Notes under the pieces: generated by a model
What the model saw: the letters and a program-made list of their open reading frames with translations, nothing else
What the model was told of the DNA's origin: nothing
The model's database searches: none
Shown: piece after piece, positions 1 to 64,000 of the stretch
Position numbering within the stretch: the first letter of the stretch is position 1
Layout: the number at the start of each line of letters is the position of its first letter
Position numbers and translations under genes: made by a program
Assembly (NCBI RefSeq): GCF_021646545.1
Contig: NZ_JAKIRP010000007.1
Span: 124,001 to 188,000, forward strand
From: Chitinophaga filiformis
GTDB taxonomy: Bacteria; Bacteroidota; Bacteroidia; Chitinophagales; Chitinophagaceae
Direction: 5' to 3'
DNA: 64,000 nt

Positions 1-386
1 GTAACGTCGGCTTTGGTCTGGCTACCATAACCCACTACTACCACTTCTCCCAGCTGGCTGCTGCTTGCGGCCAGCGTAATGCGCATAAATGAGCCGCTGG
101 CTGCCACTTCCTGTTGGGTGAAACCGATAGAGGAGATGACTAATTTTTCGCCTTCGGCGGCCTGCAGAGAGAACTCCCCGCGTTCGTTGGTGGTTGTCAC
201 CCGTTTGGAAGACAGTGACTTCACAGATGCACCTGGTATAGGAGTACCGTCTGTGCCGATTACCACTCCCTTGATGGGTTCCTGCCGGATTACCCGATCA
301 TAGTTAAGATGGCTTACCGTATTAGCCACGGAAGGGCTTGCGGCTGAAAGCCATACTGCTACAATTAAAAGAAACTGATTGTTCAT
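1..386 (-). CDS. SusC/RagA-type TonB-linked outer-membrane receptor, N-terminal part
   Basis: This is the beginning of a gene read leftward off the window edge; about 128 codons are visible. It starts with a signal peptide (MNNQFLLIVAVW), followed by a carboxypeptidase-D-like regulatory domain with the typical GVVIGTDGTPIPGASV opening and a GEFSL turn, and then the junction EVVVVGYGSQTKADVT that precedes the TonB plug in SusC proteins. The family imports oligosaccharides or peptides across the outer membrane together with a SusD lipoprotein. The plug and barrel lie outside the window, so the substrate cannot be inferred. ATG at 386 is the only in-frame ATG; a TTG two codons upstream is a weaker option. 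Confidence 0.85.
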   Translation of the reverse strand, partial: MNNQFLLIVAVWLSAASPSVANTVSHLNYDRVIRQEPIKGVVIGTDGTPIPGASVKSLSSKRVTTTNERGEFSLQAAEGEKLVISSIGFTQQEVAASGSFMRITLAASSSQLGEVVVVGYGSQTKADV

Positions 387-709
387 TGGCAATCTACTAT
401 TATGCTTGAATGTAAAAAGAAGTACTGTTTATGGCCTGTCGGCCACCCTTTCTGAGAATTGTATTATCCTGGCTAATGGTTATACGCAACGTGGTTCTGT
501 CTGGAGGATATCCATGCAATATATAGGCTTTACAGCAAAGTCAGCGAAAATAATAAAGACAGAACGAAATATACCAGATTGTGCGTAAAAATCCCCCATA
601 GGCTATAGTGTCTTTTAAAATCGGGTGCAATGATAAGCCGCTTTCCGCAATTTGTTGTTAACTCCAGGTTATGTTTATTTTAAAATTGTGTATTAGCAGA
701 CGCACCGGA
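387..709. other. Intergenic region without a gene
   Basis: This is the upstream region of the leftward SusC-like gene and should hold its promoter. I see no convincing TAnnTTTG element. The short open frames here have no family features. A 5-bp inverted repeat, TGGCC/GGCCA, sits at 432-445. Confidence 0.4.
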
Positions 710-902
710 GGGCCATTCACGGTGATAGGCCGCCGGGTCGGGCCACATGTCTATTGCCCGGCGTATAGGTCAGGAAGCCATTAGCGGCGAAAGGGTCCGG
801 AGGGAGGCATATGTTTGTAGCCCAGGGGGTACATAGGGAAGCCATTCGCGGCGATAGGCTCCGCAAGAGCCATGTGTTTGTAGCCCGGGGCGCGACCCCT
901 GG
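710..902. repeat. Three imperfect tandem repeats of about 64 bp
   Basis: Three consecutive units begin at about 710, 775 and 839. Each carries GCCATT, then a CGGcGAtAGG-like block, a CAtaTGTtTgTaGCCC block and a GC-rich tail. Units 2 and 3 are the most alike; unit 1 is more diverged. The region is more GC-rich than its surroundings. It is open in several frames, but the resulting peptides are repetitive and low-complexity, so I treat it as an intergenic repeat and not as a gene. It lies just beyond the terminator of the efflux operon. Confidence 0.75.
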
Positions 903-941
903 ACCGAATGAGGTGCCCCCTCCCCAGGGCATATAAAATAA

Positions 942-970
942 GAGAGCCGGTCAGTCATCTGCCGGCTCTC
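942..970 (-). terminator. Rho-independent terminator of the efflux operon
   Basis: A perfect 9-bp stem (GAGAGCCGG at 942-950 with CCGGCTCTC at 962-970) has an 11-nt loop. On the minus strand it is followed by a T-rich run (TTATTTTA). It lies 25 bp past the stop of the leftward outer-membrane channel gene. Confidence 0.85.
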
Positions 971-994
971 GTTGCGATTTAGACTATAGGGTTA

Positions 995-2434
995 TTATCT
1001 CCAGCCCCCTCCGAGGTTCCTGTAAATATTTACAACAGCATTCAGCTGTTCCTTCTGGGTTTCAATCAGTTCGAGTTTAGTCTCCAATGCGTCACGTTGT
1101 GTCAGCAACACTTCTAAATAGTCAGCCCTGGCAGACTTGAAGAGGTCATTGGAAATATCAATGGACCTGGTCAGGGCATCCACCTGTTGCGATTTCAGCT
1201 CATAACTTTTCTTCAGGTTATTGATATTAGACAACTGCGTCGATACCTCCAGGAAGGCATTCAGGATGGTACGCTCATAGTTATATAAGGCCTGCAGCTG
1301 TCGGGCGTTGGCACTGTTAAACTCTGCCCTGATCGCGTTTTTATTAATGAGCGGCGCCGCCAGATCTGCAGCTGCGGAATACAATAACGATTCCGGAAGC
1401 CTGAACAGGTAGGATGGCTTAAATGCCTGGAACCCCACCCCCGCGGTGATACCCAGTGAAGGATAGAATTCCGCGCGGGCTACCTTTACATCCAGTTTTG
1501 CGGCTGCCAGTTCGAGCTCCGCCTGTTTGATATCAGGACGGTTGGCCAGTAACTGTGACGGGATACCGGTGCTGACCATAGGAGGCATGATACTCAGGAA
1601 ATTGCTCTTATCCCGGAAAATTTCCTGGGGATAGCGGCCCAACAGGAAGTTGACCCTGTTTTCCGTTTCCCTGATGCGCTGCAGGATGTCGTACTCGAGG
1701 CTCTGCGATTTCAATACTTCCGCCTCGAATTTCTTCACGGCCAGTTCTGTTACCCTGCTGGCTTCCTTCTGTACTTTTACTATCTCCAGCGCATTTTTTT
1801 GCAGGTCGATGTTCTGCCTTACGATCGTGAGCTGGTTATCCAAAGCAAGCAATTCGTAGTAGGAATTAGCTATTTCTCCTATCAGGTTGGTCAGCACGAA
1901 ATTCCGCCCCTCTACCGTAGCGAGGAACCGGGTAACCGCCGCTTTTTTGGAATTATGCAGCTTGTTCCAGATATCTACCTCCCAGTTCGCATAGGCGCCG
2001 ATGGTAAAATCGGCCAGCGGGTCGGGCACCTCTTTTCCCGGAGTGATCTCCGTAGACGCGTCGCCAGCACCCTGACTGGTATATCTGCCCACTTTTTCAA
2101 GGCCTGCTCCTGCCCTCACACCTACAGAGGGCAGTAACAGTGCCTGACGGGACCTGATATCATTTCGCGCGATCTCAATCTCCTGTAAAGTGATCGCCAG
2201 CTCCTGATTGTTCTTCAGGGCTGTATCGATCAGGTTTACCAGGTCTTTATCTTTAAAGAATTCACGCCATTGTACGGCGGACATATTAGTCGTATCCTGG
2301 CTGTTGCTGTATGTCGCAGGCACGGGCTTTGCTCCAGGCGGCGCGATGATCTTCGGCACCTTACAGCCAGCCACCACCAGGCAGGCGCCCAGTGCACCAG
2401 CCCATCTCTTCTTCCTCAATTTATACATATACAT
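995..2434 (-). CDS. RND efflux outer-membrane channel, TolC/OprM (NodT) family lipoprotein
   Basis: At about 479 aa it is the usual length of the family. It has a lipoprotein signal ending at a lipobox (LVVAGC near residue 25). The body contains the two repeated helical/beta segments of outer-membrane factors, for example ANRPDIKQAELELAAAK in the middle and QRDALETKLELIETQKEQ near the end. It forms the outer-membrane exit duct for the RND pump encoded just upstream, overlapping that gene's 3' end by 14 bp. ATG at 2434 or 2428 are the candidate starts; the longer frame begins with a TTG. It is the last gene of the three-gene leftward operon and is followed by a terminator. Confidence 0.93.
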   Translation of the reverse strand: MYMYKLRKKRWAGALGACLVVAGCKVPKIIAPPGAKPVPATYSNSQDTTNMSAVQWREFFKDKDLVNLIDTALKNNQELAITLQEIEIARNDIRSRQALLLPSVGVRAGAGLEKVGRYTSQGAGDASTEITPGKEVPDPLADFTIGAYANWEVDIWNKLHNSKKAAVTRFLATVEGRNFVLTNLIGEIANSYYELLALDNQLTIVRQNIDLQKNALEIVKVQKEASRVTELAVKKFEAEVLKSQSLEYDILQRIRETENRVNFLLGRYPQEIFRDKSNFLSIMPPMVSTGIPSQLLANRPDIKQAELELAAAKLDVKVARAEFYPSLGITAGVGFQAFKPSYLFRLPESLLYSAAADLAAPLINKNAIRAEFNSANARQLQALYNYERTILNAFLEVSTQLSNINNLKKSYELKSQQVDALTRSIDISNDLFKSARADYLEVLLTQRDALETKLELIETQKEQLNAVVNIYRNLGGGWR

Positions 2435-5400
2435 TATGATCAATTTCTTCGGTTAAAGGATTCTCTTCTTCTTCTTTCACAAGCATGCGTCTTTCTGCGA
2501 TCTTGCCGAATATGTAGTACAATCCGGGTATGATCAGCACACCGAAGATGGTTCCGAAAAGCATACCACCGCAGGCGGCAGTACCAATAGTGCGGTTACC
2601 GATCTTACCGGGTCCCGTAGCCAGTACCAGCGGGATCAGACCCGCAATAAACGCAAAGGAAGTCATCAGGATAGGACGGAACCTCACCTTGGAACCTTCC
2701 ATGGCAGCCGCGAGTACGGACGATCCTGAACGATGCTTCTGTACGGCAAACTCCACGATCAGCACCGCGTTCTTACCCAGCAAACCAATCAGCATTACCA
2801 TCGCTACCTGGGCATAAATGTTATTTTCCAGACCCAGTACTTTCAGCAGGAAGAAGGCGCCGCAGATACCCGCCGGCAGGGAAAGGATCACCGCCAATGG
2901 CAGGATGAAGCTCTCATACTGTGCAGCCAGGATCAGGTACACAAAACCAAGACAGATCAGGAATATGTAAATAGCCTGGTTGCCCTGCGCCACCTCGTCT
3001 TTCGAGATACCCGCCCAGTCTATACCAAATCCTCTCGGTAAGGTTTTCTTTGCCACTTCATCAATGACCTTGATGGCCTGACCACTACTGTAACCCGGAG
3101 CGGCAGAACCACTGATCTGCGAGGAGTTGTACATATTGTACCTGGTGATCTCCGACAAACCATACACCTTTTCCATTTTCATGAAAGCGGAGAATGGCAC
3201 CATCTCATCACGGTCATTCTTTACATACAGTTTCAGGATGTCTTCAGGCAATGCCCTGTACTGAGGTGCCGCCTGTATGATCACTTTATAAGGGCGGTCA
3301 AATTTGATAAAACTGATCTCATAGTTACTTCCTATCAACGTAGAAAGCGTGTTCATTGCGTTGTCGATCGTCACCCCTTTCTGCTGCGCAATGTCGTTGT
3401 CAATACGCATCATGTACTGCGGGAAGCTGGCGCTGTAGAAGCTGAACACAGACGATAGCTCCTTGCGTTTACTCAGTTCTTTTACGAACTCGTTACTTAC
3501 CGTTTCCATTTTCTTATAATCACCCGAACCGCCTTTGTCCAGCAATCGCAACTCAAAACCACCGGCGGCACCATAACCCGGTACGGCGGGTGGCTGGAAG
3601 AATTCAATATTGGCGCCTGCGATGTCTTTGGTCTTTTCTTCCAGCTCTTCCATGATCTCCAGCACAGAGTGTTTCCGCTCTTCCCAGCTCTTCAGGTTGA
3701 TCAGACAGGTACCGGAGTTAGCGCCGGTTCCTTCCGTCAGGATCTCATAACCCGCCAACGCAGAAACAGACTGCACACCGTCGATCTCTTCGCAGATCTT
3801 CTGTAGTCTTTCCGCTACTTCGTTCGTCCTTTCCAGCGATGAACCGGGAGGCGTCTGGATGATGGCGTATAACATCCCCTGGTCCTCATTCGGAATAAAA
3901 CCCGACGGCACGTTACCGTTCAGGTACCAGGTACAGACACAGAAAAAGGCCAGCAGACCAAAGGTCACCACTCTCCTGTTGACGATGGCGCGCAGTACCT
4001 TCATATACTTGCCGGACATTTTATCAAAGCCCCGGTTGAAGCTGTCCAGGAATTTATCTACCAGTGACTTCTTCTTATGTTTTCCATGATGATTCTTCAG
4101 GATCATCGCACACAGTGCAGGCGTAAGCGTCAACGCCACAATACCGGAAAGCACGATCGCTGTTGCCATGGTGATGGAGAACTGGCGATAGAAGATACCC
4201 ACCGGCCCTGACATGAACGCCACCGGCACGAATACTGCCGACATCAGGAAGGTGATAGCGATAATCGCGCCCGCTATCTCATGCATGGCCGCTTTCGTGG
4301 CCTTCAGCGGCGATAAACGTTCTGATTCCATCTTCGCATGGACGGCTTCAATTACCACGATGGCATCATCCACCACCACACCAATGGCCAGTACGAGTGC
4401 AAACAGGGTGATCAGGTTCAGTGTGATACCGAAGAACTGCATGAACACAAACGTACCGATCAGCGATACCGGTACCGCCATTGCTGGGATCAGGGTAGAA
4501 CGCCAGTCGCCCAGGAAGAGGAATACCACGATACCCACCAGTATGAAGGCTTCCACCAGCGTATGTACCACTTTCTCAATGGAGGCGTCCAGGAATTTGG
4601 ATACGTCGTAGCTGATCTCATAATTCATCCCTTTAGGGAAAGAATTGGCTTTGATCTCCTTCAACTTCTCCTTTACATCCTTAATAACCTGGCTCGCATT
4701 ACTACCGTATGACTGTTTCAATACGATAGCCGCCGAAGGTTTACCATTCAGGTTGGAATAGATATCGTACATCGAACTTCCAAACTCCACCTCAGCAACG
4801 TCTTTCAGACGTAGTATCTCACCATTGGGACTAGATCGCAGGATGACATTCTCATACTGTGATTTATTATTGAACCTCCCTGAATATTTCAACACATATT
4901 CGAATGACTGCGACCTTTTGCCGGAGCTTTCACCTGTCTTACCCGGAGAAGCTTCCAGGCTCTGTTCATCCAGTGCTTTCATCACTTCATCCGCAGAGAT
5001 CTTGTAAGCCAGCATACGGTCAGGCTTCAGCCAGATCCTCATGGCATATTCCCTGTTACCCAGGATGTCAGCAAATCCGACACCATCTACCCTTTTTAAT
5101 TCAGGCAGAATGTTGATGTCGGCGAAGTTGAAAAGAAATTTCTGGTCCGCATTCGGATCGTCGCTGTAAAGGTTCACGTACATCAGCATGCTCGATTCCA
5201 CGCGGGTCACTTTCACACCCTCACGTACAACCAGCGGAGGGAGTTTATTCACCACTGAAGCCACGCGGTTCTGTACGTTGAGCGACGCCTGGTTTGGGTC
5301 GGTTCCCAGGTTGAATACTACCTGCAGGGTAGCCTCACCATCGTTACCTGCATCGGAGGTCATGTATTTCATGCCCGGCACACCGTTCACGGCCCTTTCC

Positions 5401-5594
5401 AGGGGAATGAGCACTGATTTTACCATCAACTCACCATTTGCACCAGGGTATTCCGCCGTAACGTTCACCTTAGGCGGTGAAATGGAGGGGAATTGCGTCA
5501 CCGGTAACTGGGTAATGGCAATCGCACCCAGAAATACGATGATAAGTGATATAACTATTGAGAGAACAGGTCTCTGTATAAACTTATTAAACAT
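2421..5594 (-). CDS. RND multidrug efflux pump, HAE1 (AcrB/MexB) family
   Basis: This 1057-aa inner-membrane proton-driven transporter has full AcrB-like length. The N-terminus (IQRPVLSIVISLIIVFLGA) is TM1. TM4 carries the proton-relay aspartates in GVVVDDAIVVIEAV. The TM11-12 region contains GLLGKNAVLIVEFA and RFRPILMTSFAFI. Two large periplasmic loops lie between TM1-2 and TM7-8. Together with the adaptor (27 bp upstream) and the channel (overlapping downstream) it forms a tripartite pump that exports drugs, dyes or bile-salt-like compounds. The specificity cannot be read from the sequence. No regulator gene is adjacent. Confidence 0.96.
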   Translation of the reverse strand: MFNKFIQRPVLSIVISLIIVFLGAIAITQLPVTQFPSISPPKVNVTAEYPGANGELMVKSVLIPLERAVNGVPGMKYMTSDAGNDGEATLQVVFNLGTDPNQASLNVQNRVASVVNKLPPLVVREGVKVTRVESSMLMYVNLYSDDPNADQKFLFNFADINILPELKRVDGVGFADILGNREYAMRIWLKPDRMLAYKISADEVMKALDEQSLEASPGKTGESSGKRSQSFEYVLKYSGRFNNKSQYENVILRSSPNGEILRLKDVAEVEFGSSMYDIYSNLNGKPSAAIVLKQSYGSNASQVIKDVKEKLKEIKANSFPKGMNYEISYDVSKFLDASIEKVVHTLVEAFILVGIVVFLFLGDWRSTLIPAMAVPVSLIGTFVFMQFFGITLNLITLFALVLAIGVVVDDAIVVIEAVHAKMESERLSPLKATKAAMHEIAGAIIAITFLMSAVFVPVAFMSGPVGIFYRQFSITMATAIVLSGIVALTLTPALCAMILKNHHGKHKKKSLVDKFLDSFNRGFDKMSGKYMKVLRAIVNRRVVTFGLLAFFCVCTWYLNGNVPSGFIPNEDQGMLYAIIQTPPGSSLERTNEVAERLQKICEEIDGVQSVSALAGYEILTEGTGANSGTCLINLKSWEERKHSVLEIMEELEEKTKDIAGANIEFFQPPAVPGYGAAGGFELRLLDKGGSGDYKKMETVSNEFVKELSKRKELSSVFSFYSASFPQYMMRIDNDIAQQKGVTIDNAMNTLSTLIGSNYEISFIKFDRPYKVIIQAAPQYRALPEDILKLYVKNDRDEMVPFSAFMKMEKVYGLSEITRYNMYNSSQISGSAAPGYSSGQAIKVIDEVAKKTLPRGFGIDWAGISKDEVAQGNQAIYIFLICLGFVYLILAAQYESFILPLAVILSLPAGICGAFFLLKVLGLENNIYAQVAMVMLIGLLGKNAVLIVEFAVQKHRSGSSVLAAAMEGSKVRFRPILMTSFAFIAGLIPLVLATGPGKIGNRTIGTAACGGMLFGTIFGVLIIPGLYYIFGKIAERRMLVKEEEENPLTEEIDHNVYV

Positions 5595-5621
5595 GGATTC
5601 TCGCTATTAGTAATTGAACTG

Positions 5622-6704
5622 CTATTCCGCTTTTAACCGCAGGTGGGAAATAACCTCTTCCGGCGCCAGGTATTCGTAGCTGATCTTATCATCATCTTTT
5701 ACTTTCTGAATACCTTCGAGCAGGATACGGTCACCCTGAGATATACCACTTTCAACTACATACAGGTCAGGCATCTCACCTCTTACGGTAATATTCTTTG
5801 ACTTCAGTACATTGTTCTTGTCGACAACAAAAACATACTTCTTATCCTGGATCTCGTAAGTAGCTTTCTGCGGAATAACCAACGCATCTTTAAGCGGCAT
5901 ACTCATCATCACCTTACCTGTTTCACCGTGTCTTAAAAGCTTGTCCGGATTGGGAAATTTGGCCCTGAAGGCGATGTTTCCTGTTTCGTTATCAAATTCG
6001 CTTTCGATTACCTCTACTTCACCTTTGTAAGGCAGGGGGCGGTTGTTGGCCAGCAGCAGGTTCACTTTGTTATCGCCACGGCTCTTTGCGTTTGTCTGGT
6101 ATTCCAGGTACTCAGGTTCAGACACGTTGAAATAAGCAAACATTTCGCTGTTGTCTGAGAGACTGGTCAATAGTTCACCTTCATCAATAAGACTTCCCAG
6201 TTTTTTAGGGATACGGTCGATCGTACCTGCAAACGGCGCTCTGATCTCCGTAAACGACAGGTGGAGTTTTGCGAGCGCGATCTCGGCCTTCGCCTGATCA
6301 AGCTTAGCCTGCGCCATTGCCTGCTCATTTTTGGAAACAATGTTTTTGTCGGCCAGGGTTTTGGCGTTCTGCAGTTCTATTTCTGCAGCTTTGGCTTCCG
6401 CCTCTGCCTTCAGTAACTCTGCCTCATATACTTTCGGCATGATCCTGAACAATACCTGCCCGGCTTTCACAAACTGCCCTTCATCTACATATATATTCTC
6501 CAGGTACCCCTTTTCCTGGGCCCTGATTTCAATGTTCCTGATAGAGCGTATCTGCGAAACATATTCTTTGGTAAAAGAAGTATCCATTACTACCGGGCTG
6601 GTAACGGTATACTTGTTAACTTCTTCCTTTTCTTCTTTGTGTGGCTTGCAGCTGGTGTGCCACAGTAGCGCACACAGGCTGGTGTACATGACGATTTTCT
6701 TCAT
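5622..6704 (-). CDS. RND efflux periplasmic adaptor (membrane fusion protein, AcrA/MexA type)
   Basis: A 360-aa lipoprotein (Cys near residue 19, LLWHTSC). The order is typical of the family: a lipoyl half-domain (GYLENIYVDEGQFVKAGQVL), an alpha-helical hairpin rich in Ala/Glu/Lys (about residues 105-155), the second lipoyl half (IRAPFAGTIDRIPKKLGSLI), a beta-barrel and a membrane-proximal domain. It bridges the RND pump and the outer-membrane channel. It is the first gene of the leftward operon, so the operon promoter should lie in 6705-6860. Confidence 0.95.
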   Translation of the reverse strand: MKKIVMYTSLCALLWHTSCKPHKEEKEEVNKYTVTSPVVMDTSFTKEYVSQIRSIRNIEIRAQEKGYLENIYVDEGQFVKAGQVLFRIMPKVYEAELLKAEAEAKAAEIELQNAKTLADKNIVSKNEQAMAQAKLDQAKAEIALAKLHLSFTEIRAPFAGTIDRIPKKLGSLIDEGELLTSLSDNSEMFAYFNVSEPEYLEYQTNAKSRGDNKVNLLLANNRPLPYKGEVEVIESEFDNETGNIAFRAKFPNPDKLLRHGETGKVMMSMPLKDALVIPQKATYEIQDKKYVFVVDKNNVLKSKNITVRGEMPDLYVVESGISQGDRILLEGIQKVKDDDKISYEYLAPEEVISHLRLKAE

Positions 6705-6797
6705 GATATTAGTTAATAAACGATAGGTGTCCTGTAAGCAAAAATTGCGGGAGAATGTTCAACCGGCGATAGTAAGGTCATGCAGGTGAAAGCGGGA

Positions 6798-6853
6798 AAT
6801 ATACATCCGCCTGGCATGCATAAGGCATACCTCCGCGTTCGCTGATGTATATT
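6798..6853. promoter_or_regulatory. 10-bp inverted repeat upstream of the efflux operon
   Basis: AATATACATC at 6798-6807 is exactly complementary to GATGTATATT at 6844-6853, with 36 bp between. It lies about 95-150 bp upstream of the adaptor start, in the only region that can hold the operon promoter. It may be a split operator or a long-loop hairpin. The function is inferred from position only. Confidence 0.3.
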
Positions 6854-6860
6854 ATTTTGA

Positions 6861-7253
6861 TCAGATCCTTAATACTCCCTGCAGGAGATATTTATAAGAT
6901 GCCTGATCCGACAATGTTGTGGGAGATTTTAAATATCTGCGATGGTATTTTAAAGCAGATAAGGACGCATGTGCCCGGCCTCTGGCCAGTAATTTATATT
7001 TATAAGCGAAAGTATTGGGATCTTCGTCTTCGACCTCTTCTCCTATAAAGTATTCGTCTTCTGAGATGGGACGGGTATCTTTTATAACAGAACAGTTCCA
7101 ATGGTTGCTAGTGAGAAGTTCCCGGTGTTTTTCCTCTGCCTCCTCCGTAGCAAGCGCGTAGCCGACGCCACTATAATATGTGCGTGACTGGGGGTTTTCA
7201 ATCCCCTTTACCAGCATCAAGCACAGACATAGAAAAAATACAGCTACTCTCAT
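6861..7253 (-). CDS. Small secreted protein of unknown function
   Basis: A 130-aa frame starting with a hydrophobic signal-like stretch (MRVAVFFLCLCLMLVKG) and followed by a polar, acidic region (about residues 70-80, EEVEDEDP). I recognise no domain. It lies upstream of, and in the same direction as, the efflux operon, with a 156-bp gap, so it is probably a separate unit. The predicted signal peptide and codon use similar to its neighbours favour a real gene, but this is not certain. Confidence 0.55.
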   Translation of the reverse strand: MRVAVFFLCLCLMLVKGIENPQSRTYYSGVGYALATEEAEEKHRELLTSNHWNCSVIKDTRPISEDEYFIGEEVEDEDPNTFAYKYKLLARGRAHASLSALKYHRRYLKSPTTLSDQASYKYLLQGVLRI

Positions 7254-7390
7254 TTGGGTACCAAAGCTAGGAAAAGTTTGAAACCGGCAAAAGGAAGAAG
7301 GGAGTTAAGGGCAAATTTTAAGGACATTTTAAAGTCGCCTCCCCTGCCATGGCTATATGTAATAAAAACTGTATGTTTTTAGTAAGTGCA

Positions 7391-7422
7391 AAACACCCCT
7401 ACTTGAATCAGTAGGGGTGTTT
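7391..7422. terminator. Bidirectional terminator hairpin
   Basis: A 13-bp stem (AAACACCCCTACT with AGTAGGGGTGTTT) has a 6-nt loop and is followed by eight T on the plus strand and four T on the minus strand. It lies 47 bp past the stop of the leftward porin gene, which is its likely client. Confidence 0.85.
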
Positions 7423-7468
7423 TTTTTATATCGGGTGTGCTTTCCAGTGATAAATACAGGCAAATCTC

Positions 7469-8545
7469 TTAAAAAGATATTGAGAGAGAAGTCGTTAAGG
7501 AAAAGTTATCTGTCACGGGCCGGGATTCCTTTAAAAAGACGGCATCTTTAGCTGAGAAACCCCTTCCTTCTACCCGGAACAATACATTATCCATAAATGC
7601 GTAGTCCGCATTCAGGGAGTAGCCCCAGGTCTGAAATCCGTTAGGGGTACCGGTGCTTGTAATAACCCCATGTTTATCATTATAATACTCCCCTCTGGCA
7701 GCAATTGCCAATTTCGTGACAGGCGTATATCTCAATATAAGTACGGGAGAATACCAGGTATTATAACGATCGCTGCCTTTTTCCTCCTGTTCGGCGCCGA
7801 TATCAAATCCTGCTGTTATGCCGAATTTTTCAACCAGCTGCATCTGTGTGTAAAAGTTATGGAAGTAGCGCATCTGCCTGATACTATCGGGTTTGTCATT
7901 GCCAATGAAGGAACTGCTGTTGAACGTAAGTTGACCAGTTGGTTTAAAAGTCACCTGGTGTCCGAATGCAGGGGTGTTGTTACCGTCTGCACGTTGTATC
8001 CGCTGCCATCCGTTGAGCACCAGTGCGCTCAGGAACCATTTTTCACTGGGCGAGGTGTAGGATACCTTCACGCCACTCTCATAATAAGGACTGTTATCAG
8101 CAGGCATACTTCTCGTCAGTGTCCAGCAATCTTTTCCAACAGCGCTCTCAAAACCGATATGGGAAGCGAAAATACCGGCGTCCACCCAGAGGTTATGGTG
8201 CTTAGCTATCTTAATACCAGCATTTGCCTCGTAGATGTTTTTTATCACCCCTGGCTCTGAAGCCATATTGGCATTTGAATAAGTACCCGTCATCAGCGCC
8301 AGGTTAGCCCTTACATTATTTTTCTCATATGCGGCCTTTATAAAGCCCAGATTAAGATTGACCTCATTATGACGGTTAAAGGAATACATAAAGTCCGGTC
8401 TTCTGTGATCTGCTGGCTTCCCAAAATCATAGGCATAGTAGACTTCAAGGTAACCGGTTATTTTTAACGGATGCTCGGGCAGGGTATCCTGCGCATATAG
8501 GTGGAAGATGTTACAGGTTAACAGTAAGCAGAATAGTTTTTTCAT
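7469..8545 (-). CDS. Outer-membrane beta-barrel porin, BBP2 (OmpL-like) type
   Basis: This 358-aa protein has a signal peptide (MKKLFCLLLTCNIFHLYAQ). The mature part starts with the strand ITGYLEVYYAYDFGKP and continues as alternating aromatic/polar strands ending in a C-terminal Phe (SLSISF), as expected for a barrel. The segments GIFASHIGFESAVGKDCWT and SMPADNSPYYESGVKVSY are typical of the Bacteroidota putative beta-barrel porin-2 group. Members are often found near potassium (kdp) or other ion-uptake genes, but none are present here. It is monocistronic with its own terminator. The substrate is unknown. Confidence 0.8.
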   Translation of the reverse strand: MKKLFCLLLTCNIFHLYAQDTLPEHPLKITGYLEVYYAYDFGKPADHRRPDFMYSFNRHNEVNLNLGFIKAAYEKNNVRANLALMTGTYSNANMASEPGVIKNIYEANAGIKIAKHHNLWVDAGIFASHIGFESAVGKDCWTLTRSMPADNSPYYESGVKVSYTSPSEKWFLSALVLNGWQRIQRADGNNTPAFGHQVTFKPTGQLTFNSSSFIGNDKPDSIRQMRYFHNFYTQMQLVEKFGITAGFDIGAEQEEKGSDRYNTWYSPVLILRYTPVTKLAIAARGEYYNDKHGVITSTGTPNGFQTWGYSLNADYAFMDNVLFRVEGRGFSAKDAVFLKESRPVTDNFSLTTSLSISF

Positions 8546-8715
8546 CGATGAATTGTCTTTTAGTTGTGTTAAGCAGCATCGGCCTCATGCCCAATGCAGC
8601 AGTCGGGACGCCCGAAAAGGCCGTCAAAATTAGACAAAACTGTCGATGTGTGCATCAGCTATAACAAATTCACTTGCTTCAACAGGGGTACCGTTGAATG
8701 TTATGTAAACAACAA

Positions 8716-8744
8716 AACAGGTCATCTTTAGCAAATGACCTGTT
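8716..8744 (-). terminator. Terminator of the quinone-reductase gene
   Basis: AACAGGTCAT (8716-8725) pairs with ATGACCTGTT (8735-8744) around a 9-nt loop. On the minus strand it is followed by TTTTGTTGTTT. It sits 14 bp beyond the stop of the leftward oxidoreductase gene. Confidence 0.85.
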
Positions 8745-8757
8745 ACCTTACGAGTTA

Positions 8758-9426
8758 CTAATAAACGTCAACATCTATCGGTTGTTCATCAAAAATATGC
8801 TTCAGTCTTTTTGCCCATTCGGCCAGTTCCAGTTCTCTTTGTGCCGTCGTCTGCCGGACAGGAGCGTATACCACCTGCGGACGAAGTACATCGAAGCCTG
8901 TAAATTGCAGCATACCACGGTGGATGGGTCTAAGCACACCATACAGATCTCCATGGAGCCCATTTTTGAGATACGCGTTTTCATTAGCGCCAACGGTCAG
9001 GGATAAAAAAGCCTTCTTACCTTTGAATACGCCATTTTCATAGAATCGCTCATTGCCATAAAACCGCCCCATGGCAAAAACACGGTCTACCCAGCCTTTA
9101 AGGATCCCTGGTACGGTAAACCACCACACGGGGAACTGCCAGATCATCAGGTCACACCATTCTACCTTTTGCTGCTCTATTTCTATATCGTCAGCAAAAC
9201 CAGCGGTTTCCGTTGCATGTAGTTCTTCCAGCTGCTGCTTAAAAAAGCCAGCGTCGTAAGTGGTTTTGAAATTATTTCGCCCTGACACGGGATTAAATTC
9301 CTCCCGGTAGAGGTCTGATACTTTAACTTCGTGTCCTTCTTCTTCCAGTGTTTTAATAGCCTGTTTAAACATGGCGCCATTCATACTCTGCATTTCCGGA
9401 TGGGCCAACACAATTAGTATTTTCAT
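8758..9426 (-). CDS. NAD(P)H-dependent flavodoxin-fold oxidoreductase (quinone reductase, MdaB/NQO1-like)
   Basis: This 222-aa cytoplasmic protein has a flavodoxin-like fold: the N-terminal MKILIVLAHPEMQSMNGAM is the FMN/FAD phosphate loop, and QFPVWWFTVPGILKGWVDRV is the classic WW/PxxLKGW(I/V)DRV motif of NAD(P)H:quinone reductases. LTVGANENAYLKNG follows near residue 150. The enzyme reduces quinones or other electrophiles by two electrons. It is divergent from an HxlR regulator, with a palindromic operator in the shared 101-bp promoter region, an arrangement like the quinone-sensing YodB/QorR systems. It is therefore probably induced by quinones, aldehydes or thiol stress. Confidence 0.92.
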   Translation of the reverse strand: MKILIVLAHPEMQSMNGAMFKQAIKTLEEEGHEVKVSDLYREEFNPVSGRNNFKTTYDAGFFKQQLEELHATETAGFADDIEIEQQKVEWCDLMIWQFPVWWFTVPGILKGWVDRVFAMGRFYGNERFYENGVFKGKKAFLSLTVGANENAYLKNGLHGDLYGVLRPIHRGMLQFTGFDVLRPQVVYAPVRQTTAQRELELAEWAKRLKHIFDEQPIDVDVY

Positions 9427-9456
9427 AATTTTATGTTGATTTTTCTGTTAACGCAG

Positions 9457-9464
9457 CAAAGGTA
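9457..9464 (-). promoter_or_regulatory. -7 promoter element of the quinone-reductase gene
   Basis: Read leftward this is TACCTTTG, an exact match to the Bacteroidota TAnnTTTG element, 31 bp before the ATG at 9426. The operator palindrome lies immediately upstream of it, in the spacer toward the -33 region. Confidence 0.6.
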
Positions 9465-9475
9465 AATTGCGGTCA

Positions 9476-9488
9476 GTTACACTGTAAC
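9476..9488. promoter_or_regulatory. Putative HxlR operator
   Basis: GTTACACTGTAAC is a perfect 6+1+6 bp palindrome placed between the divergent quinone-reductase and HxlR genes, next to the -7 element of the former. HxlR dimers usually bind short palindromes of this kind (GTTAC...GTAAC-like), so repression of the reductase, and perhaps autoregulation, is the natural reading. The binding itself is inferred. Confidence 0.55.
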
Positions 9489-9527
9489 AGTACGGCTGAT
9501 TGTATGTCTCACACAAAATTGTAAGTA

Positions 9528-9911
9528 ATGGGTAAACGCAAGCCAACATCCACTAATGCACACAATCTTAAGAACCTGGTTGATTTTTGCGGAGCTGTAT
9601 ATGCCATAGACGTGCTGGGTGGCAGGTGGAAACTGGTTATTCTTTATAAACTGGAGAAACGAACGATGCGCTTCAGCGAACTGAAGGAGCATATCCCTGA
9701 TATTTCTGACCGCATGCTCACACTGCATCTGCAGGAGCTGGAGAAAAGTGGTCTGATTATCAGAACAGTGTATGCGGAAGTACCTCCCAGAGTAGAATAT
9801 ACTTTATCGGAAAGCGCGCGGAAATTAGCGCCTATCTGGCAGCAGCTGGAAGAATGGGGCTTGCAGCACCGTGCGGTAATGGAGGAGGCTGGGGCGGTCC
9901 ATCCAGACTAA
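9528..9911 (+). CDS. HxlR-family winged-helix transcriptional regulator
   Basis: A 127-aa protein of standard HxlR length. DVLGGRWKLVILYKLEKRTM is the signature first helix-turn region, FSELKEHIPDISDRMLTLHL the DNA-recognition part, and PPRVEYTLSESARKLAPIW the wing and dimer helix. A Cys near residue 25 (LVDFCGAVYAIDV) sits where redox-sensing HxlR proteins have their sensor cysteine. It is transcribed divergently from the quinone reductase and probably represses it. Its stop codon directly abuts the stop of the convergent ADP-ribosylglycohydrolase gene, with no base between. Confidence 0.93.
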   Translation: MGKRKPTSTNAHNLKNLVDFCGAVYAIDVLGGRWKLVILYKLEKRTMRFSELKEHIPDISDRMLTLHLQELEKSGLIIRTVYAEVPPRVEYTLSESARKLAPIWQQLEEWGLQHRAVMEEAGAVHPD

Positions 9912-10823
9912 CTACTTCCAGAAAGGAGCCGCCTCCACCTTTTCCGTCTGCCTAACCCATTGTTGCGGAACAGTGTCGTCGGGAGCTGACAAAACCACAA
10001 TGCTTCCTACTATCGCGGCAATAGTATCTCTGTCACCTAGTCCGCTTACAGCAGTCCAGATAGCTGCGGAAAAATCAAACGTGTAATTGGCCGCACACCA
10101 TAATGCAAAAGGCACAGTGTCTTGGGCTGTTAGCCTTGTTCCATTACCTAATATCGATACGATAGTTCTGATGTCATAACTTATGGGAAGCGTCGCCGCT
10201 TTCTTCAGTTTGTATTTTATATCGCTTTCCGGGGTAAGCGCCACTACAAACTCGAAAAACTGCGCAGCGGAAAATGCTCGATCTAATTTCCCTTGTACAC
10301 AAAAGCACGCCGCCAATGCGACAGCTATAGCGCCGGCAATCGCTTCCTCATGAGCATGCGTAACTGCTGCTGCAAGTCTTGCCTGTTCAGTCACCTTCTC
10401 AAAATCGTCATAGAAATACGCCCCAATCGGTCCTGAGCGCATAGCTGCGCCATTGCCCATTGAGCCCATGCCATCAAAGACAGCACGGCTGACTTCAGAC
10501 CAATGTTCACCTGCTGCAATGGCTTTTAAAATAGTATGAGCAGTTCCGCCATAACCACGATAATCATCCAATAGATAATTATCAGCAAATTCTTTCGCCA
10601 ACAGGTCCTGATCAATATGCCCATTTTTTGATAAGATATTGTAAACGCCGATACCCATTACCGTATCATCGGTAAAAAGCCAGTCGCCTTCCTGCAATAT
10701 TTTCTCTTGTATCCTATTCGAAATTGTCTCCTCACGACCAAAGAACGTTTCGCCGAAGGCGTCTCCTATAGATAATCCGAGGAGAGATTGCCTGGCAAGA
10801 TCGAGTCTGTCATTATGTGTCAT
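9912..10823 (-). CDS. ADP-ribosylglycohydrolase (DraG/ARH) family protein
   Basis: This 303-aa protein carries the family's metal-binding and catalytic signatures: GLSIGDAFGETFFG at the N-terminus, FTDDTVMGIG (the TDD dimetal ligands) near residue 52, GNGAAMRSGPIGAYF near 123, HAHEEAIAGAIAVA near 155, and a C-terminal GDRDTIAAIVGSIV corresponding to the usual GDTDT ligand block (here GDRDT). The family removes ADP-ribose from proteins, nucleic acids or small molecules. It lies in the same direction as, and 117 bp downstream of, two unknown genes, so the three may form one unit. There is no terminator between it and the convergent HxlR gene. Confidence 0.88.
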   Translation of the reverse strand: MTHNDRLDLARQSLLGLSIGDAFGETFFGREETISNRIQEKILQEGDWLFTDDTVMGIGVYNILSKNGHIDQDLLAKEFADNYLLDDYRGYGGTAHTILKAIAAGEHWSEVSRAVFDGMGSMGNGAAMRSGPIGAYFYDDFEKVTEQARLAAAVTHAHEEAIAGAIAVALAACFCVQGKLDRAFSAAQFFEFVVALTPESDIKYKLKKAATLPISYDIRTIVSILGNGTRLTAQDTVPFALWCAANYTFDFSAAIWTAVSGLGDRDTIAAIVGSIVVLSAPDDTVPQQWVRQTEKVEAAPFWK

Positions 10824-10940
10824 ACCCGATCAAATTATATCTTATTTACTTAATATCAAACTATCCAACATTAAAAGCGATGCAAAACGAAACATTCCGA
10901 CACACGTTCAGAATTGTATCAAAACTCAGACGATGCCTGA

Positions 10941-11399
10941 CTAAGCCACCTTCATGACACCAGGTCCTATTGCCCAGCTACCTGCTTCCACAAGTTTTAT
11001 TCTGAACTCTTCATCATTTCCCTTATCTCCAATCATAATTGAATGCGCAATATTATTAGGCGCACCCGCCATTTCCGGATCACAGTAGATCGGATCATGC
11101 GCTATTTGTTGTTCTCTCCCGGGAAAGTTCATATTGCGAACAGCTCCTACGTTAAACTTATAGATACAAAATTTGTTCGGGTCTTTGGGTCTGCCAGTCC
11201 TAGTGTTAAACTGACGCCCAATTAGCGCCCGGGACGACTCTGCAGTGCAATACCTATCCCAGTCACAGCTTAAATTGTTACCTGTAACCGGAGTATTCCT
11301 AAATGCACTGGCCCTGGGCTTATGATCTTTTGAACTGATAAAATCCACGCCTACCCGACAGAAAACGTGGTCTTCATTTGGGATAAATAGTTTTTCCAT
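10941..11399 (-). CDS. Conserved hypothetical protein, second gene of an unknown two-gene pair
   Basis: A 152-aa cytoplasmic protein without signal or membrane segment. Visible blocks are HVFCRVGVDFISSKDHKPRA near residue 11, ASAFRNTP and LSCDWDRYC, REQQIAHDPIYCDPE, and NNIAHSIMIGDKG followed by a C-terminal SWAI. From memory, this order (a CRV/LRRV start, an SSAAF-like block, LSVD, a VxDP block and an AHAxIxG block near the end) matches an uncharacterised family often encoded beside the kind of protein in the preceding gene. The function is unknown. It follows the 179-aa gene by 17 bp. Confidence 0.75.
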   Translation of the reverse strand: MEKLFIPNEDHVFCRVGVDFISSKDHKPRASAFRNTPVTGNNLSCDWDRYCTAESSRALIGRQFNTRTGRPKDPNKFCIYKFNVGAVRNMNFPGREQQIAHDPIYCDPEMAGAPNNIAHSIMIGDKGNDEEFRIKLVEAGSWAIGPGVMKVA

Positions 11400-11416
11400 A
11401 TGTTGGTTACAAACAG

Positions 11417-11956
11417 TTACAAACAGTTTTTCATCCAGATAGCTAAATGCTCTTTTACTTCCCTGATGTCAACATTCCCTTTAATACTATCCTCATTTGC
11501 ATATCTGTCACCATAAAATGATGCTTTTTGAGGATTTCTATTATTAAAGTTAATCAGCAATCTTCCCTTAGAAGTTCTCCATTCAAGGTCCATTGACCCA
11601 TCCCGTAAAGGATTTATCTCTGGAAGTTCTAAAGGAACCTTATAATGCTGATTAATATAGCTGACATATGTCCTTAAAAAGGAGGTAGCATTCTCCCAGA
11701 TAGCTTTATCTATCGGCAGCGCATCTTCTTCATCCCATCCTTCTTTGAGGCTTAAGATGTACCTGGATTGGTCAATAAGTTCGTCAACTTTGGATTTGTG
11801 CGTATATGCAACCTTTATTTCACCATCCTTTAGTTCTTGTTGCGGAGGAATGGGCGCCGGATGGTGCCAGAAGCGATACAGAGGAAAATTTGCCCGGGTA
11901 AAATTTCTCCACCCCTTTAAGAGAAATGAGCTGATTGTTGTTGTAATTTCTATCAT
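11417..11956 (-). CDS. Conserved hypothetical protein, first gene of an unknown two-gene pair
   Basis: A 179-aa protein. The core (about residues 60-160) has the block SLKEGWDEEDALPIDKAIWE, then PEINPLRDGSMDLEWRTSKG, and a short strand LLINFN. This is the pattern NWDG-x-GA-x-P ... P-x-(I/V)-x-P ... DGS-x-x-LEW that I recall from a widespread uncharacterised family. The first ~45 residues are specific to this protein. It probably shares a transcript with the 152-aa gene 17 bp downstream; a -7 promoter element lies 39 bp upstream of its ATG. The function is unknown; a phage-conflict or toxin-antitoxin role is speculation from genomic arrangement. Confidence 0.75.
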   Translation of the reverse strand: MIEITTTISSFLLKGWRNFTRANFPLYRFWHHPAPIPPQQELKDGEIKVAYTHKSKVDELIDQSRYILSLKEGWDEEDALPIDKAIWENATSFLRTYVSYINQHYKVPLELPEINPLRDGSMDLEWRTSKGRLLINFNNRNPQKASFYGDRYANEDSIKGNVDIREVKEHLAIWMKNCL

Positions 11957-11994
11957 AAAACTAAATTTTCTTTTTTAGAATTACTAGAATCTAA

Positions 11995-12002
11995 CAAACA
12001 TA
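11995..12002 (-). promoter_or_regulatory. -7 promoter element of the unknown two-gene pair
   Basis: Read leftward the element is TATGTTTG, matching TAnnTTTG, placed 39 bp before the ATG at 11956. No good TTG is seen at the right -33 distance, so the call rests on one element and position. The rest of the gap to the SusD gene (to 12258) is AT-rich, with one terminator hairpin. Confidence 0.4.
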
Positions 12003-12210
12003 CATCTCATTCAAAGCGAAGCGATGATAATATTCCACAATATTAAATCTATCTAAACATAAAACAAAAAATAAAATAAATTTTTTCCCAACAATTTCAA
12101 GCGCGCACCATCTTGTACCTGCTTCACAATTCCAAACCCCGAATCACCTCTGGCTAATCGTAAATAAACTAAAGCCCTCCGGTCTGTACAGCCACGCTTT
12201 TCCATACAGT

Positions 12211-12241
12211 AAAAAAAAGGCCCGGCAGTTTTTGCCAGGCC
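12211..12241 (-). terminator. Terminator of the SusC/SusD operon
   Basis: GGCCCGGCA (12219-12227) pairs with TGCCAGGCC (12233-12241), with one internal C-A mismatch, and is extended by A-T pairs. On the minus strand it is followed by eight T. It is 18 bp beyond the SusD stop codon. Confidence 0.85.
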
Positions 12242-12258
12242 TTTTTGATCATCTACCA

Positions 12259-14070
12259 TCAATAATTTGGATTCTGATAATAGCTTCCTCCTGACTCCAG
12301 TGTATTCAGGAACTCCGTGGGAATAGGCCGCACTTCATGCTGATTATCGGTAAAGAACTGACCAACATCCGGATTGGTATTCATCAGGTAAGCCTTATTC
12401 AGTTTCTTAGTTCGTTTCAGATCATAGAACCTTACATATTCCCCGCATAACTCCCGCGCGCGTTCATCCAATACCGTCTGAACCGTTACAACCCCGGATA
12501 CCGGAATAGCGCCTGCCCTGGTCCTGATCTTATTGATATATTGCGCTGCATTTCCCCCTCCATTGGCGTATATATCAGCTTCTGCAGCGATCAGATAAAC
12601 TTCCGGCATCCGCATCATAAACGTCGCGTTTAAGTTACCATAGCGGTTATTTGATGCATTATTCGTATAGTAGTTACTGCTATTATGCTTGCTGAGGGAC
12701 GGGTAAAAGCTGAAGAAAGGATTTGTAGTTAATGTTCCTCCGCCATCCAATGGCCTGTTCACCCGGTTGTACTGCATTTTCACCGATTTCTTTGCGGCGT
12801 CATAAACATCTGCATAATCCACGATGAGGTATGGTTGAGAGAGTTTGTCTGCCACCCTGGTAGCATAATCCGGATCATTCGGATGAACGAAATCAATAGC
12901 CGGATCTCCCTGGGCAAGTGCAGTGCTGTTCGTTATTGCCGTGGAACGGTCAAAGATCTTCAATGCAGCATCTGTCCATGTATAAGAGGGCTTATTGACC
13001 GTCCATGAAGTCTGAAATGATTTATGATACCGGGGATCCAGCGTTCCATTTTCCTGTATATATAAGTTCAGCAAATGGGCGCTCGGCATGAACTGTCCGC
13101 CGGAACGACGGCCCCACGTCGTATAGTCTGCTCCCTGTTGCTGTATGGCGCCAAAATCCGTTACCACGCAATAAAACAACTCACTGTTCATATTCATATT
13201 CCAGGCACTATTGCTTACACCTCCCACCACATAACGATGTGACCATAAAGCTTCCCTGTTGCTGTAATTATTCGCTTCCAGGAACACCTCATCGAATGTA
13301 GGATAGAGGTAAGTATTATACTTGCTGCCGCCGCTTTCACAATCATCAATGAGCAGTTTCGCTGTCTCAAGTGCTTTCGCTGCCATCGACTTTGTTTCAT
13401 CGTATTCAACGGTCTGCAGATAAGCCCTGGCCAGGAAACCCAGTGCAGCCTTTTTGGAAGGCTTCGTGGTCCCATTGTTAAGCGGCAGCCACTCCACAGC
13501 AAATTGCAGATCAGGAATGATCAGGTTCTTATAGATATCCAGCGGGGCTGCTCTTTCGGGATGCAGATTGACAGTAGCAACGGGCGCAGTAGTGAGCGTT
13601 ACGCCACCGAACTGCTCCACCAGATTATAATAGTACATCGCACGCAGGAAATAGGCTTCTGCTACCATTTCATTCTTCTTTTCCGGCGTTGTGAACGGAG
13701 CAATATCAGCATATTTGATAGCAGTATTGCAGGAACCTATTCCGTCATAACAGGCATTCCATACCCCATTTCCCATGGTCAGGCTCATGGCAGCGCCAGC
13801 GCCGTATTTAAAGAACTGGGCGAATTGTACGTTGTTCTTCTGATACGTCCACAGATCAGTCCCTGCTTCACAGAGCATCATCCATTGGTTATACCCATAT
13901 AACTGGCGCTCCATACCGAAATAACAGTTGTTGACCAGATTCCTGTATCCATCAACGGAGGATGCAGCTACCGATTCTATCGTAAATCCGGATGGGTTCA
14001 CTTCTTCCAGCGAGCAGGAAGAAAGAACGGTGAGCATTGAGAACAGCAGTAGTAATATTTTATGTTTCAT
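12259..14070 (-). CDS. SusD/RagB family nutrient-binding outer-membrane lipoprotein
   Basis: This protein of about 603 aa has a lipoprotein signal (MKHKILLLLF ... LTVLSSC). It has typical SusD features: the N-terminal NCYFGMERQLYGYNQWM region, TPR-like helices with AEAYFLRAMYYYNLVEQFGG, and the C-terminal block RMPEVYLIAAEADIYANGGG with a late ERARELCGEYVRFYDLKR. It sits at the cell surface and caps the SusC channel encoded directly upstream. An alternative ATG at 14082 overlaps the SusC stop as TAATG and would allow translational coupling; I chose the downstream Met because it gives the more compact signal peptide. No glycosidase or regulator gene is adjacent, so the ligand cannot be assigned. 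Confidence 0.93.
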   Translation of the reverse strand: MKHKILLLLFSMLTVLSSCSLEEVNPSGFTIESVAASSVDGYRNLVNNCYFGMERQLYGYNQWMMLCEAGTDLWTYQKNNVQFAQFFKYGAGAAMSLTMGNGVWNACYDGIGSCNTAIKYADIAPFTTPEKKNEMVAEAYFLRAMYYYNLVEQFGGVTLTTAPVATVNLHPERAAPLDIYKNLIIPDLQFAVEWLPLNNGTTKPSKKAALGFLARAYLQTVEYDETKSMAAKALETAKLLIDDCESGGSKYNTYLYPTFDEVFLEANNYSNREALWSHRYVVGGVSNSAWNMNMNSELFYCVVTDFGAIQQQGADYTTWGRRSGGQFMPSAHLLNLYIQENGTLDPRYHKSFQTSWTVNKPSYTWTDAALKIFDRSTAITNSTALAQGDPAIDFVHPNDPDYATRVADKLSQPYLIVDYADVYDAAKKSVKMQYNRVNRPLDGGGTLTTNPFFSFYPSLSKHNSSNYYTNNASNNRYGNLNATFMMRMPEVYLIAAEADIYANGGGNAAQYINKIRTRAGAIPVSGVVTVQTVLDERARELCGEYVRFYDLKRTKKLNKAYLMNTNPDVGQFFTDNQHEVRPIPTEFLNTLESGGSYYQNPNY

Positions 14071-14081
14071 TTTTCGCAGCA

Positions 14082-17000
14082 TTAAAAGGTGACATTCATA
14101 CCAAATACAAAAGTGGCAAACAGCGGAAAGGAGTCTGAGCCTCCCGTTTCAGGGTCTGTTCCTCTTAAATCCTTATTCTTAGTATATATCAGCGGATTGT
14201 AGGCAGTGGTATAGATACGGCCTTTTTTCATGTGTGTATATTTCATCACCCTTCCAGGGAAGGTATAACCTAATGTAATTGTCTTCACTTTAATGAAAGA
14301 TCCGTCCACATACCTGAGAGAGGCTATCCCGGTTGTGCTGCTGATACCAGGACGAGGGTAACGGGCAGATTGATGCTCAGGCGTCCAGTAATCAATACCC
14401 GCTGGTTGTCCGTCGTCAGTAGTGGAATACCATCCCAGCAGACTGCTGTTGATCATTTGACCCCAACGTATCATTGTAAATAAACCCAGATCCAAGTTCC
14501 GGTAAGTAAAATTGTTATTGATGCCCAGCAGCCATTTAGGCACTGCCGAGCCGAGTATCATACGGTCATTGTCTGAATACGGATGTACGCCTTTATCACC
14601 CACCCCATTTGCGTCAAACTTTTCTTTAGTAGCAACCTTTACAAAGCCCGGCTTAGCACCGTATAAAGTGGCCGTGGCCTCCTCATTCGAAGACCAGATG
14701 CCGAGATATCTGTAGTCGTAGTGCGTGTCGATCGGTTCGCCGACAAACAGTTTTTCGGCAATTACATTGCCATTCGGCAGACTGACAATCTGCTCTTTAT
14801 TCTTTGTAAAAGAAAAAGCGGTGTTCCATTCAAAATTACGCTGGACGATGTTACGCGTTCTGAGCGTGATCTCCAATCCTTTGTTGTTCGTCTCTCCGAT
14901 GTTCTGCCACATGGTCATCGGAGATGCCCATGCCGTCAGTCCGGAGGTGATGGGCAATGTACGTTTGAAGAGCAGCCCTTTGGTAGTAGTATTATACGCA
15001 TCAAAGGCAAGGTCCACACGGCCTTTCCACAATGACAGGTCTATTCCGAGGTTCAGGTTATAGCTTCTCTCCCAGCTGATAAGCGGATTGGAATAGGTAC
15101 CATAATTCTGGACATTGGGTACCAGCTGACCGTCCAGGGAGATCACCTGGTACATATAGGCTTGTGTTTTGGAAGAATATGCAGACATACCGCCCGAGTT
15201 ACCGGTCACACCGTATCCCGCACGCAGTTTCAGGTCGCTGAGCCAGGTGGTCGTAGCGCTCATAAAAGGTTCATCTGAGATACGCCATGCTACAGCGGCT
15301 GCCGGGAAGGCGCTCCATTTGTGCCCTTCGGCCAGATGAGAAACGCCATCCCACCTGTTGGTAAGGGTCAGCAGGTATTTTCCCCTGTAGCTGTAATTGA
15401 TCCTGCCGGCGAAAGACATCCTTTGTCTTTGTTCATAGGAGGAGGCATTCCCCGTCTTCTGGGTGCCATTTCCAATGTTATAGAACAGATAATAATCCAG
15501 TGCCTGCCCCTGGCCGAGGGAATTGTTGTAATCGGCACTGTTCTTTGCCCAGGAGGTAATGCCGGTCAGCGTCAATTGATGGTCGGCCGCAAATGTTTTG
15601 TTGTAAGTCAGAATATTCTCCCAGGTATACCCATAACTGAATCCATTATAGATCGCCGCCAAAGGTGCGGCATAACCTGACACCACATTAGACACTGCCT
15701 GCTTACCCCAGTATTTCCCGTTCCGGTAGTTATTGAGCGTAGCACCCATCACAGAACGGAAAGACAGGTCCTTCAGCGGCTTAAGCTCTACATAACCATT
15801 CAGGTTGGCAAAAGTAGTTCTGGTATTATCTGCGAACTGATTGGGCAGCTGGTCGCCGAGCGGTGTTGTTTCACCGGTTACATATACAGTGTTGATATTC
15901 CCGTGCTCGTCGTAAGGATCTCCCAAAGGGAGCGCCGACAACGACTTTGTGAAGATGTTCTTCGCGCGCAGATTCGAAATCGTATAGTTCACGTTGATAT
16001 TCGTACCTATCTTCGCCCATTTGGTGGCATCATGACCGAGGTTCATTCTCACGCCATAACGTTTCTGGTTCTCATTACTCAGTATGCCCTCCTCTTTGGT
16101 ATAGATAAAGGAAGTGTATATCTTAGTTTTCGCGCTGCCATCTGTAAACGATAGATTATACTTCTGTTGTGTAGCAGCGTTGTCAGTGATCAATCCCACC
16201 CAATCGATCCATTTATTCCTGTTGTAGGCATCGAGTACTGCTTCGGTGGTAAAGACCTGCGACATATCCTGCGGGTATTCTCCATTTACAGTACGATACA
16301 ATTCCCGGCGATATTTCACGTACTCATCTCCTGTCATGCCGTGGAAGAAATGCGGGCTGCCGCTCAGTCCATAAAAGACATCCAGGTTCATTGACGACTT
16401 GTTCGTCTTTCCCTTTTTTGTGGTGATGATAACAACCCCATTGGAACCTGCTGAGCCGTAAATCGCGGTGGAGGATGCATCTTTCAGGATGTCTATACTC
16501 GCAATATCAGAAGGGTTTATCTGGTCGTATGTACTCTGGATACCATCTACAATAAACAGCGGAGAGTTGTCGCCATAAATGGAGCGACTGCCACGCAGCA
16601 GGATATCCACGTTGGTACCCACGGCGCCGGAACTTCTCATGATGTCCATACCGGCCACTTTTCCCTGCAGGGCTTCCATCACGTTGTTGACAGGAGTAGC
16701 CGTGATATCTGCCGCTTTGATAGACACCACGCTACCTGTGAGGTCCCGCTTTTTTACAGTACCATAAGCGATAACCACACTTTCGCCTAATTCCTTTACT
16801 GTCGGGCTTAGTGTAATGTTCAGATACGGTTGCTCGCCGGCGGTCACCTGTAAACCATCCCCATCAGTATCTTTCACAGCCGCTGCTGTATATCCCTGGC
16901 CGGACCGGCTGACCGCAATCTCCATGACATTGTACCCTACACTGGATATTACCAGCAAAGCATTTTCCGGAACAGGAGAAAGTGTAAAAGTACCTTCTGT

Positions 17001-17192
17001 ATTGGTAAGCGTTCCTACATTAGACCCTTTTACCCGGACGGAAACGGCGATCAATGGGTTGCCATCTTTATCGATGATCTTTCCCTTAACGGTTACAGGA
17101 GGATCCGCGGGTTGCTTAAGCGGAAGTGGTGGGCTGGCATAAGCGCCGAGGACGCAAATGGCCGTAACAAGCAGCATTGTTAGTTTTTTCAT
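14082..17192 (-). CDS. SusC/RagA family TonB-linked outer-membrane transporter
   Basis: This 1036-aa protein has the SusC order: signal peptide (MKKLTMLLVTAICVLGAYA), CarboxypepD_reg domain (VTVKGKIIDKDGNPLIAVSV), plug domain (VVIAYGTVKKRDLTGSVV, then SIDILKDASSTAIYGSAGSN) and a long C-terminal barrel ending FVFGMNVTF. The ligand crosses the outer membrane through the barrel using TonB energy after capture by the SusD lipoprotein encoded downstream. ATG at 17192 is chosen because it gives a clean signal peptide; the frame extends 12 codons further. An unusual insertion of roughly 25 residues containing DTDGDG lies at the end of the regulatory domain. No sigma/anti-sigma pair or hybrid two-component gene is next to it. 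Confidence 0.94.
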   Translation of the reverse strand: MKKLTMLLVTAICVLGAYASPPLPLKQPADPPVTVKGKIIDKDGNPLIAVSVRVKGSNVGTLTNTEGTFTLSPVPENALLVISSVGYNVMEIAVSRSGQGYTAAAVKDTDGDGLQVTAGEQPYLNITLSPTVKELGESVVIAYGTVKKRDLTGSVVSIKAADITATPVNNVMEALQGKVAGMDIMRSSGAVGTNVDILLRGSRSIYGDNSPLFIVDGIQSTYDQINPSDIASIDILKDASSTAIYGSAGSNGVVIITTKKGKTNKSSMNLDVFYGLSGSPHFFHGMTGDEYVKYRRELYRTVNGEYPQDMSQVFTTEAVLDAYNRNKWIDWVGLITDNAATQQKYNLSFTDGSAKTKIYTSFIYTKEEGILSNENQKRYGVRMNLGHDATKWAKIGTNINVNYTISNLRAKNIFTKSLSALPLGDPYDEHGNINTVYVTGETTPLGDQLPNQFADNTRTTFANLNGYVELKPLKDLSFRSVMGATLNNYRNGKYWGKQAVSNVVSGYAAPLAAIYNGFSYGYTWENILTYNKTFAADHQLTLTGITSWAKNSADYNNSLGQGQALDYYLFYNIGNGTQKTGNASSYEQRQRMSFAGRINYSYRGKYLLTLTNRWDGVSHLAEGHKWSAFPAAAVAWRISDEPFMSATTTWLSDLKLRAGYGVTGNSGGMSAYSSKTQAYMYQVISLDGQLVPNVQNYGTYSNPLISWERSYNLNLGIDLSLWKGRVDLAFDAYNTTTKGLLFKRTLPITSGLTAWASPMTMWQNIGETNNKGLEITLRTRNIVQRNFEWNTAFSFTKNKEQIVSLPNGNVIAEKLFVGEPIDTHYDYRYLGIWSSNEEATATLYGAKPGFVKVATKEKFDANGVGDKGVHPYSDNDRMILGSAVPKWLLGINNNFTYRNLDLGLFTMIRWGQMINSSLLGWYSTTDDGQPAGIDYWTPEHQSARYPRPGISSTTGIASLRYVDGSFIKVKTITLGYTFPGRVMKYTHMKKGRIYTTAYNPLIYTKNKDLRGTDPETGGSDSFPLFATFVFGMNVTF

Positions 17193-17795
17193 AGACGTTA
17201 TTTTATTACTAGCATGATAAATTTGCATGGATCATCGCATGCGTATGGCATGGCTGGTTGGGCTATTTCCGTGGAATTACAGCAATAGGTTTTCTCATCC
17301 CTGATACCGGGCAACACTCATAACATGGAATTTCTACACGGCCTTATTCTCAAACGGCCCTTCTGATGATAAAAATAATAAATTGGGTGTAAATATGACA
17401 CTCTTCGGACTAATTTTCGCTGTGGATGATAAGCGACGGCTTACGGAGAGATAGCCGGTCGCATACGGTACTGCCATATTACTGATATAAAAGTGGATTT
17501 TCAGACCTGATGTGATCCGGGCAAGCATCTTTTTATGTCTTATAACATATGACAGGCACCAACGGAACAGAAAAAAAGGGCGTCCTTTTGCGTTGAATAT
17601 CAACCGCTGCAAATACCGCCCGTATCACCTGCTGTGTATGACAATGCTAATGTTAGCAGCTTTATTATACGGACTGTCCGCTGCAATAACATTACAGCAA
17701 TAATTAGTAACTTACATGAGATATCCGTTCAGATCAACCTATAAAAACGTTCAACCCGAAACACTCACTTCACATAAACCCAAACCATCAATTTT
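17193..17795. other. Divergent intergenic region without a convincing gene
   Basis: This 600-bp stretch separates the leftward SusC gene from the rightward secreted-protein gene and should carry both promoters. Two overlapping short frames exist (about 92 aa leftward, 63 aa rightward, the latter ending in a hydrophobic MTMLMLAALLYG segment). Neither has family features, and I do not call them. I see no hairpin, repeat array or clear operator. Confidence 0.4.
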
Positions 17796-19226
17796 ATGAA
17801 AAAACTTTTACTCAATTTGTTAGCTATTGTATTCGCATGCACTTCCTTAAGGGCGGCGTCCAACATGGCAGATACGACCTTGCCCTGTGTATCTGCCTAT
17901 GAGCCAAACAATACAGACGAAACAGCCGCATTGATACCGGTGAATACCGACATTCAAGGCGCGCTTCCTTCGGGCGATGCTGATACTTATTATATCAATG
18001 CCCCGGCTAATTCGCAGATACACATCACCCTGCATAATCCAGCCGCGAACACGTATTTTGGGATTTACAACAACGACACAGGAGAATATGACTGGGCACT
18101 TGATGAAGGTGTCGACGTCGCTCTCAATTTCAACACCATCGGAGGAAAATGTTATATCTATGTGACCGCATACGGGGAACCATCCGAAAGCTGCTATACA
18201 TTGAATGTTGGACTGGCAACTCCCCCACTCTGCCCGGACACTTTTGAGTACAACGATGTATTGGATTCTGCGAAGACTATTGCTATCGGACAAACAGTCT
18301 CAGGTAGGATCTCAGATTACGTTGACAGAGATTACTTCAAATTTACGATCGACACGCCGTCCACCATTAGCGCGTATATGACTAATGTTGTTTCAGAATA
18401 TTTACAGTTCGACCTTAAAAATGCTAATGGTATACTTCTCCGTTCAGGTGTATATGATGCAGCCAATAAAACCAAACATCTCTTCCAGTACGGATTATCT
18501 GCAGGCACTTACTACCTGGAAACCAGTAGTCAGGGATGGGCCATCAGTCCGGAGTGTTATCAGCTGACCGTCAACACCCAACCATCACAGGAATGTGCAG
18601 ATTGGTACGAGCCTAATAATAACGACCTGGAAGCCCCCGAAATATCTCTGAATACTGACTATATTTCCAAACTACAGGATAATGACTTCTATCTGTTCTT
18701 TGTTCCTTCAGGCACACATTACTTTGAGGTAAGAGTGGATGGCCTCTGGCCCAATTGCCGGGTACACCTGACAGACTACTGGCTTACCGGAGTTGGATTC
18801 GATCATGTGGGATACAATGAAGATTATGGTTCTGTAGAAGTGTTCAATGGAGGAGGCGAGTATTATATCGTAGAAGTAGATCCTTACACAGGTGGAACAT
18901 CATCCGATAAGTGTTATAAGCTGAGAATAAATGTGCCCGGAGCCGCCGCCCGGACAGCAGCCCCCATCGCCAGTGAGCTTATCACACCTGTTAAATTATA
19001 TCCGGTACCAACGACAGGCAAAGTCTTTATGGAGATTCATACCAAAGGTGAAAAAGAAAAATATATCACTGTATCTGATCTCAGCGGCCGTGTTATCTCA
19101 AGGCAGAAGTATGGCGTGGCAGATGGTCTTAATAAGCTGGAAATCACATTGCCATCAACACTTGCCAATGGCGTCTACGTGATCTCCGATGGCAAACTAT
19201 CAAAAAAGATCCTGGTGAGACGTTAA
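17796..19226 (+). CDS. Secreted protein with PPC-like repeats and a T9SS sorting domain
   Basis: This 476-aa protein has a signal peptide (MKKLLLNLLAIVFACTSLRA) and three successive beta-rich modules. Each starts with an EPNN- or EYND-type calcium-loop motif (AYEPNNTDET near residue 35, TFEYNDVLDS near 147, WYEPNNNDLE near 268) and contains a (D)A/SDxYxF/I strand (DADTYYI, DRDYFKF, DNDFYLF). This is the signature of bacterial pre-peptidase C-terminal domains. The last ~75 residues form a type A T9SS C-terminal sorting domain (LYPVPTTGKVFMEI ... LSGRVIS ... NGVYVI ... KKILVRR). It should be exported by the type IX system and anchored or released at the surface. No enzymatic domain is present, so an adhesive or binding role is likely. 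Confidence 0.85.
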   Translation: MKKLLLNLLAIVFACTSLRAASNMADTTLPCVSAYEPNNTDETAALIPVNTDIQGALPSGDADTYYINAPANSQIHITLHNPAANTYFGIYNNDTGEYDWALDEGVDVALNFNTIGGKCYIYVTAYGEPSESCYTLNVGLATPPLCPDTFEYNDVLDSAKTIAIGQTVSGRISDYVDRDYFKFTIDTPSTISAYMTNVVSEYLQFDLKNANGILLRSGVYDAANKTKHLFQYGLSAGTYYLETSSQGWAISPECYQLTVNTQPSQECADWYEPNNNDLEAPEISLNTDYISKLQDNDFYLFFVPSGTHYFEVRVDGLWPNCRVHLTDYWLTGVGFDHVGYNEDYGSVEVFNGGGEYYIVEVDPYTGGTSSDKCYKLRINVPGAAARTAAPIASELITPVKLYPVPTTGKVFMEIHTKGEKEKYITVSDLSGRVISRQKYGVADGLNKLEITLPSTLANGVYVISDGKLSKKILVRR

Positions 19227-19311
19227 TCATCTGAAATAATCACCTGTGCTGACGAAATAAGCAGGAATGCCTCCTGCTATTGAAAACTAAGTTAGTAGTG
19301 ATATCAAAAAT

Positions 19312-19345
19312 AAATAGCCATCTGAAAAATATCAGATGGCTATTT
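19312..19345. terminator. Bidirectional terminator between convergent genes
   Basis: A 14-bp perfect stem (AAATAGCCATCTGA with TCAGATGGCTATTT) has a 6-nt loop and is followed by a T-rich run on the plus strand. It separates the T9SS protein from the convergent 244-aa gene. Confidence 0.85.
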
Positions 19346-19391
19346 ATTTTTTGCAATAAAATGTCTGTTATTATTGGGTAATAAGTAAATA

Positions 19392-20126
19392 TTAAACCCT
19401 TTCCTTGTCCAGGAACCATTGTATAAATTCCCCCTCCTCGCCTCCTACTTCTATAGCATACTCAGTATATCTGTCACTATCTTCGGCTCCAACGGGATAG
19501 ATAGTCAATGACTCATTGATAGGTTTATAATCTGTATAATCATATGCGTACCAGATCGTCTTGATCTCACTGAAATATCTGCTGATCAACTCATCTGCGG
19601 TCATTGTCTCTTTAAACCAGTTAGACCCCAGTTTAATGAGATAAGCCGTCCAGTCATATACCAAAGCTTTATCCCGTAGTTTATGTGCTTCCCGTATCAG
19701 GTGCAAGCCAAGATCATACTCGCTCATTAATTCCAGCGCTCCCTCATCTTTCCTTAACGGAGAACCATAGTCAATATAGATCTTGCGGGTTTCATTTTCC
19801 AGGTAAGCCACTACATCGTTCTTCTCACTCCATCTTTTCTTTATATCGCGGTTAATGAATACAATGTCATCTTTCTTCTTGAGCTGCTTTTCGAACCAGG
19901 CTTCATTTCCTTCATAATCCGGATGTTCCGTATAGTCAATTGCTCTTGTATACCCGGTTTTCAACAAGATGGGCATCACCCTGAAATTTGTAAACTTACA
20001 ATCATATTGGTTCTGTATAGCATACAGGTTACCGATCAGTTGTACTTTATGTTCGTTTGTCCCTTCTGTCTTGTCCACAAAATTTATGCTTTCTTCTACC
20101 AGGGCTTCTATTTCCCACATTGACAT
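19392..20126 (-). CDS. Cytoplasmic protein of unknown function
   Basis: A 244-aa acidic protein with no signal peptide or membrane segment. It is rich in aromatic residues and Asp/Glu (for example IWYAYDYTDYKP near residue 190 and GGEEGEFIQWFLDKERV at the C-terminus). I do not recognise the family. It resembles the many soluble hypothetical proteins of Bacteroidota linked to polymorphic-toxin immunity, but nothing here proves that. Its 5' end faces the intergenic region with the two long palindromes. A second Met two codons in (20120) is also possible. Confidence 0.7.
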   Translation of the reverse strand: MSMWEIEALVEESINFVDKTEGTNEHKVQLIGNLYAIQNQYDCKFTNFRVMPILLKTGYTRAIDYTEHPDYEGNEAWFEKQLKKKDDIVFINRDIKKRWSEKNDVVAYLENETRKIYIDYGSPLRKDEGALELMSEYDLGLHLIREAHKLRDKALVYDWTAYLIKLGSNWFKETMTADELISRYFSEIKTIWYAYDYTDYKPINESLTIYPVGAEDSDRYTEYAIEVGGEEGEFIQWFLDKERV

Positions 20127-20376
20127 GGCTGTATGCTTGCTGATTTAAACTTTAATAACGAAATATATTTATTTAGACGCGCTGCCGGCGCGGATTTTTC
20201 TAAGGATACCAGGTAAACACAAACGACAAACATGCTTGCTTATTCAATTCGTACCTTCTGATCACTTCACAAAAGTAAGCAGAAAAGTAATGCGGGTTAT
20301 ACGCATTTTACTACATCACAAAAGGAACTAATCAACTGATTTACAAATAATTAAAGGCCACACAATCTTAAAAGCT

Positions 20377-20406
20377 CCCAACAGCGACAATCCGGTTTCT
20401 GTTGGG
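20377..20406 (-). terminator. Hairpin, possible leftward terminator or attenuator
   Basis: CCCAACAG (20377-20384) pairs with CTGTTGGG (20399-20406) around a 14-nt loop. On the minus strand it is followed by AGCTTTTAAG. No annotated gene ends here, so it would act on a leftward transcript starting within the palindrome region, or in the leader of the 244-aa gene. Confidence 0.4.
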
Positions 20407-20458
20407 TAAATATTCGAAAGCGGGGTTTGTCTTAGTCAGAAACCACGGGCGAGATTCG

Positions 20459-20554
20459 GTTGACCTTCGGTCGAGGTAGCCTCATCCTCCCTTCATCTTC
20501 CGTTCCGGAACGGAAGATGAAGGGAGGATGAGGCTACCTCGACCGAAGGTCAAC
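20459..20554. repeat. Perfect 96-bp palindrome
   Basis: Two 48-base arms are perfectly complementary without any spacer; the centre is TTCCGGAA at 20503-20510. The arms contain smaller inverted parts (GACCTTCGGTC at 20462-20472). The element lies between two divergent genes, so it is not a normal terminator. See the second palindrome at 20586-20705, which shares its base skeleton. Confidence 0.95.
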
Positions 20555-20585
20555 TATATCTCAAATACATAAAAACAATCGGACT

Positions 20586-20705
20586 CACTTCGGTACCAAT
20601 CCGGTACCAACGGTGTACCAATAGTCTCATCTTATGTTAAACTTACGTTCAAGACGTAAGATGAACATAAGATGAGACTATTGGTACACCGTTGGTACCG
20701 AAGTG
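20586..20705. repeat. Second long palindrome (37-bp perfect arms plus extensions)
   Basis: Bases 20602-20638 are perfectly complementary to 20664-20700. Inside, CTTACGT (20642-20648) pairs with ACGTAAG (20654-20660), leaving a 5-nt loop. Outside, CACTT (20586-20590) pairs with AAGTG (20701-20705) if an 11-nt left-arm insertion (20591-20601), which repeats CGGTACCAA, is bulged out. Arms aligned with the first palindrome agree at about 20 of 29 positions in the core. Confidence 0.93.
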
Positions 20706-20796
20706 GTACTCTAGAGATAACAAAAAACACCTCCATCAGCCATTGCGTAAAAATGACGAAATAAGTTTGCCAGGTTCAATATGTTTACGTATTTTC

Positions 20797-20817
20797 ATTA
20801 CGTCAAAAAAACGTAAT
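20797..20817. promoter_or_regulatory. Inverted repeat upstream of the 130-aa gene
   Basis: ATTACGT (20797-20803) and ACGTAAT (20811-20817) flank seven bases, ending 42 bp before the ATG at 20860. A third TTACGT copy lies at 20785-20790. It is a possible operator, judged from symmetry and position only. Confidence 0.4.
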
Positions 20818-20859
20818 AGTTTTTCAAACCCATTCCCCCACGTTTAAAAAATTCCATTT

Positions 20860-21252
20860 ATGAAAAAATTAACTGCAATTCTTACCGTAGCTTTTTTTAT
20901 GCTGTTTTCATTTAACGGTTATGCTCAAGCTGGCAACAAACCCGATTATTTCGTTGGCAAATGGGATGTAACCGTAATAGGTACGCCACAGGGCGATGCT
21001 GTCATGAAAGTAGATTTAAAACGAAACGAGGGGAAATTAACGGGAAACATCCTCACCCAATCTGGTACTGAGCCTGCTGCTATCAGCAAGATAGAAGAAG
21101 CAGATGGATCGGTTAAGCTCTATTTTACTGCCAGCGGGTATGATGTATTCCTCCTATTGCAGAAGAAGGACGATGATCATGTTACCGGTAATCTGCTGGA
21201 AATGTTTGAAGCAAAAGGCGTCCGGGTAAAAGCAGAAGAGACAAAATCCTAG
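20860..21252 (+). CDS. Small secreted protein, lipocalin-like in outline
   Basis: A 130-aa protein with a clear signal peptide (MKKLTAILTVAFFMLFSFNGYAQ). The mature part starts DYFVGKWDVTVIGTPQGDA, the GxW-type opening seen in small lipocalin-like or META-like beta-barrels, and continues as alternating beta strands (GKLTGNILTQSG, VTGNLLEMFEAKG). This suggests a small periplasmic barrel, but no specific family can be named. It is monocistronic and followed by a terminator. Its promoter region holds the inverted repeat at 20797-20817 and, further up, the two long palindromes. Confidence 0.75.
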   Translation: MKKLTAILTVAFFMLFSFNGYAQAGNKPDYFVGKWDVTVIGTPQGDAVMKVDLKRNEGKLTGNILTQSGTEPAAISKIEEADGSVKLYFTASGYDVFLLLQKKDDDHVTGNLLEMFEAKGVRVKAEETKS

Positions 21253-21358
21253 CGTGTCATACACACGTTAACTAAACCCAATACCCATTTCAACGGTGGA
21301 CACAAAGGCGAAAGGCGCCACAACCTGCCCAGCATTCACAAGACTTTCTTTACAATTG

Positions 21359-21379
21359 AAGCTACCTTACCGGTAGCTT
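21359..21379 (+). terminator. Terminator of the 130-aa secreted-protein gene
   Basis: AAGCTACC (21359-21366) pairs with GGTAGCTT (21372-21379) around a 5-nt loop, followed by a T run, about 107 bp after the stop codon. Confidence 0.8.
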
Positions 21380-21735
21380 TTTTCATTTTCGACTATAAAA
21401 AAAATCGATACGGCTACAGCTGCTTTTCGCCCGTTTCAGAGCTGTCTGTCATGGTGCACTTTGCTTGCCGATTGGCAAAAGTGTTAAGATATAGCTGTTA
21501 AGCGTTAAAATAATGGTTGATAGGTATATCCCTATTTTCTTAATTTCACACTAATCAAGTGTTGATCTGACATTTAATAATACTGACTTGTAGCTGCCTA
21601 CGCTGGATATGTAACGAACAATAGAATCTTCATCACTGCCCTCAAGCTACTGGCCTGTTCCGACAAAACCCGGAACACCCGGCTGTGTTATTTAATATTC
21701 GGCCCAAATATATAACCCTTATCAATTTAATCTTT
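21380..21735. other. Intergenic region without a gene
   Basis: This is the upstream region of the DUF6055/DUF4859 lipoprotein. The only structure seen is a 7-bp hairpin, TGTTCCG (21656-21662) with CGGAACA (21671-21677), in the probable leader. The frame of the following gene extends back to 21685 but without signal-peptide sense. Confidence 0.35.
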
Positions 21736-23613
21736 ATGAAAATTAACCTTGTTTTTATCAATCGAAGAGGACGCGGCTTCCTCTGCAACTATTTACTGTA
21801 TGCACTATCCTGCCTTGCTTTGCTCTTTGCTTCGTGTAAAAAAGATCCTCCGGAAAAAGCAGATGACAGCAATCCTAAAAAGCAAGAGCTGGCAGCGCTG
21901 TCCATTTACAAGCCGGCTGAATTTGGCAATATGGACTACAATGACAGCACAAGTACCTGGAGCTACAAACGTAGCCGGCAATCAACGCATTTTATTGTGT
22001 TCTGGGACAAAAAGTACCTGCACCATGACCCGGGATCGCAAAGTATCCCCAGCGCATATCGTGTAAATATTGATGATCTGCTGGCTAAGGCCGAGTCGTT
22101 CTATGAACATAATGTGACAGAACTTAAGTTTGCAGAAGTAGGCACAGGAAAATCGAACCTGGATAAATATAAAATAATGATCTTCCTGTACTACCAGGAC
22201 CAATGGCTGGCTACCGGTGCAGGTTATGATGACGTGATCGGGGCGCTTTGGGTGAGTCCGAATACATGTCAGCCTGTAGGATCCACCATCGCCCATGAGA
22301 TCGGGCACAGCTTCCAGTACCAGGTCTTCTGCGATATAAAGAACGGCTCCGGTTTCCGTTATGGTTTCGGCGGAAATGGCGGCAATGGGTTCTGGGAACA
22401 AACCGCACAATGGCAGTCATTCCAGAGTTATCCTAAAGAAGCATTTACATCCTATTACTTCGGCCAATATGTGCAGAATTACCATCGTCACATCATTCAC
22501 GAATTGCCTCGCTATGCTAATTATTTCATACACTATTACTGGACGCATAAACGTGGCATCGAAATGATCGGTAAGCTCTGGCGTGGGGCGAGACAACCAG
22601 AAGACCCCGTTCAGGCATATATGCGGCTGACAGGTATAACAACTGAACAATTCAATGATGAGATCTATGACGCTGCCACCCGGTTGACAACGTTTGATAT
22701 GGATGCCATCAGGGAGAATGGAAAAAATTACATTGGCAGGCATACCTATAAGCTGAATCAGCTGACAGACGGTAGTTTCCAGGTTGCGTATGACCATTGC
22801 CCGGGTACAACCGGCTATAATGTTATTCCTTTAAATGTTCCTGCCGGAGGAACAGTAATATCGGCCGCTTTTACAGGACTCCCCAATGCAGCGGGCTACA
22901 ATCCGGTTGATGCCGGACGGGCCGGATGGCGTTATGGCTATGTGGCTTTACTTCAAAATGGTACAAGAGTATATAGCAGTATGTCACGAGGTACGGCTGG
23001 CAATGCATCGTTTACCGTTCCGGCTGGCTGCAGTAAACTATGGTTCGTCGTAACGGGTGCTCCCACGATCTATTCGCCTCATGCATGGGATGATAATGAG
23101 AGCAATGATGAACAATGGCCATACAAGGTGAAATTCAATTATACTAATGTATTAGGTTACATTGATCTGGATGAAAATGCAACACCTAAGGATACCACTT
23201 TTACCTATGATGTTAGCTTCCCGTTGGACATGACTGCTTACTCAGGAAAATCAGTCTCTGTCGATCTGACAAAATTAGCTACTGCTCTCGCACTGCAACC
23301 TTCCAGGATCACCGAACTAATGGGTAGTTCAATTAAATTCTATGCTGTTGAAAGTAATGGTGTGCTCAATGCCACCACAACGGCAAATGGTTATGGCCAT
23401 TGGTTTAATGCACAGGGAAATGTCACCACCTGGGGAACCAATGCCCGTGTATTCTCTGAATATGATGCATCTGCCCATGTTTTCTCAATAGGTCAGTATC
23501 CCGGCCAAAATTCCGTCGGGAACAGGTACACCATCCGGCAGGCACTGGTCTACGAATATGCGCCAACGAAGAAAGCACAGGTCACCTTTACATTTAATGT
23601 CAGAATAGAATAG
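21736..23613 (+). CDS. Surface lipoprotein with DUF6055 metallopeptidase-like and DUF4859 domains
   Basis: This 625-aa protein has a lipoprotein signal (lipobox LFASC, Cys near residue 34). Residues about 75-350 form a DUF6055-like domain with a gluzincin signature: STIAHEIGHSFQYQ has HEIGH at 187-191, and WEQTAQWQS follows about 30 residues later and may supply another ligand. A beta-sandwich (about 370-480) comes next, and the C-terminus (about 490-625) is a DUF4859 domain (PLDMTAYSGKSVSVDLTKLA; TELMGSSIKFYAVE; NARVFSEYDA). Such proteins are probably surface proteases or glycan-binding proteins of polysaccharide utilisation. The start at 21736 gives the signal peptide; the longer frame from 21685 does not. 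Confidence 0.85.
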   Translation: MKINLVFINRRGRGFLCNYLLYALSCLALLFASCKKDPPEKADDSNPKKQELAALSIYKPAEFGNMDYNDSTSTWSYKRSRQSTHFIVFWDKKYLHHDPGSQSIPSAYRVNIDDLLAKAESFYEHNVTELKFAEVGTGKSNLDKYKIMIFLYYQDQWLATGAGYDDVIGALWVSPNTCQPVGSTIAHEIGHSFQYQVFCDIKNGSGFRYGFGGNGGNGFWEQTAQWQSFQSYPKEAFTSYYFGQYVQNYHRHIIHELPRYANYFIHYYWTHKRGIEMIGKLWRGARQPEDPVQAYMRLTGITTEQFNDEIYDAATRLTTFDMDAIRENGKNYIGRHTYKLNQLTDGSFQVAYDHCPGTTGYNVIPLNVPAGGTVISAAFTGLPNAAGYNPVDAGRAGWRYGYVALLQNGTRVYSSMSRGTAGNASFTVPAGCSKLWFVVTGAPTIYSPHAWDDNESNDEQWPYKVKFNYTNVLGYIDLDENATPKDTTFTYDVSFPLDMTAYSGKSVSVDLTKLATALALQPSRITELMGSSIKFYAVESNGVLNATTTANGYGHWFNAQGNVTTWGTNARVFSEYDASAHVFSIGQYPGQNSVGNRYTIRQALVYEYAPTKKAQVTFTFNVRIE

Positions 23614-23627
23614 CCCATAGCTAATTT

Positions 23628-23685
23628 TGATGTGGCTTATCCTGGTTCGTTGTTACATTCCATGGAACCACGATAAGCCACATCA
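23628..23685. terminator. Long stem-loop after the DUF4859 lipoprotein gene
   Basis: TGATGTGGCTTATC (23628-23641) pairs with GATAAGCCACATCA (23672-23685), and TGGTTC (23643-23648) pairs with GAACCA (23665-23670) across a single C/C mismatch. It lies 14 bp after the stop but has no T tract, so it may protect the mRNA end instead of acting as an intrinsic terminator. The remaining gap to 23979 shows only a TACCTTTG (-7 like) sequence at 23794-23801. Confidence 0.55.
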
Positions 23686-23979
23686 ATATGCTTCCAGCCG
23701 TAGATCATAACTAACCGGGATTATACCGTTTTCCCGGCATCCGCTCTTTCCCCTGGAGTTCCCAACAGTCGCTGAAAGGATGTTATTGTGTTCTACCTTT
23801 GAACAATACCGGGTTTGCAGGCACAAATAAACATATAAAATTTTATCGCTTTGATACCATTGCAAAGTATCCATCTATCACTATCTTGCATTGAGAACCT
23901 ATATTGATGTCAACTCCATATCAGCTACGATGGACACGCCAGCAAGAATAATTAATTTCAGCATTTAAATAAACGTATA

Positions 23980-25233
23980 ATGTTTGACGAATCCGCAAAA
24001 GACAATCTACAGAAAGAATGGAACGAAAAAGGAGCAGCATATGCCAGGGCTGTAAATGAAATGGTTACATTCGGTGAACAACATGGCTGGGAAAATTGGA
24101 AAGGGAATGACCCCATAGATGAAAGAGCACACCTGGCAGATCAGGTTATCCAGCTTTTAAGAGACGCTAATGAAAAAGGAACAGTAACCGCATTCAGGAA
24201 AGCATTTCCTCCTGCCAGTGTCCCCCTTGCCCGCTACGTACAAAAACAAGGACAAGGCATTCGCGATATCCACTTTATTGAAGGCAGCAAGATCGTTTTC
24301 GTTACAGGGGCTCCCTATGAGGACAGGCAGGCCTATATATTGGACAACGACAACCTGATCAAGCTGGATGAGAGTATATATACAATAGGCAAGTCGAAGC
24401 AGGGAAATATTTTCGCTGTTGAAAGGGACAATACGATCGTGACTACACGTGGATGGCAGGGTGAGATCATCTGTGAATTTACGCTTCGTGAAACTGCAGA
24501 TATCAACATTACAGAACTTGTGCCTTTCAATGATGGAAAAAAACTCTTACTCGTGAGTACCGCAGGGATCTTTCTGATAGATGAGAACGGGGAAAAACGC
24601 ATTCATCCGGAAAATAACGGCAATAAGGCAGGCAAGACGCCCGACATTGACATGGAAAACGCCACCTTGTCCCATAATAACGATTTCATTGTGGTGGGCG
24701 ATCAGGGCAGTGATCACAGAGTACTGGATACCGAAGGCAGGGCGATCGGCATTCTCGGTCCGCAATCATCCTATCCCCACTACTGTCTCTTTTCAAAAGA
24801 CGATGAACAGCTTATTACCAACTCCTGTCATTTCTATAATGGTATTACCATCGGTGTTAAATCGGCGTTACTGAACGGACTAAAAATTGAACCCTATACG
24901 GAGAGTGATAAATATGTAGTGATTGACGAAGAAATGCGTGTATACGCGGGACTATCAACTGCTGATCATTACATCCTGGCCGATGCATACGGGTATATAA
25001 GAGCGATAGATAAGCAAGGCAAAAAGTTATGGCGGCATTATCTGGGCTCGACCATTTCTGGAATGGCAATATCGGATGATGGAACAACATTGTGGGTAGG
25101 TGCTTATTCCGGTATCCTGCATAAACTCAAATTGCAGGCAGGACAGGATGAACATACCATCGGAAACGGCAATCACCAGGAAGCCTTCCGGCTGCTGCTT
25201 TGGAAAGATGAACCGAAGCCGCTGTTCTGGTAA
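23980..25233 (+). CDS. Beta-propeller-like cytoplasmic protein of unknown function
   Basis: A 417-aa protein without a signal peptide. The first ~90 residues are helical and charged. From about residue 95 on there are recurrent beta-blade-like units of about 40-45 residues (GSKIVFVTGAPYEDRQAYIL, GKKLLLVSTAGIFLIDENGE, NDFIVVGDQGSDHRVLDTEG, DGTTLWVGAYSGILHKLKL), which suggest a WD40/PQQ-like propeller. The C-terminus ends LLLWKDEPKPLFW. I do not recognise the exact family. It is monocistronic, followed by a Y-shaped terminator. Confidence 0.75.
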   Translation: MFDESAKDNLQKEWNEKGAAYARAVNEMVTFGEQHGWENWKGNDPIDERAHLADQVIQLLRDANEKGTVTAFRKAFPPASVPLARYVQKQGQGIRDIHFIEGSKIVFVTGAPYEDRQAYILDNDNLIKLDESIYTIGKSKQGNIFAVERDNTIVTTRGWQGEIICEFTLRETADINITELVPFNDGKKLLLVSTAGIFLIDENGEKRIHPENNGNKAGKTPDIDMENATLSHNNDFIVVGDQGSDHRVLDTEGRAIGILGPQSSYPHYCLFSKDDEQLITNSCHFYNGITIGVKSALLNGLKIEPYTESDKYVVIDEEMRVYAGLSTADHYILADAYGYIRAIDKQGKKLWRHYLGSTISGMAISDDGTTLWVGAYSGILHKLKLQAGQDEHTIGNGNHQEAFRLLLWKDEPKPLFW

Positions 25234-25257
25234 ACCATACAAGTGTTAATTTATGCC

Positions 25258-25323
25258 GGGGCGTATCTGACTGGTTGCAGTGGAGACACTGGATACTATT
25301 TTGTCCGATTCGCCCCTTTTTTT
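25258..25323 (+). terminator. Branched terminator
   Basis: GGGGCG (25258-25263) pairs with CGCCCC (25311-25316), directly followed by T7. Inside lies a second stem, CAGTG/CACTG, with a GAGA tetraloop (25278-25291). It follows the propeller-like gene by 24 bp. Confidence 0.6.
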
Positions 25324-25360
25324 GTCTTTTTCGCCCCATGCAGGAATCTGAATAAGGTGG

Positions 25361-25368
25361 TAACTTTG
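25361..25368 (+). promoter_or_regulatory. -7 promoter element of the DinB gene
   Basis: TAACTTTG matches the Bacteroidota TAnnTTTG element, 29 bp before the ATG at 25398. No clear -33 TTG is present. Confidence 0.45.
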
Positions 25369-25397
25369 CTGCTAATAATCACCACCAATTGCTCATT

Positions 25398-26006
25398 ATG
25401 AAAAAGATACTTTTCTTCGCAGTCACCCTGGCTGCATTTGCATTTATAGCTCCGGGCGATCCACTTACCAAAAAGGAAAGAAAGGAAGCTATCGATTTAT
25501 TGAAGAGCACAGAGAACGATCTGCTGCAGGAAGTACAAGGACTCAGTGAAGCACAATTGAAATACAAACCTGCCCCTGACCGCTGGAGCGTGGAAGAATG
25601 CGTGATCCATATTGCTACCACAGAACAGATGTTATGGGAAACCACAGATGCCGGCATCAAGCAAGCGGCCAATCCTGAGAAGCGTTCGGAAATAAAAATG
25701 ACCGATGAACAGGTTGTGAAGGGAGTAGAAGACCGCTCGCAAAAAAGACAGACATTCGATAAGCTGAAACCAGAGAACTCGCCTTTCAAATCCATGACTG
25801 AAGCACTGGAAAGTCTGAAAAACAGCCGTGAAAAGCTCACCAGCTATGTTAAGTCAACCCCCGACGACCTGCGCAGCCATGTGCTCACCATGCCGTTTGG
25901 CAGCCTGGATTCCTACCAGATGATCCTGTTCATAGCAGCGCATAATGCAAGGCATACGCTGCAGATCAAGGAAGTGAAGGCTGATCCGGGTTTTCCTAAG
26001 AGTTAA
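25398..26006 (+). CDS. Secreted DinB-family protein
   Basis: This 202-aa protein has a signal peptide (MKKILFFAVTLAAFAFIAPG). It has the DinB/YfiT four-helix-bundle pattern: ERKEAIDLLKSTENDLLQEV, RWSVEECVIHIATTEQMLW (first metal-ligand His), and a late IAAHNARHTLQIKEV with two His residues, so the usual three-histidine metal site is complete. DinB-fold proteins include thiol-dependent metalloenzymes and many members without a known reaction. ATG at 25398 is chosen; the longer frame begins with a TTG three codons earlier. Confidence 0.9.
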   Translation: MKKILFFAVTLAAFAFIAPGDPLTKKERKEAIDLLKSTENDLLQEVQGLSEAQLKYKPAPDRWSVEECVIHIATTEQMLWETTDAGIKQAANPEKRSEIKMTDEQVVKGVEDRSQKRQTFDKLKPENSPFKSMTEALESLKNSREKLTSYVKSTPDDLRSHVLTMPFGSLDSYQMILFIAAHNARHTLQIKEVKADPGFPKS

Positions 26007-26373
26007 GTTTTTTTGATTTCGTTAGTGTTACAATCAGAGCTTCCGTTGTTGTTCCTTGCTACCGACAACGGAAGTCTTGCAATAAGTACCCCATCCTATC
26101 TATCATATAAATCCTGCATTAAGCACCCCTGCTGGAAGTGAATACCGACACGGCGAACGGCTACCGTATATTCAATAGCTATAACAGACAAAAAAGTGAC
26201 ATATATTTTCCCTAGCTTTATCCAATAATTTCCTGAACCTGTTTCATGTTACTTCCTGCCATTCTTTTGGCAGCTGTTAAACCCATCAGACTTTTCTTAC
26301 ATAAACAAAGCTGTAGTATCAGCTTTTTAGTACTTACAAAAAAGTTCACCCTATAAATAAAAATAAAATTTCC
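26007..26373. other. Intergenic region with one hairpin
   Basis: CTTCCGTTGT (26040-26049) pairs with ACAACGGAAG (26065-26074), a possible 3'-end hairpin for the DinB gene, though no T tract follows. The rest is AT-rich leader sequence of the next lipoprotein gene and holds no gene I can support. Confidence 0.45.
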
Positions 26374-27084
26374 ATGAAAACACTAATCAAGCTATTTGTC
26401 GTGTCAGGTCTATCTGCTTGCCTCTTCACGTCTTGTATTAAAAATGCCGTTAAGGATATCAGTATTAAAAACGAGACTACTGATAAAAGCACAATCAGCC
26501 CACCCACTATATTAGGAACATGTGATGCCGAGAATTTCTATTTTTTTGAAAACGGCGTGGAAGATCCACCGTTCTCCTTTGGTGTGCAGATCAATAGCAC
26601 CGGCTGGAGTTCTGCAATTGTGGGTGTTAAAGAATACAACTCAACAGGCCCATTTACAAATTATCCCATTACAACGCCTACCAACAATATCGTAACTATA
26701 GCTACGGGAATAGACAATCTGAAGACGTATGATATTCAGCTAACACTCACTTGTTCCGATGGTACGATTAGCACATCCGCTATCCGGCACGACCAGATAA
26801 AGGGTTATGATGTAGGAACCAGTCCGACCAACAACGTTACGGTAACCACAAGTTCGTCGCCCGGATCGATCACAGTGAGGAACAATTTCAATTTTCCCAT
26901 TTATGTAGGCTTGTCTCAGGTGATAAATAGTATGACAGTAGTCATAAGTGGTCCACAACAGCTGGCGGCAGGTGCACAGTTATCTTATCCTTCACTCGCT
27001 GCAAGCCGGTATGGAGTGATGCTAAATAAGTTTGAAACCTTCCCTGGCCAATCAGCTTTTACCCGGTTTGTAACTATTCGGTGA
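26374..27084 (+). CDS. Lipoprotein of unknown function
   Basis: A 236-aa protein with a lipoprotein signal (lipobox LFTSC, Cys near residue 21). The mature part is Ser/Thr/Asn-rich and beta-predicted. The middle (about residues 70-130) resembles an Ig or fibronectin-like fold (GWSSAIVGVKEYNSTGPF; TYDIQLTLTCSDGTIS), and the end has IYVGLSQVINSMTVVISGP. No named family is recognised. It is monocistronic and converges on another lipoprotein gene across a structured GC-rich intergenic element. Confidence 0.75.
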   Translation: MKTLIKLFVVSGLSACLFTSCIKNAVKDISIKNETTDKSTISPPTILGTCDAENFYFFENGVEDPPFSFGVQINSTGWSSAIVGVKEYNSTGPFTNYPITTPTNNIVTIATGIDNLKTYDIQLTLTCSDGTISTSAIRHDQIKGYDVGTSPTNNVTVTTSSSPGSITVRNNFNFPIYVGLSQVINSMTVVISGPQQLAAGAQLSYPSLAASRYGVMLNKFETFPGQSAFTRFVTIR

Positions 27085-27128
27085 TCTTTCGCGGATGAAG
27101 CCCTACGCAGGTATTTGAATAATCTTAG

Positions 27129-27279
27129 CCCTTTTGTTGTTCTTTCCTGGACTGGACAACAGAAGGGTTTCCCGCCCCAGGGATCTCCGCCTGACCAACT
27201 CGTGGAAATAGACGAAAGCTCCCTGGCGCGGGCTACATCCTGGCAACAGCCAGTAAACCGCTACTACGGCGGAAAACCC
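27129..27279. other. Structured GC-rich intergenic element
   Basis: Three stems, each with one mismatch, are packed here: CCCTTTTGTTGT (27129-27140) with ACAACAGAAGGG (27156-27167); CCCGCCCCAGGGA (27171-27183) with TCCCTGGCGCGGG (27220-27232); and GGGTTTCCCGCC (27165-27176) with GGCGGAAAACCC (27268-27279). The last competes with part of the other two. It lies between convergent lipoprotein genes. It could be a repetitive palindromic element or a folded RNA; a 60-codon frame across it on the minus strand has no family features. Confidence 0.5.
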
Positions 27280-27299
27280 TGGCATAGTTGAAAATTAAT

Positions 27300-28289
27300 T
27301 TATTTCGTTTTTTGAATTCTCATAGCGTATACTGTAGACTCTCCGCAATCCCATTGTTGACTGCTACCTGTTTTAAGAAGAGCACTACTACTGCTGAAAC
27401 TCATGGAAGGATACATGCCGATGATCATCCTGCCGTATTGCCTGTATCTTGCTGCTCCCCCCGGACAAGTAAGTACCCATCCCTGAGGAATTTTAGCCTC
27501 AACAGAACCTTCATTTACTGACAGACACTGAGGAACTAAGGTCGCTATATCAGATCCAATATCTAAAGAACCAAAATTTGGGATGTCTTTCAAAATGCCA
27601 ATTGCATAAGCCGTAATCGAAGCAGGTGCGCTTGTAATATGGTCTTTACTTGCAACGTACCAGGCATTTTCAGTACCAAAGGGATGGCTATCGGTTAGAA
27701 AATTGCCTGCACCACTCCAATTGACTTTAGCTCCACCACCTATCAAGGTGTATCCGGTACCTGTCAAACTTGCAGATGCCGATGGTTTGGATGCAACACC
27801 CGATGTAGCGGAAACCAGCTTTATATAATCTTTCAGCTGAGCACTTGATATCCCTTGTATTTTAAGACCTATAGCATAACATGCCAGATAATAAGGCGTT
27901 ACACCTGGACGACCTTTAGACTCAATATACCATGTTTTCAGATCGCTGCCCGGATATGATGCTGTCAGGAAAGAACCCGGTTCGCCCTGATAATTATAGG
28001 CACCTCCTCCCACGAGCACGTAATCGTCGGGAACAGCAACATCTCCTTGAACTAAGTCGCCTGGTCCAACATCCTTTGAAACTAAAACAACACTGACTTT
28101 ACCTGACCAATCAGAATATGGGCCGCCTATCGCTTTGACGCTGGCGTTCTTTTCCTCTTCGCTGTTCCCGTTGGTAGCATCATAATTACCTGACAAGCCG
28201 TTGTCCGTTCTAAGCTCTTTCCTGCAGCCGGCAACAGACAATGCTAATAACAAGCAGATGCCAATTGATAGTTGAATGTTTAATCTCAT
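27300..28289 (-). CDS. Lipoprotein with three internal repeats, unknown function
   Basis: A 329-aa protein with a lipoprotein signal (lipobox SVAGC, Cys near residue 22). After a polar linker there are two clear repeats of about 100 residues that share a (Y/V)xLxGGGA ... FLT(A/D)SxPxxxxxxWYxxSK ... YAIG pattern, starting near residues 90 and 180. A weaker third copy follows near 270 (WVLTCPGGAARYRQYG ... YAMRIQ). The repeats suggest a beta-propeller or beta-trefoil-like lectin fold at the cell surface. No family name can be given. It converges with the 236-aa lipoprotein gene. Confidence 0.75.
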   Translation of the reverse strand: MRLNIQLSIGICLLLALSVAGCRKELRTDNGLSGNYDATNGNSEEEKNASVKAIGGPYSDWSGKVSVVLVSKDVGPGDLVQGDVAVPDDYVLVGGGAYNYQGEPGSFLTASYPGSDLKTWYIESKGRPGVTPYYLACYAIGLKIQGISSAQLKDYIKLVSATSGVASKPSASASLTGTGYTLIGGGAKVNWSGAGNFLTDSHPFGTENAWYVASKDHITSAPASITAYAIGILKDIPNFGSLDIGSDIATLVPQCLSVNEGSVEAKIPQGWVLTCPGGAARYRQYGRMIIGMYPSMSFSSSSALLKTGSSQQWDCGESTVYAMRIQKTK

Positions 28290-28950
28290 AAAATGAAATT
28301 TTAGGGTTTTAAGGAATTGTTAACTTAATTGAGAAACAATCTTGAAAATATCTGGGGGAACTTGTTGTAAAGCCCGACCAATGTCGAGCTGTTATCTTTC
28401 GAAGTTCAGTATTGATTTGCTACAGTTTAGGTCAACAACTAAGTGGTTAAAATTTTTGGGGGCTATTATTGTAGAAATAAAGATAATAAAAGTTATAAAA
28501 AAAGGATCGTTTGTGTTATGACTATGCTGTCATTTTCATTTACACTGCTAACTCATAGCATATTTTATTTGTATCAATACAAATAGGCTTACCTCTTTCC
28601 TGCAGTGCTATGTTTTACTATTCAGCTGAGAAGCTATTCCGGCTAATACCGATTATGTGATGCTACTGACGTATGCTCCAGCAATATAGCAGGCGGTGCA
28701 TAACTCCTACGGTGAAAAAGAATGACTGGTCGGGAAGTACTCGAATTACCTGATGGCTGACAGCAGCAAAGAATTGAGATTTACCTGGCGTGCAGCAGCG
28801 AGAGTAGTGTTCGATGCAGTAATAAACTTTACCTGGCTAGCATTGTTTACCCTACTATCCTAAAAATCAACCATTTACAATCTTGTCCAAATTAACCCGC
28901 AAATAAACCCGAATATTTCTTAAATTTCAGCAGTAATTCCCTTATTGCTT
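28290..28950. other. Divergent intergenic region with a palindrome
   Basis: This 660-bp AT-rich region separates the leftward lipoprotein gene and the rightward eCIS-core gene. The one notable site is TATTTGTAT-CA-ATACAAATA at 28566-28585, a perfect 9-bp inverted repeat with a 2-bp centre that could be an operator. No gene is supported. Confidence 0.45.
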
Positions 28951-29577
28951 ATGTCCCAATCTTATCATACCCTCCAGAGAGAACAGGCTACCCGTCGTTC
29001 CGCTGCAGAAAATACCTCCTCCAACGGCATACAGTTCAAAGCCGTAAAACCTTTCCAAAAGAAAAGCAGTGATGCTCCTGTACAGGCGCAAGAGGATGAA
29101 CTGCTGCAAGGTCGGTTTGTTACGCAACTGCAGGATGATATGGAAGAAGAAGTGCCCGCACAGTTTGTACTGCAGAAAGCGACCTTACCGGAAGAAGAAC
29201 CGCCAGTAATGGGAAAATTCGCCGCACAGCTGAAACAGAATGATACCGGCATGCCTGACCAGTTAAAATCTGGGGTGGAGCAACTTTCGGGCATGAGTAT
29301 GAATGATGTGAAGGTACACTACAATTCCTCCCAACCAGCACAATTGAATGCGCTGGCATATGCACAGGGAACGGATATCCATATAGCACCGGGACAGGAA
29401 CAGCATTTACCTCATGAAGCATGGCATGTAGCCCAGCAAAAGCAGGGACGCGTGCAGGCTACCACACAGATGAAAACAGGTACGCCGGTAAATGATGATC
29501 CGGGACTGGAACATGAAGCTGACGTAATGGGCGCGCAGGCAATGCAGGTAGGAGCGCAAAGTATGCAGGTGATGTAA
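28951..29577 (+). CDS. eCIS core domain (DUF4157) protein
   Basis: This 208-aa protein has no signal peptide. Residues 1-90 are a polar, Gln/Glu-rich leader. The DUF4157 core runs from about residue 95 to 195: LKSGVEQLSGMSMNDVKVHY, QLNALAYAQGTDIHIAPG, then LPHEAWHVAQQKQGRVQ with a HEAWH (HExxH-type) motif, and GLEHEADVMG near the C-terminus. The domain is found in cargo proteins of extracellular contractile injection systems and in polymorphic-toxin proteins, usually followed by a toxin domain; here nothing follows. No sheath, tube or baseplate genes are in the window, so this is an orphan. The ATG at 28951 follows a TTG-led frame start. A decayed copy of its 3' end lies at 30796-30927. Confidence 0.88.
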   Translation: MSQSYHTLQREQATRRSAAENTSSNGIQFKAVKPFQKKSSDAPVQAQEDELLQGRFVTQLQDDMEEEVPAQFVLQKATLPEEEPPVMGKFAAQLKQNDTGMPDQLKSGVEQLSGMSMNDVKVHYNSSQPAQLNALAYAQGTDIHIAPGQEQHLPHEAWHVAQQKQGRVQATTQMKTGTPVNDDPGLEHEADVMGAQAMQVGAQSMQVM

Positions 29578-29597
29578 TAACATCTTCTGAAAAAGAT

Positions 29598-29639
29598 AAA
29601 AAGCGAAGGCCGTCTCAGATGAGGCGGCCTTCGCTTTTT
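29598..29639 (+). terminator. Terminator of the eCIS-core gene
   Basis: An almost perfect 19-bp stem, AAAAAGCGAAGGCCGTCTC paired with GAGGCGGCCTTCGCTTTTT (one T-G wobble), has an AGAT loop and starts 20 bp after the stop. A similar but decayed hairpin is found at 30893-30927. Confidence 0.9.
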
Positions 29640-29757
29640 ATAAAACTACTTTAATTTTAATCTTATCGTAATCCCGTTACTTTGCTACAAACAATAAGGG
29701 ATGCAGGCACGGCCGGGCCGGTATCCAATGTCCATAAACCAAATGTAGCAACGCACA

Positions 29758-30171
29758 ATGAAAACAACGGAGATCAATAAATCAGCCTTACAGACAACAG
29801 GCACATTAGCGGCCAATGGACCGGTATATATGTTAAATTTGCTGCGCTATAAAGAATATGCGGATTATAACAATGCTGCAGGTGTTTCACCCTGTTCCGG
29901 CCGGGAAGTCTATATGCAGCGATATGTCAGGGAATTCAGGCGAATTACCGCTGATGATGATGTTAAATTACTGTTCCTGGGCAATGTAGGCATAAGCCTT
30001 GTAGCACCGGATGACGAGCAGTGGGATGATGTGGCGATTGTTGAATATCCTGATTTCTCCACATTCAGCCGTATTGTTAGCAGCAACGCGTATCTTACAG
30101 ATGCCGAGCCACACAGGCTGGCCGCACTGGAAGACTGGCGGCTGATCGCTACCAATAAAGTGCTCCTGTAA
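29758..30171 (+). CDS. DUF1330-like dimeric alpha/beta-barrel protein
   Basis: A 137-aa cytoplasmic protein. The start of the domain, GPVYMLNLLRYKEYADY near residue 21, and the later DVAIVEYPDFSTFSRIV near residue 90 with AEPHRLAALEDWRL fit the DUF1330/EthD-like ferredoxin-fold group. The reaction is unknown. It lies 51 bp upstream of a Crp-family regulator gene in the same direction, and the two probably form a unit. Both sit between the intact eCIS-core gene and its decayed 3' copy. Confidence 0.75.
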   Translation: MKTTEINKSALQTTGTLAANGPVYMLNLLRYKEYADYNNAAGVSPCSGREVYMQRYVREFRRITADDDVKLLFLGNVGISLVAPDDEQWDDVAIVEYPDFSTFSRIVSSNAYLTDAEPHRLAALEDWRLIATNKVLL

Positions 30172-30222
30172 AGAAATCACAGGATATCATAGCGCCACCC
30201 CCCTTTTAATAAACAGCAAAAG

Positions 30223-30792
30223 ATGAACGAATCAATTCTGAAGAATTTCGAAAAACATATCTCTCTGGATCCCTCAGAAATTGAATATGTTCAGTCCTTA
30301 TTGCTGTCTAAAAAAGTGAAGAAAAACACTATCCTCCTGAAAACCGGGGATATCAGCAGGTACATTTACTTTGTTGTAAAAGGTTGCCTGCGCATGTATA
30401 ATACAGACGATAAAGGCGTCCAGCATATCGTCACCTTTGCCCCGGAAGATTGGTGGTCAGTTGATCTATCCAGCTTTTACACCGGAGGACCGGCCTTTTA
30501 TACAATAGATGCATTGGAAGATACGGAAGTGCTGTTTCTTAGTAATGAAAGTGTAGAAATGCTGTATGAGAAAGTCCCTAAATTTGAACGCTTTTTCCGT
30601 ATTTTCTTTGCGAATGGATTGGTATTGTACCAGCGCAGGATGACAGCCATCATTTCACAATCAGCGGAGGAACGGTATCTTCAGTTTCAAAAACGTTATC
30701 CGGGTCTTGAACAAAGAATTGCGCAAAAACATATTGCTGCGTATTTAGGTATCACACCTGTCTTTTTAAGCATGTTGCGGAAACGTCTCTGA
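30223..30792 (+). CDS. Crp/Fnr-family transcriptional regulator
   Basis: A 189-aa protein. The N-terminal cyclic-nucleotide-binding fold (about residues 25-115) includes ILLKTGDISRYIYFVVKGCL and FAPEDWWSVDLSSFYTGGP. A dimerisation helix follows, then a short C-terminal HTH, HIAAYLGITPVFLSMLRKRL. The recognition helix lacks the R-E...R pattern that reads TGTGA, so its operator differs from that of the other Crp-type gene at 36878. The cyclic-nucleotide phosphate-binding residues are not conserved in an obvious way, as in most Bacteroidota members. Probable target: the DUF1330 gene or itself. Confidence 0.9.
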   Translation: MNESILKNFEKHISLDPSEIEYVQSLLLSKKVKKNTILLKTGDISRYIYFVVKGCLRMYNTDDKGVQHIVTFAPEDWWSVDLSSFYTGGPAFYTIDALEDTEVLFLSNESVEMLYEKVPKFERFFRIFFANGLVLYQRRMTAIISQSAEERYLQFQKRYPGLEQRIAQKHIAAYLGITPVFLSMLRKRL

Positions 30793-30795
30793 TAT

Positions 30796-30927
30796 GGAGG
30801 ATAAGACTCCGGGCGAACACGAAGCCGATGCAATAGGACACAGGCAGTGCAGGTAAACGTGTAGCATATGCAATAACATCCTCAGAAAAGAGAAAAAGCG
30901 AAGGCCGCCTCAAATGAGACGGCCTTG
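30796..30927 (+). pseudogene. Decayed 3' fragment of an eCIS-core (DUF4157) gene and its terminator
   Basis: From 30800 the frame reads DKTPGEHEADAIGHRQCR and a stop at 30856, matching the intact gene's C-terminal GLEHEADVMG region. The DNA similarity continues past the stop through an AATAACATC block into a copy of the terminator: AAAAAGCGAAGGCCG on the left, with the right arm broken after GGCCTT. The rest of the gene is missing. It lies directly after the Crp-like gene's stop. Confidence 0.75.
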
Positions 30928-30998
30928 TTGGGTTAACAAATGCGCTTCTTGCGCAGGTATTTCAGGTAAGGGATAACAGGAGCTGACCCGTTATTAAA

Positions 30999-31790
30999 TT
31001 ATAAACTGGCCTTTATTTCATCCAACGTATCAGCGAAGGCCTTTTCACGCCGTACGTCTTTCTGCCATGCCAGGCCTCTTTCCAACAGGTCAATTTCCTG
31101 TTTTACAGTAGCACCTGCCTGTCCTTCTTCTTTTGCGAGAATGAAGACAGTATCGGAAATGGCTACGCTTGTTTCAATATCGTGCGAGACGATCACAAGG
31201 GTTTTTAATTCATCAGAGACAGATACCTGCAATAACATCTCCACCACTTTATCCAATACACAGATATCAAGTCCGGAAAAGGGTTCATCAAACAGGAGAA
31301 AGGCCGATCCTTTTAAAAGCTGCTGCACAATACTGGCACGCTGACGCTGACCGCCAGACAATTGCTGTGGGTATTTGTGCAGGATGTCTGTTATTTCGAA
31401 TGCTTCAGCCCATTTTGCTATAGCATCCTTTTCATTTCCCTTTAAGGCAGGGTTCTGCCTGCAGGCCATCATTACCGACTGGTAAATGGTTTTCCATTCA
31501 AACAGGTAGTAATGCTGGAATACAACGCCCATGTCGCCTGCTTCCACTTTCTTATTACCATATATGGTAATAGTTCCTGCAGATGGTTGCTGCAGCCCTG
31601 CCATCAGGCGGAACAACTGTGTTTTACCAATACCGCTCCTGCCTAACAGAGACACCACCTGTCCCTGGCTCATACCAGGACGTACAATATTGCGGATGGT
31701 AAAATTGACGTCCCTTAAAATGGCACGGTCACCATAACTCAGGCTGACATGCTCCGCCTGCAAAAGCACCTCTTCTTTTGTGTACGTCAT
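30999..31790 (-). CDS. ABC transporter ATP-binding protein (NitT/TauT/SsuB-like)
   Basis: A 263-aa ATPase with Walker A (LLGRSGIGKTQLFRL near residue 47), Q-loop (VVFQHYYLFEWKT), signature (LSGGQRQRASIV), Walker B (FLLFDEPFSGLD) and H-loop (VIVSHDIETSVAI). It is the last gene of the five-gene leftward operon and overlaps the permease stop by 4 bp (ATGA). It energises the transporter formed with that permease. The C-terminal ~60 residues are longer than in SsuB/TauB. The substrate is unknown. Confidence 0.93.
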   Translation of the reverse strand: MTYTKEEVLLQAEHVSLSYGDRAILRDVNFTIRNIVRPGMSQGQVVSLLGRSGIGKTQLFRLMAGLQQPSAGTITIYGNKKVEAGDMGVVFQHYYLFEWKTIYQSVMMACRQNPALKGNEKDAIAKWAEAFEITDILHKYPQQLSGGQRQRASIVQQLLKGSAFLLFDEPFSGLDICVLDKVVEMLLQVSVSDELKTLVIVSHDIETSVAISDTVFILAKEEGQAGATVKQEIDLLERGLAWQKDVRREKAFADTLDEIKASL

Positions 31791-32566
31791 CGTGTTGTTT
31801 TTTGTGATCTGGTGTAAGGAAACAGCCAGCTACGGATGGTTGCCAGCAGGTAATCGAAGAACAATCCCAGCAGGAAGATAAGCAGCTGCAATGCCAGTAC
31901 ATTGGTCAGATCGTTATACTTATTGTATTTGATCAGCAGCGCTCCTATTCCGCCTTCACTCATACTAAGCCCTTCTACCATGGTGATCATCAGCCAGGAT
32001 ATAGCAAAGTTGTGCTGTATTATTTCCAGTACCTTGTCAGCCTTACCGATGATGATCACTTCGTATAAGATCCGCCAGCGGTTATAACCCAGCGTCTTGC
32101 ACAGGTCATACTCCTGTTGGGGAATATGCACGATGACCGACAGAAAAGACGTAACAAAAAAGGGGACAATACCGAATATCAGCAACCATAGTTTAAGCGC
32201 ACTTCCGTTCTGCGTAAGCAGCGTAAAAACGAATATGAGCCCTGCCAATGTGAGATACCGGCACTTCACAATAAACAGCGCGATACCTTTAAAAAACGGC
32301 AATACAGATAAATAAGCGATAACCAGTGTAATAGCAATGGAGTACAGCATCGCCTGCATGGTCAGTAAGAGACTCACCAGCACATTATCTATCAGCACTT
32401 TTGTGGTAGATAAGTGCGCCAGGGCGGCCAGCACTTTACCTGGCTGCGGCATTAATCCATCGGTGGTAAGATGCCACAGCGTCAGCGACAATACTACCTG
32501 TGCCACTACCATAATCAGAAATGTCTGCCTGCTAATGACGGCAAAAGGTTGAAATAACTTCTTCAT
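31787..32566 (-). CDS. ABC transporter permease (BPD_transp_1, nitrate/taurine type)
   Basis: A 259-aa inner-membrane protein with about six membrane segments (for example FLIMVVAQVVLSLTLWHL and YSIAITLVIAYLSVLPFF). The EAA loop is visible as CKTLGYNRWRILYEVIIIG near residue 155, followed by SWLMITMVEGLSMSEGGIG. ATG at 32566 is used; the frame extends 16 codons further. It lies between the OmpA-anchored binding protein and the ATPase. Confidence 0.9.
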   Translation of the reverse strand: MKKLFQPFAVISRQTFLIMVVAQVVLSLTLWHLTTDGLMPQPGKVLAALAHLSTTKVLIDNVLVSLLLTMQAMLYSIAITLVIAYLSVLPFFKGIALFIVKCRYLTLAGLIFVFTLLTQNGSALKLWLLIFGIVPFFVTSFLSVIVHIPQQEYDLCKTLGYNRWRILYEVIIIGKADKVLEIIQHNFAISWLMITMVEGLSMSEGGIGALLIKYNKYNDLTNVLALQLLIFLLGLFFDYLLATIRSWLFPYTRSQKTTR

Positions 32567-32639
32567 GCAGATAATGTTTAAGACCGGGAAGAAAAAGATA
32601 GCCGCTGACTTCATGCCAGACGGCTATCCGGGCTAATTG

Positions 32640-34406
32640 TTACTGACCTAAGACGATTTCCACCCTTCTGTTTTGTCTTCTGCCAGCCTCTGTATCGTTA
32701 TCAGCTACAGGTTTGGATGCACCAAAACCTTTTGCCTCCACACGATTTACAGAAAGCCCTTTCCTCACCAGGTAATCTTGTACCGCCGCAGCACGCTTCT
32801 CTGACAGCGGAATATTGGTAGCATCAGCACCCACGTTGTCCGTATGTCCGTATACACCTACCTTCAGACCTTCCGCTACTACGGCAGATTCGAAGATCTC
32901 ATTCAGCATTTTGAATGAAGATGATTTGATCACAGCAGAGCCGGTTTCAAACTCTATGCTGTAAGACTTTGATGATACTTCTGAAGTGATCTCGGAAGCA
33001 TACTTTGTCTCAATCGCTTTACCTTCCAGCAGTTCCGGGTGGTTTGACAACACGGAGAACAGGAACGATTTATCCACTGCTTTCTCATAAGGCATAAAGG
33101 AAGGCATCAGCGCAGGATACATCTTCACCATCAGTGTACCGAAGGTGTTGTACACCGCTTTATATCGGTCAATTTTGTCTTCACCCAATCCGAAGGTGTT
33201 GGCCATGTCCTGCAGGTTGAATACTGCGGATCCTCCCAATGTTACTTTCAGTCCCTGGATATCCTTTTCTTCCACACCATCGTAATACTTCAGCCAATAA
33301 GCAGCATCCTGCTCATTATATACTTCAGCACTTACTTTGGCAGCGAAGGCTTTTGCCTCATTGAAGGAACGTACCTGGTCGCCCGCCTGTGCCAGGGCGA
33401 TGATCATATTCTCGATATCGGTCCTGTGATCGTATGCCCATTTTTTGATGGCGATGGTCTGGTTAGGCATCTGCGAAGCGTACTGCTTTGTGTTGGCGAT
33501 AGTCACCAGTCCACCCTTCTTCACTGACACATTCACGTCGCCCGGTGTCCAGGTTGCAACAGCATCCACACCTACAGTAGTGTCCTTACCGGTAGTCTTA
33601 CCGTTTACCACTACCTTGCGGCTTTCGGTATAACCGGTGATATACTTATTAGGCGCATCCAGGAAGTCGTTAGCGGCAATAATGTTGATAGCAGTAGCAT
33701 CGTAGGTGGTTTCGTCAGGGTTTACCTTCAGACCATTGTCGCCCGCCCATTTCAACAGAATATTGATGTCTCCGTCACGCAGCACACCTGCCACGCATTT
33801 ACCGATAGCGGTTTTAGGATCTGCCTTCCACTGCTGAGGACCCATTACCTGGTCTTCACCATATGATTTACCGTGTGTAACAGGTATGATCACAGGCTGA
33901 TATTCAGGTCCGAGTGGTTCCAGCTCTTTTGACAGGGAAGTCATGAAAGCAGGCATACCGTCTCCCATAAAGGTGATCAACACACCCGGTGTATTGGCAT
34001 CCTTTTTATAGTCCTGGGCAAACTTCACCAGGTCAGCCATCTGCTTGTTACAGTCGTCCTGCCTGATATAGGTAATGTCCAGTTTCGCATTATCAAACAA
34101 AGACCCCTTGGTAGTACGTACACCACCGTTGGCATACATTGCTGAGAACTGGCTGTTCCATGCCATACGTAACCAGGTGATCTGTGTACCGCCATTACCT
34201 GCGGGTTCACTGCCGGGTAAAGGGACTTTTACAGCGTTACCACTTAAAGATGCTTCAGGCGCGTCAGGCAATACTACCTTGCCTACTTCCAGCGATTCGC
34301 CCACCTGTTTCGGGCGACCCTGATACCATCTTACACCTAAGATACCGGCTGCTACTACGGCAGCAATAATGAAAAGTTTTCCTGCGGGTTTTAATTTGAT
34401 TGCCAT
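32640..34406 (-). CDS. ABC solute-binding protein fused to an OmpA C-terminal domain
   Basis: This 588-aa protein starts with one membrane anchor (about residues 10-27, LFIIAAVVAAGILGVRWY). A TauA/NMT1-like periplasmic-binding domain follows (about 75-380: TWLRMAWNSQFSAMYANGGV, TPGVLITFMGDGMPAFM). The C-terminus (about 470-588) is an OmpA peptidoglycan-binding domain with VYGHTDNVGADATN, LSEKRAAAVQDYLV and GRRQNRRVEIVLG. The binding domain would thus be tethered both to the inner membrane and to the cell wall. Binding proteins of this transporter class are normally free or lipid-anchored, so the fusion is unusual. It is followed by the permease and ATPase genes. Confidence 0.88.
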   Translation of the reverse strand: MAIKLKPAGKLFIIAAVVAAGILGVRWYQGRPKQVGESLEVGKVVLPDAPEASLSGNAVKVPLPGSEPAGNGGTQITWLRMAWNSQFSAMYANGGVRTTKGSLFDNAKLDITYIRQDDCNKQMADLVKFAQDYKKDANTPGVLITFMGDGMPAFMTSLSKELEPLGPEYQPVIIPVTHGKSYGEDQVMGPQQWKADPKTAIGKCVAGVLRDGDINILLKWAGDNGLKVNPDETTYDATAINIIAANDFLDAPNKYITGYTESRKVVVNGKTTGKDTTVGVDAVATWTPGDVNVSVKKGGLVTIANTKQYASQMPNQTIAIKKWAYDHRTDIENMIIALAQAGDQVRSFNEAKAFAAKVSAEVYNEQDAAYWLKYYDGVEEKDIQGLKVTLGGSAVFNLQDMANTFGLGEDKIDRYKAVYNTFGTLMVKMYPALMPSFMPYEKAVDKSFLFSVLSNHPELLEGKAIETKYASEITSEVSSKSYSIEFETGSAVIKSSSFKMLNEIFESAVVAEGLKVGVYGHTDNVGADATNIPLSEKRAAAVQDYLVRKGLSVNRVEAKGFGASKPVADNDTEAGRRQNRRVEIVLGQ

Positions 34407-34452
34407 TTTATTTTGTGTTTAGTAAGTTTTAAAAATTGCGTTGTGATAAATA

Positions 34453-35445
34453 TTAATCCAGTAAGCCTCTGTGCCTGTCTGGTGTTTGTACACCCTTCAA
34501 TCTTCCGCTATCGCTGTTCCTGTTCAGGGCAGACTGCGTATAATTGAAATCGGAGTGTACATCGAAACTGTTGATCAGTTCTATTGCCTGTGCAGACTTA
34601 GCCTTGTCTTCCAGTACCTTATCGTCCATAAAGCGGGAGGTAACATCGATGGCCGATTTGATATGGCCGATCTTCTCCCCGATACGTACTTTCAGTATGG
34701 CCAGCGCCTTCTCAGCATCCTGGTTCAGACCATCGTCGCCCTTGAATGCCTTCATTGCACTGCTCACGGCCGATAAGCCAGTGGTAACAGAGTAGTACAG
34801 GTCTTTCTTCGCTTCCAGGTCAAGCTTTGCATCTTCCAGCATAATACCGCTCTCCTCGTATGCAGCGTCAGCGAAAGAAACCAGCTTGTTCAGGTCACCC
34901 ACGATGGGCGTTACATTGTCGATGTATTCCCTGCAGCGGATCACGTTATTGGCGTACAGATCTATCTGCCTGTTGTTCTTACTTTCATTCTGCAGGATCT
35001 TCACCTTCTGAATGTTGAGCTGTAACTCCTTTTCTTTTTCTCTCAGCTTGTCCAGCAACTCGCTCTGCTTACCTTTCAGTTTCGCGCTTTGTTTGAACAG
35101 TGTGTTCCTGTCCTCATAACCCTGATCGATCTTTGCCTGCAGAATCGCAAATGGATTCAGTTCTATAGCGAGACCAATCGTGTAGTTGGCGATGAACTCC
35201 GAGAAATATTTCAGCGCGCGCCAGAACTTTTTGCTGGTGACCAGCATCAGTAGAAAACCGAGTATTACACCACCAATGACCAGGTTGATCAGGTTCCAGG
35301 TCACGGAAACAAGCCATGGCAGTACATAGGTTGCAAACGCATACCCTAAGCCGGCAAAAAGGGAAATACCTATGATGGCGGTGGCGACATTTTTAGGCTC
35401 GGAAAACCAGTTTGTTTTTACGGCCCTGTTCATTACTTCATTCAT
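34453..35445 (-). CDS. Membrane protein with a long coiled coil
   Basis: This 330-aa protein has two N-terminal membrane segments (about residues 18-42, ATAIIGISLFAGLGYAFATY, and 47-68, NLINLVIGGVILGFLLMLV). A long, mostly helical cytoplasmic part rich in Lys/Glu/Leu follows (KGKQSELLDKLREKEKELQ), in outline like PspA/ESCRT-III-type helical proteins, although no family signature is certain. It is the second gene of the operon; 46 bp separate it from the OmpA-fusion gene and 11 bp from the coiled-coil gene upstream. A structural link between transporter and membrane is a guess. Confidence 0.8.
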   Translation of the reverse strand: MNEVMNRAVKTNWFSEPKNVATAIIGISLFAGLGYAFATYVLPWLVSVTWNLINLVIGGVILGFLLMLVTSKKFWRALKYFSEFIANYTIGLAIELNPFAILQAKIDQGYEDRNTLFKQSAKLKGKQSELLDKLREKEKELQLNIQKVKILQNESKNNRQIDLYANNVIRCREYIDNVTPIVGDLNKLVSFADAAYEESGIMLEDAKLDLEAKKDLYYSVTTGLSAVSSAMKAFKGDDGLNQDAEKALAILKVRIGEKIGHIKSAIDVTSRFMDDKVLEDKAKSAQAIELINSFDVHSDFNYTQSALNRNSDSGRLKGVQTPDRHRGLLD

Positions 35446-35456
35446 GTTGCATTGTT

Positions 35457-36086
35457 TTAAAGTATGTGTTGCTTTATCTTTTCTATGTCCTGCAGCAGTT
35501 TATTCCTGCTGCTGGTCATCGCAGCATCATAACCGCTGCTGTTGTTTTCGATCTTTTCCTCATTCTCTGCTATTTCCTGTGTGAGCACCCCGATCTGCTG
35601 CTGCAGGTTCACTATTTCCTGCGAGAGCTTTTGTATCTGTTGCTGCACCTGGTCCATCTCCTTTTTCTTGTTCTGCACCTTGTCCAGCAATGCCTGATCT
35701 ACCGTGCTGTGAAAGGCCGCTGCATCTGCGTCCAGTATTTTCACATATTCCTGGGCAGAAGACAATAGCTTCTGTTTGTCCAGTCCCTGTGCCTGTAAAC
35801 CGGCATAGGCAGCGCTAAAGCGGGCACTTTCATCTTTGATGACATGCATCGCTTCGATCATTTTAGCGAACTCGTAATAGTCCGGCCCTGGCAGGTTTGC
35901 ATCTGCAAACAGCTTGTTGAAGTAATCGCTGAACTTGTTGTCAGCATCCGCAGGAGCACGTGTTTCCGTACTACGCGGAGGAGGCGAAGATGCTTGCACA
36001 GACTGCGTTCCGGCATCTTCCTCATTTTTTGTCTTATCCTCCACTTCAATGAAGGCGGATAAGATCTTTTTACCTAGTGAGGCCAT
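35457..36086 (-). CDS. Soluble coiled-coil protein, first gene of the ABC/OmpA operon
   Basis: A 209-aa protein. Residues 1-45 are polar and Pro/Ser-rich. A conserved-looking helical segment follows (about 50-125: LPGPDYYEFAKMIEAMHVI, YAGLQAQGLDKQKLLSSAQ), then a long Gln/Glu/Ile coiled coil (about 140-200: VQQQIQKLSQEIVNLQQQIG). There is no signal or membrane segment, so it is cytoplasmic. ATG at 36086 is chosen; the frame extends 20 codons upstream without domain sense. It probably works with the membrane coiled-coil protein encoded 11 bp downstream. Confidence 0.8.
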   Translation of the reverse strand: MASLGKKILSAFIEVEDKTKNEEDAGTQSVQASSPPPRSTETRAPADADNKFSDYFNKLFADANLPGPDYYEFAKMIEAMHVIKDESARFSAAYAGLQAQGLDKQKLLSSAQEYVKILDADAAAFHSTVDQALLDKVQNKKKEMDQVQQQIQKLSQEIVNLQQQIGVLTQEIAENEEKIENNSSGYDAAMTSSRNKLLQDIEKIKQHIL

Positions 36087-36582
36087 AGTTTTGTGATTTA
36101 TAAGGGTGAATGAATCGCTGTGTAATGGGCATAGCTCCGCCTCCACGACTTTTAATCGTGTTTTTTTCCTAAAGCCTTATCGGGGGAAAAAGCAGACAGA
36201 CGATGCCTGTCATGCGGGGGCAAATAGCTATGACGCCAGTATTACTGACATGTAGCCCGTTGTTTGTGATGACCTACGAGAGTGCCTGCAATGGCAATCT
36301 ATATAGCCAACGACTGTAAGTTTTACATTGTAAATTGGAAATTTGTACGAATGAATAAAACCCAGGTCATGTACCTGCTGAGCCGCTTCGCAACTCCGTT
36401 AAATTCTGTACTGTAGGTTCGTGTTACAGGGTGGGAATTTCCGGTGGTTATAGCTCTTCAATGAAGGCGAGCTATCATCTTATCCGAAAAAGTGTTTGTC
36501 ATTTTCTTTGGAGATATACTCCGTTTTGTTTGATGACGTAAAGATATGACGGGGTTAACATTTCCTTCACAGATACCAATAC
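36087..36582. other. Promoter side of the ABC/OmpA operon
   Basis: No gene is supported. Two small hairpins are seen: CACGA/TCGTG at 36144-36160, followed by T7 on the plus strand, and ATAGCTC (36450-36456) with GAGCTAT (36469-36475). The operon promoter must lie here, but no element is clear. Confidence 0.4.
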
Positions 36583-36689
36583 GAACGGTAATTTTTGTTT
36601 CACGAATGGTAGCCGGAATTGATGAACGGCAAAATAGAGGTATAAGCGAAAATATAGGAGGTTGAACGGCAGATATCCAATTTGAACGG
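36583..36689. promoter_or_regulatory. Direct-repeat array of GAACGG sites spaced by about 20 bp
   Basis: GAACGG or a close variant occurs at 36583, 36604 (GAATGG), 36624, 36664 and 36684, so the spacing is 21, 20, 40 and 20 bp; a degenerate site sits at about 36644. Read leftward each is CCGTTC within ACCGTTCGT-like contexts, which fits the LytTR consensus (W-M-M-GTT-N-R-Y). LytTR proteins bind direct repeats about two helical turns apart. The array ends about 190 bp before the Crp-type gene at 36878. Confidence 0.6.
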
Positions 36690-36877
36690 AGGCCCAATAA
36701 TGACCTTACAATCAAATAATTGTAAGGGTAGCCCGTATTTGCAAAGCCCCATAAACTTATCAAGCGGGGAAAGAAAAACACGGCGGACGCCCCTCTTCAA
36801 AACCAGCAGTAAGATACTGAAAATCACCAATTTATCCACCAATTTAAATTATCACCACAGATTCCTATCTTTAAAAC

Positions 36878-37453
36878 ATGAATAGCCGGGAATTACTAAA
36901 ACAGCACATTTCGAAAACCGCAACGCTGACTGACGAGCAGTTTGACTACTTCTTTTCTCATTTTACGCACCTGTCCTTTAAAAAGGGACAGACTATCATT
37001 AGTGAGGGTGATGAGGTAGACTGCGAATACTTTGTGATTTCCGGCTGCCTGAAGGCATTTTTCATCAATGACGACGTTAAGATGTACATCCTGCAGTTTG
37101 CTATGCCTACATGGTGGACATCTGATTATAACGCGCTTTATAGTCATACCCGTGCTACCATCAACGTTGATTGTATCACAGATGCCGAAGTACTGTGCCT
37201 GAAAAGTGAAGACCGCGAAAAGCTCTGTGCTGAAATACACCAGGTGGAACATTTCTTTCGCTGGCGAACAAACAGGGGTTATGTAGCTTCACAGAAAAGG
37301 CTCCTTTCCTTCATGAACAATGATGCTAAAAAACGTTATGAAGAGTTGCTGACCCTCTACCCCGAATTATATAACCTGGTACCCAAGCACCTGATAGCCG
37401 CCTATCTGGGCATCTCACGTGAGACCCTCAGCAGGCTTTATAATGCCCGTTAA
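36878..37453 (+). CDS. Crp/Fnr-family transcriptional regulator with a Crp-like recognition helix
   Basis: A 191-aa protein. A cyclic-nucleotide-binding-type beta-roll (about residues 25-110: SFKKGQTIISEGDEVDCEYF, QFAMPTWWTSDYNALYSH) is followed by a C-terminal HTH with HLIAAYLGISRETLSRL. The recognition helix SRETLSR keeps the Arg, Glu and Arg that E. coli CRP uses to read TGTGA. Two TGTGA-N6-TCACA-type sites follow its stop codon immediately, in front of the yceI operon, so that operon is the clear target. The ligand is unknown. The GAACGG array upstream may control this gene. Confidence 0.92.
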   Translation: MNSRELLKQHISKTATLTDEQFDYFFSHFTHLSFKKGQTIISEGDEVDCEYFVISGCLKAFFINDDVKMYILQFAMPTWWTSDYNALYSHTRATINVDCITDAEVLCLKSEDREKLCAEIHQVEHFFRWRTNRGYVASQKRLLSFMNNDAKKRYEELLTLYPELYNLVPKHLIAAYLGISRETLSRLYNAR

Positions 37454-37462
37454 CCCTCCCGA

Positions 37463-37478
37463 TGTGATCTATGTCACA
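37463..37478. promoter_or_regulatory. Crp-type operator 1
   Basis: TGTGATCTATGTCACA has the exact TGTGA-N6-TCACA form. It lies 10 bp after the regulator's stop codon and, with the inferred start of transcription near 37542, is centred near -71. Confidence 0.8.
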
Positions 37479-37489
37479 TAATTACTGAA

Positions 37490-37505
37490 TGTGATGTACG
37501 TCACG
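37490..37505. promoter_or_regulatory. Crp-type operator 2
   Basis: TGTGATGTACGTCACG keeps TGTGA and TCAC, with one mismatch in the right half. It is 27 bp from operator 1 centre to centre, and near -44 relative to the inferred start of transcription, a class II activator position. Confidence 0.75.
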
Positions 37506-37512
37506 TAACCAC

Positions 37513-37535
37513 CTTGAAATTCCTTCCGTTCTTTG
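37513..37535 (+). promoter_or_regulatory. Promoter of the yceI operon
   Basis: CTTG at 37513-37516 and GTTCTTTG at 37528-37535 resemble a Bacteroidota -33/-7 pair in a weakened form, as expected for an activator-dependent promoter. The yceI ATG is 40 bp further on. Confidence 0.45.
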
Positions 37536-37574
37536 TGTTGTCAATTCAAACATAAACAATTAAACATACACAAA

Positions 37575-38096
37575 ATGGAAACGAAAAAATTTCAAATCGT
37601 AAATGCACAAAGTAATATTGATTGGATCGGTCGTAAAGTAACCGGCGCACATAATGGAACCATCGGTATCAAAGAAGGTACTCTGATCTTCACTGATGGC
37701 AAATTATCAGGTGGTAACTTTGTAATAGACACTACCTCCATCAAGATCCTGGACGTAACAGATCCGGCTACAAATGCACAATTTGCCGGTCACCTGGCTT
37801 CAGACGATTTCTTCTCTATCGATAAATACCCTGAAGCTACCCTGCAGATCACAGGCGTATCCGGCAAACACGTACAGGGCGACCTTACCATCAAGGGTAT
37901 CACTCACCCGGTTAGCTTCGATGTAACTGTCAATACCGACCATGGCGACGTAGTGACCGCATACGGAAAGCTGGTAATAGACCGCACCAAATACGGTATT
38001 AAGTTCCGCTCCGGTAACTTCTTCAAAGATCTCGGCGATACACTCATCTACAATGACTTCGATCTTCAGGTAACGATTACTGCTAAAGCTGCCTGA
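37575..38096 (+). CDS. YceI-family protein
   Basis: A 173-aa protein of standard YceI length. It has SNIDWIGRKVTGAHNGTIGI near the start, GGNFVIDTTSIKILDV, HLASDDFFSIDKYPEATLQI, and a late ITHPVSFDVTVN and RTKYGIKFRSGNFFKDLGD. The YceI fold is a lipocalin-like barrel that binds isoprenoid-type lipids such as polyprenols or quinones. No signal peptide is present with the ATG at 37575, so this one appears to be cytoplasmic, as in many Bacteroidota. It is the first gene of a five-gene operon behind two Crp-type operators. Confidence 0.93.
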   Translation: METKKFQIVNAQSNIDWIGRKVTGAHNGTIGIKEGTLIFTDGKLSGGNFVIDTTSIKILDVTDPATNAQFAGHLASDDFFSIDKYPEATLQITGVSGKHVQGDLTIKGITHPVSFDVTVNTDHGDVVTAYGKLVIDRTKYGIKFRSGNFFKDLGDTLIYNDFDLQVTITAKAA

Positions 38097-38123
38097 TATT
38101 CATCACCCCTAAAAATTTAAAAA

Positions 38124-38342
38124 ATGCCTTACGTAAAGATAGAACTCACCCGTGAAGGCGTCACCCGTGAGCAAAAGCAACAACTGATCAAAGGTGTAAC
38201 AGACCTGATCACTGATGTACTCAATAAAGATCCTCAGCTGACACATGTTGTCATACAGGAAGTGAACCTGGACGATTGGGGATTTGCAGGCGAACAGGTA
38301 TCTGTTCTCCGTGAAAAAGGAATCACAGCAGATAAAAAATAA
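38124..38342 (+). CDS. 4-oxalocrotonate tautomerase-family enzyme
   Basis: A 72-aa protein of typical 4-OT length. It starts MPYVKIELTREGVTREQKQQ, so Pro-1, the catalytic base after Met removal, is present. VVIQEVNLDDWGFAGEQ near residue 42 corresponds to the second conserved block (VxIxExxxxxWGxxG). The enzyme tautomerises keto/enol acids. It lies 27 bp after yceI and 6 bp before the SDR gene, and fits an operon acting on small carbonyl or nitro compounds. Confidence 0.92.
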   Translation: MPYVKIELTREGVTREQKQQLIKGVTDLITDVLNKDPQLTHVVIQEVNLDDWGFAGEQVSVLREKGITADKK

Positions 38343-38348
38343 GCAACA

Positions 38349-39083
38349 ATGAAAAAGCAAACAATCATAGTGACCGGTGCATCATCCGGTATTGGTAAGG
38401 AAGTAGCAAGGTACTTCCTGGAAAGAGGAGATAACGTAGTCATCAATTCCACTACTACAGACAAGCTCGAAGCAGCATTTAAAGAACTCGGCGGAGGCAG
38501 CAACCTGGCTATGGTAGCGGGTAACGTGAGCGATAAAAAGACAGGTGAAAAGCTGGTAGCCACTGCAGTTGAAAAATTCGGTTCTGCGGATGTACTGGTA
38601 AACAACGCCGGTATATTTGAAACCAAACCATTCCTTGAAGTGGACGAAGCTTATCTGGACCGCTTTCTGAACACTAACCTGAAAGGTACCTATTTCACTA
38701 CGCAGGCGGTTATTCCACAGATGCTGAAACAACACGATGGCGTAGTGATCAACATCGGCACTCCGTTGGTCTACCATGCGCTGGGTGGTGTACCCATCAC
38801 CGCACCGATGTCCAGCAAAGCAGCTATTCATGCACTTACACTTCAGCTGGCAGCTGAATTCGGTAAAGACAACATACGGGTAAACACCGTCGCGCCAGGC
38901 ACGATCCGTACGCCTATGCATGGCGAAGATGCTGATAAAACTGCCGGTCTTCATTTATTGAACCGCATCGGTGAAGTGACAGATGTTGCGGAAATGGTTT
39001 ATACCGTGGCAAAAAGTAACTTCATCTCCGGCACCATCATCAATGTGGACGGTGGCGCAGGCGCCGGACATCATCTGAATTAA
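38349..39083 (+). CDS. Short-chain dehydrogenase/reductase
   Basis: A 244-aa classical SDR. The cofactor loop is TGASSGIGKEVARYF near residue 9, NNAGIFETKPF lies near 86, and TVAPGTIRTPMHGED near 184. In the active site, the stretch INIGTPLVYHALGG before MSSKAAIHALTLQLAAEFG has the active-site Lys, but the residue in the usual Tyr position of YxxxK is replaced (MSSKA), so the catalytic Tyr appears to be missing or displaced. It may therefore be an atypical or regulatory SDR. It is the third gene of the operon. Confidence 0.88.
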   Translation: MKKQTIIVTGASSGIGKEVARYFLERGDNVVINSTTTDKLEAAFKELGGGSNLAMVAGNVSDKKTGEKLVATAVEKFGSADVLVNNAGIFETKPFLEVDEAYLDRFLNTNLKGTYFTTQAVIPQMLKQHDGVVINIGTPLVYHALGGVPITAPMSSKAAIHALTLQLAAEFGKDNIRVNTVAPGTIRTPMHGEDADKTAGLHLLNRIGEVTDVAEMVYTVAKSNFISGTIINVDGGAGAGHHLN

Positions 39084-39084
39084 T

Positions 39085-39540
39085 ATGAAAAAACTATTAT
39101 TAATACTCGCTTTTATGGTCAGCGTTCCGCTGACCATAAAAGCGCAAAAGACAAATCATATGGACACGCAAAAAGCTGATGTAGCAGCTATTTCCGAAAT
39201 ACTGGAGGGCTCCTATTTCAAAGGCATTTATGAAGGCAATCTTGATCTTTTGAAGCCAGTATACCATTCCGGAACTTTACTTTTCGGAGATGTAAAAGGA
39301 CAGCCTTACGCTAAAACGCTTGATCAATACCTGGATGGTGTGGCCAATCGTCAAAGCCCTAAAGATTCAGGAAAGCCGTTTAAAGGAGATATTATATCCG
39401 TTAATGTTGTAAACTCTATTGCGGTGGCTGAAGTAAAGGTAAAAATGTATGACTTTAATTATCACGAGTTTTTATCTTTCCATAAGATAGATGGCAGATG
39501 GTTCATCGTCAATAAAATGATCAGCGACGTACAACAATAG
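39085..39540 (+). CDS. Secreted NTF2-like (lumazine-binding/SnoaL-type) protein
   Basis: A 151-aa protein with a signal peptide (MKKLLLILAFMVSVPLTIKAQ). The mature part has the cone-shaped NTF2-like pattern: ISEILEGSYFKGIYEGNLDL, SGTLLFGDVKGQPYAKTLDQ, and a C-terminal sheet IAVAEVKVKMYDFNYHEFLS followed by GRWFIVNKMISDV. Members of the putative lumazine-binding group are common next to oxidoreductases in Bacteroidota. It starts one base after the SDR stop. Confidence 0.82.
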   Translation: MKKLLLILAFMVSVPLTIKAQKTNHMDTQKADVAAISEILEGSYFKGIYEGNLDLLKPVYHSGTLLFGDVKGQPYAKTLDQYLDGVANRQSPKDSGKPFKGDIISVNVVNSIAVAEVKVKMYDFNYHEFLSFHKIDGRWFIVNKMISDVQQ

Positions 39541-39547
39541 TTTAATC

Positions 39548-40630
39548 ATGTGGTATAATACAAAAGTAACGGAGCAAGTGGGTATTGCATACCCTATCTT
39601 TCAGGGCCCTTTCGGTGGTCGCCTTTCATCAGCCGAACTGGTGGCTGCTGTATCAAATGCGGGCGGACTTGGCGGCTACGGAGCCTATACACTGACGCCA
39701 CAGGAGATCATCACTATAGACCAAGAGATCAAAGCACTTACTGACAAACCTTATAATATCAACCTGTGGGTTTCAGATACGGACGCCACTAATGGAGCAG
39801 TCTCCGAAACCACATATGAACAGGTGAAAGCACTTTTCCGGCCTTACTTTGACGAAGCAAACGTTCCTTTCCCTGAAAAGCCGGCGCCATTTAAAAGCAG
39901 GTTTGAAAACCAGGTACAGGTCATCCTGGATATCCGCCCGAAGGTTTTCAGCTTTGTGTTTGGTATACCATCAGCAGACATACTGGAACAGTGCCGTAAG
40001 CTGGGCATTATTACTGCTGGTGCGGCCACTACGCTGGATGAGGCCATCGCACTTGAAAATGCCGGCGTAGACCTGATCGTTGCATCAGGCTTTGAAGCCG
40101 GCGGGCACCGGCCCTCATTCCTGAGCTCAACGGAGTCTTCTTTCACCGGTACCTTTGTATTGCTTCAACTGATAAGGGAAAAGGTAAAAATACCTGTTAT
40201 CGCTGCCGGAGGTATTGCTAACGGCAAGGGTATCGCTGCAGCGCTGACGCTTGGCGCAGACGCGGCACAAGTCGGGACCGCCTTCCTGGCCACAGATGAG
40301 TCTAACGCGCTGCCTGTTCACAAACAAATGTTATTCTCTGATGCCGCAAAGTACACCACATTGTCGAAGGCCTTTACCGGCAGGCTGGGCCGGGGTCTGG
40401 CCAACAGGATCACCAGAGAGACCGGCAACGAAAACGCCTACCTCCCCTTTCCCCTCCAATCCACATTTATGTCGTCATTGAGAAGTGCTGCTGTTCAACA
40501 GCAAAAATGGGACATGGTTTATTTCTGGGGAGGACAGATAGCCCCCATACTAAAACATACTAAAGCCACGATACTGATGCAAACGTTAATAGAAGAAGCT
40601 TCTGCCTGTTTCAATGATCTGAAGGTTTAA
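39548..40630 (+). CDS. Nitronate monooxygenase (2-nitropropane dioxygenase family)
   Basis: A 360-aa FMN-dependent TIM-barrel enzyme. Visible family features are YPIFQGPFGGRLSSAELVAA near the start, SNAGGLGGYGAYTLTPQEI, GVDLIVASGFEAGGHRPSF (the H of the active site in GGH), IPVIAAGGIANGKGIAAALT and LGADAAQVGTAFLATDES. It oxidises propionate-3-nitronate or related alkyl nitronates, detoxifying them. It is the last gene of the Crp-controlled operon, 7 bp after the NTF2-like gene. Confidence 0.94.
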   Translation: MWYNTKVTEQVGIAYPIFQGPFGGRLSSAELVAAVSNAGGLGGYGAYTLTPQEIITIDQEIKALTDKPYNINLWVSDTDATNGAVSETTYEQVKALFRPYFDEANVPFPEKPAPFKSRFENQVQVILDIRPKVFSFVFGIPSADILEQCRKLGIITAGAATTLDEAIALENAGVDLIVASGFEAGGHRPSFLSSTESSFTGTFVLLQLIREKVKIPVIAAGGIANGKGIAAALTLGADAAQVGTAFLATDESNALPVHKQMLFSDAAKYTTLSKAFTGRLGRGLANRITRETGNENAYLPFPLQSTFMSSLRSAAVQQQKWDMVYFWGGQIAPILKHTKATILMQTLIEEASACFNDLKV

Positions 40631-40662
40631 CAACTCACAGGCAGATGGTCAACCAGATGTAA

Positions 40663-40693
40663 GCAAAAAGGCTACGTGATGTAGTCTTTTTGC
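40663..40693. terminator. Bidirectional terminator
   Basis: GCAAAAAG-CTAC pairs with GTAG-CTTTTTGC (40663-40693, one G/T mismatch) around a GTGAT loop, between the nitronate monooxygenase and the convergent hydrolase genes. Confidence 0.8.
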
Positions 40694-40697
40694 CGTT

Positions 40698-41594
40698 TTA
40701 TGGCTCTTTACGCGAAGCAGCTATTTTGCTGATTGCCGCTGTTAGCACCGCGTTGAATCCCGAAGGATCTTCATTCATGGGATAATGTCCTGTTCCATGC
40801 ATCGGCAACAGCACATATGAAATGCCTTTTTTCATCAGGGCAACGGTATCTGTGGATGTGTAATCGCTGTTAATTAAGTAGATCGTCTTTTTCAAACCAG
40901 CCAGCTTCTCAATACCCGGGTATTGCTCATTCCTCTCCAGGCAGTCAATAGCAATGACAGTATCAACACTGGTGATGTCATTCAAAACCCTTGCCTTTAT
41001 CAGCGAATCCGTGGTGGACGAGAATAAATATTGCCTGGCGAAAGGCAATATTACCTGCTTATAATTTCGCCTGGCGCCTTCGAAGAAGCGAACAGTTTCC
41101 GTATCAGGTTGCGGCGGATCCCATCCTGCATTCTTGAAATTGTCCACGCCCACCAGTCCGATCACCCGGTCTTTATTACGCAGCGCCGCCTCAACAATGA
41201 TAAAACCACTCATCGAATGCCCGACCAGGATAACGTTCTTTAAATCCAGCTGTTGGATGACTGCCGAGAGATCTTCCCCATATGCCTCTACCGTCCATTT
41301 TTCCCTGTTCTTACCAGAAGCCCCGAAACCAGGAAGGTCCACCGTCACTACACGGTATTTTATTTGGAAGAAGCCAAACTGATCTTTCCAATAATCTTTA
41401 TTGATACACCAACCATGCACAAAAAGCAGGGTGGTATCACCCTTCTTACTGTCATCATAGTTAATATTCACCCCCTTGTTGTCTATCTTTACTGCTTCAC
41501 CGGCTGACGCTTCCTTCCGATGCGCTGTCTGATGGCAGGAGAACAGGATAGTTGACAGTAATGTCATCAAGGTTACAGGAAGATAGTGTTTCAT
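40698..41594 (-). CDS. Alpha/beta hydrolase, lipoprotein
   Basis: This 298-aa protein has a lipoprotein signal (lipobox ILFSC, Cys near residue 20). The hydrolase fold has LLFVHGWCINKDYWKDQ (oxyanion HG), a nucleophile elbow LVGHSMSGFIIVEAA (Ser in GHSMSG), and a late MHGTGHYPMNEDP that supplies the catalytic His; the acid is probably the Asp in INSDYTSTD. It probably hydrolyses esters or small amides in the periplasm. ATG at 41594 gives the signal peptide. Divergent from the acyltransferase gene. Confidence 0.9.
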   Translation of the reverse strand: MKHYLPVTLMTLLSTILFSCHQTAHRKEASAGEAVKIDNKGVNINYDDSKKGDTTLLFVHGWCINKDYWKDQFGFFQIKYRVVTVDLPGFGASGKNREKWTVEAYGEDLSAVIQQLDLKNVILVGHSMSGFIIVEAALRNKDRVIGLVGVDNFKNAGWDPPQPDTETVRFFEGARRNYKQVILPFARQYLFSSTTDSLIKARVLNDITSVDTVIAIDCLERNEQYPGIEKLAGLKKTIYLINSDYTSTDTVALMKKGISYVLLPMHGTGHYPMNEDPSGFNAVLTAAISKIAASRKEP

Positions 41595-41746
41595 AGATGT
41601 ATGCTTTCGGATGTTTACCGGCAAATTAATGAAAATCTGGTCAGATCATCAGTATCATGCAACTTTCTGACGCTGGTTACGACTTTAATACAGGCTATTT
41701 TGCAATATTCAACTTGTCAACATAACCGTTTCAGGTCACACTAAAA

Positions 41747-42931
41747 ATGATAAAAAACATTCAACGCGACACATGGGTAGACTATTTACGGGCTACGATC
41801 ACTGTACTGGTGGTTGCACATCACTCGAGTCTTGCTTATACGACATTCGCTAATTTCAACAAGGAAGCCTACATCAACTCCACTCATCCAATTGTTGATA
41901 ACAAAAGATGGATAGGACTGGATATTTTTGAGAACTTCAACGACATATTTTTCATGTCGCTTATGTTTTTCATCGGAGGACTATTCCTTACAAAAAGCAT
42001 CGCGAAAAAAGGCACAATGGCTTTTATCAGGGACAGATGCCTGCGACTGTTCATACCTTTTATTTTCATTGGAACCCTGTCAAATCTTATTGCCCATTTT
42101 CCATCTTTTTATTTAGCTCATAACGATATCAGTATCAAAGCATATGTAGTTGACTTCTTTACCGTTGAAAAATGGCCTGTTGGTCCTCCCTGGTTCATTT
42201 GGGTACTGTTTGCGTTTAACCTGCTGTTCGCACTGATATATTCACCAGCTAAAAATTTCTTTTCCAACACGGGCAACAGGATCGACCGGCTTGGTAACCG
42301 TCCACTGCTTTGTTTCCTTTTATTAGCCTTACTGACGTGGATATTATATGTACCGGTAGCCTATAATATAGGGGCCGGCACATGGACAGGCCGGGGACCT
42401 TTCGACTTCCAGCTAAGCCGCATCCTGCTATACTTTGGTTATTTTATGACCGGCGCCATTATCGGGAGTTCAAATTTCCATAACGGCATCTTTGCAAGGG
42501 ATGCAGCACTGGTCAGCAGATGGAAGACATGGATAGCACTGGCACTGATCACCTATGCGGTCCTGACAGTGAGCGGCGAATATAATGTGCTGAAGAACCT
42601 TGTTGTAAAAGGTGTATTACCTGAATTTACAGCCTGGATGATCTACTATACCGTTTATGTACTTTCCTGTACATTGAGCAGTATAGCCTTCCTGACCACC
42701 TTCAGAGCCCTGGCTAAGACTCCTGTGTTATGGATGGATTCATTGTCTGCCAATGCTTACCTGATATACTTAATTCACTACATCTTCGTGCTCTGGACAC
42801 AACTGTTCCTGTTAGATCTTGCAACTCCTGCATTTGCCAAATTTCTCATCGTATTTTTTAATGCACTGGCGCTTAGCTGGCTGGCAGGCATCTTTTTAAG
42901 AAGATCTCGTTTTGTAAGAAAGTACCTGTAA
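41747..42931 (+). CDS. Acyltransferase 3 family membrane protein
   Basis: A 394-aa protein with about ten membrane segments. The N-terminus WVDYLRATITVLVVAHHSSL has the catalytic His-containing block of acyltransferase-3 proteins (R...H), and MAFIRDRCLRLFIPFIFIG has the conserved R/K-R...P pattern. The family O-acylates cell-surface glycans or lipids using acyl-CoA. It is monocistronic and followed by a strong terminator. Confidence 0.92.
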   Translation: MIKNIQRDTWVDYLRATITVLVVAHHSSLAYTTFANFNKEAYINSTHPIVDNKRWIGLDIFENFNDIFFMSLMFFIGGLFLTKSIAKKGTMAFIRDRCLRLFIPFIFIGTLSNLIAHFPSFYLAHNDISIKAYVVDFFTVEKWPVGPPWFIWVLFAFNLLFALIYSPAKNFFSNTGNRIDRLGNRPLLCFLLLALLTWILYVPVAYNIGAGTWTGRGPFDFQLSRILLYFGYFMTGAIIGSSNFHNGIFARDAALVSRWKTWIALALITYAVLTVSGEYNVLKNLVVKGVLPEFTAWMIYYTVYVLSCTLSSIAFLTTFRALAKTPVLWMDSLSANAYLIYLIHYIFVLWTQLFLLDLATPAFAKFLIVFFNALALSWLAGIFLRRSRFVRKYL

Positions 42932-42951
42932 ACAGCTTCGTCATCATAAAA

Positions 42952-42991
42952 AAAAGAGACCGTCTGCCTGGATAGGGAGACGGTCTCTTTT
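42952..42991 (+). terminator. Terminator between the acyltransferase and chitinase genes
   Basis: AAAAGAGACCGTCT (42952-42965) pairs with AGACGGTCTCTTTT (42978-42991) around a 12-nt loop. It can serve both convergent genes. Confidence 0.88.
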
Positions 42992-43014
42992 AAAAAAGGA
43001 TCTATTTGTTACAC

Positions 43015-45408
43015 TTATTCTACAACCACTTTCTTAAGGCTGTTACCTACAGAAATAATGTAAATTCCTTTAGGCCAGTTAGAAATGTCTACCTGCACCT
43101 GGTTAACGTTGCCATTAACCCTGGTCTGATAAACTTCTTTACCACTGATGTTATAAACCTTCAGCAAAGATGACTGCGTAGCACCTTTCAGCTGTACGTT
43201 CATGATGTTAGTTGCCGGGTTTGGAGATACGTTCACAGAGAGGCTGTTTTCAATACTCTTCACAGGAGCAGCCATTGCAAGTCTTCCTGCTGCCGGTGCA
43301 TCTGCATACACTTCAAACTCCCAGATGGAGAAGCCATATGGGGTCGATCTCTTCAGGCCGTGTACTCTTACATAACGGGCATTAACAGCCGGGAAAGTAA
43401 GGTCTTCCGTACCACCAACACCGGTTGTTACAGTTCTCTGTACCGTCCAGTTGACAGTATCATTGGATGTTTCGATAGTGTAAGATGTTGCAAAAGCCGT
43501 TTCCCATTTCACCACTACTCTTGAAACATTCTGAGCGGCGCCCAGGTCAACAGCTAACCATTCATTGTCTGTATAACCGGATGACCAGCGTGTTGTGGTA
43601 GCGTTACCATCAACAGCGTATGCAGCAGGGAAATCTGGTGTTTCAACAGAAGAAGCCCACACGGTTTTATTGATAGCAATGTTGTTGGATTGGGATTGCT
43701 GTACAAAGTTGATCCAGTTGAAGTTGAACTCATTGGAATCAAATACAACGCGCAGTACTTTCTGACCGGCGGTCAATGCCGGTGTAGTTACATTTACAGT
43801 AGCCCAGGTCTGCCAGCCGACAGTATTGGGTACGGTAATAGTACCGGAGATGTTCTGTCCGTTCAGTTCCACATGGAATGTTTTTCCGGCAGCAATTGCA
43901 GCTACTCTTGCCTGGAGGGTGTATACACCTGCCTGTGCAACGTTCACTGTATATTCCAGCCATTCGCCCGTCTGAATAGTACCTACATTATATCCACCTT
44001 CAGTGGCAGACTCAATATCAACACCTTCTGTAGTACGGTACTGTCCCTGTGTATTGGTCGCTGTCAGATCATGATAGGCAACCCCTTCGCCACCATCATC
44101 ATAGTTCTCCGCTTCGATCTTTCCGGGGATTGCCCATGCAGTTCCTCCATGAGGAGCCTGTGCTGCGGCGCCATATACTTCCAGTTCGAAGATAGAATAA
44201 CCGTAGGTAGTGGCTCTTGACAGACCATGGATCCTTACGTAACGGCCATAACCCGTTAAACCAGTCAGGTCATTTACCAGCGTAGTATTACCGCTAACCG
44301 ATTTTACTTTTACCCAGTTGCCGGTGCTTGTTGATATTTCTACATCGTAGGCTGTAGCGTAAGCAGCTTCCCATGTAATTTTTACCCTGTTGATGTCATA
44401 GTTGGCGCCCAGGTCTACATACAACCATTCGTCATCCGTGAATCCGGATGACCAGCGGGTACCATAGTTACCGTCGGTAGCATTAGCTGCCACCAGGTTC
44501 TGTGTGGTATTTACTTCTGTGGAAGATACAGTCACCTGTTTGCCGGAGGCCAGATTCTGCGGCACAGGCGTACCACCGTTACAAACATTACCTAATGTGT
44601 TGTAAATAGCGTTGATATCACCAAACTCTGTGGCAATGTCCCAGATCATGATACCACCTGCTGTTGATTTTGCAAGATTAGCTTTCCTGATATGTTCCGG
44701 CGTATTGTTGTCAGCACTGTAAAATGGCACCCCCAGCATTCTTTTGCTCTGTGGCACGCCACGTGCAGTCCAGTAAGCCATGGCACTGCTGGCCAGCTGA
44801 TCGCCACCATAACACATGATGTTCACCAGGTCTAACATGGAAACGTTGTCATAGTTATCACCATTGTTGTTAGCGCTTTCAGATACAGCTGCTGTAAACA
44901 GTTTACCCATACCATGGAATCTGTTGCCGAGTACAGTAGCCACAGCATTCCACCTTGTTTTTGAAGTCGGATATTCCCAGTCCAGATCAATACCATCCAG
45001 GTTATACCTGGTGATCAGGTTAGCGAGGGCATTTGACAGGTTGTTGATTGCAGTAGGATTGGTTGAAATTTGTTCAAACGGCGTATTGCCCGGGGAACGG
45101 CCGTCAAGCCAGCCACCGACTGACAAAAGTATTTTTACATTGTTGGCATGACACCTGTTTACCAGGTCAGTCAATACAGCTCCATTATCAACCGAGCCGA
45201 TATTGCCGTCTGTACCCGGAATTACAAACGCATAACAAATATGGGTGTACTTAGTATAATCAACCTTTGAAGGACTGTTGATATAGGCGTCTCCGCCCTC
45301 CACCCATGAAGGATAGTACCCTACTATATTATAGCATGATACCTGTGCAAAACTGGCTCCGGAAAGCATGAGGAGCCCCGCAAGAAATAATTGTTTAATT
45401 CTCTGCAT
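43015..45408 (-). CDS. Secreted GH18 chitinase with CBM32/CBM6 modules and T9SS sorting domain
   Basis: This 797-aa protein starts with a signal peptide (MQRIKQLFLAGLLMLSGASFAQ). The GH18 catalytic domain (about 25-290) has ILLSVGGW near 94 and the catalytic DGIDLDWEYP at 138-147, with Glu145 as acid. An F5/8-type C domain (CBM32-like) follows (about 300-430, with a TRWSSGFTDDEWLYVDLG block), then a CBM6-like domain (about 440-580, IEAENYDDGGEGVAYHD), a second F5/8-type C domain (about 590-715, TRWSSGYTDNEWLAVDLG), and a type A T9SS sorting domain (about 725-797, VSPNPATNIMNVQLKG). It degrades chitin outside the cell. Monocistronic. Confidence 0.96.
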   Translation of the reverse strand: MQRIKQLFLAGLLMLSGASFAQVSCYNIVGYYPSWVEGGDAYINSPSKVDYTKYTHICYAFVIPGTDGNIGSVDNGAVLTDLVNRCHANNVKILLSVGGWLDGRSPGNTPFEQISTNPTAINNLSNALANLITRYNLDGIDLDWEYPTSKTRWNAVATVLGNRFHGMGKLFTAAVSESANNNGDNYDNVSMLDLVNIMCYGGDQLASSAMAYWTARGVPQSKRMLGVPFYSADNNTPEHIRKANLAKSTAGGIMIWDIATEFGDINAIYNTLGNVCNGGTPVPQNLASGKQVTVSSTEVNTTQNLVAANATDGNYGTRWSSGFTDDEWLYVDLGANYDINRVKITWEAAYATAYDVEISTSTGNWVKVKSVSGNTTLVNDLTGLTGYGRYVRIHGLSRATTYGYSIFELEVYGAAAQAPHGGTAWAIPGKIEAENYDDGGEGVAYHDLTATNTQGQYRTTEGVDIESATEGGYNVGTIQTGEWLEYTVNVAQAGVYTLQARVAAIAAGKTFHVELNGQNISGTITVPNTVGWQTWATVNVTTPALTAGQKVLRVVFDSNEFNFNWINFVQQSQSNNIAINKTVWASSVETPDFPAAYAVDGNATTTRWSSGYTDNEWLAVDLGAAQNVSRVVVKWETAFATSYTIETSNDTVNWTVQRTVTTGVGGTEDLTFPAVNARYVRVHGLKRSTPYGFSIWEFEVYADAPAAGRLAMAAPVKSIENSLSVNVSPNPATNIMNVQLKGATQSSLLKVYNISGKEVYQTRVNGNVNQVQVDISNWPKGIYIISVGNSLKKVVVE

Positions 45409-45979
45409 AATTGGATTTTTAATGATTATATGAAGGATAAATCTCAATGAGGGAGCGATGCCATTGGCAGATACTTGTAGTCATAATAAATTGCATATCC
45501 CGGACGGCACCGTGAAAAGATCAGGTGCTGGTCAACAATTAGACGTGCTTGAATGGCATCAGTGTAAATGTCCTGTGCTGAAAGCTACAGGCCTGTTGTA
45601 ATGGAAATCAATGTGTGCAAATTGTAATGGAATTTTAATTGGTTATTCTGATAGGTTTTCTGCCGGCCGACTAATGTAGTCTTTTAATAATATAAAGATA
45701 TATCTAAATCGAATGTCCGCCAATAAGATGTTTATCTTTTTTTACATAGCAGGCATGCAAATCTGTACGCATGTATGCATTGAGTTGATAATTAATCTGA
45801 TAAGGCTATACGTCATTAATACACCAGCTCAACCATGGTCATCAACATGCACGTCCCGGTTACGCGCAGACTAAGTATTTCCATACGACGGCGCGCCATT
45901 CCTCACTAATATGGGTATCTTGTTTTCTCTTTTTATTCTATCTTTCCAGCACCTATATCATTTTACTAAAAACATCAAC
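45409..45979. other. Divergent intergenic region with an 11-bp direct repeat
   Basis: TTGTAATGGAA occurs at 45596-45606 and again at 45622-45632, a spacing of 26 bp, about 190-220 bp upstream of the chitinase ATG. It could be a regulator site for chitinase. The remaining sequence is AT-rich and has no supported gene. Confidence 0.45.
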
Positions 45980-46432
45980 ATGAAAAAAATTCTCGCTGCA
46001 CTGATATGCCTGGCCTTTGTTAGCAATGCATTTTCTCAGACAACATCCAAGGAAAAGAAAATAAAGGAAATGCTGGAACTGGTCGGCTCCGGTAAATTAG
46101 GCGTACAGGTAGCACAGCAAATGCTCAGCAATTTCCAGGAGCGGTTCACTTCCGTGCCGGCTGAGTTCTGGGAAAAAATGAAAGCAAGCATTCATGCAGA
46201 GGATCTCGTCAACCTCACCATACCTGTCTACGCGAAGTATTATACGGAAGAAGACCTGGACCAGGTGATCGCTTTCTACAAAACACCGGCGGGCCGTAAA
46301 GTCATAGCGGTAACACCACAGATCGTGCAGGAGTCAATGGTATTGGGCCGGGAGTGGGGACAGAAGCTGGGAGAAAAGATCCTCAGCGAAATGAAGGCCA
46401 GCGGTTATGACCCCGAGAAAATGGAGAATTAA
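45980..46432 (+). CDS. DUF2059 secreted protein
   Basis: A 150-aa protein with a signal peptide (MKKILAALICLAFVSNAFSQ). The mature part is helical, with the C-terminal block VNLTIPVYAKYYTEEDLDQV, then IAFYKTPAGRKVIAVTPQI, the signature of DUF2059. The function of the family is unknown; its members are periplasmic in Gram-negative bacteria. ATG at 45980 is chosen over a longer frame from 45911 because only it gives a standard signal peptide. A terminator follows. Confidence 0.9.
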   Translation: MKKILAALICLAFVSNAFSQTTSKEKKIKEMLELVGSGKLGVQVAQQMLSNFQERFTSVPAEFWEKMKASIHAEDLVNLTIPVYAKYYTEEDLDQVIAFYKTPAGRKVIAVTPQIVQESMVLGREWGQKLGEKILSEMKASGYDPEKMEN

Positions 46433-46435
46433 TAC

Positions 46436-46475
46436 AAAAAAGGGCAGCCGCTTCCTGTGCAGACTGCCCTTTTTT
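46436..46475. terminator. Bidirectional terminator
   Basis: AAAAAAGGGCAG (46436-46447) pairs with CTGCCCTTTTTT (46464-46475). It lies between the convergent DUF2059 and PHP-domain genes and has T runs on both strands. Confidence 0.88.
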
Positions 46476-46479
46476 ATGT

Positions 46480-47709
46480 TTAAAAGTTAGGATCGAAGTT
46501 GAAGAAAATAGGATTAGACAGGCCCACCATATTTCCACTCAGCTTCATGGACTCCGGCACCTGCGGATAAGGAGTAGCCGGACCTTCTACCGTCACCCGG
46601 TAATAAGTCCTGCCCACGGTAGCCGGGGTATCTGTAAATTCAGCAACAGGGTTTTTACCCGTCACTTTTAGGGTATCGAATTTATTCCCATTCTTCACAA
46701 TGCTGATGGCATATGTTTCTTCCGGAACCGTCTTTCCTGTCAGCTGAATACGGAACTTAACCGGCTTACCGGTCGGCTTGGTGTTATCCCCCATCATCAT
46801 ATCCATTTTACCATCCTGGTCGAGATCTGCATAGAACTCAACACGTGGTGCATAAGGATTTGCGCTCACTGATACCCTGCCGTTGGTCAATGCATCCACA
46901 ACGGCCTGCGGCGTCCTTGCTGTAGCGTATACCCAGGTGGTAGGTGTCGCTACATAATTAGCTTTCGCCTGTACGCTGTTCTTCGTCGCCTTATCGGGTG
47001 TATCGGGCGTGCCATGATGGGCATCACTTCCTCCCCTGCCGGTCAGTTTACGGCCGGATGAAAGCATGTCATCCCATATCATGATCGCATTTTCATTCTT
47101 TGACCAGATAGCGGAGTTCCATACTTCTATTGACTCGATCATGTCATAGGAATACCCAAAGTGGTCCTTACCACTGGGATGATTGGCTGACAGATGTACC
47201 CCCAACTGCTTTTTCACGGCGCCAATTACAATGTCCCGCTGATCACGAACGTCATATAAGCGCTGGTGGTCGTAAGGTTTAGCAGAAAACACGTTACCAT
47301 GTCCGCGGGTGGTTGTCCACTCGGCGCCATACAGTAACAATACGGAATCTGATTTAAATTCAGGATCTGCCCATGTATTATGCGCCACATCACCATCCAC
47401 ATGATTATCGTGGTCGGTGATGCAGATATAATCAACGCCTGCAGCTTTGGAGAAAGCGATGATCTTGGCAACAGGATTATTGGAAGACTCTTTACTATGC
47501 CTGGAATGCAAATGCAGATCCCCTTTCAGCCATACACCGCCTTTGAGGCTTGCTACAGACGGCAGGTTGTTAAGTTCTGCAGGCGCCCACGGGCTAACGT
47601 GAGCAGACTGCCCCATTGCAGCATTTGTAAAACAGCCGGCTATCGCTACCAGCAATCCGGTACTCGCAACTTGCTTCAACAACATTTTTCGGTCATTCTT
47701 GAACATCAT
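46480..47709 (-). CDS. PHP-domain metallohydrolase, CehA/McbA family
   Basis: This 409-aa protein has a hydrophobic N-terminus with a possible lipobox (VAIAGC). The PHP domain has KGDLHLHSRHSKESSN near residue 62 (HxH metal motif), VDYICITDHDNHVDG near 92, LLYGAEWTTTRGHGNV, SANHPSGKDHFG, and RGGSDAHHGTP near 225. The C-terminus (about 270-409) is beta-rich. The family includes hydrolases of phosphoesters and carbamates. An exported location is likely. Monocistronic; it shares a terminator with the convergent gene. Confidence 0.9.
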   Translation of the reverse strand: MMFKNDRKMLLKQVASTGLLVAIAGCFTNAAMGQSAHVSPWAPAELNNLPSVASLKGGVWLKGDLHLHSRHSKESSNNPVAKIIAFSKAAGVDYICITDHDNHVDGDVAHNTWADPEFKSDSVLLLYGAEWTTTRGHGNVFSAKPYDHQRLYDVRDQRDIVIGAVKKQLGVHLSANHPSGKDHFGYSYDMIESIEVWNSAIWSKNENAIMIWDDMLSSGRKLTGRGGSDAHHGTPDTPDKATKNSVQAKANYVATPTTWVYATARTPQAVVDALTNGRVSVSANPYAPRVEFYADLDQDGKMDMMMGDNTKPTGKPVKFRIQLTGKTVPEETYAISIVKNGNKFDTLKVTGKNPVAEFTDTPATVGRTYYRVTVEGPATPYPQVPESMKLSGNMVGLSNPIFFNFDPNF

Positions 47710-48001
47710 ATTAAATTATTATGGTAGTGCATTAAAAAGCTTAGCCGCATATAGGAAGAGGAACATGACATGTGGCCGCAAAGGTATACATCGGCAAAAG
47801 CCGCGGGTGTTAAATTTAGATCAAGAGATCATTAAATGTGATAACCGGTTTGGTGATTTAAGGCGCATTACGGGCGTTAACAGTAAATAACAGTCACTGG
47901 CAGGATCTGGCATAGTTTTATCATTATTAAAGCTGAAAAGGAAGTTTAAACGGACTGCAGACGCTTAACTCAACATTTATCACGCTAATAAACTTCACAA
48001 C

Positions 48002-48139
48002 ATGAAAGCTTTAAAATATTTCGCCATAACCGCCCTACTTATTTCCGGGTTAAGCAGCTGCCTGGTGGTCCGCGACAGACCGGGATACTATCATCCCCGT
48101 CCTCACCACCACCATCATGGACATGGACATTACAGATAA
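48002..48139 (+). CDS. 45-residue histidine-rich lipoprotein
   Basis: A very short gene, ATG at 48002 and TAA at 48137-48139. The first 20 residues are a lipoprotein signal ending in the lipobox GLSSC. The mature peptide of about 26 residues reads CLVVRDRPGYYHPRP, then five consecutive His, then GHGHYR. Eight of the last 15 residues before the end are His, which suggests metal binding (Zn, Cu or Ni) at the membrane surface. It has its own terminator 10 bp after the stop, which supports a real expressed gene. No family is known to me. Confidence 0.7.
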   Translation: MKALKYFAITALLISGLSSCLVVRDRPGYYHPRPHHHHHGHGHYR

Positions 48140-48148
48140 TAATGCCAA

Positions 48149-48173
48149 AAAGCCCCTCGTTCAGAGGGGCTTT
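48149..48173. terminator. Terminator of the mini-lipoprotein gene, shared with the convergent SDR gene
   Basis: AAAGCCCCTC (48149-48158) pairs with GAGGGGCTTT (48164-48173) around a 5-nt loop. Confidence 0.85.
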
Positions 48174-48195
48174 ACTTTATCACCTGGTTTTGGCA

Positions 48196-48936
48196 TCAGG
48201 AAACAGACAGACCTCCATCAACAGGTAATATCACACCTGTTACCCAGGTAGAACCGGCTGTTACCAGCATCGCAACATGCGCAACGATATCCGCTACATC
48301 GCCTCTCCTTTGTAAAGGAATGGATGTTCTTTCACTTTCGTGAATGGCCTGGATGATTTCCAATGGCAGTCCTGCGTTAGCCAGAACAGGTGTATTGGTA
48401 GGGCCGGGTGCAACTGCATTTACGCGGATGCCCAGTGGGGCCAGTTCCAGCGCCCATGTTTTTGTCAGCATATTAATACCTGCTTTTGCTGCGGCATAAG
48501 CGCTGATCTCCGGATACACTTTAATACCATGACTGCTGCTCACATTGATCACATGTCCTTTGGTAGCTGCCAGGAAATCAATACAGCCTGAAGTAAGCAG
48601 TGTGGGAGCGATTACATGTGTCTGGTACATAGCTTCCATTGATCTGCTGCTGATACCTTTCAGAGGCGTCAGTTCTACATGGCCCGCATTATTAATCAGT
48701 ACGTCCAGTTTACCTTCCCAGTTGACACGGATGAACTCCAGTAATTTCTGTTCATCGCCCGCTATCTGCGTATCATATTCCAGTGTATGCAGCTCCGGCA
48801 GCTCATTCGCTAAGGCAGCCAGTTTTTCTTTATTACGACCTGTTACTAAAACCTGCCATCCGATGGAATAAAAATGCCGTGCTATTCCTTCTCCAATACC
48901 CGAAGTACCTCCGGTGATCAAAATGTTCCTATTCAT
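48196..48936 (-). CDS. Short-chain dehydrogenase/reductase
   Basis: A 246-aa classical SDR. It has ILITGGTSGIGEGIARHF at the start, NNAGHVELTPL near residue 83, the catalytic NVSSSHGIKVYPEISAYAAAKAG split as S ... YAAAK near 130-150, and VAPGPTNTPVLANAG near 178. All catalytic residues are present. It is divergent from an HxlR regulator 125 bp away, repeating the arrangement at 8.7-9.9 kb, and is likely under its control. Confidence 0.93.
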   Translation of the reverse strand: MNRNILITGGTSGIGEGIARHFYSIGWQVLVTGRNKEKLAALANELPELHTLEYDTQIAGDEQKLLEFIRVNWEGKLDVLINNAGHVELTPLKGISSRSMEAMYQTHVIAPTLLTSGCIDFLAATKGHVINVSSSHGIKVYPEISAYAAAKAGINMLTKTWALELAPLGIRVNAVAPGPTNTPVLANAGLPLEIIQAIHESERTSIPLQRRGDVADIVAHVAMLVTAGSTWVTGVILPVDGGLSVS

Positions 48937-49060
48937 AAACTCACTAATTTTGTGCAAAGGAAAGCAGCGATCAGGTTTTTATGAAGAGCTTACGCCAGGG
49001 TAAGTGAGTGGCATCAGGGTTGGCTTTGTCTGCTTTCGGGCTTTTTTAAAAAACGGTTTT

Positions 49061-49444
49061 ATGGCTTATAACAGAAAAATGACATTAGACTGCGAATCCA
49101 ATCCAAATGCGGATTGTGCATTGGAAGCGGCATTGTCAATAATAGGCGGGAAATGGAAGCTGAAGATCTATAAAGCGCTAAGGAACGGTGGCAATGTAAG
49201 GTTTTCCGCCATACACAAATCATTACACGATATATCGGAAAAAACACTGGCCGCACAGCTGCGCGAACTGGAGAACGATGGGATCGTTACCAGGACCAGC
49301 TATCCGGAGATACCACCCCGTGTGGAATATACATTGACCGCACTGGGTGCACAGCTCGAACCGGTATTCGAATCATTGAATAACTGGGGGAAAGCATATG
49401 TGGACGGCCGCTCGGCCATGGTTACAAATGAAGGATTTGAATAA
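49061..49444 (+). CDS. HxlR-family transcriptional regulator
   Basis: A 127-aa protein. Two Cys residues lie near the N-terminus (MTLDCESNPNADCALEAAL), the position of the redox sensor in this family. IIGGKWKLKIYKALRNGGNV is the signature helix, FSAIHKSLHDISEKTLAAQL the recognition region, and PPRVEYTLTALGAQLEPVF the wing. ATG at 49061 is chosen; the frame begins further upstream with a GTG. It is divergent from the SDR gene, its likely target. It ends 14 bp before the convergent M48 protease gene with no terminator between. Confidence 0.92.
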   Translation: MAYNRKMTLDCESNPNADCALEAALSIIGGKWKLKIYKALRNGGNVRFSAIHKSLHDISEKTLAAQLRELENDGIVTRTSYPEIPPRVEYTLTALGAQLEPVFESLNNWGKAYVDGRSAMVTNEGFE

Positions 49445-49458
49445 GGCGTATCCGCACA

Positions 49459-50535
49459 TCACTCATGGTAACGCTGATGTAACTGCCTGAATATCTCCTC
49501 CATCTTTTCATTATTCTTAACAGCGGCAGGATGGGCCTTAATATCCTCCTGTACATAGCGCATACGCTTATCGGTCAGCGGGTGCGTACTGATAAATTCA
49601 GGGATCTTTAGCTGATGGTCCAGCTTCTTTAATTCCTGCATCAGCTGCACCATACCTTGCTGGTCTACCTGGTTGCGACGCAGGGTTTCCAGACCGGTAA
49701 TGTCGGCCTGCTCCTCATATCGACGGGAATAGGTAAGGCTGTAAATAGAGGTAGCATTAGCATATAAAGTTCCTACTATACCGCCTGCATCACTGAATAC
49801 CGCCGACAAAAGGAGGCTGGTGCTCAGATCACGGCATAATTTACGAACAGAATGACGACGGGTTACATGCGCCACTTCATGGGATAACAATGCAGCCAGT
49901 TCCTCTTTCGTACGCAATTTCTTCAGTAACCCTGTATATACCATCACATACCCGCCAGGAAGCGCATAGGCATTCTCAATACTACTGGGCACTACCGTGA
50001 ATACAAGAGAATCGGACGTATCCCACTTCATTTGGGCAGCAAACTTTGTCAGCAGTTCACTACCGGCTGTATCGATCTTCTCCTGCATACCATTACGGGC
50101 CGCAATGCCAATCTCTTTATCGAAGGACCTGGGCAGCTGATCAACCACCTTATCGGCACACCAGGGCAGTATAAAGAAATGGCCCGCCAGCAGAATACCG
50201 ATGAGTATCAACAGCGAGATCAGGCCTACTTTATAACCGCCACGCAGTGCCAGCTCATGTAAGCCGACACCGCGTGAGAGTTTGTAATTTTTAAGGAACT
50301 CTTGTACAAAAACCGGATCATTCACTTCCAGGCTACCGGCTTCTTCTCCCGTATAAGTAATGCGGATAAAATTCCGGTCGCTTACCTGTATGGAGATCTC
50401 ACTAAAGAACCATCGCAGTTGCTGGGAAGGCTCGCCTTCCGTGGTATAATCTACCAACAGACTTCCCTCGAAGACCTCCACAGTGACAGGAATGGCCTTT
50501 GCTACCTGGTGATTGTAATATTGTCCCTTGTACAT
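49459..50535 (-). CDS. M48-family membrane-anchored metallopeptidase
   Basis: This 358-aa protein has an N-terminal beta-rich domain (about 1-90), one membrane segment (about 103-124) and an M48 protease domain. The zinc motif LLSHEVAHVTRRHS has HEVAH at 219-223, and the third ligand lies in SRRYEEQADITGLETL near 272. The active site would face the periplasm. It lies 7 bp downstream of the DUF898 gene and reads the same way; this pairing (YjgN-like plus M48) recurs in bacteria. Role: quality control of membrane or periplasmic proteins, inferred. Confidence 0.92.
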   Translation of the reverse strand: MYKGQYYNHQVAKAIPVTVEVFEGSLLVDYTTEGEPSQQLRWFFSEISIQVSDRNFIRITYTGEEAGSLEVNDPVFVQEFLKNYKLSRGVGLHELALRGGYKVGLISLLILIGILLAGHFFILPWCADKVVDQLPRSFDKEIGIAARNGMQEKIDTAGSELLTKFAAQMKWDTSDSLVFTVVPSSIENAYALPGGYVMVYTGLLKKLRTKEELAALLSHEVAHVTRRHSVRKLCRDLSTSLLLSAVFSDAGGIVGTLYANATSIYSLTYSRRYEEQADITGLETLRRNQVDQQGMVQLMQELKKLDHQLKIPEFISTHPLTDKRMRYVQEDIKAHPAAVKNNEKMEEIFRQLHQRYHE

Positions 50536-50542
50536 ATTTTTA

Positions 50543-51511
50543 TTAGATGATGCTCAGATCAAACATATCCACGAGATCCTCGCCTGTTGCATTTCTGTAT
50601 TCTTCTTCGGTCTGTGCAAGTTCTGACAGCTCAATATCTCCCACTATCTCAACATTTGACATCAGGAATTCTATTGTACGTGTCTGCACCCAGGCGAAGG
50701 CGATACCGAATGTAAAAATAAGGAGAATGAAATTTACGATCAGCAGGCCGGCAAAATTGCTGCCGGACGCTGTGGAGCGGAACGTGAAAGACTTATCGCC
50801 ATGAACGAGGCGCAGGTTATCAACGTAATAACGGAAGATGTCAGCCTGCCACCAGAAGCTGTAGATACCCAAGGTGATAAGCGTCAGGAAATACCCTTTC
50901 AGGTTCATAACAAAAAAGTCACCACCATTGCCGTTATAACGGAACTCACCGCTGCCGAAACGGATATTGCTCAGCAGGTAGTTACGGATGTTGATAGCTG
51001 CCCAGGCACCATAGAAACCCAGGGTAACGATGGTCAGCAACATCTCTTTCAGGAACAGTTTCATAAATGTCTTCCTGTCGCCACGGTAACCAAAGCGGAT
51101 CCCTCTCCAGGATGTTTTGGCCCAGTGGTAACGGTTTGCACCGTGGATCGCTGCTGGTACGACAAAGATCAGGAAAAGGATGTAGAACACCATTCCTACG
51201 AAAGGCAGCTTAAAGTAAGCACAGACATTCACGAGAATGAGCACTGCCACAAAAAGTCCCATAGCTTTCAGAAATCCTTTGAACATCTCTTTACCCGTGC
51301 CATTCCAGGCAAGTCGGGATCCATCCAGCTCAGTGGACGAATAGAGATATTGTAATTTCTTCGCTTTTGCCCAGGGATAATACAGGCCGAGTGTTACAGC
51401 TGTCAGTAGCCAGTTTAAAAATAGAATGCCGAAATAAGTACCTCCGTCACCGTGAAACGTCAATGCGGGGTTTTTAATTACAGTGCCCGATGGGCTGTAC
51501 TGTTGCTCCAT
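50543..51511 (-). CDS. DUF898 (YjgN-like) membrane protein
   Basis: A 322-aa protein with several membrane segments. It has two similar halves: FGILFLNWLLTAVTLGLYYP with WAKAKKLQYLYSSTELDGSR, then FFVMNLKGYFLTLITLGIYS with FWWQADIFRYYVDNLRLVHG. The repeated LTLxTLGxYxPWA pattern is the hallmark of DUF898. The function is unknown. It forms a bicistron with the M48 protease 7 bp downstream. Confidence 0.9.
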   Translation of the reverse strand: MEQQYSPSGTVIKNPALTFHGDGGTYFGILFLNWLLTAVTLGLYYPWAKAKKLQYLYSSTELDGSRLAWNGTGKEMFKGFLKAMGLFVAVLILVNVCAYFKLPFVGMVFYILFLIFVVPAAIHGANRYHWAKTSWRGIRFGYRGDRKTFMKLFLKEMLLTIVTLGFYGAWAAINIRNYLLSNIRFGSGEFRYNGNGGDFFVMNLKGYFLTLITLGIYSFWWQADIFRYYVDNLRLVHGDKSFTFRSTASGSNFAGLLIVNFILLIFTFGIAFAWVQTRTIEFLMSNVEIVGDIELSELAQTEEEYRNATGEDLVDMFDLSII

Positions 51512-51658
51512 GTGTAGGGATTAAGATATAGGTGAATAATTAATAAGAACAAATATATTAAATACTTTTATATTTTTCTTAACATATGGATTACAGCAAC
51601 AAAACATCTTTTCCTTTGTTTTTGAAGCAGTTATACCAAAATCTCCTAACTTCAGTGT

Positions 51659-52336
51659 ATGAAACCATCCTTGTTAATACTCCACGGCGCCATCGGTGCA
51701 TCCCGCCAGTTAAGGGCAATAGCTGCGCAGCTGTCAACACAGTATGAAGTACATCTTTTTGATTTTCCCGGTCATGGAGGGAAGGACCTGCCGGAAGGCC
51801 CCTTTTCCATTAAACTCTTCGCAGAAGCCGCACTGGAATATATAGAAGCGCATCACCTGCAGCAGCCAACCATTTTTGGTTATAGCATGGGAGGTTATGT
51901 GGCCATGTACCTGGCGAAACATCATCCGCAACTGATAGCAAGGGTCATTACCCTGGGTACCAAATTTCACTGGGACGAAGCTACCGCGGCTAAAGAGATC
52001 AAAATGCTGGACACTGAGACCATTACTACCAAAGTGCCCGATTTTGCCGCTGCTTTGGCCGATATGCATGCCCCGAACGACTGGAAGGTAGTGCTGCAAC
52101 GTACAGCGGACATGCTGACTGCAATGGGAAAGGACAATCCACTGAAGCCGGACGATTATAAAGACATAAGAACCGACTCCCTTATTATGCTGGGCGACAG
52201 GGATAAAATGGTGACGCTGGAAGAAACGATCGCTACCTACAAAGCACTGCCCGAGGCAAAGATGGCTGTATTACCCGGCACGCCGCACCCGGTGGAAAAG
52301 GTAACGCCTTCGCTACTGGCGTTTTTCCTTAGTTAG
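51659..52336 (+). CDS. Alpha/beta hydrolase
   Basis: A 225-aa cytoplasmic protein. LLILHGAIGASRQLRAIA supplies the oxyanion hole, IFGYSMGGYVAMYLAKHH is the nucleophile elbow (Ser in GYSMGG near residue 77), LIMLGDRDKMVTLEE the acid, and PGTPHPVEKV the catalytic His. It resembles MenH/BioH-like short hydrolases, but no pathway genes are nearby. A strong terminator follows. Confidence 0.92.
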   Translation: MKPSLLILHGAIGASRQLRAIAAQLSTQYEVHLFDFPGHGGKDLPEGPFSIKLFAEAALEYIEAHHLQQPTIFGYSMGGYVAMYLAKHHPQLIARVITLGTKFHWDEATAAKEIKMLDTETITTKVPDFAAALADMHAPNDWKVVLQRTADMLTAMGKDNPLKPDDYKDIRTDSLIMLGDRDKMVTLEETIATYKALPEAKMAVLPGTPHPVEKVTPSLLAFFLS

Positions 52337-52369
52337 AAGACTAAACTGACACTATCTCACTTTTTATAA

Positions 52370-52410
52370 AAAGTAAGGGCCGTCCATTAATCGTGGACGA
52401 CCCTTACTTT
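52370..52410. terminator. Bidirectional terminator
   Basis: AAAGTAAGGG-CGTCCA (52370-52386) pairs with TGGACG-CCCTTACTTT (52394-52410) with one C/A mismatch. It serves the convergent hydrolase and phosphoesterase genes. Confidence 0.88.
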
Positions 52411-52422
52411 TATAAAACTATC

Positions 52423-53529
52423 TTACTTTCCTATTTCAATTGTAAAAGTATCTTCCGGTGAAGCAACAACATCATTACCGGGTGTATTATCGTGAGGTAC
52501 CGGATAATATTGACCGGTCAGGGTCAATCCCTTATCCGTTCTCTCCAGCATGATCTTCAGAAAACCGTGTTTATCATCGCAGTAAGCCTCCAATTCCACG
52601 TCATCAAACAATGCATTTTCATTGGTGAACCGTTTATCTTCAAGCGCAGCTACTGCATGCAATTCATCATATCCTCCGCCACCGGCAACGATAAAACATA
52701 CAGGCCTGCCTTCAGGATAACTCCTTTTAAAGCGCTGATAGTTGTGTACATGCCCACTGAAAACGATATCCGGCCTGATACCTGTTTCTGCAAAAACTGA
52801 CTCCAGCAGTGTGATCATGGGGATACTGGATCCATGGTTTACATCCGACGAATAAGGCGCATGATGGATACATAGTATCAATGCCTTCCCTGGCCTTTCC
52901 TGATCAGCAGCTTTCAGCTCTTCCTTCAGCCAGTTCCTTTGTTCTTCAGTGACGATGCCGAACTTGGGCACATTGCTGTGCATCCCGATAATATTGGCAA
53001 GCGGCGTATTCAGTGTCCAGTAAACATTGGGCTGCACCATACTTTTCCTTTCCGATCCACCACCGAATGCCACCGTATGAGGCGTTGTATCACAAAACAC
53101 CGTCATGAAGGCATCCAGGCTGTTATAAGGTGCTACATCCGGATTCACATCGCTGTCATGATTGCCTGCTATGGCAAAGATAGGTCCGGGATAAAGTTTA
53201 TATGGATCAAAGAATTGCCGCTGATACTGCGACGCCTCTCCATGATTATATACTACATCTCCAAGATGATAAAGGAACTGTGGTTGCTCATCTTTGGGCA
53301 CATTGTACTGCCTGACCATCTGCCTCACTACTTTTTCCTGAAAATCGGGACTACGCAGGCTACCTGTATCGCCTACCATATGAAATGTCATTTTCCCGTT
53401 ACCGATATCAGGAATGACGTGCTGAATAGGTAAACGGTAAGGATAAGCGCCACTTGGTTTCGGTAATGCCCTGAATTTATAGGAATCGTCCGGTTGGTCT
53501 TTCTTTAGCACAGGTGTTTTATATCTCAT
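52423..53529 (-). CDS. Calcineurin-like metallophosphoesterase
   Basis: This 368-aa protein has the five metallophosphoesterase blocks: HMVGDTGSLRSPD near residue 51 (GDxG variant of DxH), YHLGDVVYNHGEASQYQR (GDxx), FAIAGNHDSDVNP (GNHD), LILCIHHAPYSSDVN (H), and IVFSGHVHNYQRFKR (GHxH). No signal peptide is seen. Similar proteins act as acid-phosphatase-like enzymes. The physiological substrate is unknown. ATG at 53529 is chosen over the 12-codon extension. Confidence 0.92.
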   Translation of the reverse strand: MRYKTPVLKKDQPDDSYKFRALPKPSGAYPYRLPIQHVIPDIGNGKMTFHMVGDTGSLRSPDFQEKVVRQMVRQYNVPKDEQPQFLYHLGDVVYNHGEASQYQRQFFDPYKLYPGPIFAIAGNHDSDVNPDVAPYNSLDAFMTVFCDTTPHTVAFGGGSERKSMVQPNVYWTLNTPLANIIGMHSNVPKFGIVTEEQRNWLKEELKAADQERPGKALILCIHHAPYSSDVNHGSSIPMITLLESVFAETGIRPDIVFSGHVHNYQRFKRSYPEGRPVCFIVAGGGGYDELHAVAALEDKRFTNENALFDDVELEAYCDDKHGFLKIMLERTDKGLTLTGQYYPVPHDNTPGNDVVASPEDTFTIEIGK

Positions 53530-53775
53530 GACAATATCAATAGTACAGGGTAAAGATACGCGCAAAAACGACTACTAGGTAGTGGAATGATTGAATGCCC
53601 GCCTGGTAACAAATAGGTGCAATAATTCCCGGGATAGTTCATTAAGCTGTCTATTATCCGCTACAAATGCTTTGCCAGACACACATTGCCTTTCCTTCTG
53701 TGCATGGTACGCAAGTTGTTATTTCAGGTATTAACCCCGGACAATTCATGCAGGGATCTGATTTTTAAAACAAAT

Positions 53776-55983
53776 ATGAGCAGCATGACTGGCGTATCAC
53801 CATGGGCAGCAACGTCCATCAAAGAGCTTGCAGGGAATAATGGTTCCTTATTTTCCAAAGAGATCGGACAATATAAGTTTTACGGTCATTCAGGAGAAGA
53901 TTCTCTCTGGATTATCGCTGCACTTAACGGGCAGGTTAAAATCGCCTTCCGGACCGCATATGGTCCTGATGGCCCTGTCATAAATGAGGTTATCAGCGAA
54001 AACAATCGTATTATTTGCTCGTTGACCTGCCGGATCGGCCACTTTGAGGTAGAAATACAATTTCCGGAAAATGAAAAGCCTGTGTTGCACTATACGGTTC
54101 GCTTCCAGGCAACTATACCGATGGCTATCCCTTTCTGGCCGAGGGACATCATTATCATCGGGGAAGACGGCAACCGGCTGGAGCATGAAGGAGAAATTTA
54201 CATCCAGCAGTCAGGACTGCGTAGTGGCTTAATATACGCCGGCATAACGAAGCCCCGGAGTGGCTCCTTTCTGTATCTGCAGAACTTTTCTGCACTTGAT
54301 GATTACTTTAGCACCACCATGACCTCCCCGGGCGATACCGTTGGAGGTACCTGGCCGGAATTGGGCTTTTCGCTGCCTGCTACAAAAGATAAACTATTAC
54401 CTGCCAACAGGAAGTTTACGATTGCCGATGCCTTTGTTACATTTGATGCTCTCCTCCCCGATAACCAGTTTATAATCGCCAGACAGTTCCTTGACCGGCT
54501 GACAGATCTGTATATTCACCTGCCGCGGCCGTCCTGCATTTATCACGATTATCAGGATGTACTCAATAAATCACTGAAGGATATTGAAACCACCCATGGT
54601 TGCTGGAGCTATCATGGCGGCAAATCTTATCTCAACGCTTATGTCAGTGATTACAAAAATCCACCGGAGGTAATGGTACAATTGGCTGTCTTATTACCAC
54701 TGCTGGATTATTCGCTCTGGCTTGGAAAAAATCTGGACTTAATGGGGCAATTAAAGGAAGGACTTGGGGAATTTTATGATAAAGAGAAAGGATTGCTGCG
54801 CCGCTGGCTACCAGCCGCCGCCTCCATGCTGGATGGCTCAGAGCCTCATAAGCAACCTGATGTTATGGACTCCTGGTATCTTTACCATCCACTGCTCAAT
54901 CTATCGAGGATGGCATTGGAAGGCGACGATGCGGCAAAAGATTTGTTCCTCAAATCACTCGAATTCTCCATAAAAGTAGCTCATCACTTCAATTACCGCT
55001 GGCCGGTCTTCTATGACGTGAAGACTTTTGAGGTGATCAAAGAAGAAACCGCTCCCGGCGAAGGTGGAGAAAAAGACGTGGCCGGTATTTATGCGCATGT
55101 TATGCTGCAAGCCTGGGAACTGACCGGTGATAAGCGCTATATGGAAGAGGCTGAAAAAGCTGCCCAAAGTCTTACAGCTTATGGATTTCAGGTAATGTAT
55201 CAGGCTAACAACACTGCCTTTTCCACCGGCGCGATGCTACGCTTATATAACGTAACAAAAAATGAGCTGTATCTTGACTTGTGTTATCTCTTCCTGGCCA
55301 ATCTGTTCGCGAACATCACGCTATGGCAATGCGAGTATGGCTACCTGAAACATTTCCCCCTGTTCTTTGCACTGTTCCCTTTAACTAACGCGCCTTACAT
55401 AGCAGTTTATGAGGAACAGGAATGTTTTGCCGCGTTTCATAATTTTCTCAGCCATGCCCACGATACGCCATTATTACGTTCAGCGGCATTGTTGACAGCT
55501 GAGTTCATCAGGCATTTCGTTTCCCGTGCCATACACTATTGTCCGCCGGTATTGCCGAAAGAAATGCTTTCTGAAGAAGTAAGAACGGGGGAAACTGTCC
55601 CTCATCTATGGATTGCGCTGGAAGATATTCACGATGGATGGGAAAAATCAGGTGAGGTAGGACAGGAAGTCTATGGCGCCGGACTTGCCTTTGGTATAGT
55701 GCCAAGGCATTATTTTAAATCAGCGGAGGAAGACTTTATGGTGTTCGTTGACTATCCGACGGCAGACCGTAGGCTGGAAAGTCCGATGAGACTTAAGATC
55801 CTTGGTGATAAAACACTACAGTGCCGTCTTCGAATAATAAGCTTAAACGGACAAGCGCTTACAGGATTTACCGTTAGCGCAGGAGAAGATAAACGGACGG
55901 TAAAAGGCGAACTAACACGTGAAGGACATCTTGAATACACTATTCACGGAGATCAGATCATTGAAATAAACAAACAGCAATGA
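53776..55983 (+). CDS. Large protein of unknown function, possibly an (alpha/alpha)-toroid carbohydrate enzyme
   Basis: A 735-aa cytoplasmic protein. The first ~250 residues are beta-rich, with GPVINEVISENNRIICSLTC and TIPMAIPFWPRDIIIIGEDG. The middle and end (about 270-660) are helical and rich in Trp/Tyr/His, as in six-hairpin glycosidases (YHDYQDVLNKSLKDIETTHG, PDVMDSWYLYHPLLNLSRMA, GEGGEKDVAGIYAHVMLQAW). The last ~90 residues form a small beta domain. I cannot name the family or the catalytic residues. Its stop overlaps the start of the SDR gene (ATGA), which points to coupled translation and a shared pathway. ATG at 53776 is chosen; the longer frame has no sense upstream. Confidence 0.78.
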   Translation: MSSMTGVSPWAATSIKELAGNNGSLFSKEIGQYKFYGHSGEDSLWIIAALNGQVKIAFRTAYGPDGPVINEVISENNRIICSLTCRIGHFEVEIQFPENEKPVLHYTVRFQATIPMAIPFWPRDIIIIGEDGNRLEHEGEIYIQQSGLRSGLIYAGITKPRSGSFLYLQNFSALDDYFSTTMTSPGDTVGGTWPELGFSLPATKDKLLPANRKFTIADAFVTFDALLPDNQFIIARQFLDRLTDLYIHLPRPSCIYHDYQDVLNKSLKDIETTHGCWSYHGGKSYLNAYVSDYKNPPEVMVQLAVLLPLLDYSLWLGKNLDLMGQLKEGLGEFYDKEKGLLRRWLPAAASMLDGSEPHKQPDVMDSWYLYHPLLNLSRMALEGDDAAKDLFLKSLEFSIKVAHHFNYRWPVFYDVKTFEVIKEETAPGEGGEKDVAGIYAHVMLQAWELTGDKRYMEEAEKAAQSLTAYGFQVMYQANNTAFSTGAMLRLYNVTKNELYLDLCYLFLANLFANITLWQCEYGYLKHFPLFFALFPLTNAPYIAVYEEQECFAAFHNFLSHAHDTPLLRSAALLTAEFIRHFVSRAIHYCPPVLPKEMLSEEVRTGETVPHLWIALEDIHDGWEKSGEVGQEVYGAGLAFGIVPRHYFKSAEEDFMVFVDYPTADRRLESPMRLKILGDKTLQCRLRIISLNGQALTGFTVSAGEDKRTVKGELTREGHLEYTIHGDQIIEINKQQ

Positions 55984-56753
55984 CGACAATCACACAACGC
56001 ATATATGCAGACTACCTGTCACAAAATATCAGCAATAAGTCTATACTGGTTACAGGTGGTACTACCGGTATAGGACGTGCTACCAGCCTGATGCTGGCCG
56101 CTGCAGGAGCTAATGTCCTGCTTACCGGACAGGATGAGACGCACCTCGGTGATACTCTTAGAGACGCCGGGAAAATGGGTGTAGGAGATAAGATAAAAGG
56201 AATTATTACCGACATGTCCAGCGCCGAAGGCATCGCCAGGATATTCACGGAAGTAGATAAGCATTTTGAAAAACTCGATGTATTGATCAATAATGCAGCC
56301 CTGGCGTATCAGAGTGTAACAGAGGGAAATTATGAAGAATGGGAACATATCATTAAGACCAACCTGCTGGGCTATCTGGCCTGTAGCCACCATGCTATAG
56401 AAAGAATGAAAGCGCGTAAAGCGGGGCATATAATTAATATCGGGTCTATGAGTGCCGATGTAAGGGAAAAAGGCAGTTCTGTATATGTTGCAACCAAATC
56501 AGGTATCCAGGGGTTTTCGGAAAGCCTTCGGAAGGAGGTGAATGAAGCAGGTATCAAGGTGAGCCTGATAGAACCCGGAGCTGTTGGAACTGACATGCAG
56601 CCGGTCCCGCTGGAAGAGCAAAGGGAAAAAGAAAAAAAACTAGAGATGCTACAGGCGGAAGACATCGCCTATGCAGTATTGTACTGCCTGGCTCAGCCAG
56701 CACGCTGTGACATTGTAGAATTGAAAATACGCCCCCATCTGCAGATGATCTGA
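55980..56753 (+). CDS. Short-chain dehydrogenase/reductase
   Basis: A 257-aa classical SDR. It has ILVTGGTTGIGRATSLMLAA near residue 21, INNAALAYQSVTEG near 103, HIINIGSMSADVREKGSSVY followed by VATKSG (catalytic Ser and YxxxK near 150-170), and SLIEPGAVGTDMQP near 197. It overlaps the 735-aa gene by 4 bp, so the two are translationally coupled. The reduced or oxidised substrate is unknown. Confidence 0.93.
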   Translation: MTTITQRIYADYLSQNISNKSILVTGGTTGIGRATSLMLAAAGANVLLTGQDETHLGDTLRDAGKMGVGDKIKGIITDMSSAEGIARIFTEVDKHFEKLDVLINNAALAYQSVTEGNYEEWEHIIKTNLLGYLACSHHAIERMKARKAGHIINIGSMSADVREKGSSVYVATKSGIQGFSESLRKEVNEAGIKVSLIEPGAVGTDMQPVPLEEQREKEKKLEMLQAEDIAYAVLYCLAQPARCDIVELKIRPHLQMI

Positions 56754-56769
56754 GCATGAGCAAAAAGAA

Positions 56770-56809
56770 CAGGAAACCACCCGCATAAAAATGTCCGGGT
56801 GGTTTCCTG
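56770..56809. terminator. Bidirectional terminator
   Basis: CAGGAAACCACCCG (56770-56783) pairs with CGGGTGGTTTCCTG (56796-56809) around a 12-nt loop, between the convergent SDR and aldo/keto reductase genes. Confidence 0.85.
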
Positions 56810-56818
56810 CGCTATTTA

Positions 56819-57802
56819 TTAATAATGCCCTCTTATCTTGCTATGGATCTGGTCATCATATAACTGTCTCAGTTGCGCATGAACAGCGGACGATAATGGC
56901 TGTAAGCTGGAAGCCGCCACATCACTGTTCACCTGGCTGATCTTCGATGCACCGGGAATAACGGTTGTTACTTCCGGATGATCTAATATCCAACGGATCG
57001 CCCATTCGGCCATACGCTCATCAGGCAGGAGCGTCCTGATGTTGTTTGCGAACTTCACTCCTTCCCGGAACTCAACACCCGAAAAAGTTTCCCCTGCATT
57101 AAAGGCCTCACCATTTGCGTTGTAATTACGGTGGTCCTTATCTCCAAAGACAGTATCTTCTTTAAACTTCCCGCTCAGCAGGCCACTGGCCAGCGGTACG
57201 CGTATGATCAGGGCCACTCCCTTTTCTTTCGCCTTCGCAAAAACCTCTTCTGCCACATGTTGTCGGAAGAGGTTAAAAATGATCTGCAATGATGCTAATC
57301 CTTCCTGTTCCAGGCAGATCAGCGCTTCTTCAGAGGTCTCCACACTGGCGCCGAAATAACGGATCAGACCTTCCTGCTGTAATTTCCGTAAATGATCAAA
57401 TACCTTTCCTGAACGCATCTCTTCCGTCGGTATGCAATGCAGCTGTTCCAGGAACAACTGGGAAAGTCCCAGGTGTTGCAGTGACTCCTCTGCATGACGC
57501 TTCATTGCATCATACGTAAAATTCTGCGGCCAGCCATTACCTGCGTCTCCCCTGCGTCCCAGCTTAGTGGCAACAAAGATCTCTTTGCCGGCCGATTGCA
57601 GGAATTTACCAATAATGGTTTCACTCACGCCCATTCCGTATACATCCGCAGTATCTATAAAATTGCCGCCGGCAGCTGTATATGCCTGCAGTATTTTTAT
57701 TGCTTCCTCCTCATTAACATTGCCCCAGTCAGCACTTCCCAGTTGCCAGGTGCCCAGCCCTACTTCCGCTACCTGCACGTCTTTAAATGGTCTGTAATTC
57801 AT
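56819..57802 (-). CDS. Aldo/keto reductase
   Basis: A 327-aa NADPH-dependent TIM-barrel enzyme. It has VAEVGLGTWQLGSADWGNVN near the start, NFIDTADVYGMGVSETIIG (catalytic Asp and Tyr), IFVATKLGRRGDAGNGW (catalytic Lys), LFLEQLHCIPTEEM (His), and TTVIPGASKISQVNSDVA near the end for NADPH binding. It reduces aldehydes or ketones. It lies 34 bp downstream of the NUDIX gene in the same direction. Confidence 0.93.
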   Translation of the reverse strand: MNYRPFKDVQVAEVGLGTWQLGSADWGNVNEEEAIKILQAYTAAGGNFIDTADVYGMGVSETIIGKFLQSAGKEIFVATKLGRRGDAGNGWPQNFTYDAMKRHAEESLQHLGLSQLFLEQLHCIPTEEMRSGKVFDHLRKLQQEGLIRYFGASVETSEEALICLEQEGLASLQIIFNLFRQHVAEEVFAKAKEKGVALIIRVPLASGLLSGKFKEDTVFGDKDHRNYNANGEAFNAGETFSGVEFREGVKFANNIRTLLPDERMAEWAIRWILDHPEVTTVIPGASKISQVNSDVAASSLQPLSSAVHAQLRQLYDDQIHSKIRGHY

Positions 57803-57836
57803 AATTTATAATGATTTGTAATTGTTGCTCCGTAAG

Positions 57837-58250
57837 TTAATCTATAAAGCCCTCCTGCTGTAGTTTGTTCAGAATGGCGATCACGCCGGGCGCCTGCGCT
57901 TCCTGCATGGAATAATCAGCTACCGAAAAGAAACGCACCTCTCCTATTTCAGCTGCAGGTTCAGGTATGATATCGCGGTGTAGCCAGTAACAGTCCTGTT
58001 CCATGATAACACCTTCTTTTTCACCAAAAGCAGGTGCAGTAATATGGGTGTAATATACGAGCTCCTGTTCCGTCATGTTCACATTCAGCTCTTCCGCTAT
58101 TTCCCTGCATAAGGCTTGCGTCTCAGATTCTCCCGCGTCCACCTTACCTCCGGGTAAATAAAAGCATTGTTTGTTCCTGCTATAAGCCAGTAAAAGTTTC
58201 CGTTGCTGAACCGATAAAAGCCCAACTGTTTTAAGCGCCGTCATTTGCAT
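57837..58250 (-). CDS. NUDIX hydrolase
   Basis: A 137-aa protein with the NUDIX box from about residue 35: LPGGKVDAGESETQALCREI, then AEELNV, giving the G-x5-E-x7-R-E-x2-E-E signature complete. It hydrolyses nucleoside diphosphates linked to another group; here housecleaning or an (8-oxo-dGTP/ADP-ribose)-type activity is possible but unproven. It follows the LytTR regulator gene by 9 bp in the same direction. Confidence 0.92.
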   Translation of the reverse strand: MQMTALKTVGLLSVQQRKLLLAYSRNKQCFYLPGGKVDAGESETQALCREIAEELNVNMTEQELVYYTHITAPAFGEKEGVIMEQDCYWLHRDIIPEPAAEIGEVRFFSVADYSMQEAQAPGVIAILNKLQQEGFID

Positions 58251-58259
58251 GAATAATAT

Positions 58260-59003
58260 TCAGGTTCCCTGCCCGTTCAGCAATTGCTTCACCACATGTT
58301 TGTAGTTCTTTCCCAGTGGCAGCTGTTTGCCATTCTTCAGGCTAATGATATTTCCCTCAATATAGCGCACAAATTTCTTATTGAGGATATAAGATTTATG
58401 AATGCGTATGAAAGTATCTGCAGGCAGCTGACTTTCAAAGCTGCTCAATGTTCTCGGGGTCAGCAGGAAACGCTGTTCGTCCCATATCTTAACATAGTTA
58501 CCCAGGCTTTCCAGATAGTATATATCTTCCAGGTTCAGTAGTATCTGTTTCTTATCCGACCTAACATAGATCCGTTCAGGGGCGGCCGTTGTAACTGGTG
58601 ATGGTGGTGCCGCTGCCGGCGTCGTTGCCGTAGCCTGTTGCCTTAACGTATAATCTGACAAGGCCCGGTTGGCAGCTTTCAGGAAGCGATCGAAGCGGAA
58701 AGGCTTCAGAAGATAATCGCATACATCCAGGTCAAAGCTCTCCAGCGCATGTTCTTCAAAGGCAGACGTGATGATAACAAGTGGACGTTGCTGCAATGTT
58801 CTCAGGAAGTCCAGTCCGTTCAGTTTAGGCATGCGCACATCCAGGAAGATCAGATCTATCGCCTGCCTGTTCAGGAAATCAGGTACTTCCGTAGCTCTGT
58901 AGCACTGGCCGCAGTTCTCCAGGAAGGGAACATCCTCCATATATCGCAGAATGATATCGTGCGCCAGTGGCTCGTCATCCACTATTAAACATCGCAAACT
59001 CAT
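58260..59003 (-). CDS. LytTR-type response regulator
   Basis: This 247-aa protein has an N-terminal receiver domain with DDEP at 9-12 and the phospho-acceptor Asp55 in LIFLDVRMPKLNGLDFL, followed by IITSAFEEHALESFDLDVCD and YLLKPF (Lys near 98). A Pro/Thr/Ala linker comes next (about 115-135). The LytTR DNA-binding domain (about 142-245) has YLESLGNYVKIW, LSSFESQLPADTFIRIHKSY and NKKFVRYIEGNII. LytTR proteins bind direct repeats about two helical turns apart. Its start overlaps the kinase stop by 4 bp. The nearest candidate target is the divergent ABC operon. Confidence 0.95.
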   Translation of the reverse strand: MSLRCLIVDDEPLAHDIILRYMEDVPFLENCGQCYRATEVPDFLNRQAIDLIFLDVRMPKLNGLDFLRTLQQRPLVIITSAFEEHALESFDLDVCDYLLKPFRFDRFLKAANRALSDYTLRQQATATTPAAAPPSPVTTAAPERIYVRSDKKQILLNLEDIYYLESLGNYVKIWDEQRFLLTPRTLSSFESQLPADTFIRIHKSYILNKKFVRYIEGNIISLKNGKQLPLGKNYKHVVKQLLNGQGT

Positions 59004-60484
59004 GAGAGGTCCAGTTGCATTTCAGCCTTAAATGTATGATTTTTTACAGCGGTTTTCAGCACATGCCGGCCAGGGTACAACAGCGCCAGCCGCTTTTGCA
59101 GGTTATCCAGCCCTATGCCTGCATGCCCGATGGCGCCGGGCTCGAAGGAGTTCTCACAGCTGAAATACAGCTGCCGCTCAGTACACTCGAGATGCAGGTG
59201 CAGGAATGCCGGACCATCTGCCGGTTCTATACCGTGCTTAAAGGCATTCTCAATAAAGACGATCAGCAACATAGGCGTCACCGCCTGGTTATCATTGCTG
59301 ATATGCCGGGTGAACTGCAGGTCTAACTGCATCTTCAAACGGATCTGCTGCAACTGCATATAGTCGGTGATATACTTTATTTCCTCGCTGACAGGAACTG
59401 TCGCCTCATTTCCCTTGTAGATCACATAGCGCATCAGTTCTGACAACTGCAGAATGCTCTCCGGTGTCTGCTTCGACTGCTGCAGGCTCAATGCATACAG
59501 GTTATTCAACGTGTTAAAAAAGAAATGAGGATCCAGTTGCTGCTTTAAAAGATCAAGCTCCGCACGGGTCTTTTCCTTTTCCAGCGATACGATACGGTTG
59601 TTCTGCTTCGCCCATTGCAGGGCCAGTACAACAGGCAGGGTTAAAAATATAACCGCCAATCCGCCAAAGGCATTCTCCAGTAAAAACGGATTGCCCGAAA
59701 AGATCCCTCCCAGCAGGCCGTTAATGGGCAATAAGGCTAATAATTGCCCCAGTACCGGGTAAAGAAAAGCCATCGCTGCAAATACACTCATTACATACAA
59801 TACAATGCCTCTTTGCTTCAACACCTTCGTCACCAGGAAACGGCTATTGATATAATACAACAGATAACCGCACAGATACATGAACATGAACTGGGCAACA
59901 AAACTCAGAAAGACACCCGGCCTGGTAATGATCTTATATAGATCAAACTCATAACCGATCAATAGTTGCTTCTCTGTATGATAACGAGGATCGTCCAGAC
60001 TGGATACCGCCATAGCCGAAAGCATAACAGCGATCAGCAGCAGACTGACCAGCACGGCTTTGTCAAGACTGATCTTATTTACCCATCTCACATGACGGCC
60101 CCTTTGCTGATAGTAAACCAGCGCTGACAATAACAATTCCAGTGAGATGCAGCAAAGAGCGACTGTCACAACAGAAGCCACCGGACGGCCGCCCGGTTTA
60201 ACAACGATACACAAAGCAGTGATCAGCGGCAAACAGACGCCATAACAAAGCAACCAGTACAAAAAATACTGCCTGCGTGTCAGCTCCTCTAACCATTTCG
60301 TTCTGTTCCAGGAGAACACAAAAGCAGGTATCGCTATCACTGCTGATATACCCATGTGAAGTAAGAACGCTTCCCAGCTTTCCGGCCGGATCTCCAGGAT
60401 GCTGACCCATATCAGCATGCCTCCAAACAGCCATATATCCAGGCGCCTGACCAGTAAATCCTGTCTCTTAGTTAATTCATTCAT
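59000..60484 (-). CDS. LytS-type (His_kinase/PF06580) sensor kinase
   Basis: A 494-aa membrane protein with about eight membrane segments over residues 15-300. The His-kinase domain has the phospho-acceptor DPHFFFNTLNNLYALSLQ and LSELMRYVIYKG, and then the GHKL-type ATPase with MLLIVFIENAFKHGIEPADG (N box) and GHAGIGLDNLQKRLALLYPG. It is the cognate kinase of the LytTR regulator it overlaps. The signal is unknown. ATG at 60484 gives the natural N-terminus MNELTKR; the longer frame includes a Cys-rich extension of little sense. Confidence 0.94.
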   Translation of the reverse strand: MNELTKRQDLLVRRLDIWLFGGMLIWVSILEIRPESWEAFLLHMGISAVIAIPAFVFSWNRTKWLEELTRRQYFLYWLLCYGVCLPLITALCIVVKPGGRPVASVVTVALCCISLELLLSALVYYQQRGRHVRWVNKISLDKAVLVSLLLIAVMLSAMAVSSLDDPRYHTEKQLLIGYEFDLYKIITRPGVFLSFVAQFMFMYLCGYLLYYINSRFLVTKVLKQRGIVLYVMSVFAAMAFLYPVLGQLLALLPINGLLGGIFSGNPFLLENAFGGLAVIFLTLPVVLALQWAKQNNRIVSLEKEKTRAELDLLKQQLDPHFFFNTLNNLYALSLQQSKQTPESILQLSELMRYVIYKGNEATVPVSEEIKYITDYMQLQQIRLKMQLDLQFTRHISNDNQAVTPMLLIVFIENAFKHGIEPADGPAFLHLHLECTERQLYFSCENSFEPGAIGHAGIGLDNLQKRLALLYPGRHVLKTAVKNHTFKAEMQLDLS

Positions 60485-60682
60485 ATTACTACAACAAATA
60501 AAAGAACACTTATTCAATCACACATACAAATATTAATGACGAAAGCAATGTTTTTCATGATGTACGTCGCCTTTAACCGATATAATCAGATAACTGTCGT
60601 TTATCATCCCTTGCAGCGCTTTCCTCATCTATAGTTGATCAGGCTACAGCTGAAACTTAGTTTGCGGTCATATTCAATATAT

Positions 60683-61585
60683 ATGCACAGACTACAGATA
60701 AAACACCTGACTAAAAGTTACGGTAATAATATTAAAGCACTGGACGATATCTCATTGGATATCTCCAATGGCATGTTCGGACTACTTGGCCCCAATGGCG
60801 CCGGCAAATCTTCTTTAATGCGTACACTGGCCACCTTACAGCTCCCCGACAGCGGACAGGTATTGTTCGACGGCAAGGATATCCACCAGCATCCACAGGA
60901 ACTACGCAGCCGGCTGGGATATCTTCCCCAGGATTTTGGCGTCTATCCTAAAATATCTGCGCTGGCATTACTCGACCATTTTGCTGTGCTGAAAGGGCTG
61001 ATGAATAACGCGGAAAGGAAAGAACAGGTACTGGCCCTTTTACATCAAACCAACCTCTATGCGGCCAGGAAACAGGCCGTCAGCACATTCTCCGGAGGCA
61101 TGCGGCAAAGATTCGGCATTGCACAGGCCTTGCTGGGCGGGCCTCAGTTGGTCATTGTAGACGAACCTACCGCCGGTCTGGACCCTCAGGAGCGGAACCG
61201 CTTCCATGACCTGCTCAGCGAGATCGGAGAGCAGGTGGTCGTATTACTCTCCACACACATTGTGGAGGATGTACATGACCTGTGTCCTGAAATGGCCGTA
61301 TTGGCCCATGGGAAGGTCATTTTAAAGGGAAAGCCTTCATCTCTGACTGATGATCTGCAAGGACGGATATGGCGAAAAACAGTCGCTAAAGACGATCTTT
61401 CTCATTACCGGGCAGATTACAATATTATTTCCACCCGCAGAATAGCAGGCAGCATACAATTGCACGTGCTTGCCGATGATTGTCCCGCTCAGGGGTTCGA
61501 GCCGTTTCATCCCGGCCTGGAAGATGTTTATTTCTCTGCATTATTTGGAGCGCAATGCCGCGGAAAGGAGGGTGTTATATGTTAA
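60683..61585 (+). CDS. ABC-2 type transporter ATP-binding protein
   Basis: A 300-aa ATPase with FGLLGPNGAGKSSLMRTLAT (Walker A near residue 37), GYLPQDFGVYPKISA (Q-loop), FSGGMRQRFGIAQALLGG (signature), LVIVDEPTAGLDP (Walker B) and LLSTHIVEDVHDLC (H-loop). It powers the permease encoded directly downstream, which it overlaps by 7 bp. It is divergent from the LytS/LytTR pair, which likely controls it; ATP-binding cassettes next to LytTR systems are common in Bacteroidota and Firmicutes. ATG at 60683 is chosen. Confidence 0.94.
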   Translation: MHRLQIKHLTKSYGNNIKALDDISLDISNGMFGLLGPNGAGKSSLMRTLATLQLPDSGQVLFDGKDIHQHPQELRSRLGYLPQDFGVYPKISALALLDHFAVLKGLMNNAERKEQVLALLHQTNLYAARKQAVSTFSGGMRQRFGIAQALLGGPQLVIVDEPTAGLDPQERNRFHDLLSEIGEQVVVLLSTHIVEDVHDLCPEMAVLAHGKVILKGKPSSLTDDLQGRIWRKTVAKDDLSHYRADYNIISTRRIAGSIQLHVLADDCPAQGFEPFHPGLEDVYFSALFGAQCRGKEGVIC

Positions 61586-64000
61586 GTGCCCTGTTTCGAT
61601 TTGAAGTACGATACCATTTCCGGCAACTTACCTTCCAGATAGCTGCCCTGCTATTTCTGGGACTGGGAGTACTGGGCATTCACGGCAACTTTGGCAGCAA
61701 TGATGTACACGCCAACGCACCTTATGTCATCACCTATATTGTCAGCATCCTTTCCCTCTTCTCTATTTTTGTAAGCACATTATTCTGTGCGAATGTCGTC
61801 TTGCGGGATACCACTCATGGCATGGATGCCCTGTTATTCACAACAGCCGTAAGGCGTTTACCATATTTTACCGTCCGGTTCGTGGGATTGGTGCTGGCGG
61901 TATTGCTTGTACTCTGCTCTTCTACCGTGGGCATGCTGTCAGGCACCTTATTGGCAGACAAATCCCATCTGGGCGCCTTCAATCCAGCTTACTTCATTCA
62001 GCCGCTGCTGGTTTTCGGAATACCCAATATCCTGTTCGTCTGTAGTATCATTTTCTGTACAGCAGTGCTCACCAGGGACGTCCGCGCTACTTACGCGGCA
62101 GGCGTGCTGTTATACATCTTTTACACCGTCAGCGCCATCCTTGGCAACTCCCCCTTCTTTGCCAGTTCAGCGCTGAAAACAACCACGCCCGGCTTATTTC
62201 CCTTATTAAGCGATCCCTTCGGATTGGCTATCTTTTTCGGAGACACCCGTTCCTGGTCGGTAACACAGCGCAATCAGCAACTCTTTTCCCTGAGTGGTAT
62301 TTTATTGATGAACCGCCTAATATGGACCGCATGTTCCTGCTTACTGCTGCTGATCACCTACAGGTACTTTGTGTTCCGTTTACAAGTTCCGGTAAAGACC
62401 ACCCCGCCCCGGACCAATGAGCAGACAACGCCGGCAATACCTTACAACCAACGGCAGGTATATCCCGTAGGTTTCACCTACGGCTGGAACAGCTTTCTTT
62501 CGCAATTCAGGCTGGAAGTGATCTCTGTATTCAAACACATTCCTTTCCTGCTGATGGTGGCAATGTGGATCGTTATCTTCTCCATCGAATTGAAAGACTC
62601 ACTTGTAAACGGCGCCTATGGCATACACCTTTACCCGGCTACCAACATCATAGTAGAGTCACTGCTACCGGTTCGTCCTGCCATGTTACTGATCATCTTT
62701 TACACTGCCGAACTATCAGCCCGTGAACGCAGTACCAATACACAGGCATTACTGTATAGTACACCTGTTGCGAATAGCATCATCTGGGCCGCGAAATGCG
62801 GAACACTGGGACTACTAATTACAACGCTGATCACTGCCAATATTGCGATAGGACTGGTGATGCAGATCAGTAATGGTTATTGGCACATTGGCTTGCCATT
62901 GTATGCATCACTATACTATTACAGTGGATTCCCGCTATTCCTGTTTGCTATCCTTGCTCTATTCATTCAGACATTAATACCCAACAAATACCTGGGAATG
63001 CTCGTGAACTTATTGGCAGCTGCCATCATTATATTCGGCCGCCAGTTTGGAATGGAGCACTACCTGCTACGTTATGGCCAGACACCACACATGAGCAGTT
63101 CCGCTATGAATGGTTTCGGGCACTATGCCCATGCTTTCAACTGGTACATGCTGTACTGGTCGGCTTTAGCAGCCTTGTTGTCATTGCTGACCATCCATTA
63201 CTGGCAAAGAAGCCGGCATATTCGCCAGAAATGGTTGCTAATAAGAATGAAGCTGGTATGGCTGGCGCCACTGGTCATTTTTCTTTCTATAGGCGCCTTT
63301 ATCTATTATAAAACCAATATTGAAGGCGGATGTAAAAACAGTAAGGCGCAACTAAACTGGCAGGCACGTTATGAACACGCGTACAGGCCACTGGCGAATC
63401 TTCCTCAACCAGTCATTACTGCTGTAAAAACAAACGTAGATCTATATCCGGCAGAAGGGAAGTATACTGTAAAAGGTAGCTTCAAACTCAGGAATGTTTC
63501 TCCCGGTCCCATTTCAAAGATCTGGATAAGCATAGATCCTGAAGTCACATCCTGCAACATTTATTTACCCGGCACGGCTCAGGAAACACATGATGACGTA
63601 TTTAATCAACACTTGTATGAACTTAAGAAACCCCTGCTGCCGGGCGCTGAAACTACACTACAATTTTCAATGAAAGTGATCCGTTCAGGCTTCACCCCCT
63701 TCAACAGCGAGCATACAGTAACCGGTAACGGCTCTTACATTGAACTGGAAAAATATCTGCCTTCCCTCGGTTATAACGACAGGTTTGAAATCAGTGACAA
63801 ATCCACCCGGAAAGCAAATGGACTACGGGAACAAACACAGACTTTGCCTGCAGACAGCACTTATCATCTTATTGACTTTGAAACGACCGTTTCCACCACC
63901 CGGGAGCAATATATAGTAACAACAGGGGTCCTCCAAAGGTCCTGGTTATCCGATAACCGCCATTATTTTCACTATAAAACAACTGCACCTGTCAACTACA
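61579..64000 (+). CDS. ABC-2 permease fused to M1-peptidase-like domain, N-terminal part
   Basis: The gene begins at ATG 61579, overlapping the ATPase stop, and runs open to the window end (807 codons seen). Residues about 1-560 form two ABC-2 permease halves with many membrane segments (FQIAALLFLGLGVLGIHGNF; FVCSIIFCTAVLTRDVRATY; HIPFLLMVAMWIVIFSIELK; PLFLFAILALFIQTLIPNKY). From about 590 comes an extracytoplasmic region (VDLYPAEGKYTVKGSFKLRN, TGNGSYIELEKYLPSLGYND) with the beta-rich form of an M1 aminopeptidase N-terminal domain. The catalytic M1 zinc motif should lie beyond the window. Full proteins of this type are about 1,200 aa. Confidence 0.88.
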   Translation, partial: MLSALFRFEVRYHFRQLTFQIAALLFLGLGVLGIHGNFGSNDVHANAPYVITYIVSILSLFSIFVSTLFCANVVLRDTTHGMDALLFTTAVRRLPYFTVRFVGLVLAVLLVLCSSTVGMLSGTLLADKSHLGAFNPAYFIQPLLVFGIPNILFVCSIIFCTAVLTRDVRATYAAGVLLYIFYTVSAILGNSPFFASSALKTTTPGLFPLLSDPFGLAIFFGDTRSWSVTQRNQQLFSLSGILLMNRLIWTACSCLLLLITYRYFVFRLQVPVKTTPPRTNEQTTPAIPYNQRQVYPVGFTYGWNSFLSQFRLEVISVFKHIPFLLMVAMWIVIFSIELKDSLVNGAYGIHLYPATNIIVESLLPVRPAMLLIIFYTAELSARERSTNTQALLYSTPVANSIIWAAKCGTLGLLITTLITANIAIGLVMQISNGYWHIGLPLYASLYYYSGFPLFLFAILALFIQTLIPNKYLGMLVNLLAAAIIIFGRQFGMEHYLLRYGQTPHMSSSAMNGFGHYAHAFNWYMLYWSALAALLSLLTIHYWQRSRHIRQKWLLIRMKLVWLAPLVIFLSIGAFIYYKTNIEGGCKNSKAQLNWQARYEHAYRPLANLPQPVITAVKTNVDLYPAEGKYTVKGSFKLRNVSPGPISKIWISIDPEVTSCNIYLPGTAQETHDDVFNQHLYELKKPLLPGAETTLQFSMKVIRSGFTPFNSEHTVTGNGSYIELEKYLPSLGYNDRFEISDKSTRKANGLREQTQTLPADSTYHLIDFETTVSTTREQYIVTTGVLQRSWLSDNRHYFHYKTTAPVNY

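Follow-up and report, generated by a model that had tools for sequence, protein, structure and literature searches.

Long palindromes built from 11-bp words in Chitinophaga as candidate site arrays of a multi-copy S, LytTR and L gene locus

The window, a 64-kb stretch of Chitinophaga filiformis DNA, carries two long palindromes between divergent genes (19392-20126 on the minus strand, 20860-21252 on the plus strand), as the original prediction had it. Palindrome A contains a spacer-free core of 96 bp at 20459-20554, in which 48 of 48 pairs are complementary, and beyond three mismatches it runs on to 20451-20562. Palindrome B (20593-20709) has 52 of 58 complementary pairs, among them an uninterrupted 37-bp stretch per arm, the mismatches falling both inward and outward of that stretch; both structures, the second with its inner and outer extensions, had been read correctly. 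Each arm carries a pair of core boxes. In the left arm of A (20484-20504, plus strand) these are ATCCTCCCTT at 20484-20493 and ATCTTCCGTT at 20495-20504, spaced 11 bp, and the right arm (20509-20529, minus strand) mirrors them at 20509-20518 and 20520-20529. In B, the left arm (20629-20649, plus strand) holds ATCTTATGTT at 20629-20638 and the variant AACTTACGTT at 20640-20649, and the right arm (20653-20673, minus strand) holds ATCTTATGTT at 20664-20673 with the inner variant ATCTTACGTC at 20653-20662. No other inverted repeat with arms >28 nt and a spacer up to 200 bp was found in the whole window. Away from the palindromes, a LytTR-like domain is encoded at 58296-58556 on the minus strand (tblastn, E 1e-13 to 1e-12).

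Both palindromes have dispersed relatives. In the C. filiformis genome (9.07 Mb, 29 contigs), a similarity search matched A 51 times and B 68 times, counted at E up to 10 with both strands and weak matches included. In the fetched loci we distinguish 48 arrays, each with one to three palindromes, neighbours within an array often lying ~40-55 bp and up to ~130 bp apart. Copies also occur in other Chitinophaga genomes. The palindromes of this genome, whose families span lengths of about 50-125 bp, fall, apart from a few unclassified ones, into five or more word families (A to E); family A includes the words GATTCGGTTGA, CCTTCGGTCGA, GGTAGCCTCAT, CCTCCCTTCAT and CTTCCGTTC, and family B includes AATCCGGTACC, AACGGTGTACC, AATAGTCTCAT, CTTATGTTAAA and CTTACGTTC. 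A and B had been proposed to be a local pair of diverged copies, and this was not supported, as they belong to separate word families that are each dispersed through the genome; they do resemble each other, chiefly in the inner words, and a common 11-bp word grammar accounts for the likeness. A longer B-type pattern had no match in the named genomes, a set to which the C. filiformis genome possibly does not belong. An assembly artefact is unlikely, since such palindromes occur in many assemblies, including the one-contig genomes G016 and G034.

The arms are rows of 11-bp words. Across 135 arms with a core pair, self-identity is 0.65 at a lag of 11 and 0.40 at a lag of 22, compared with 0.17-0.31 at other lags up to 30, and in the outer arms (n = 80, inner 24 nt removed) it is 0.73 and 0.62 at lags of 11 and 22. 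Aligned in phase with the core ATCYTACGTTN, the outer words (127 distinct ones) obey a common grammar, with T at position 9 in 92% and G at position 7 in 65%, whilst A at position 6 and T at position 2 round to 0%. The core pair is present in 162 of 192 non-redundant palindromes, a share biased upward because word or similarity searches supplied the greater part of them, the set being drawn from fetched loci and 400-kb samples. Outside the central five pairs, 6144 of 6296 pairs in these 162 are complementary, and 89 of the 162 palindromes are perfect there. Tandem arrays of period 11 were counted in 400-kb samples, 13 in the C. filiformis genome, seven in the carrier G016 and 13 in the word-negative G033; as the arrays of G033 are as frequent as those of C. 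filiformis, the 11-bp period extends wider than the core word family. The G033 arrays have other words, with periods 11 and 22 (L279 1446-1601, L289 15170-15289, L292 3670-3703). A further inverted array of period 11, in which ATATAACCCAT words face ATGGGTTATAT words, occurs in C. filiformis and G016 (L263 1519-1606, L264 17385-17498, L306 13759-13848), and L266 holds a 90-bp palindrome of TATAGC words at 13632-13721 with 44 of 45 pairs complementary.

A degenerate core pair occurs in 14 of 79 Chitinophaga genomes, with 18-107 matches each, and in none of the remaining 65; the reversed pattern, used as a control, scored zero in all 79. In an order-wide set of 396 genomes it was present in eight, namely five of 15 Chitinophaga and three of 381 others, the latter with one match each. 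Among the matches listed, the pair lies inside palindromes in C. ginsengisoli, C. filiformis, C. oryziterrae, C. rhizophila, C. pinensis YS-16, Chitinophaga sp. S165, YR627, YR573, CF118 and CF418, and in a metagenome-assembled genome labelled Flavihumibacter. Outside Chitinophaga, 18 loci carry two to five copies of the core word in a direct row; they belong to Daejeonella, Pedobacter, Pseudopedobacter, Flavihumibacter ZG627, Paludibacteraceae and other Bacteroidota. A single viral contig in IMG/VR (L319) carries the core word pair.

The gene context of 76 palindromes from 80 named loci is mixed: 28 lie in co-directional, 21 in convergent and 12 in divergent gaps, one lies within an open-reading frame and 14 lie at an edge. 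Convergent gaps are enriched, 20 of 80 holding palindromes vs. 38 of 392 other gaps (p = 5e-4). These figures bear on the reading that selection maintains long double-stranded RNA transcribed from the palindromes, for which the perfect pairing of the arms speaks, as does the excess of U.G over C.A among inner-box mispairs on the strand with the A-rich loop (19 vs. 5, p = 0.007, a count that spans several genomes and includes related copies). That excess is itself a hint of strandedness. An RNA hairpin is nevertheless very unlikely to be the explanation, as gaps of all kinds are used, the outer arms contain few mismatches, perfect complementarity persists at free positions, and an Rfam search of 19300-21400 returned 33 matches at E up to 1 and none at its gathering score.

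A block TGTAAAGTCAATCCTG ... AAACTGTAAAGTTTTTCTGTA that resembles the end of a multi-copy insertion sequence, and at which several contigs break, flanks a part of the arrays. Copies lie in genome G000 at loci L390-L405 (contigs C1, C4, C5, C7, C11, C13, C15, C17, C19 and C22-C24), with further copies at the ends of C20, C26 and C29; a short open-reading frame start suggests that the block is IS3-like, and a family search gave no match. It raises the possibility that the palindromes are miniature mobile elements, passengers of an insertion sequence whose ends flank them. In this sense, the block stands on at least one side of 16 of the 48 C. filiformis arrays (on both sides of three), always in the same orientation, it accompanies 13 of 22 arrays with a C or D palindrome vs. 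three of 26 without one, no copy occurs in 400 kb of control sequence, and for 16 of its 17 copies the nearest palindrome is no more than 400 bp away. On the other hand, it is missing at 32 of the 48 arrays, and palindromes are retained at orthologous sites with changed words. Four pairs of occupied and empty sites were compared, the fourth of which aligned through free of gaps, whilst none of the three with gaps was clean: the flanks left gaps of 5 and ~60 bp at the unoccupied site vs. ~560-590 bp, and one unoccupied site was filled by unrelated sequence. Passenger status is distinctly unlikely.

Both arms of a palindrome change together. In 27 cross-species comparisons of orthologous or same-locus palindromes, obtained from 28 hand-picked pairs (L369/L366 yielded none, one member having no palindrome that passed the finder's limit), 863 of 1005 pairs were unchanged, 113 differences were mirrored in the opposite arm, 26 were one-sided and three were two-sided without complementarity. 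Independently changing arms would give ~17 two-sided and ~225 one-sided differences; several of the compared pairs have a locus in common, so the 113 and 26 cannot be treated as separate events. Mirrored differences are confirmed beyond the pair A and B, and the arm covariation bears out the original prediction that selection, or a copying mechanism that rebuilds one arm from the other, is needed. At the window's own site, compared in five other species, G020 has palindromes A and C, G069 has one palindrome with other words and G068 has another placed upstream of the same gene (homology in G069 and G068 is judged by position), and no palindrome was seen at the site in G054 and G034. Other orthologous loci display a similar mix of retention and change, with some partners lacking a palindrome, although one set of orthologous pairs is biased towards presence, its palindromes having been fetched by word or similarity.

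Agreement between arms reaches positions that the words leave free. Of 111 palindromes, 106 have the same free base between the two core boxes in both arms (46 expected) and all 111 agree at the Y of the outer core box (72 expected), whilst only 69 agree at the Y of the innermost box (56 expected). Counted outward from the centre, mismatches amount to 38% at 1-2 bp, 10% at 3-4 bp, 2.5% at 5-6 bp, 7% at 7-8 bp and 12% at 9-10 bp, then to about 1% at 11-35 and about 3% at 36-52 bp, and rise to 67% immediately beyond the palindrome ends, where 75% would mean that symmetry is absent. Binding alone does not demand cross-arm agreement at a free base, and a protein that tolerates C or T at both boxes leaves the mismatch gradient unexplained. 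We infer that the gradient fits copying from an annealed hairpin tip, to which selection on a paired stem could contribute. The gradient and the mirrored free positions would also suit a purely mutational process, in which quasipalindrome correction perfects any early palindrome and a protein partner is irrelevant; such neutral upkeep is highly improbable as the whole account, however, as it leaves the 11-bp words, their grammar and their gene linkage unexplained.

Clustering of the open-reading frames at word-containing loci exposed one small family near the words, which we call S/L. The commonest neighbour cluster (17 of 80 named loci) looked TonB-linked and outer-membrane, and clusters other than S/L were generic; these were set aside. 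S is a small basic protein of ~96 aa with a median net charge of +11 (43 sequences), and is present in 13 of 14 word-positive Chitinophaga genomes (absent from G067) and in one of 65 word-negative ones (Fisher p = 7e-13, the kinship of genomes being ignored). In the exception, G001, a palindrome with other words adjoins S. The S/L family as a whole reaches 32 of 79 genomes at E 1e-6, L on its own being widespread. A palindrome lies within 1 kb of 23 of the family's 37 short open-reading frames, which include one truncated L, and a palindrome or word lies within 1 kb of 27; the ten with neither count against our best model. Genomes with L only often have period-11 arrays of other words near L, such as ACTGAAGGTTC in G035 and GCTTGTTCGTC in G001, but others had no such array nearby, among them the fetched copies of G044 and G045.

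At several Chitinophaga loci S is followed by a palindrome and then by a stand-alone LytTR gene and L, the third gene being a LytTR protein (PF04397, E 8e-12 to 2e-19) in 10 of 10 open-reading frames chosen by eye. At D-type loci, S and L diverge from an intervening palindrome and no LytTR gene was seen; elsewhere the palindrome can lie downstream of S. A close stand-alone LytTR (E 1e-16) occurs in 10 of the 14 carriers and, among the 65 other genomes, in G001 only, whilst weaker stand-alone LytTR frames beside L in the word-negative G002 and G037 count against the association. The C. filiformis genome has loci of A, C and D type, and no B-type S or LytTR locus was found in it despite its B palindromes. 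Neither S nor L reached a curated cut-off in Pfam or NCBIfam or matched a PHROG. S is predicted to fold into a beta hairpin and three longer helices (pLDDT 77, poor at the N-terminus), and the S model had no fold match in a PDB library at E 0.001 or better, which leaves the modelled S with no recognisable DNA-binding fold; L is predicted to combine an S-like part with a seven-strand C-terminal domain (pLDDT 84). A phage or plasmid origin was rejected, S having no match in phage and plasmid collections. At L365 1032-2824 (G000 contig C22), beside a D-type locus, an AAA ATPase gene with weak PtuA and retron-effector scores below cut-off adjoins a 175-aa gene with no Pfam family, possibly a defence pair.

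Words and loci go together, distinct S clades adjoining distinct words (GATACCGCTT, CCTCCCTT, AACAATG, ATACAAGG, GTACCAATGG). Protein similarity correlates with word similarity for S (Mantel r = 0.63, n = 23), for LytTR (0.56, n = 14, including one probably misread frame, L211) and for L (0.58, n = 21, with one locus present twice, as L341 and L388), and none of 5000 permutations reached any of these values. With the core removed the values are 0.65 for S, 0.59 for L and 0.40 for LytTR, the last equalled or exceeded in 31 of 5000 permutations, which counts against our best model. Orthologues add to the signal, so it demonstrates no less than joint inheritance and no more than specificity. The LytTR consensus of older work is 30 times denser in the palindromes than in a 400-kb sample; against this, only 49 of 162 palindromes contain four or more matches, and the outer words contain 11 in 2299 bp. 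The core ACGTTCATC is one base off CCGTTCATC, which is among the AlgR sites reported in PMC4064291, and the LytTR sites described in PMC11347149 are 9-bp direct repeats spaced 10-13 bp apart.

The words could also be read by S itself, with LytTR merely regulating the locus, the palindromes then being arrays of S protein. S is the constant neighbour, lying 22-64 bp from the row at five of the 18 direct-row loci (Daejeonella, Pedobacter, Flavihumibacter), and no LytTR was detected in the 8-kb pieces around those 18 non-Chitinophaga loci, so S stays a serious candidate reader; its basic charge and its Mantel value, the highest of the three, point the same way. The likeness of the core word to a LytTR site and the missing DNA-binding fold in the S model argue against it, and we regard reading by S as unlikely.

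The best explanation, which we give roughly an even chance of being right, is that the palindromes are head-to-head arrays of cognate sites for S-LytTR-L loci whose arm identity is restored by fold-back copying. In its favour stand, at the level of sequence, the word families with their 11-bp period and grammar, the arms that change in mirror image, the linkage to the partner genes, the concordance of word and locus and the co-occurrence across genomes. Further points weigh against it: no LytTR was detected at the 18 direct-row loci, a close LytTR was found in only 10 of 14 carriers, C. filiformis has B palindromes but no B-type locus, and period-11 arrays are just as frequent in the G033 sample, which lacks the core word. 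Each palindrome would be two facing rows of DNA boxes that recur once per helical turn (11 bp). The common core word ATCYTACGTTN, the commonness of which is partly a matter of ascertainment, the palindromes being mostly fetched by it, would sit among outer words that differ between species and loci. The partner would be a multi-copy locus of an undescribed chromosomal system, comprising the basic S of ~96 aa, a stand-alone LytTR DNA-binding domain that is missing at some loci, and L, a longer S relative with an additional strand-rich C-terminal domain. The LytTR protein, possibly with S, would most likely bind the rows cooperatively, and each paralogous locus would own one word family. Fold-back (quasipalindrome) template switching at replication would reset arm identity, perhaps assisted by SbcCD cutting and recombinational repair, so that the words would drift, yet jointly in both arms. 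Protein binding, the copying mechanism, the part of SbcCD and the job of the system are inferred from these patterns and are proposed on that footing. In Escherichia coli, according to PMC7202029, template switching turns imperfect inverted repeats into more perfect ones.

The distribution of SbcD bears on the last step of this fold-back model. It scores above cut-off in 24 of 79 genomes, namely in every one of the 14 carriers and in 10 of the other 65 genomes (Fisher p = 1.6e-9, kinship ignored). SbcD is part of the hairpin nuclease SbcCD, and long palindromes would be expected to survive without that nuclease; the carriers are instead nested among SbcD-positive genomes. Loss of SbcCD as the cause of the long palindromes was not supported, the pattern being the opposite. 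It may reflect clade history, the main alternative, or a part of SbcCD in upkeep. A bolder form of the fold-back model, which we consider possible and hold tentatively, is that the palindromes represent a new class of dispersed element, rows of boxes owned by a locus in which fold-back copying and SbcCD-dependent break repair keep, and perhaps spread, the symmetry. If so, a hairpin-cutting enzyme would maintain rather than purge long palindromes, in a partnership of protein and palindrome that has no transposase or known nucleoid protein.

The 11-bp words, their grammar and the partner genes go beyond the original prediction. They present many natural near-perfect palindromes of about 50-125 bp, kept across species with both arms changing together, by which the persistence and rebuilding of long palindromes become directly testable. 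They also tie these palindromes to two protein families with no significant Pfam, NCBIfam or PHROGs match and to a stand-alone LytTR, and the pairs of word and locus are ready material for decoding DNA recognition. In searches of the open-access PMC literature we recognised no description of the palindromes or of S and L, and the main text of PMC10434271 does not mention Chitinophaga.

The palindromes fall under no known family. Miniature inverted-repeat elements and repeats such as ERIC are likewise multi-copy, intergenic and palindromic, but the Chitinophaga palindromes are retained at orthologous sites with both arms rewritten and have locus-specific words. The comparison with REP/RAYT systems is closer in pattern, as these too consist, according to PMC8266576, of palindromes scattered between genes, specific in sequence to each genome and accompanied there by cognate genes. 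Such a system would need a Y1 tyrosine transposase, which the original prediction had suggested searching for; PF01797 had no match in the C. filiformis genome, in a search whose control was positive in five of 14 genomes, and the suggestion was not borne out. REPs measure 20-40 bp in the account of PMC3733652, whereas the Chitinophaga palindromes are several times longer (too long, at about 50-125 bp, for REPs) and consist of 11-bp words, and their partners S and L belong to no family in the libraries searched. A REP/RAYT-type origin is extremely improbable. BldC, as described in PMC5859096, is similarly a small protein that multimerises on direct repeats, yet it is unrelated, and its sites in that account are neither palindromic nor dispersed families. 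LytTR regulatory systems (LRS) and stand-alone LytTR proteins such as BlpS (PMC6193735, PMC8545106) share with the Chitinophaga loci a small LytTR-only protein and direct-repeat sites. The known LRS partner is a membrane inhibitor, whereas the candidate partners here are S and L; and the LRS repeats are pairs 11-13 bp apart ahead of promoters, whereas the Chitinophaga boxes recur every 11 bp, stand in two facing rows and are spread genome-wide.
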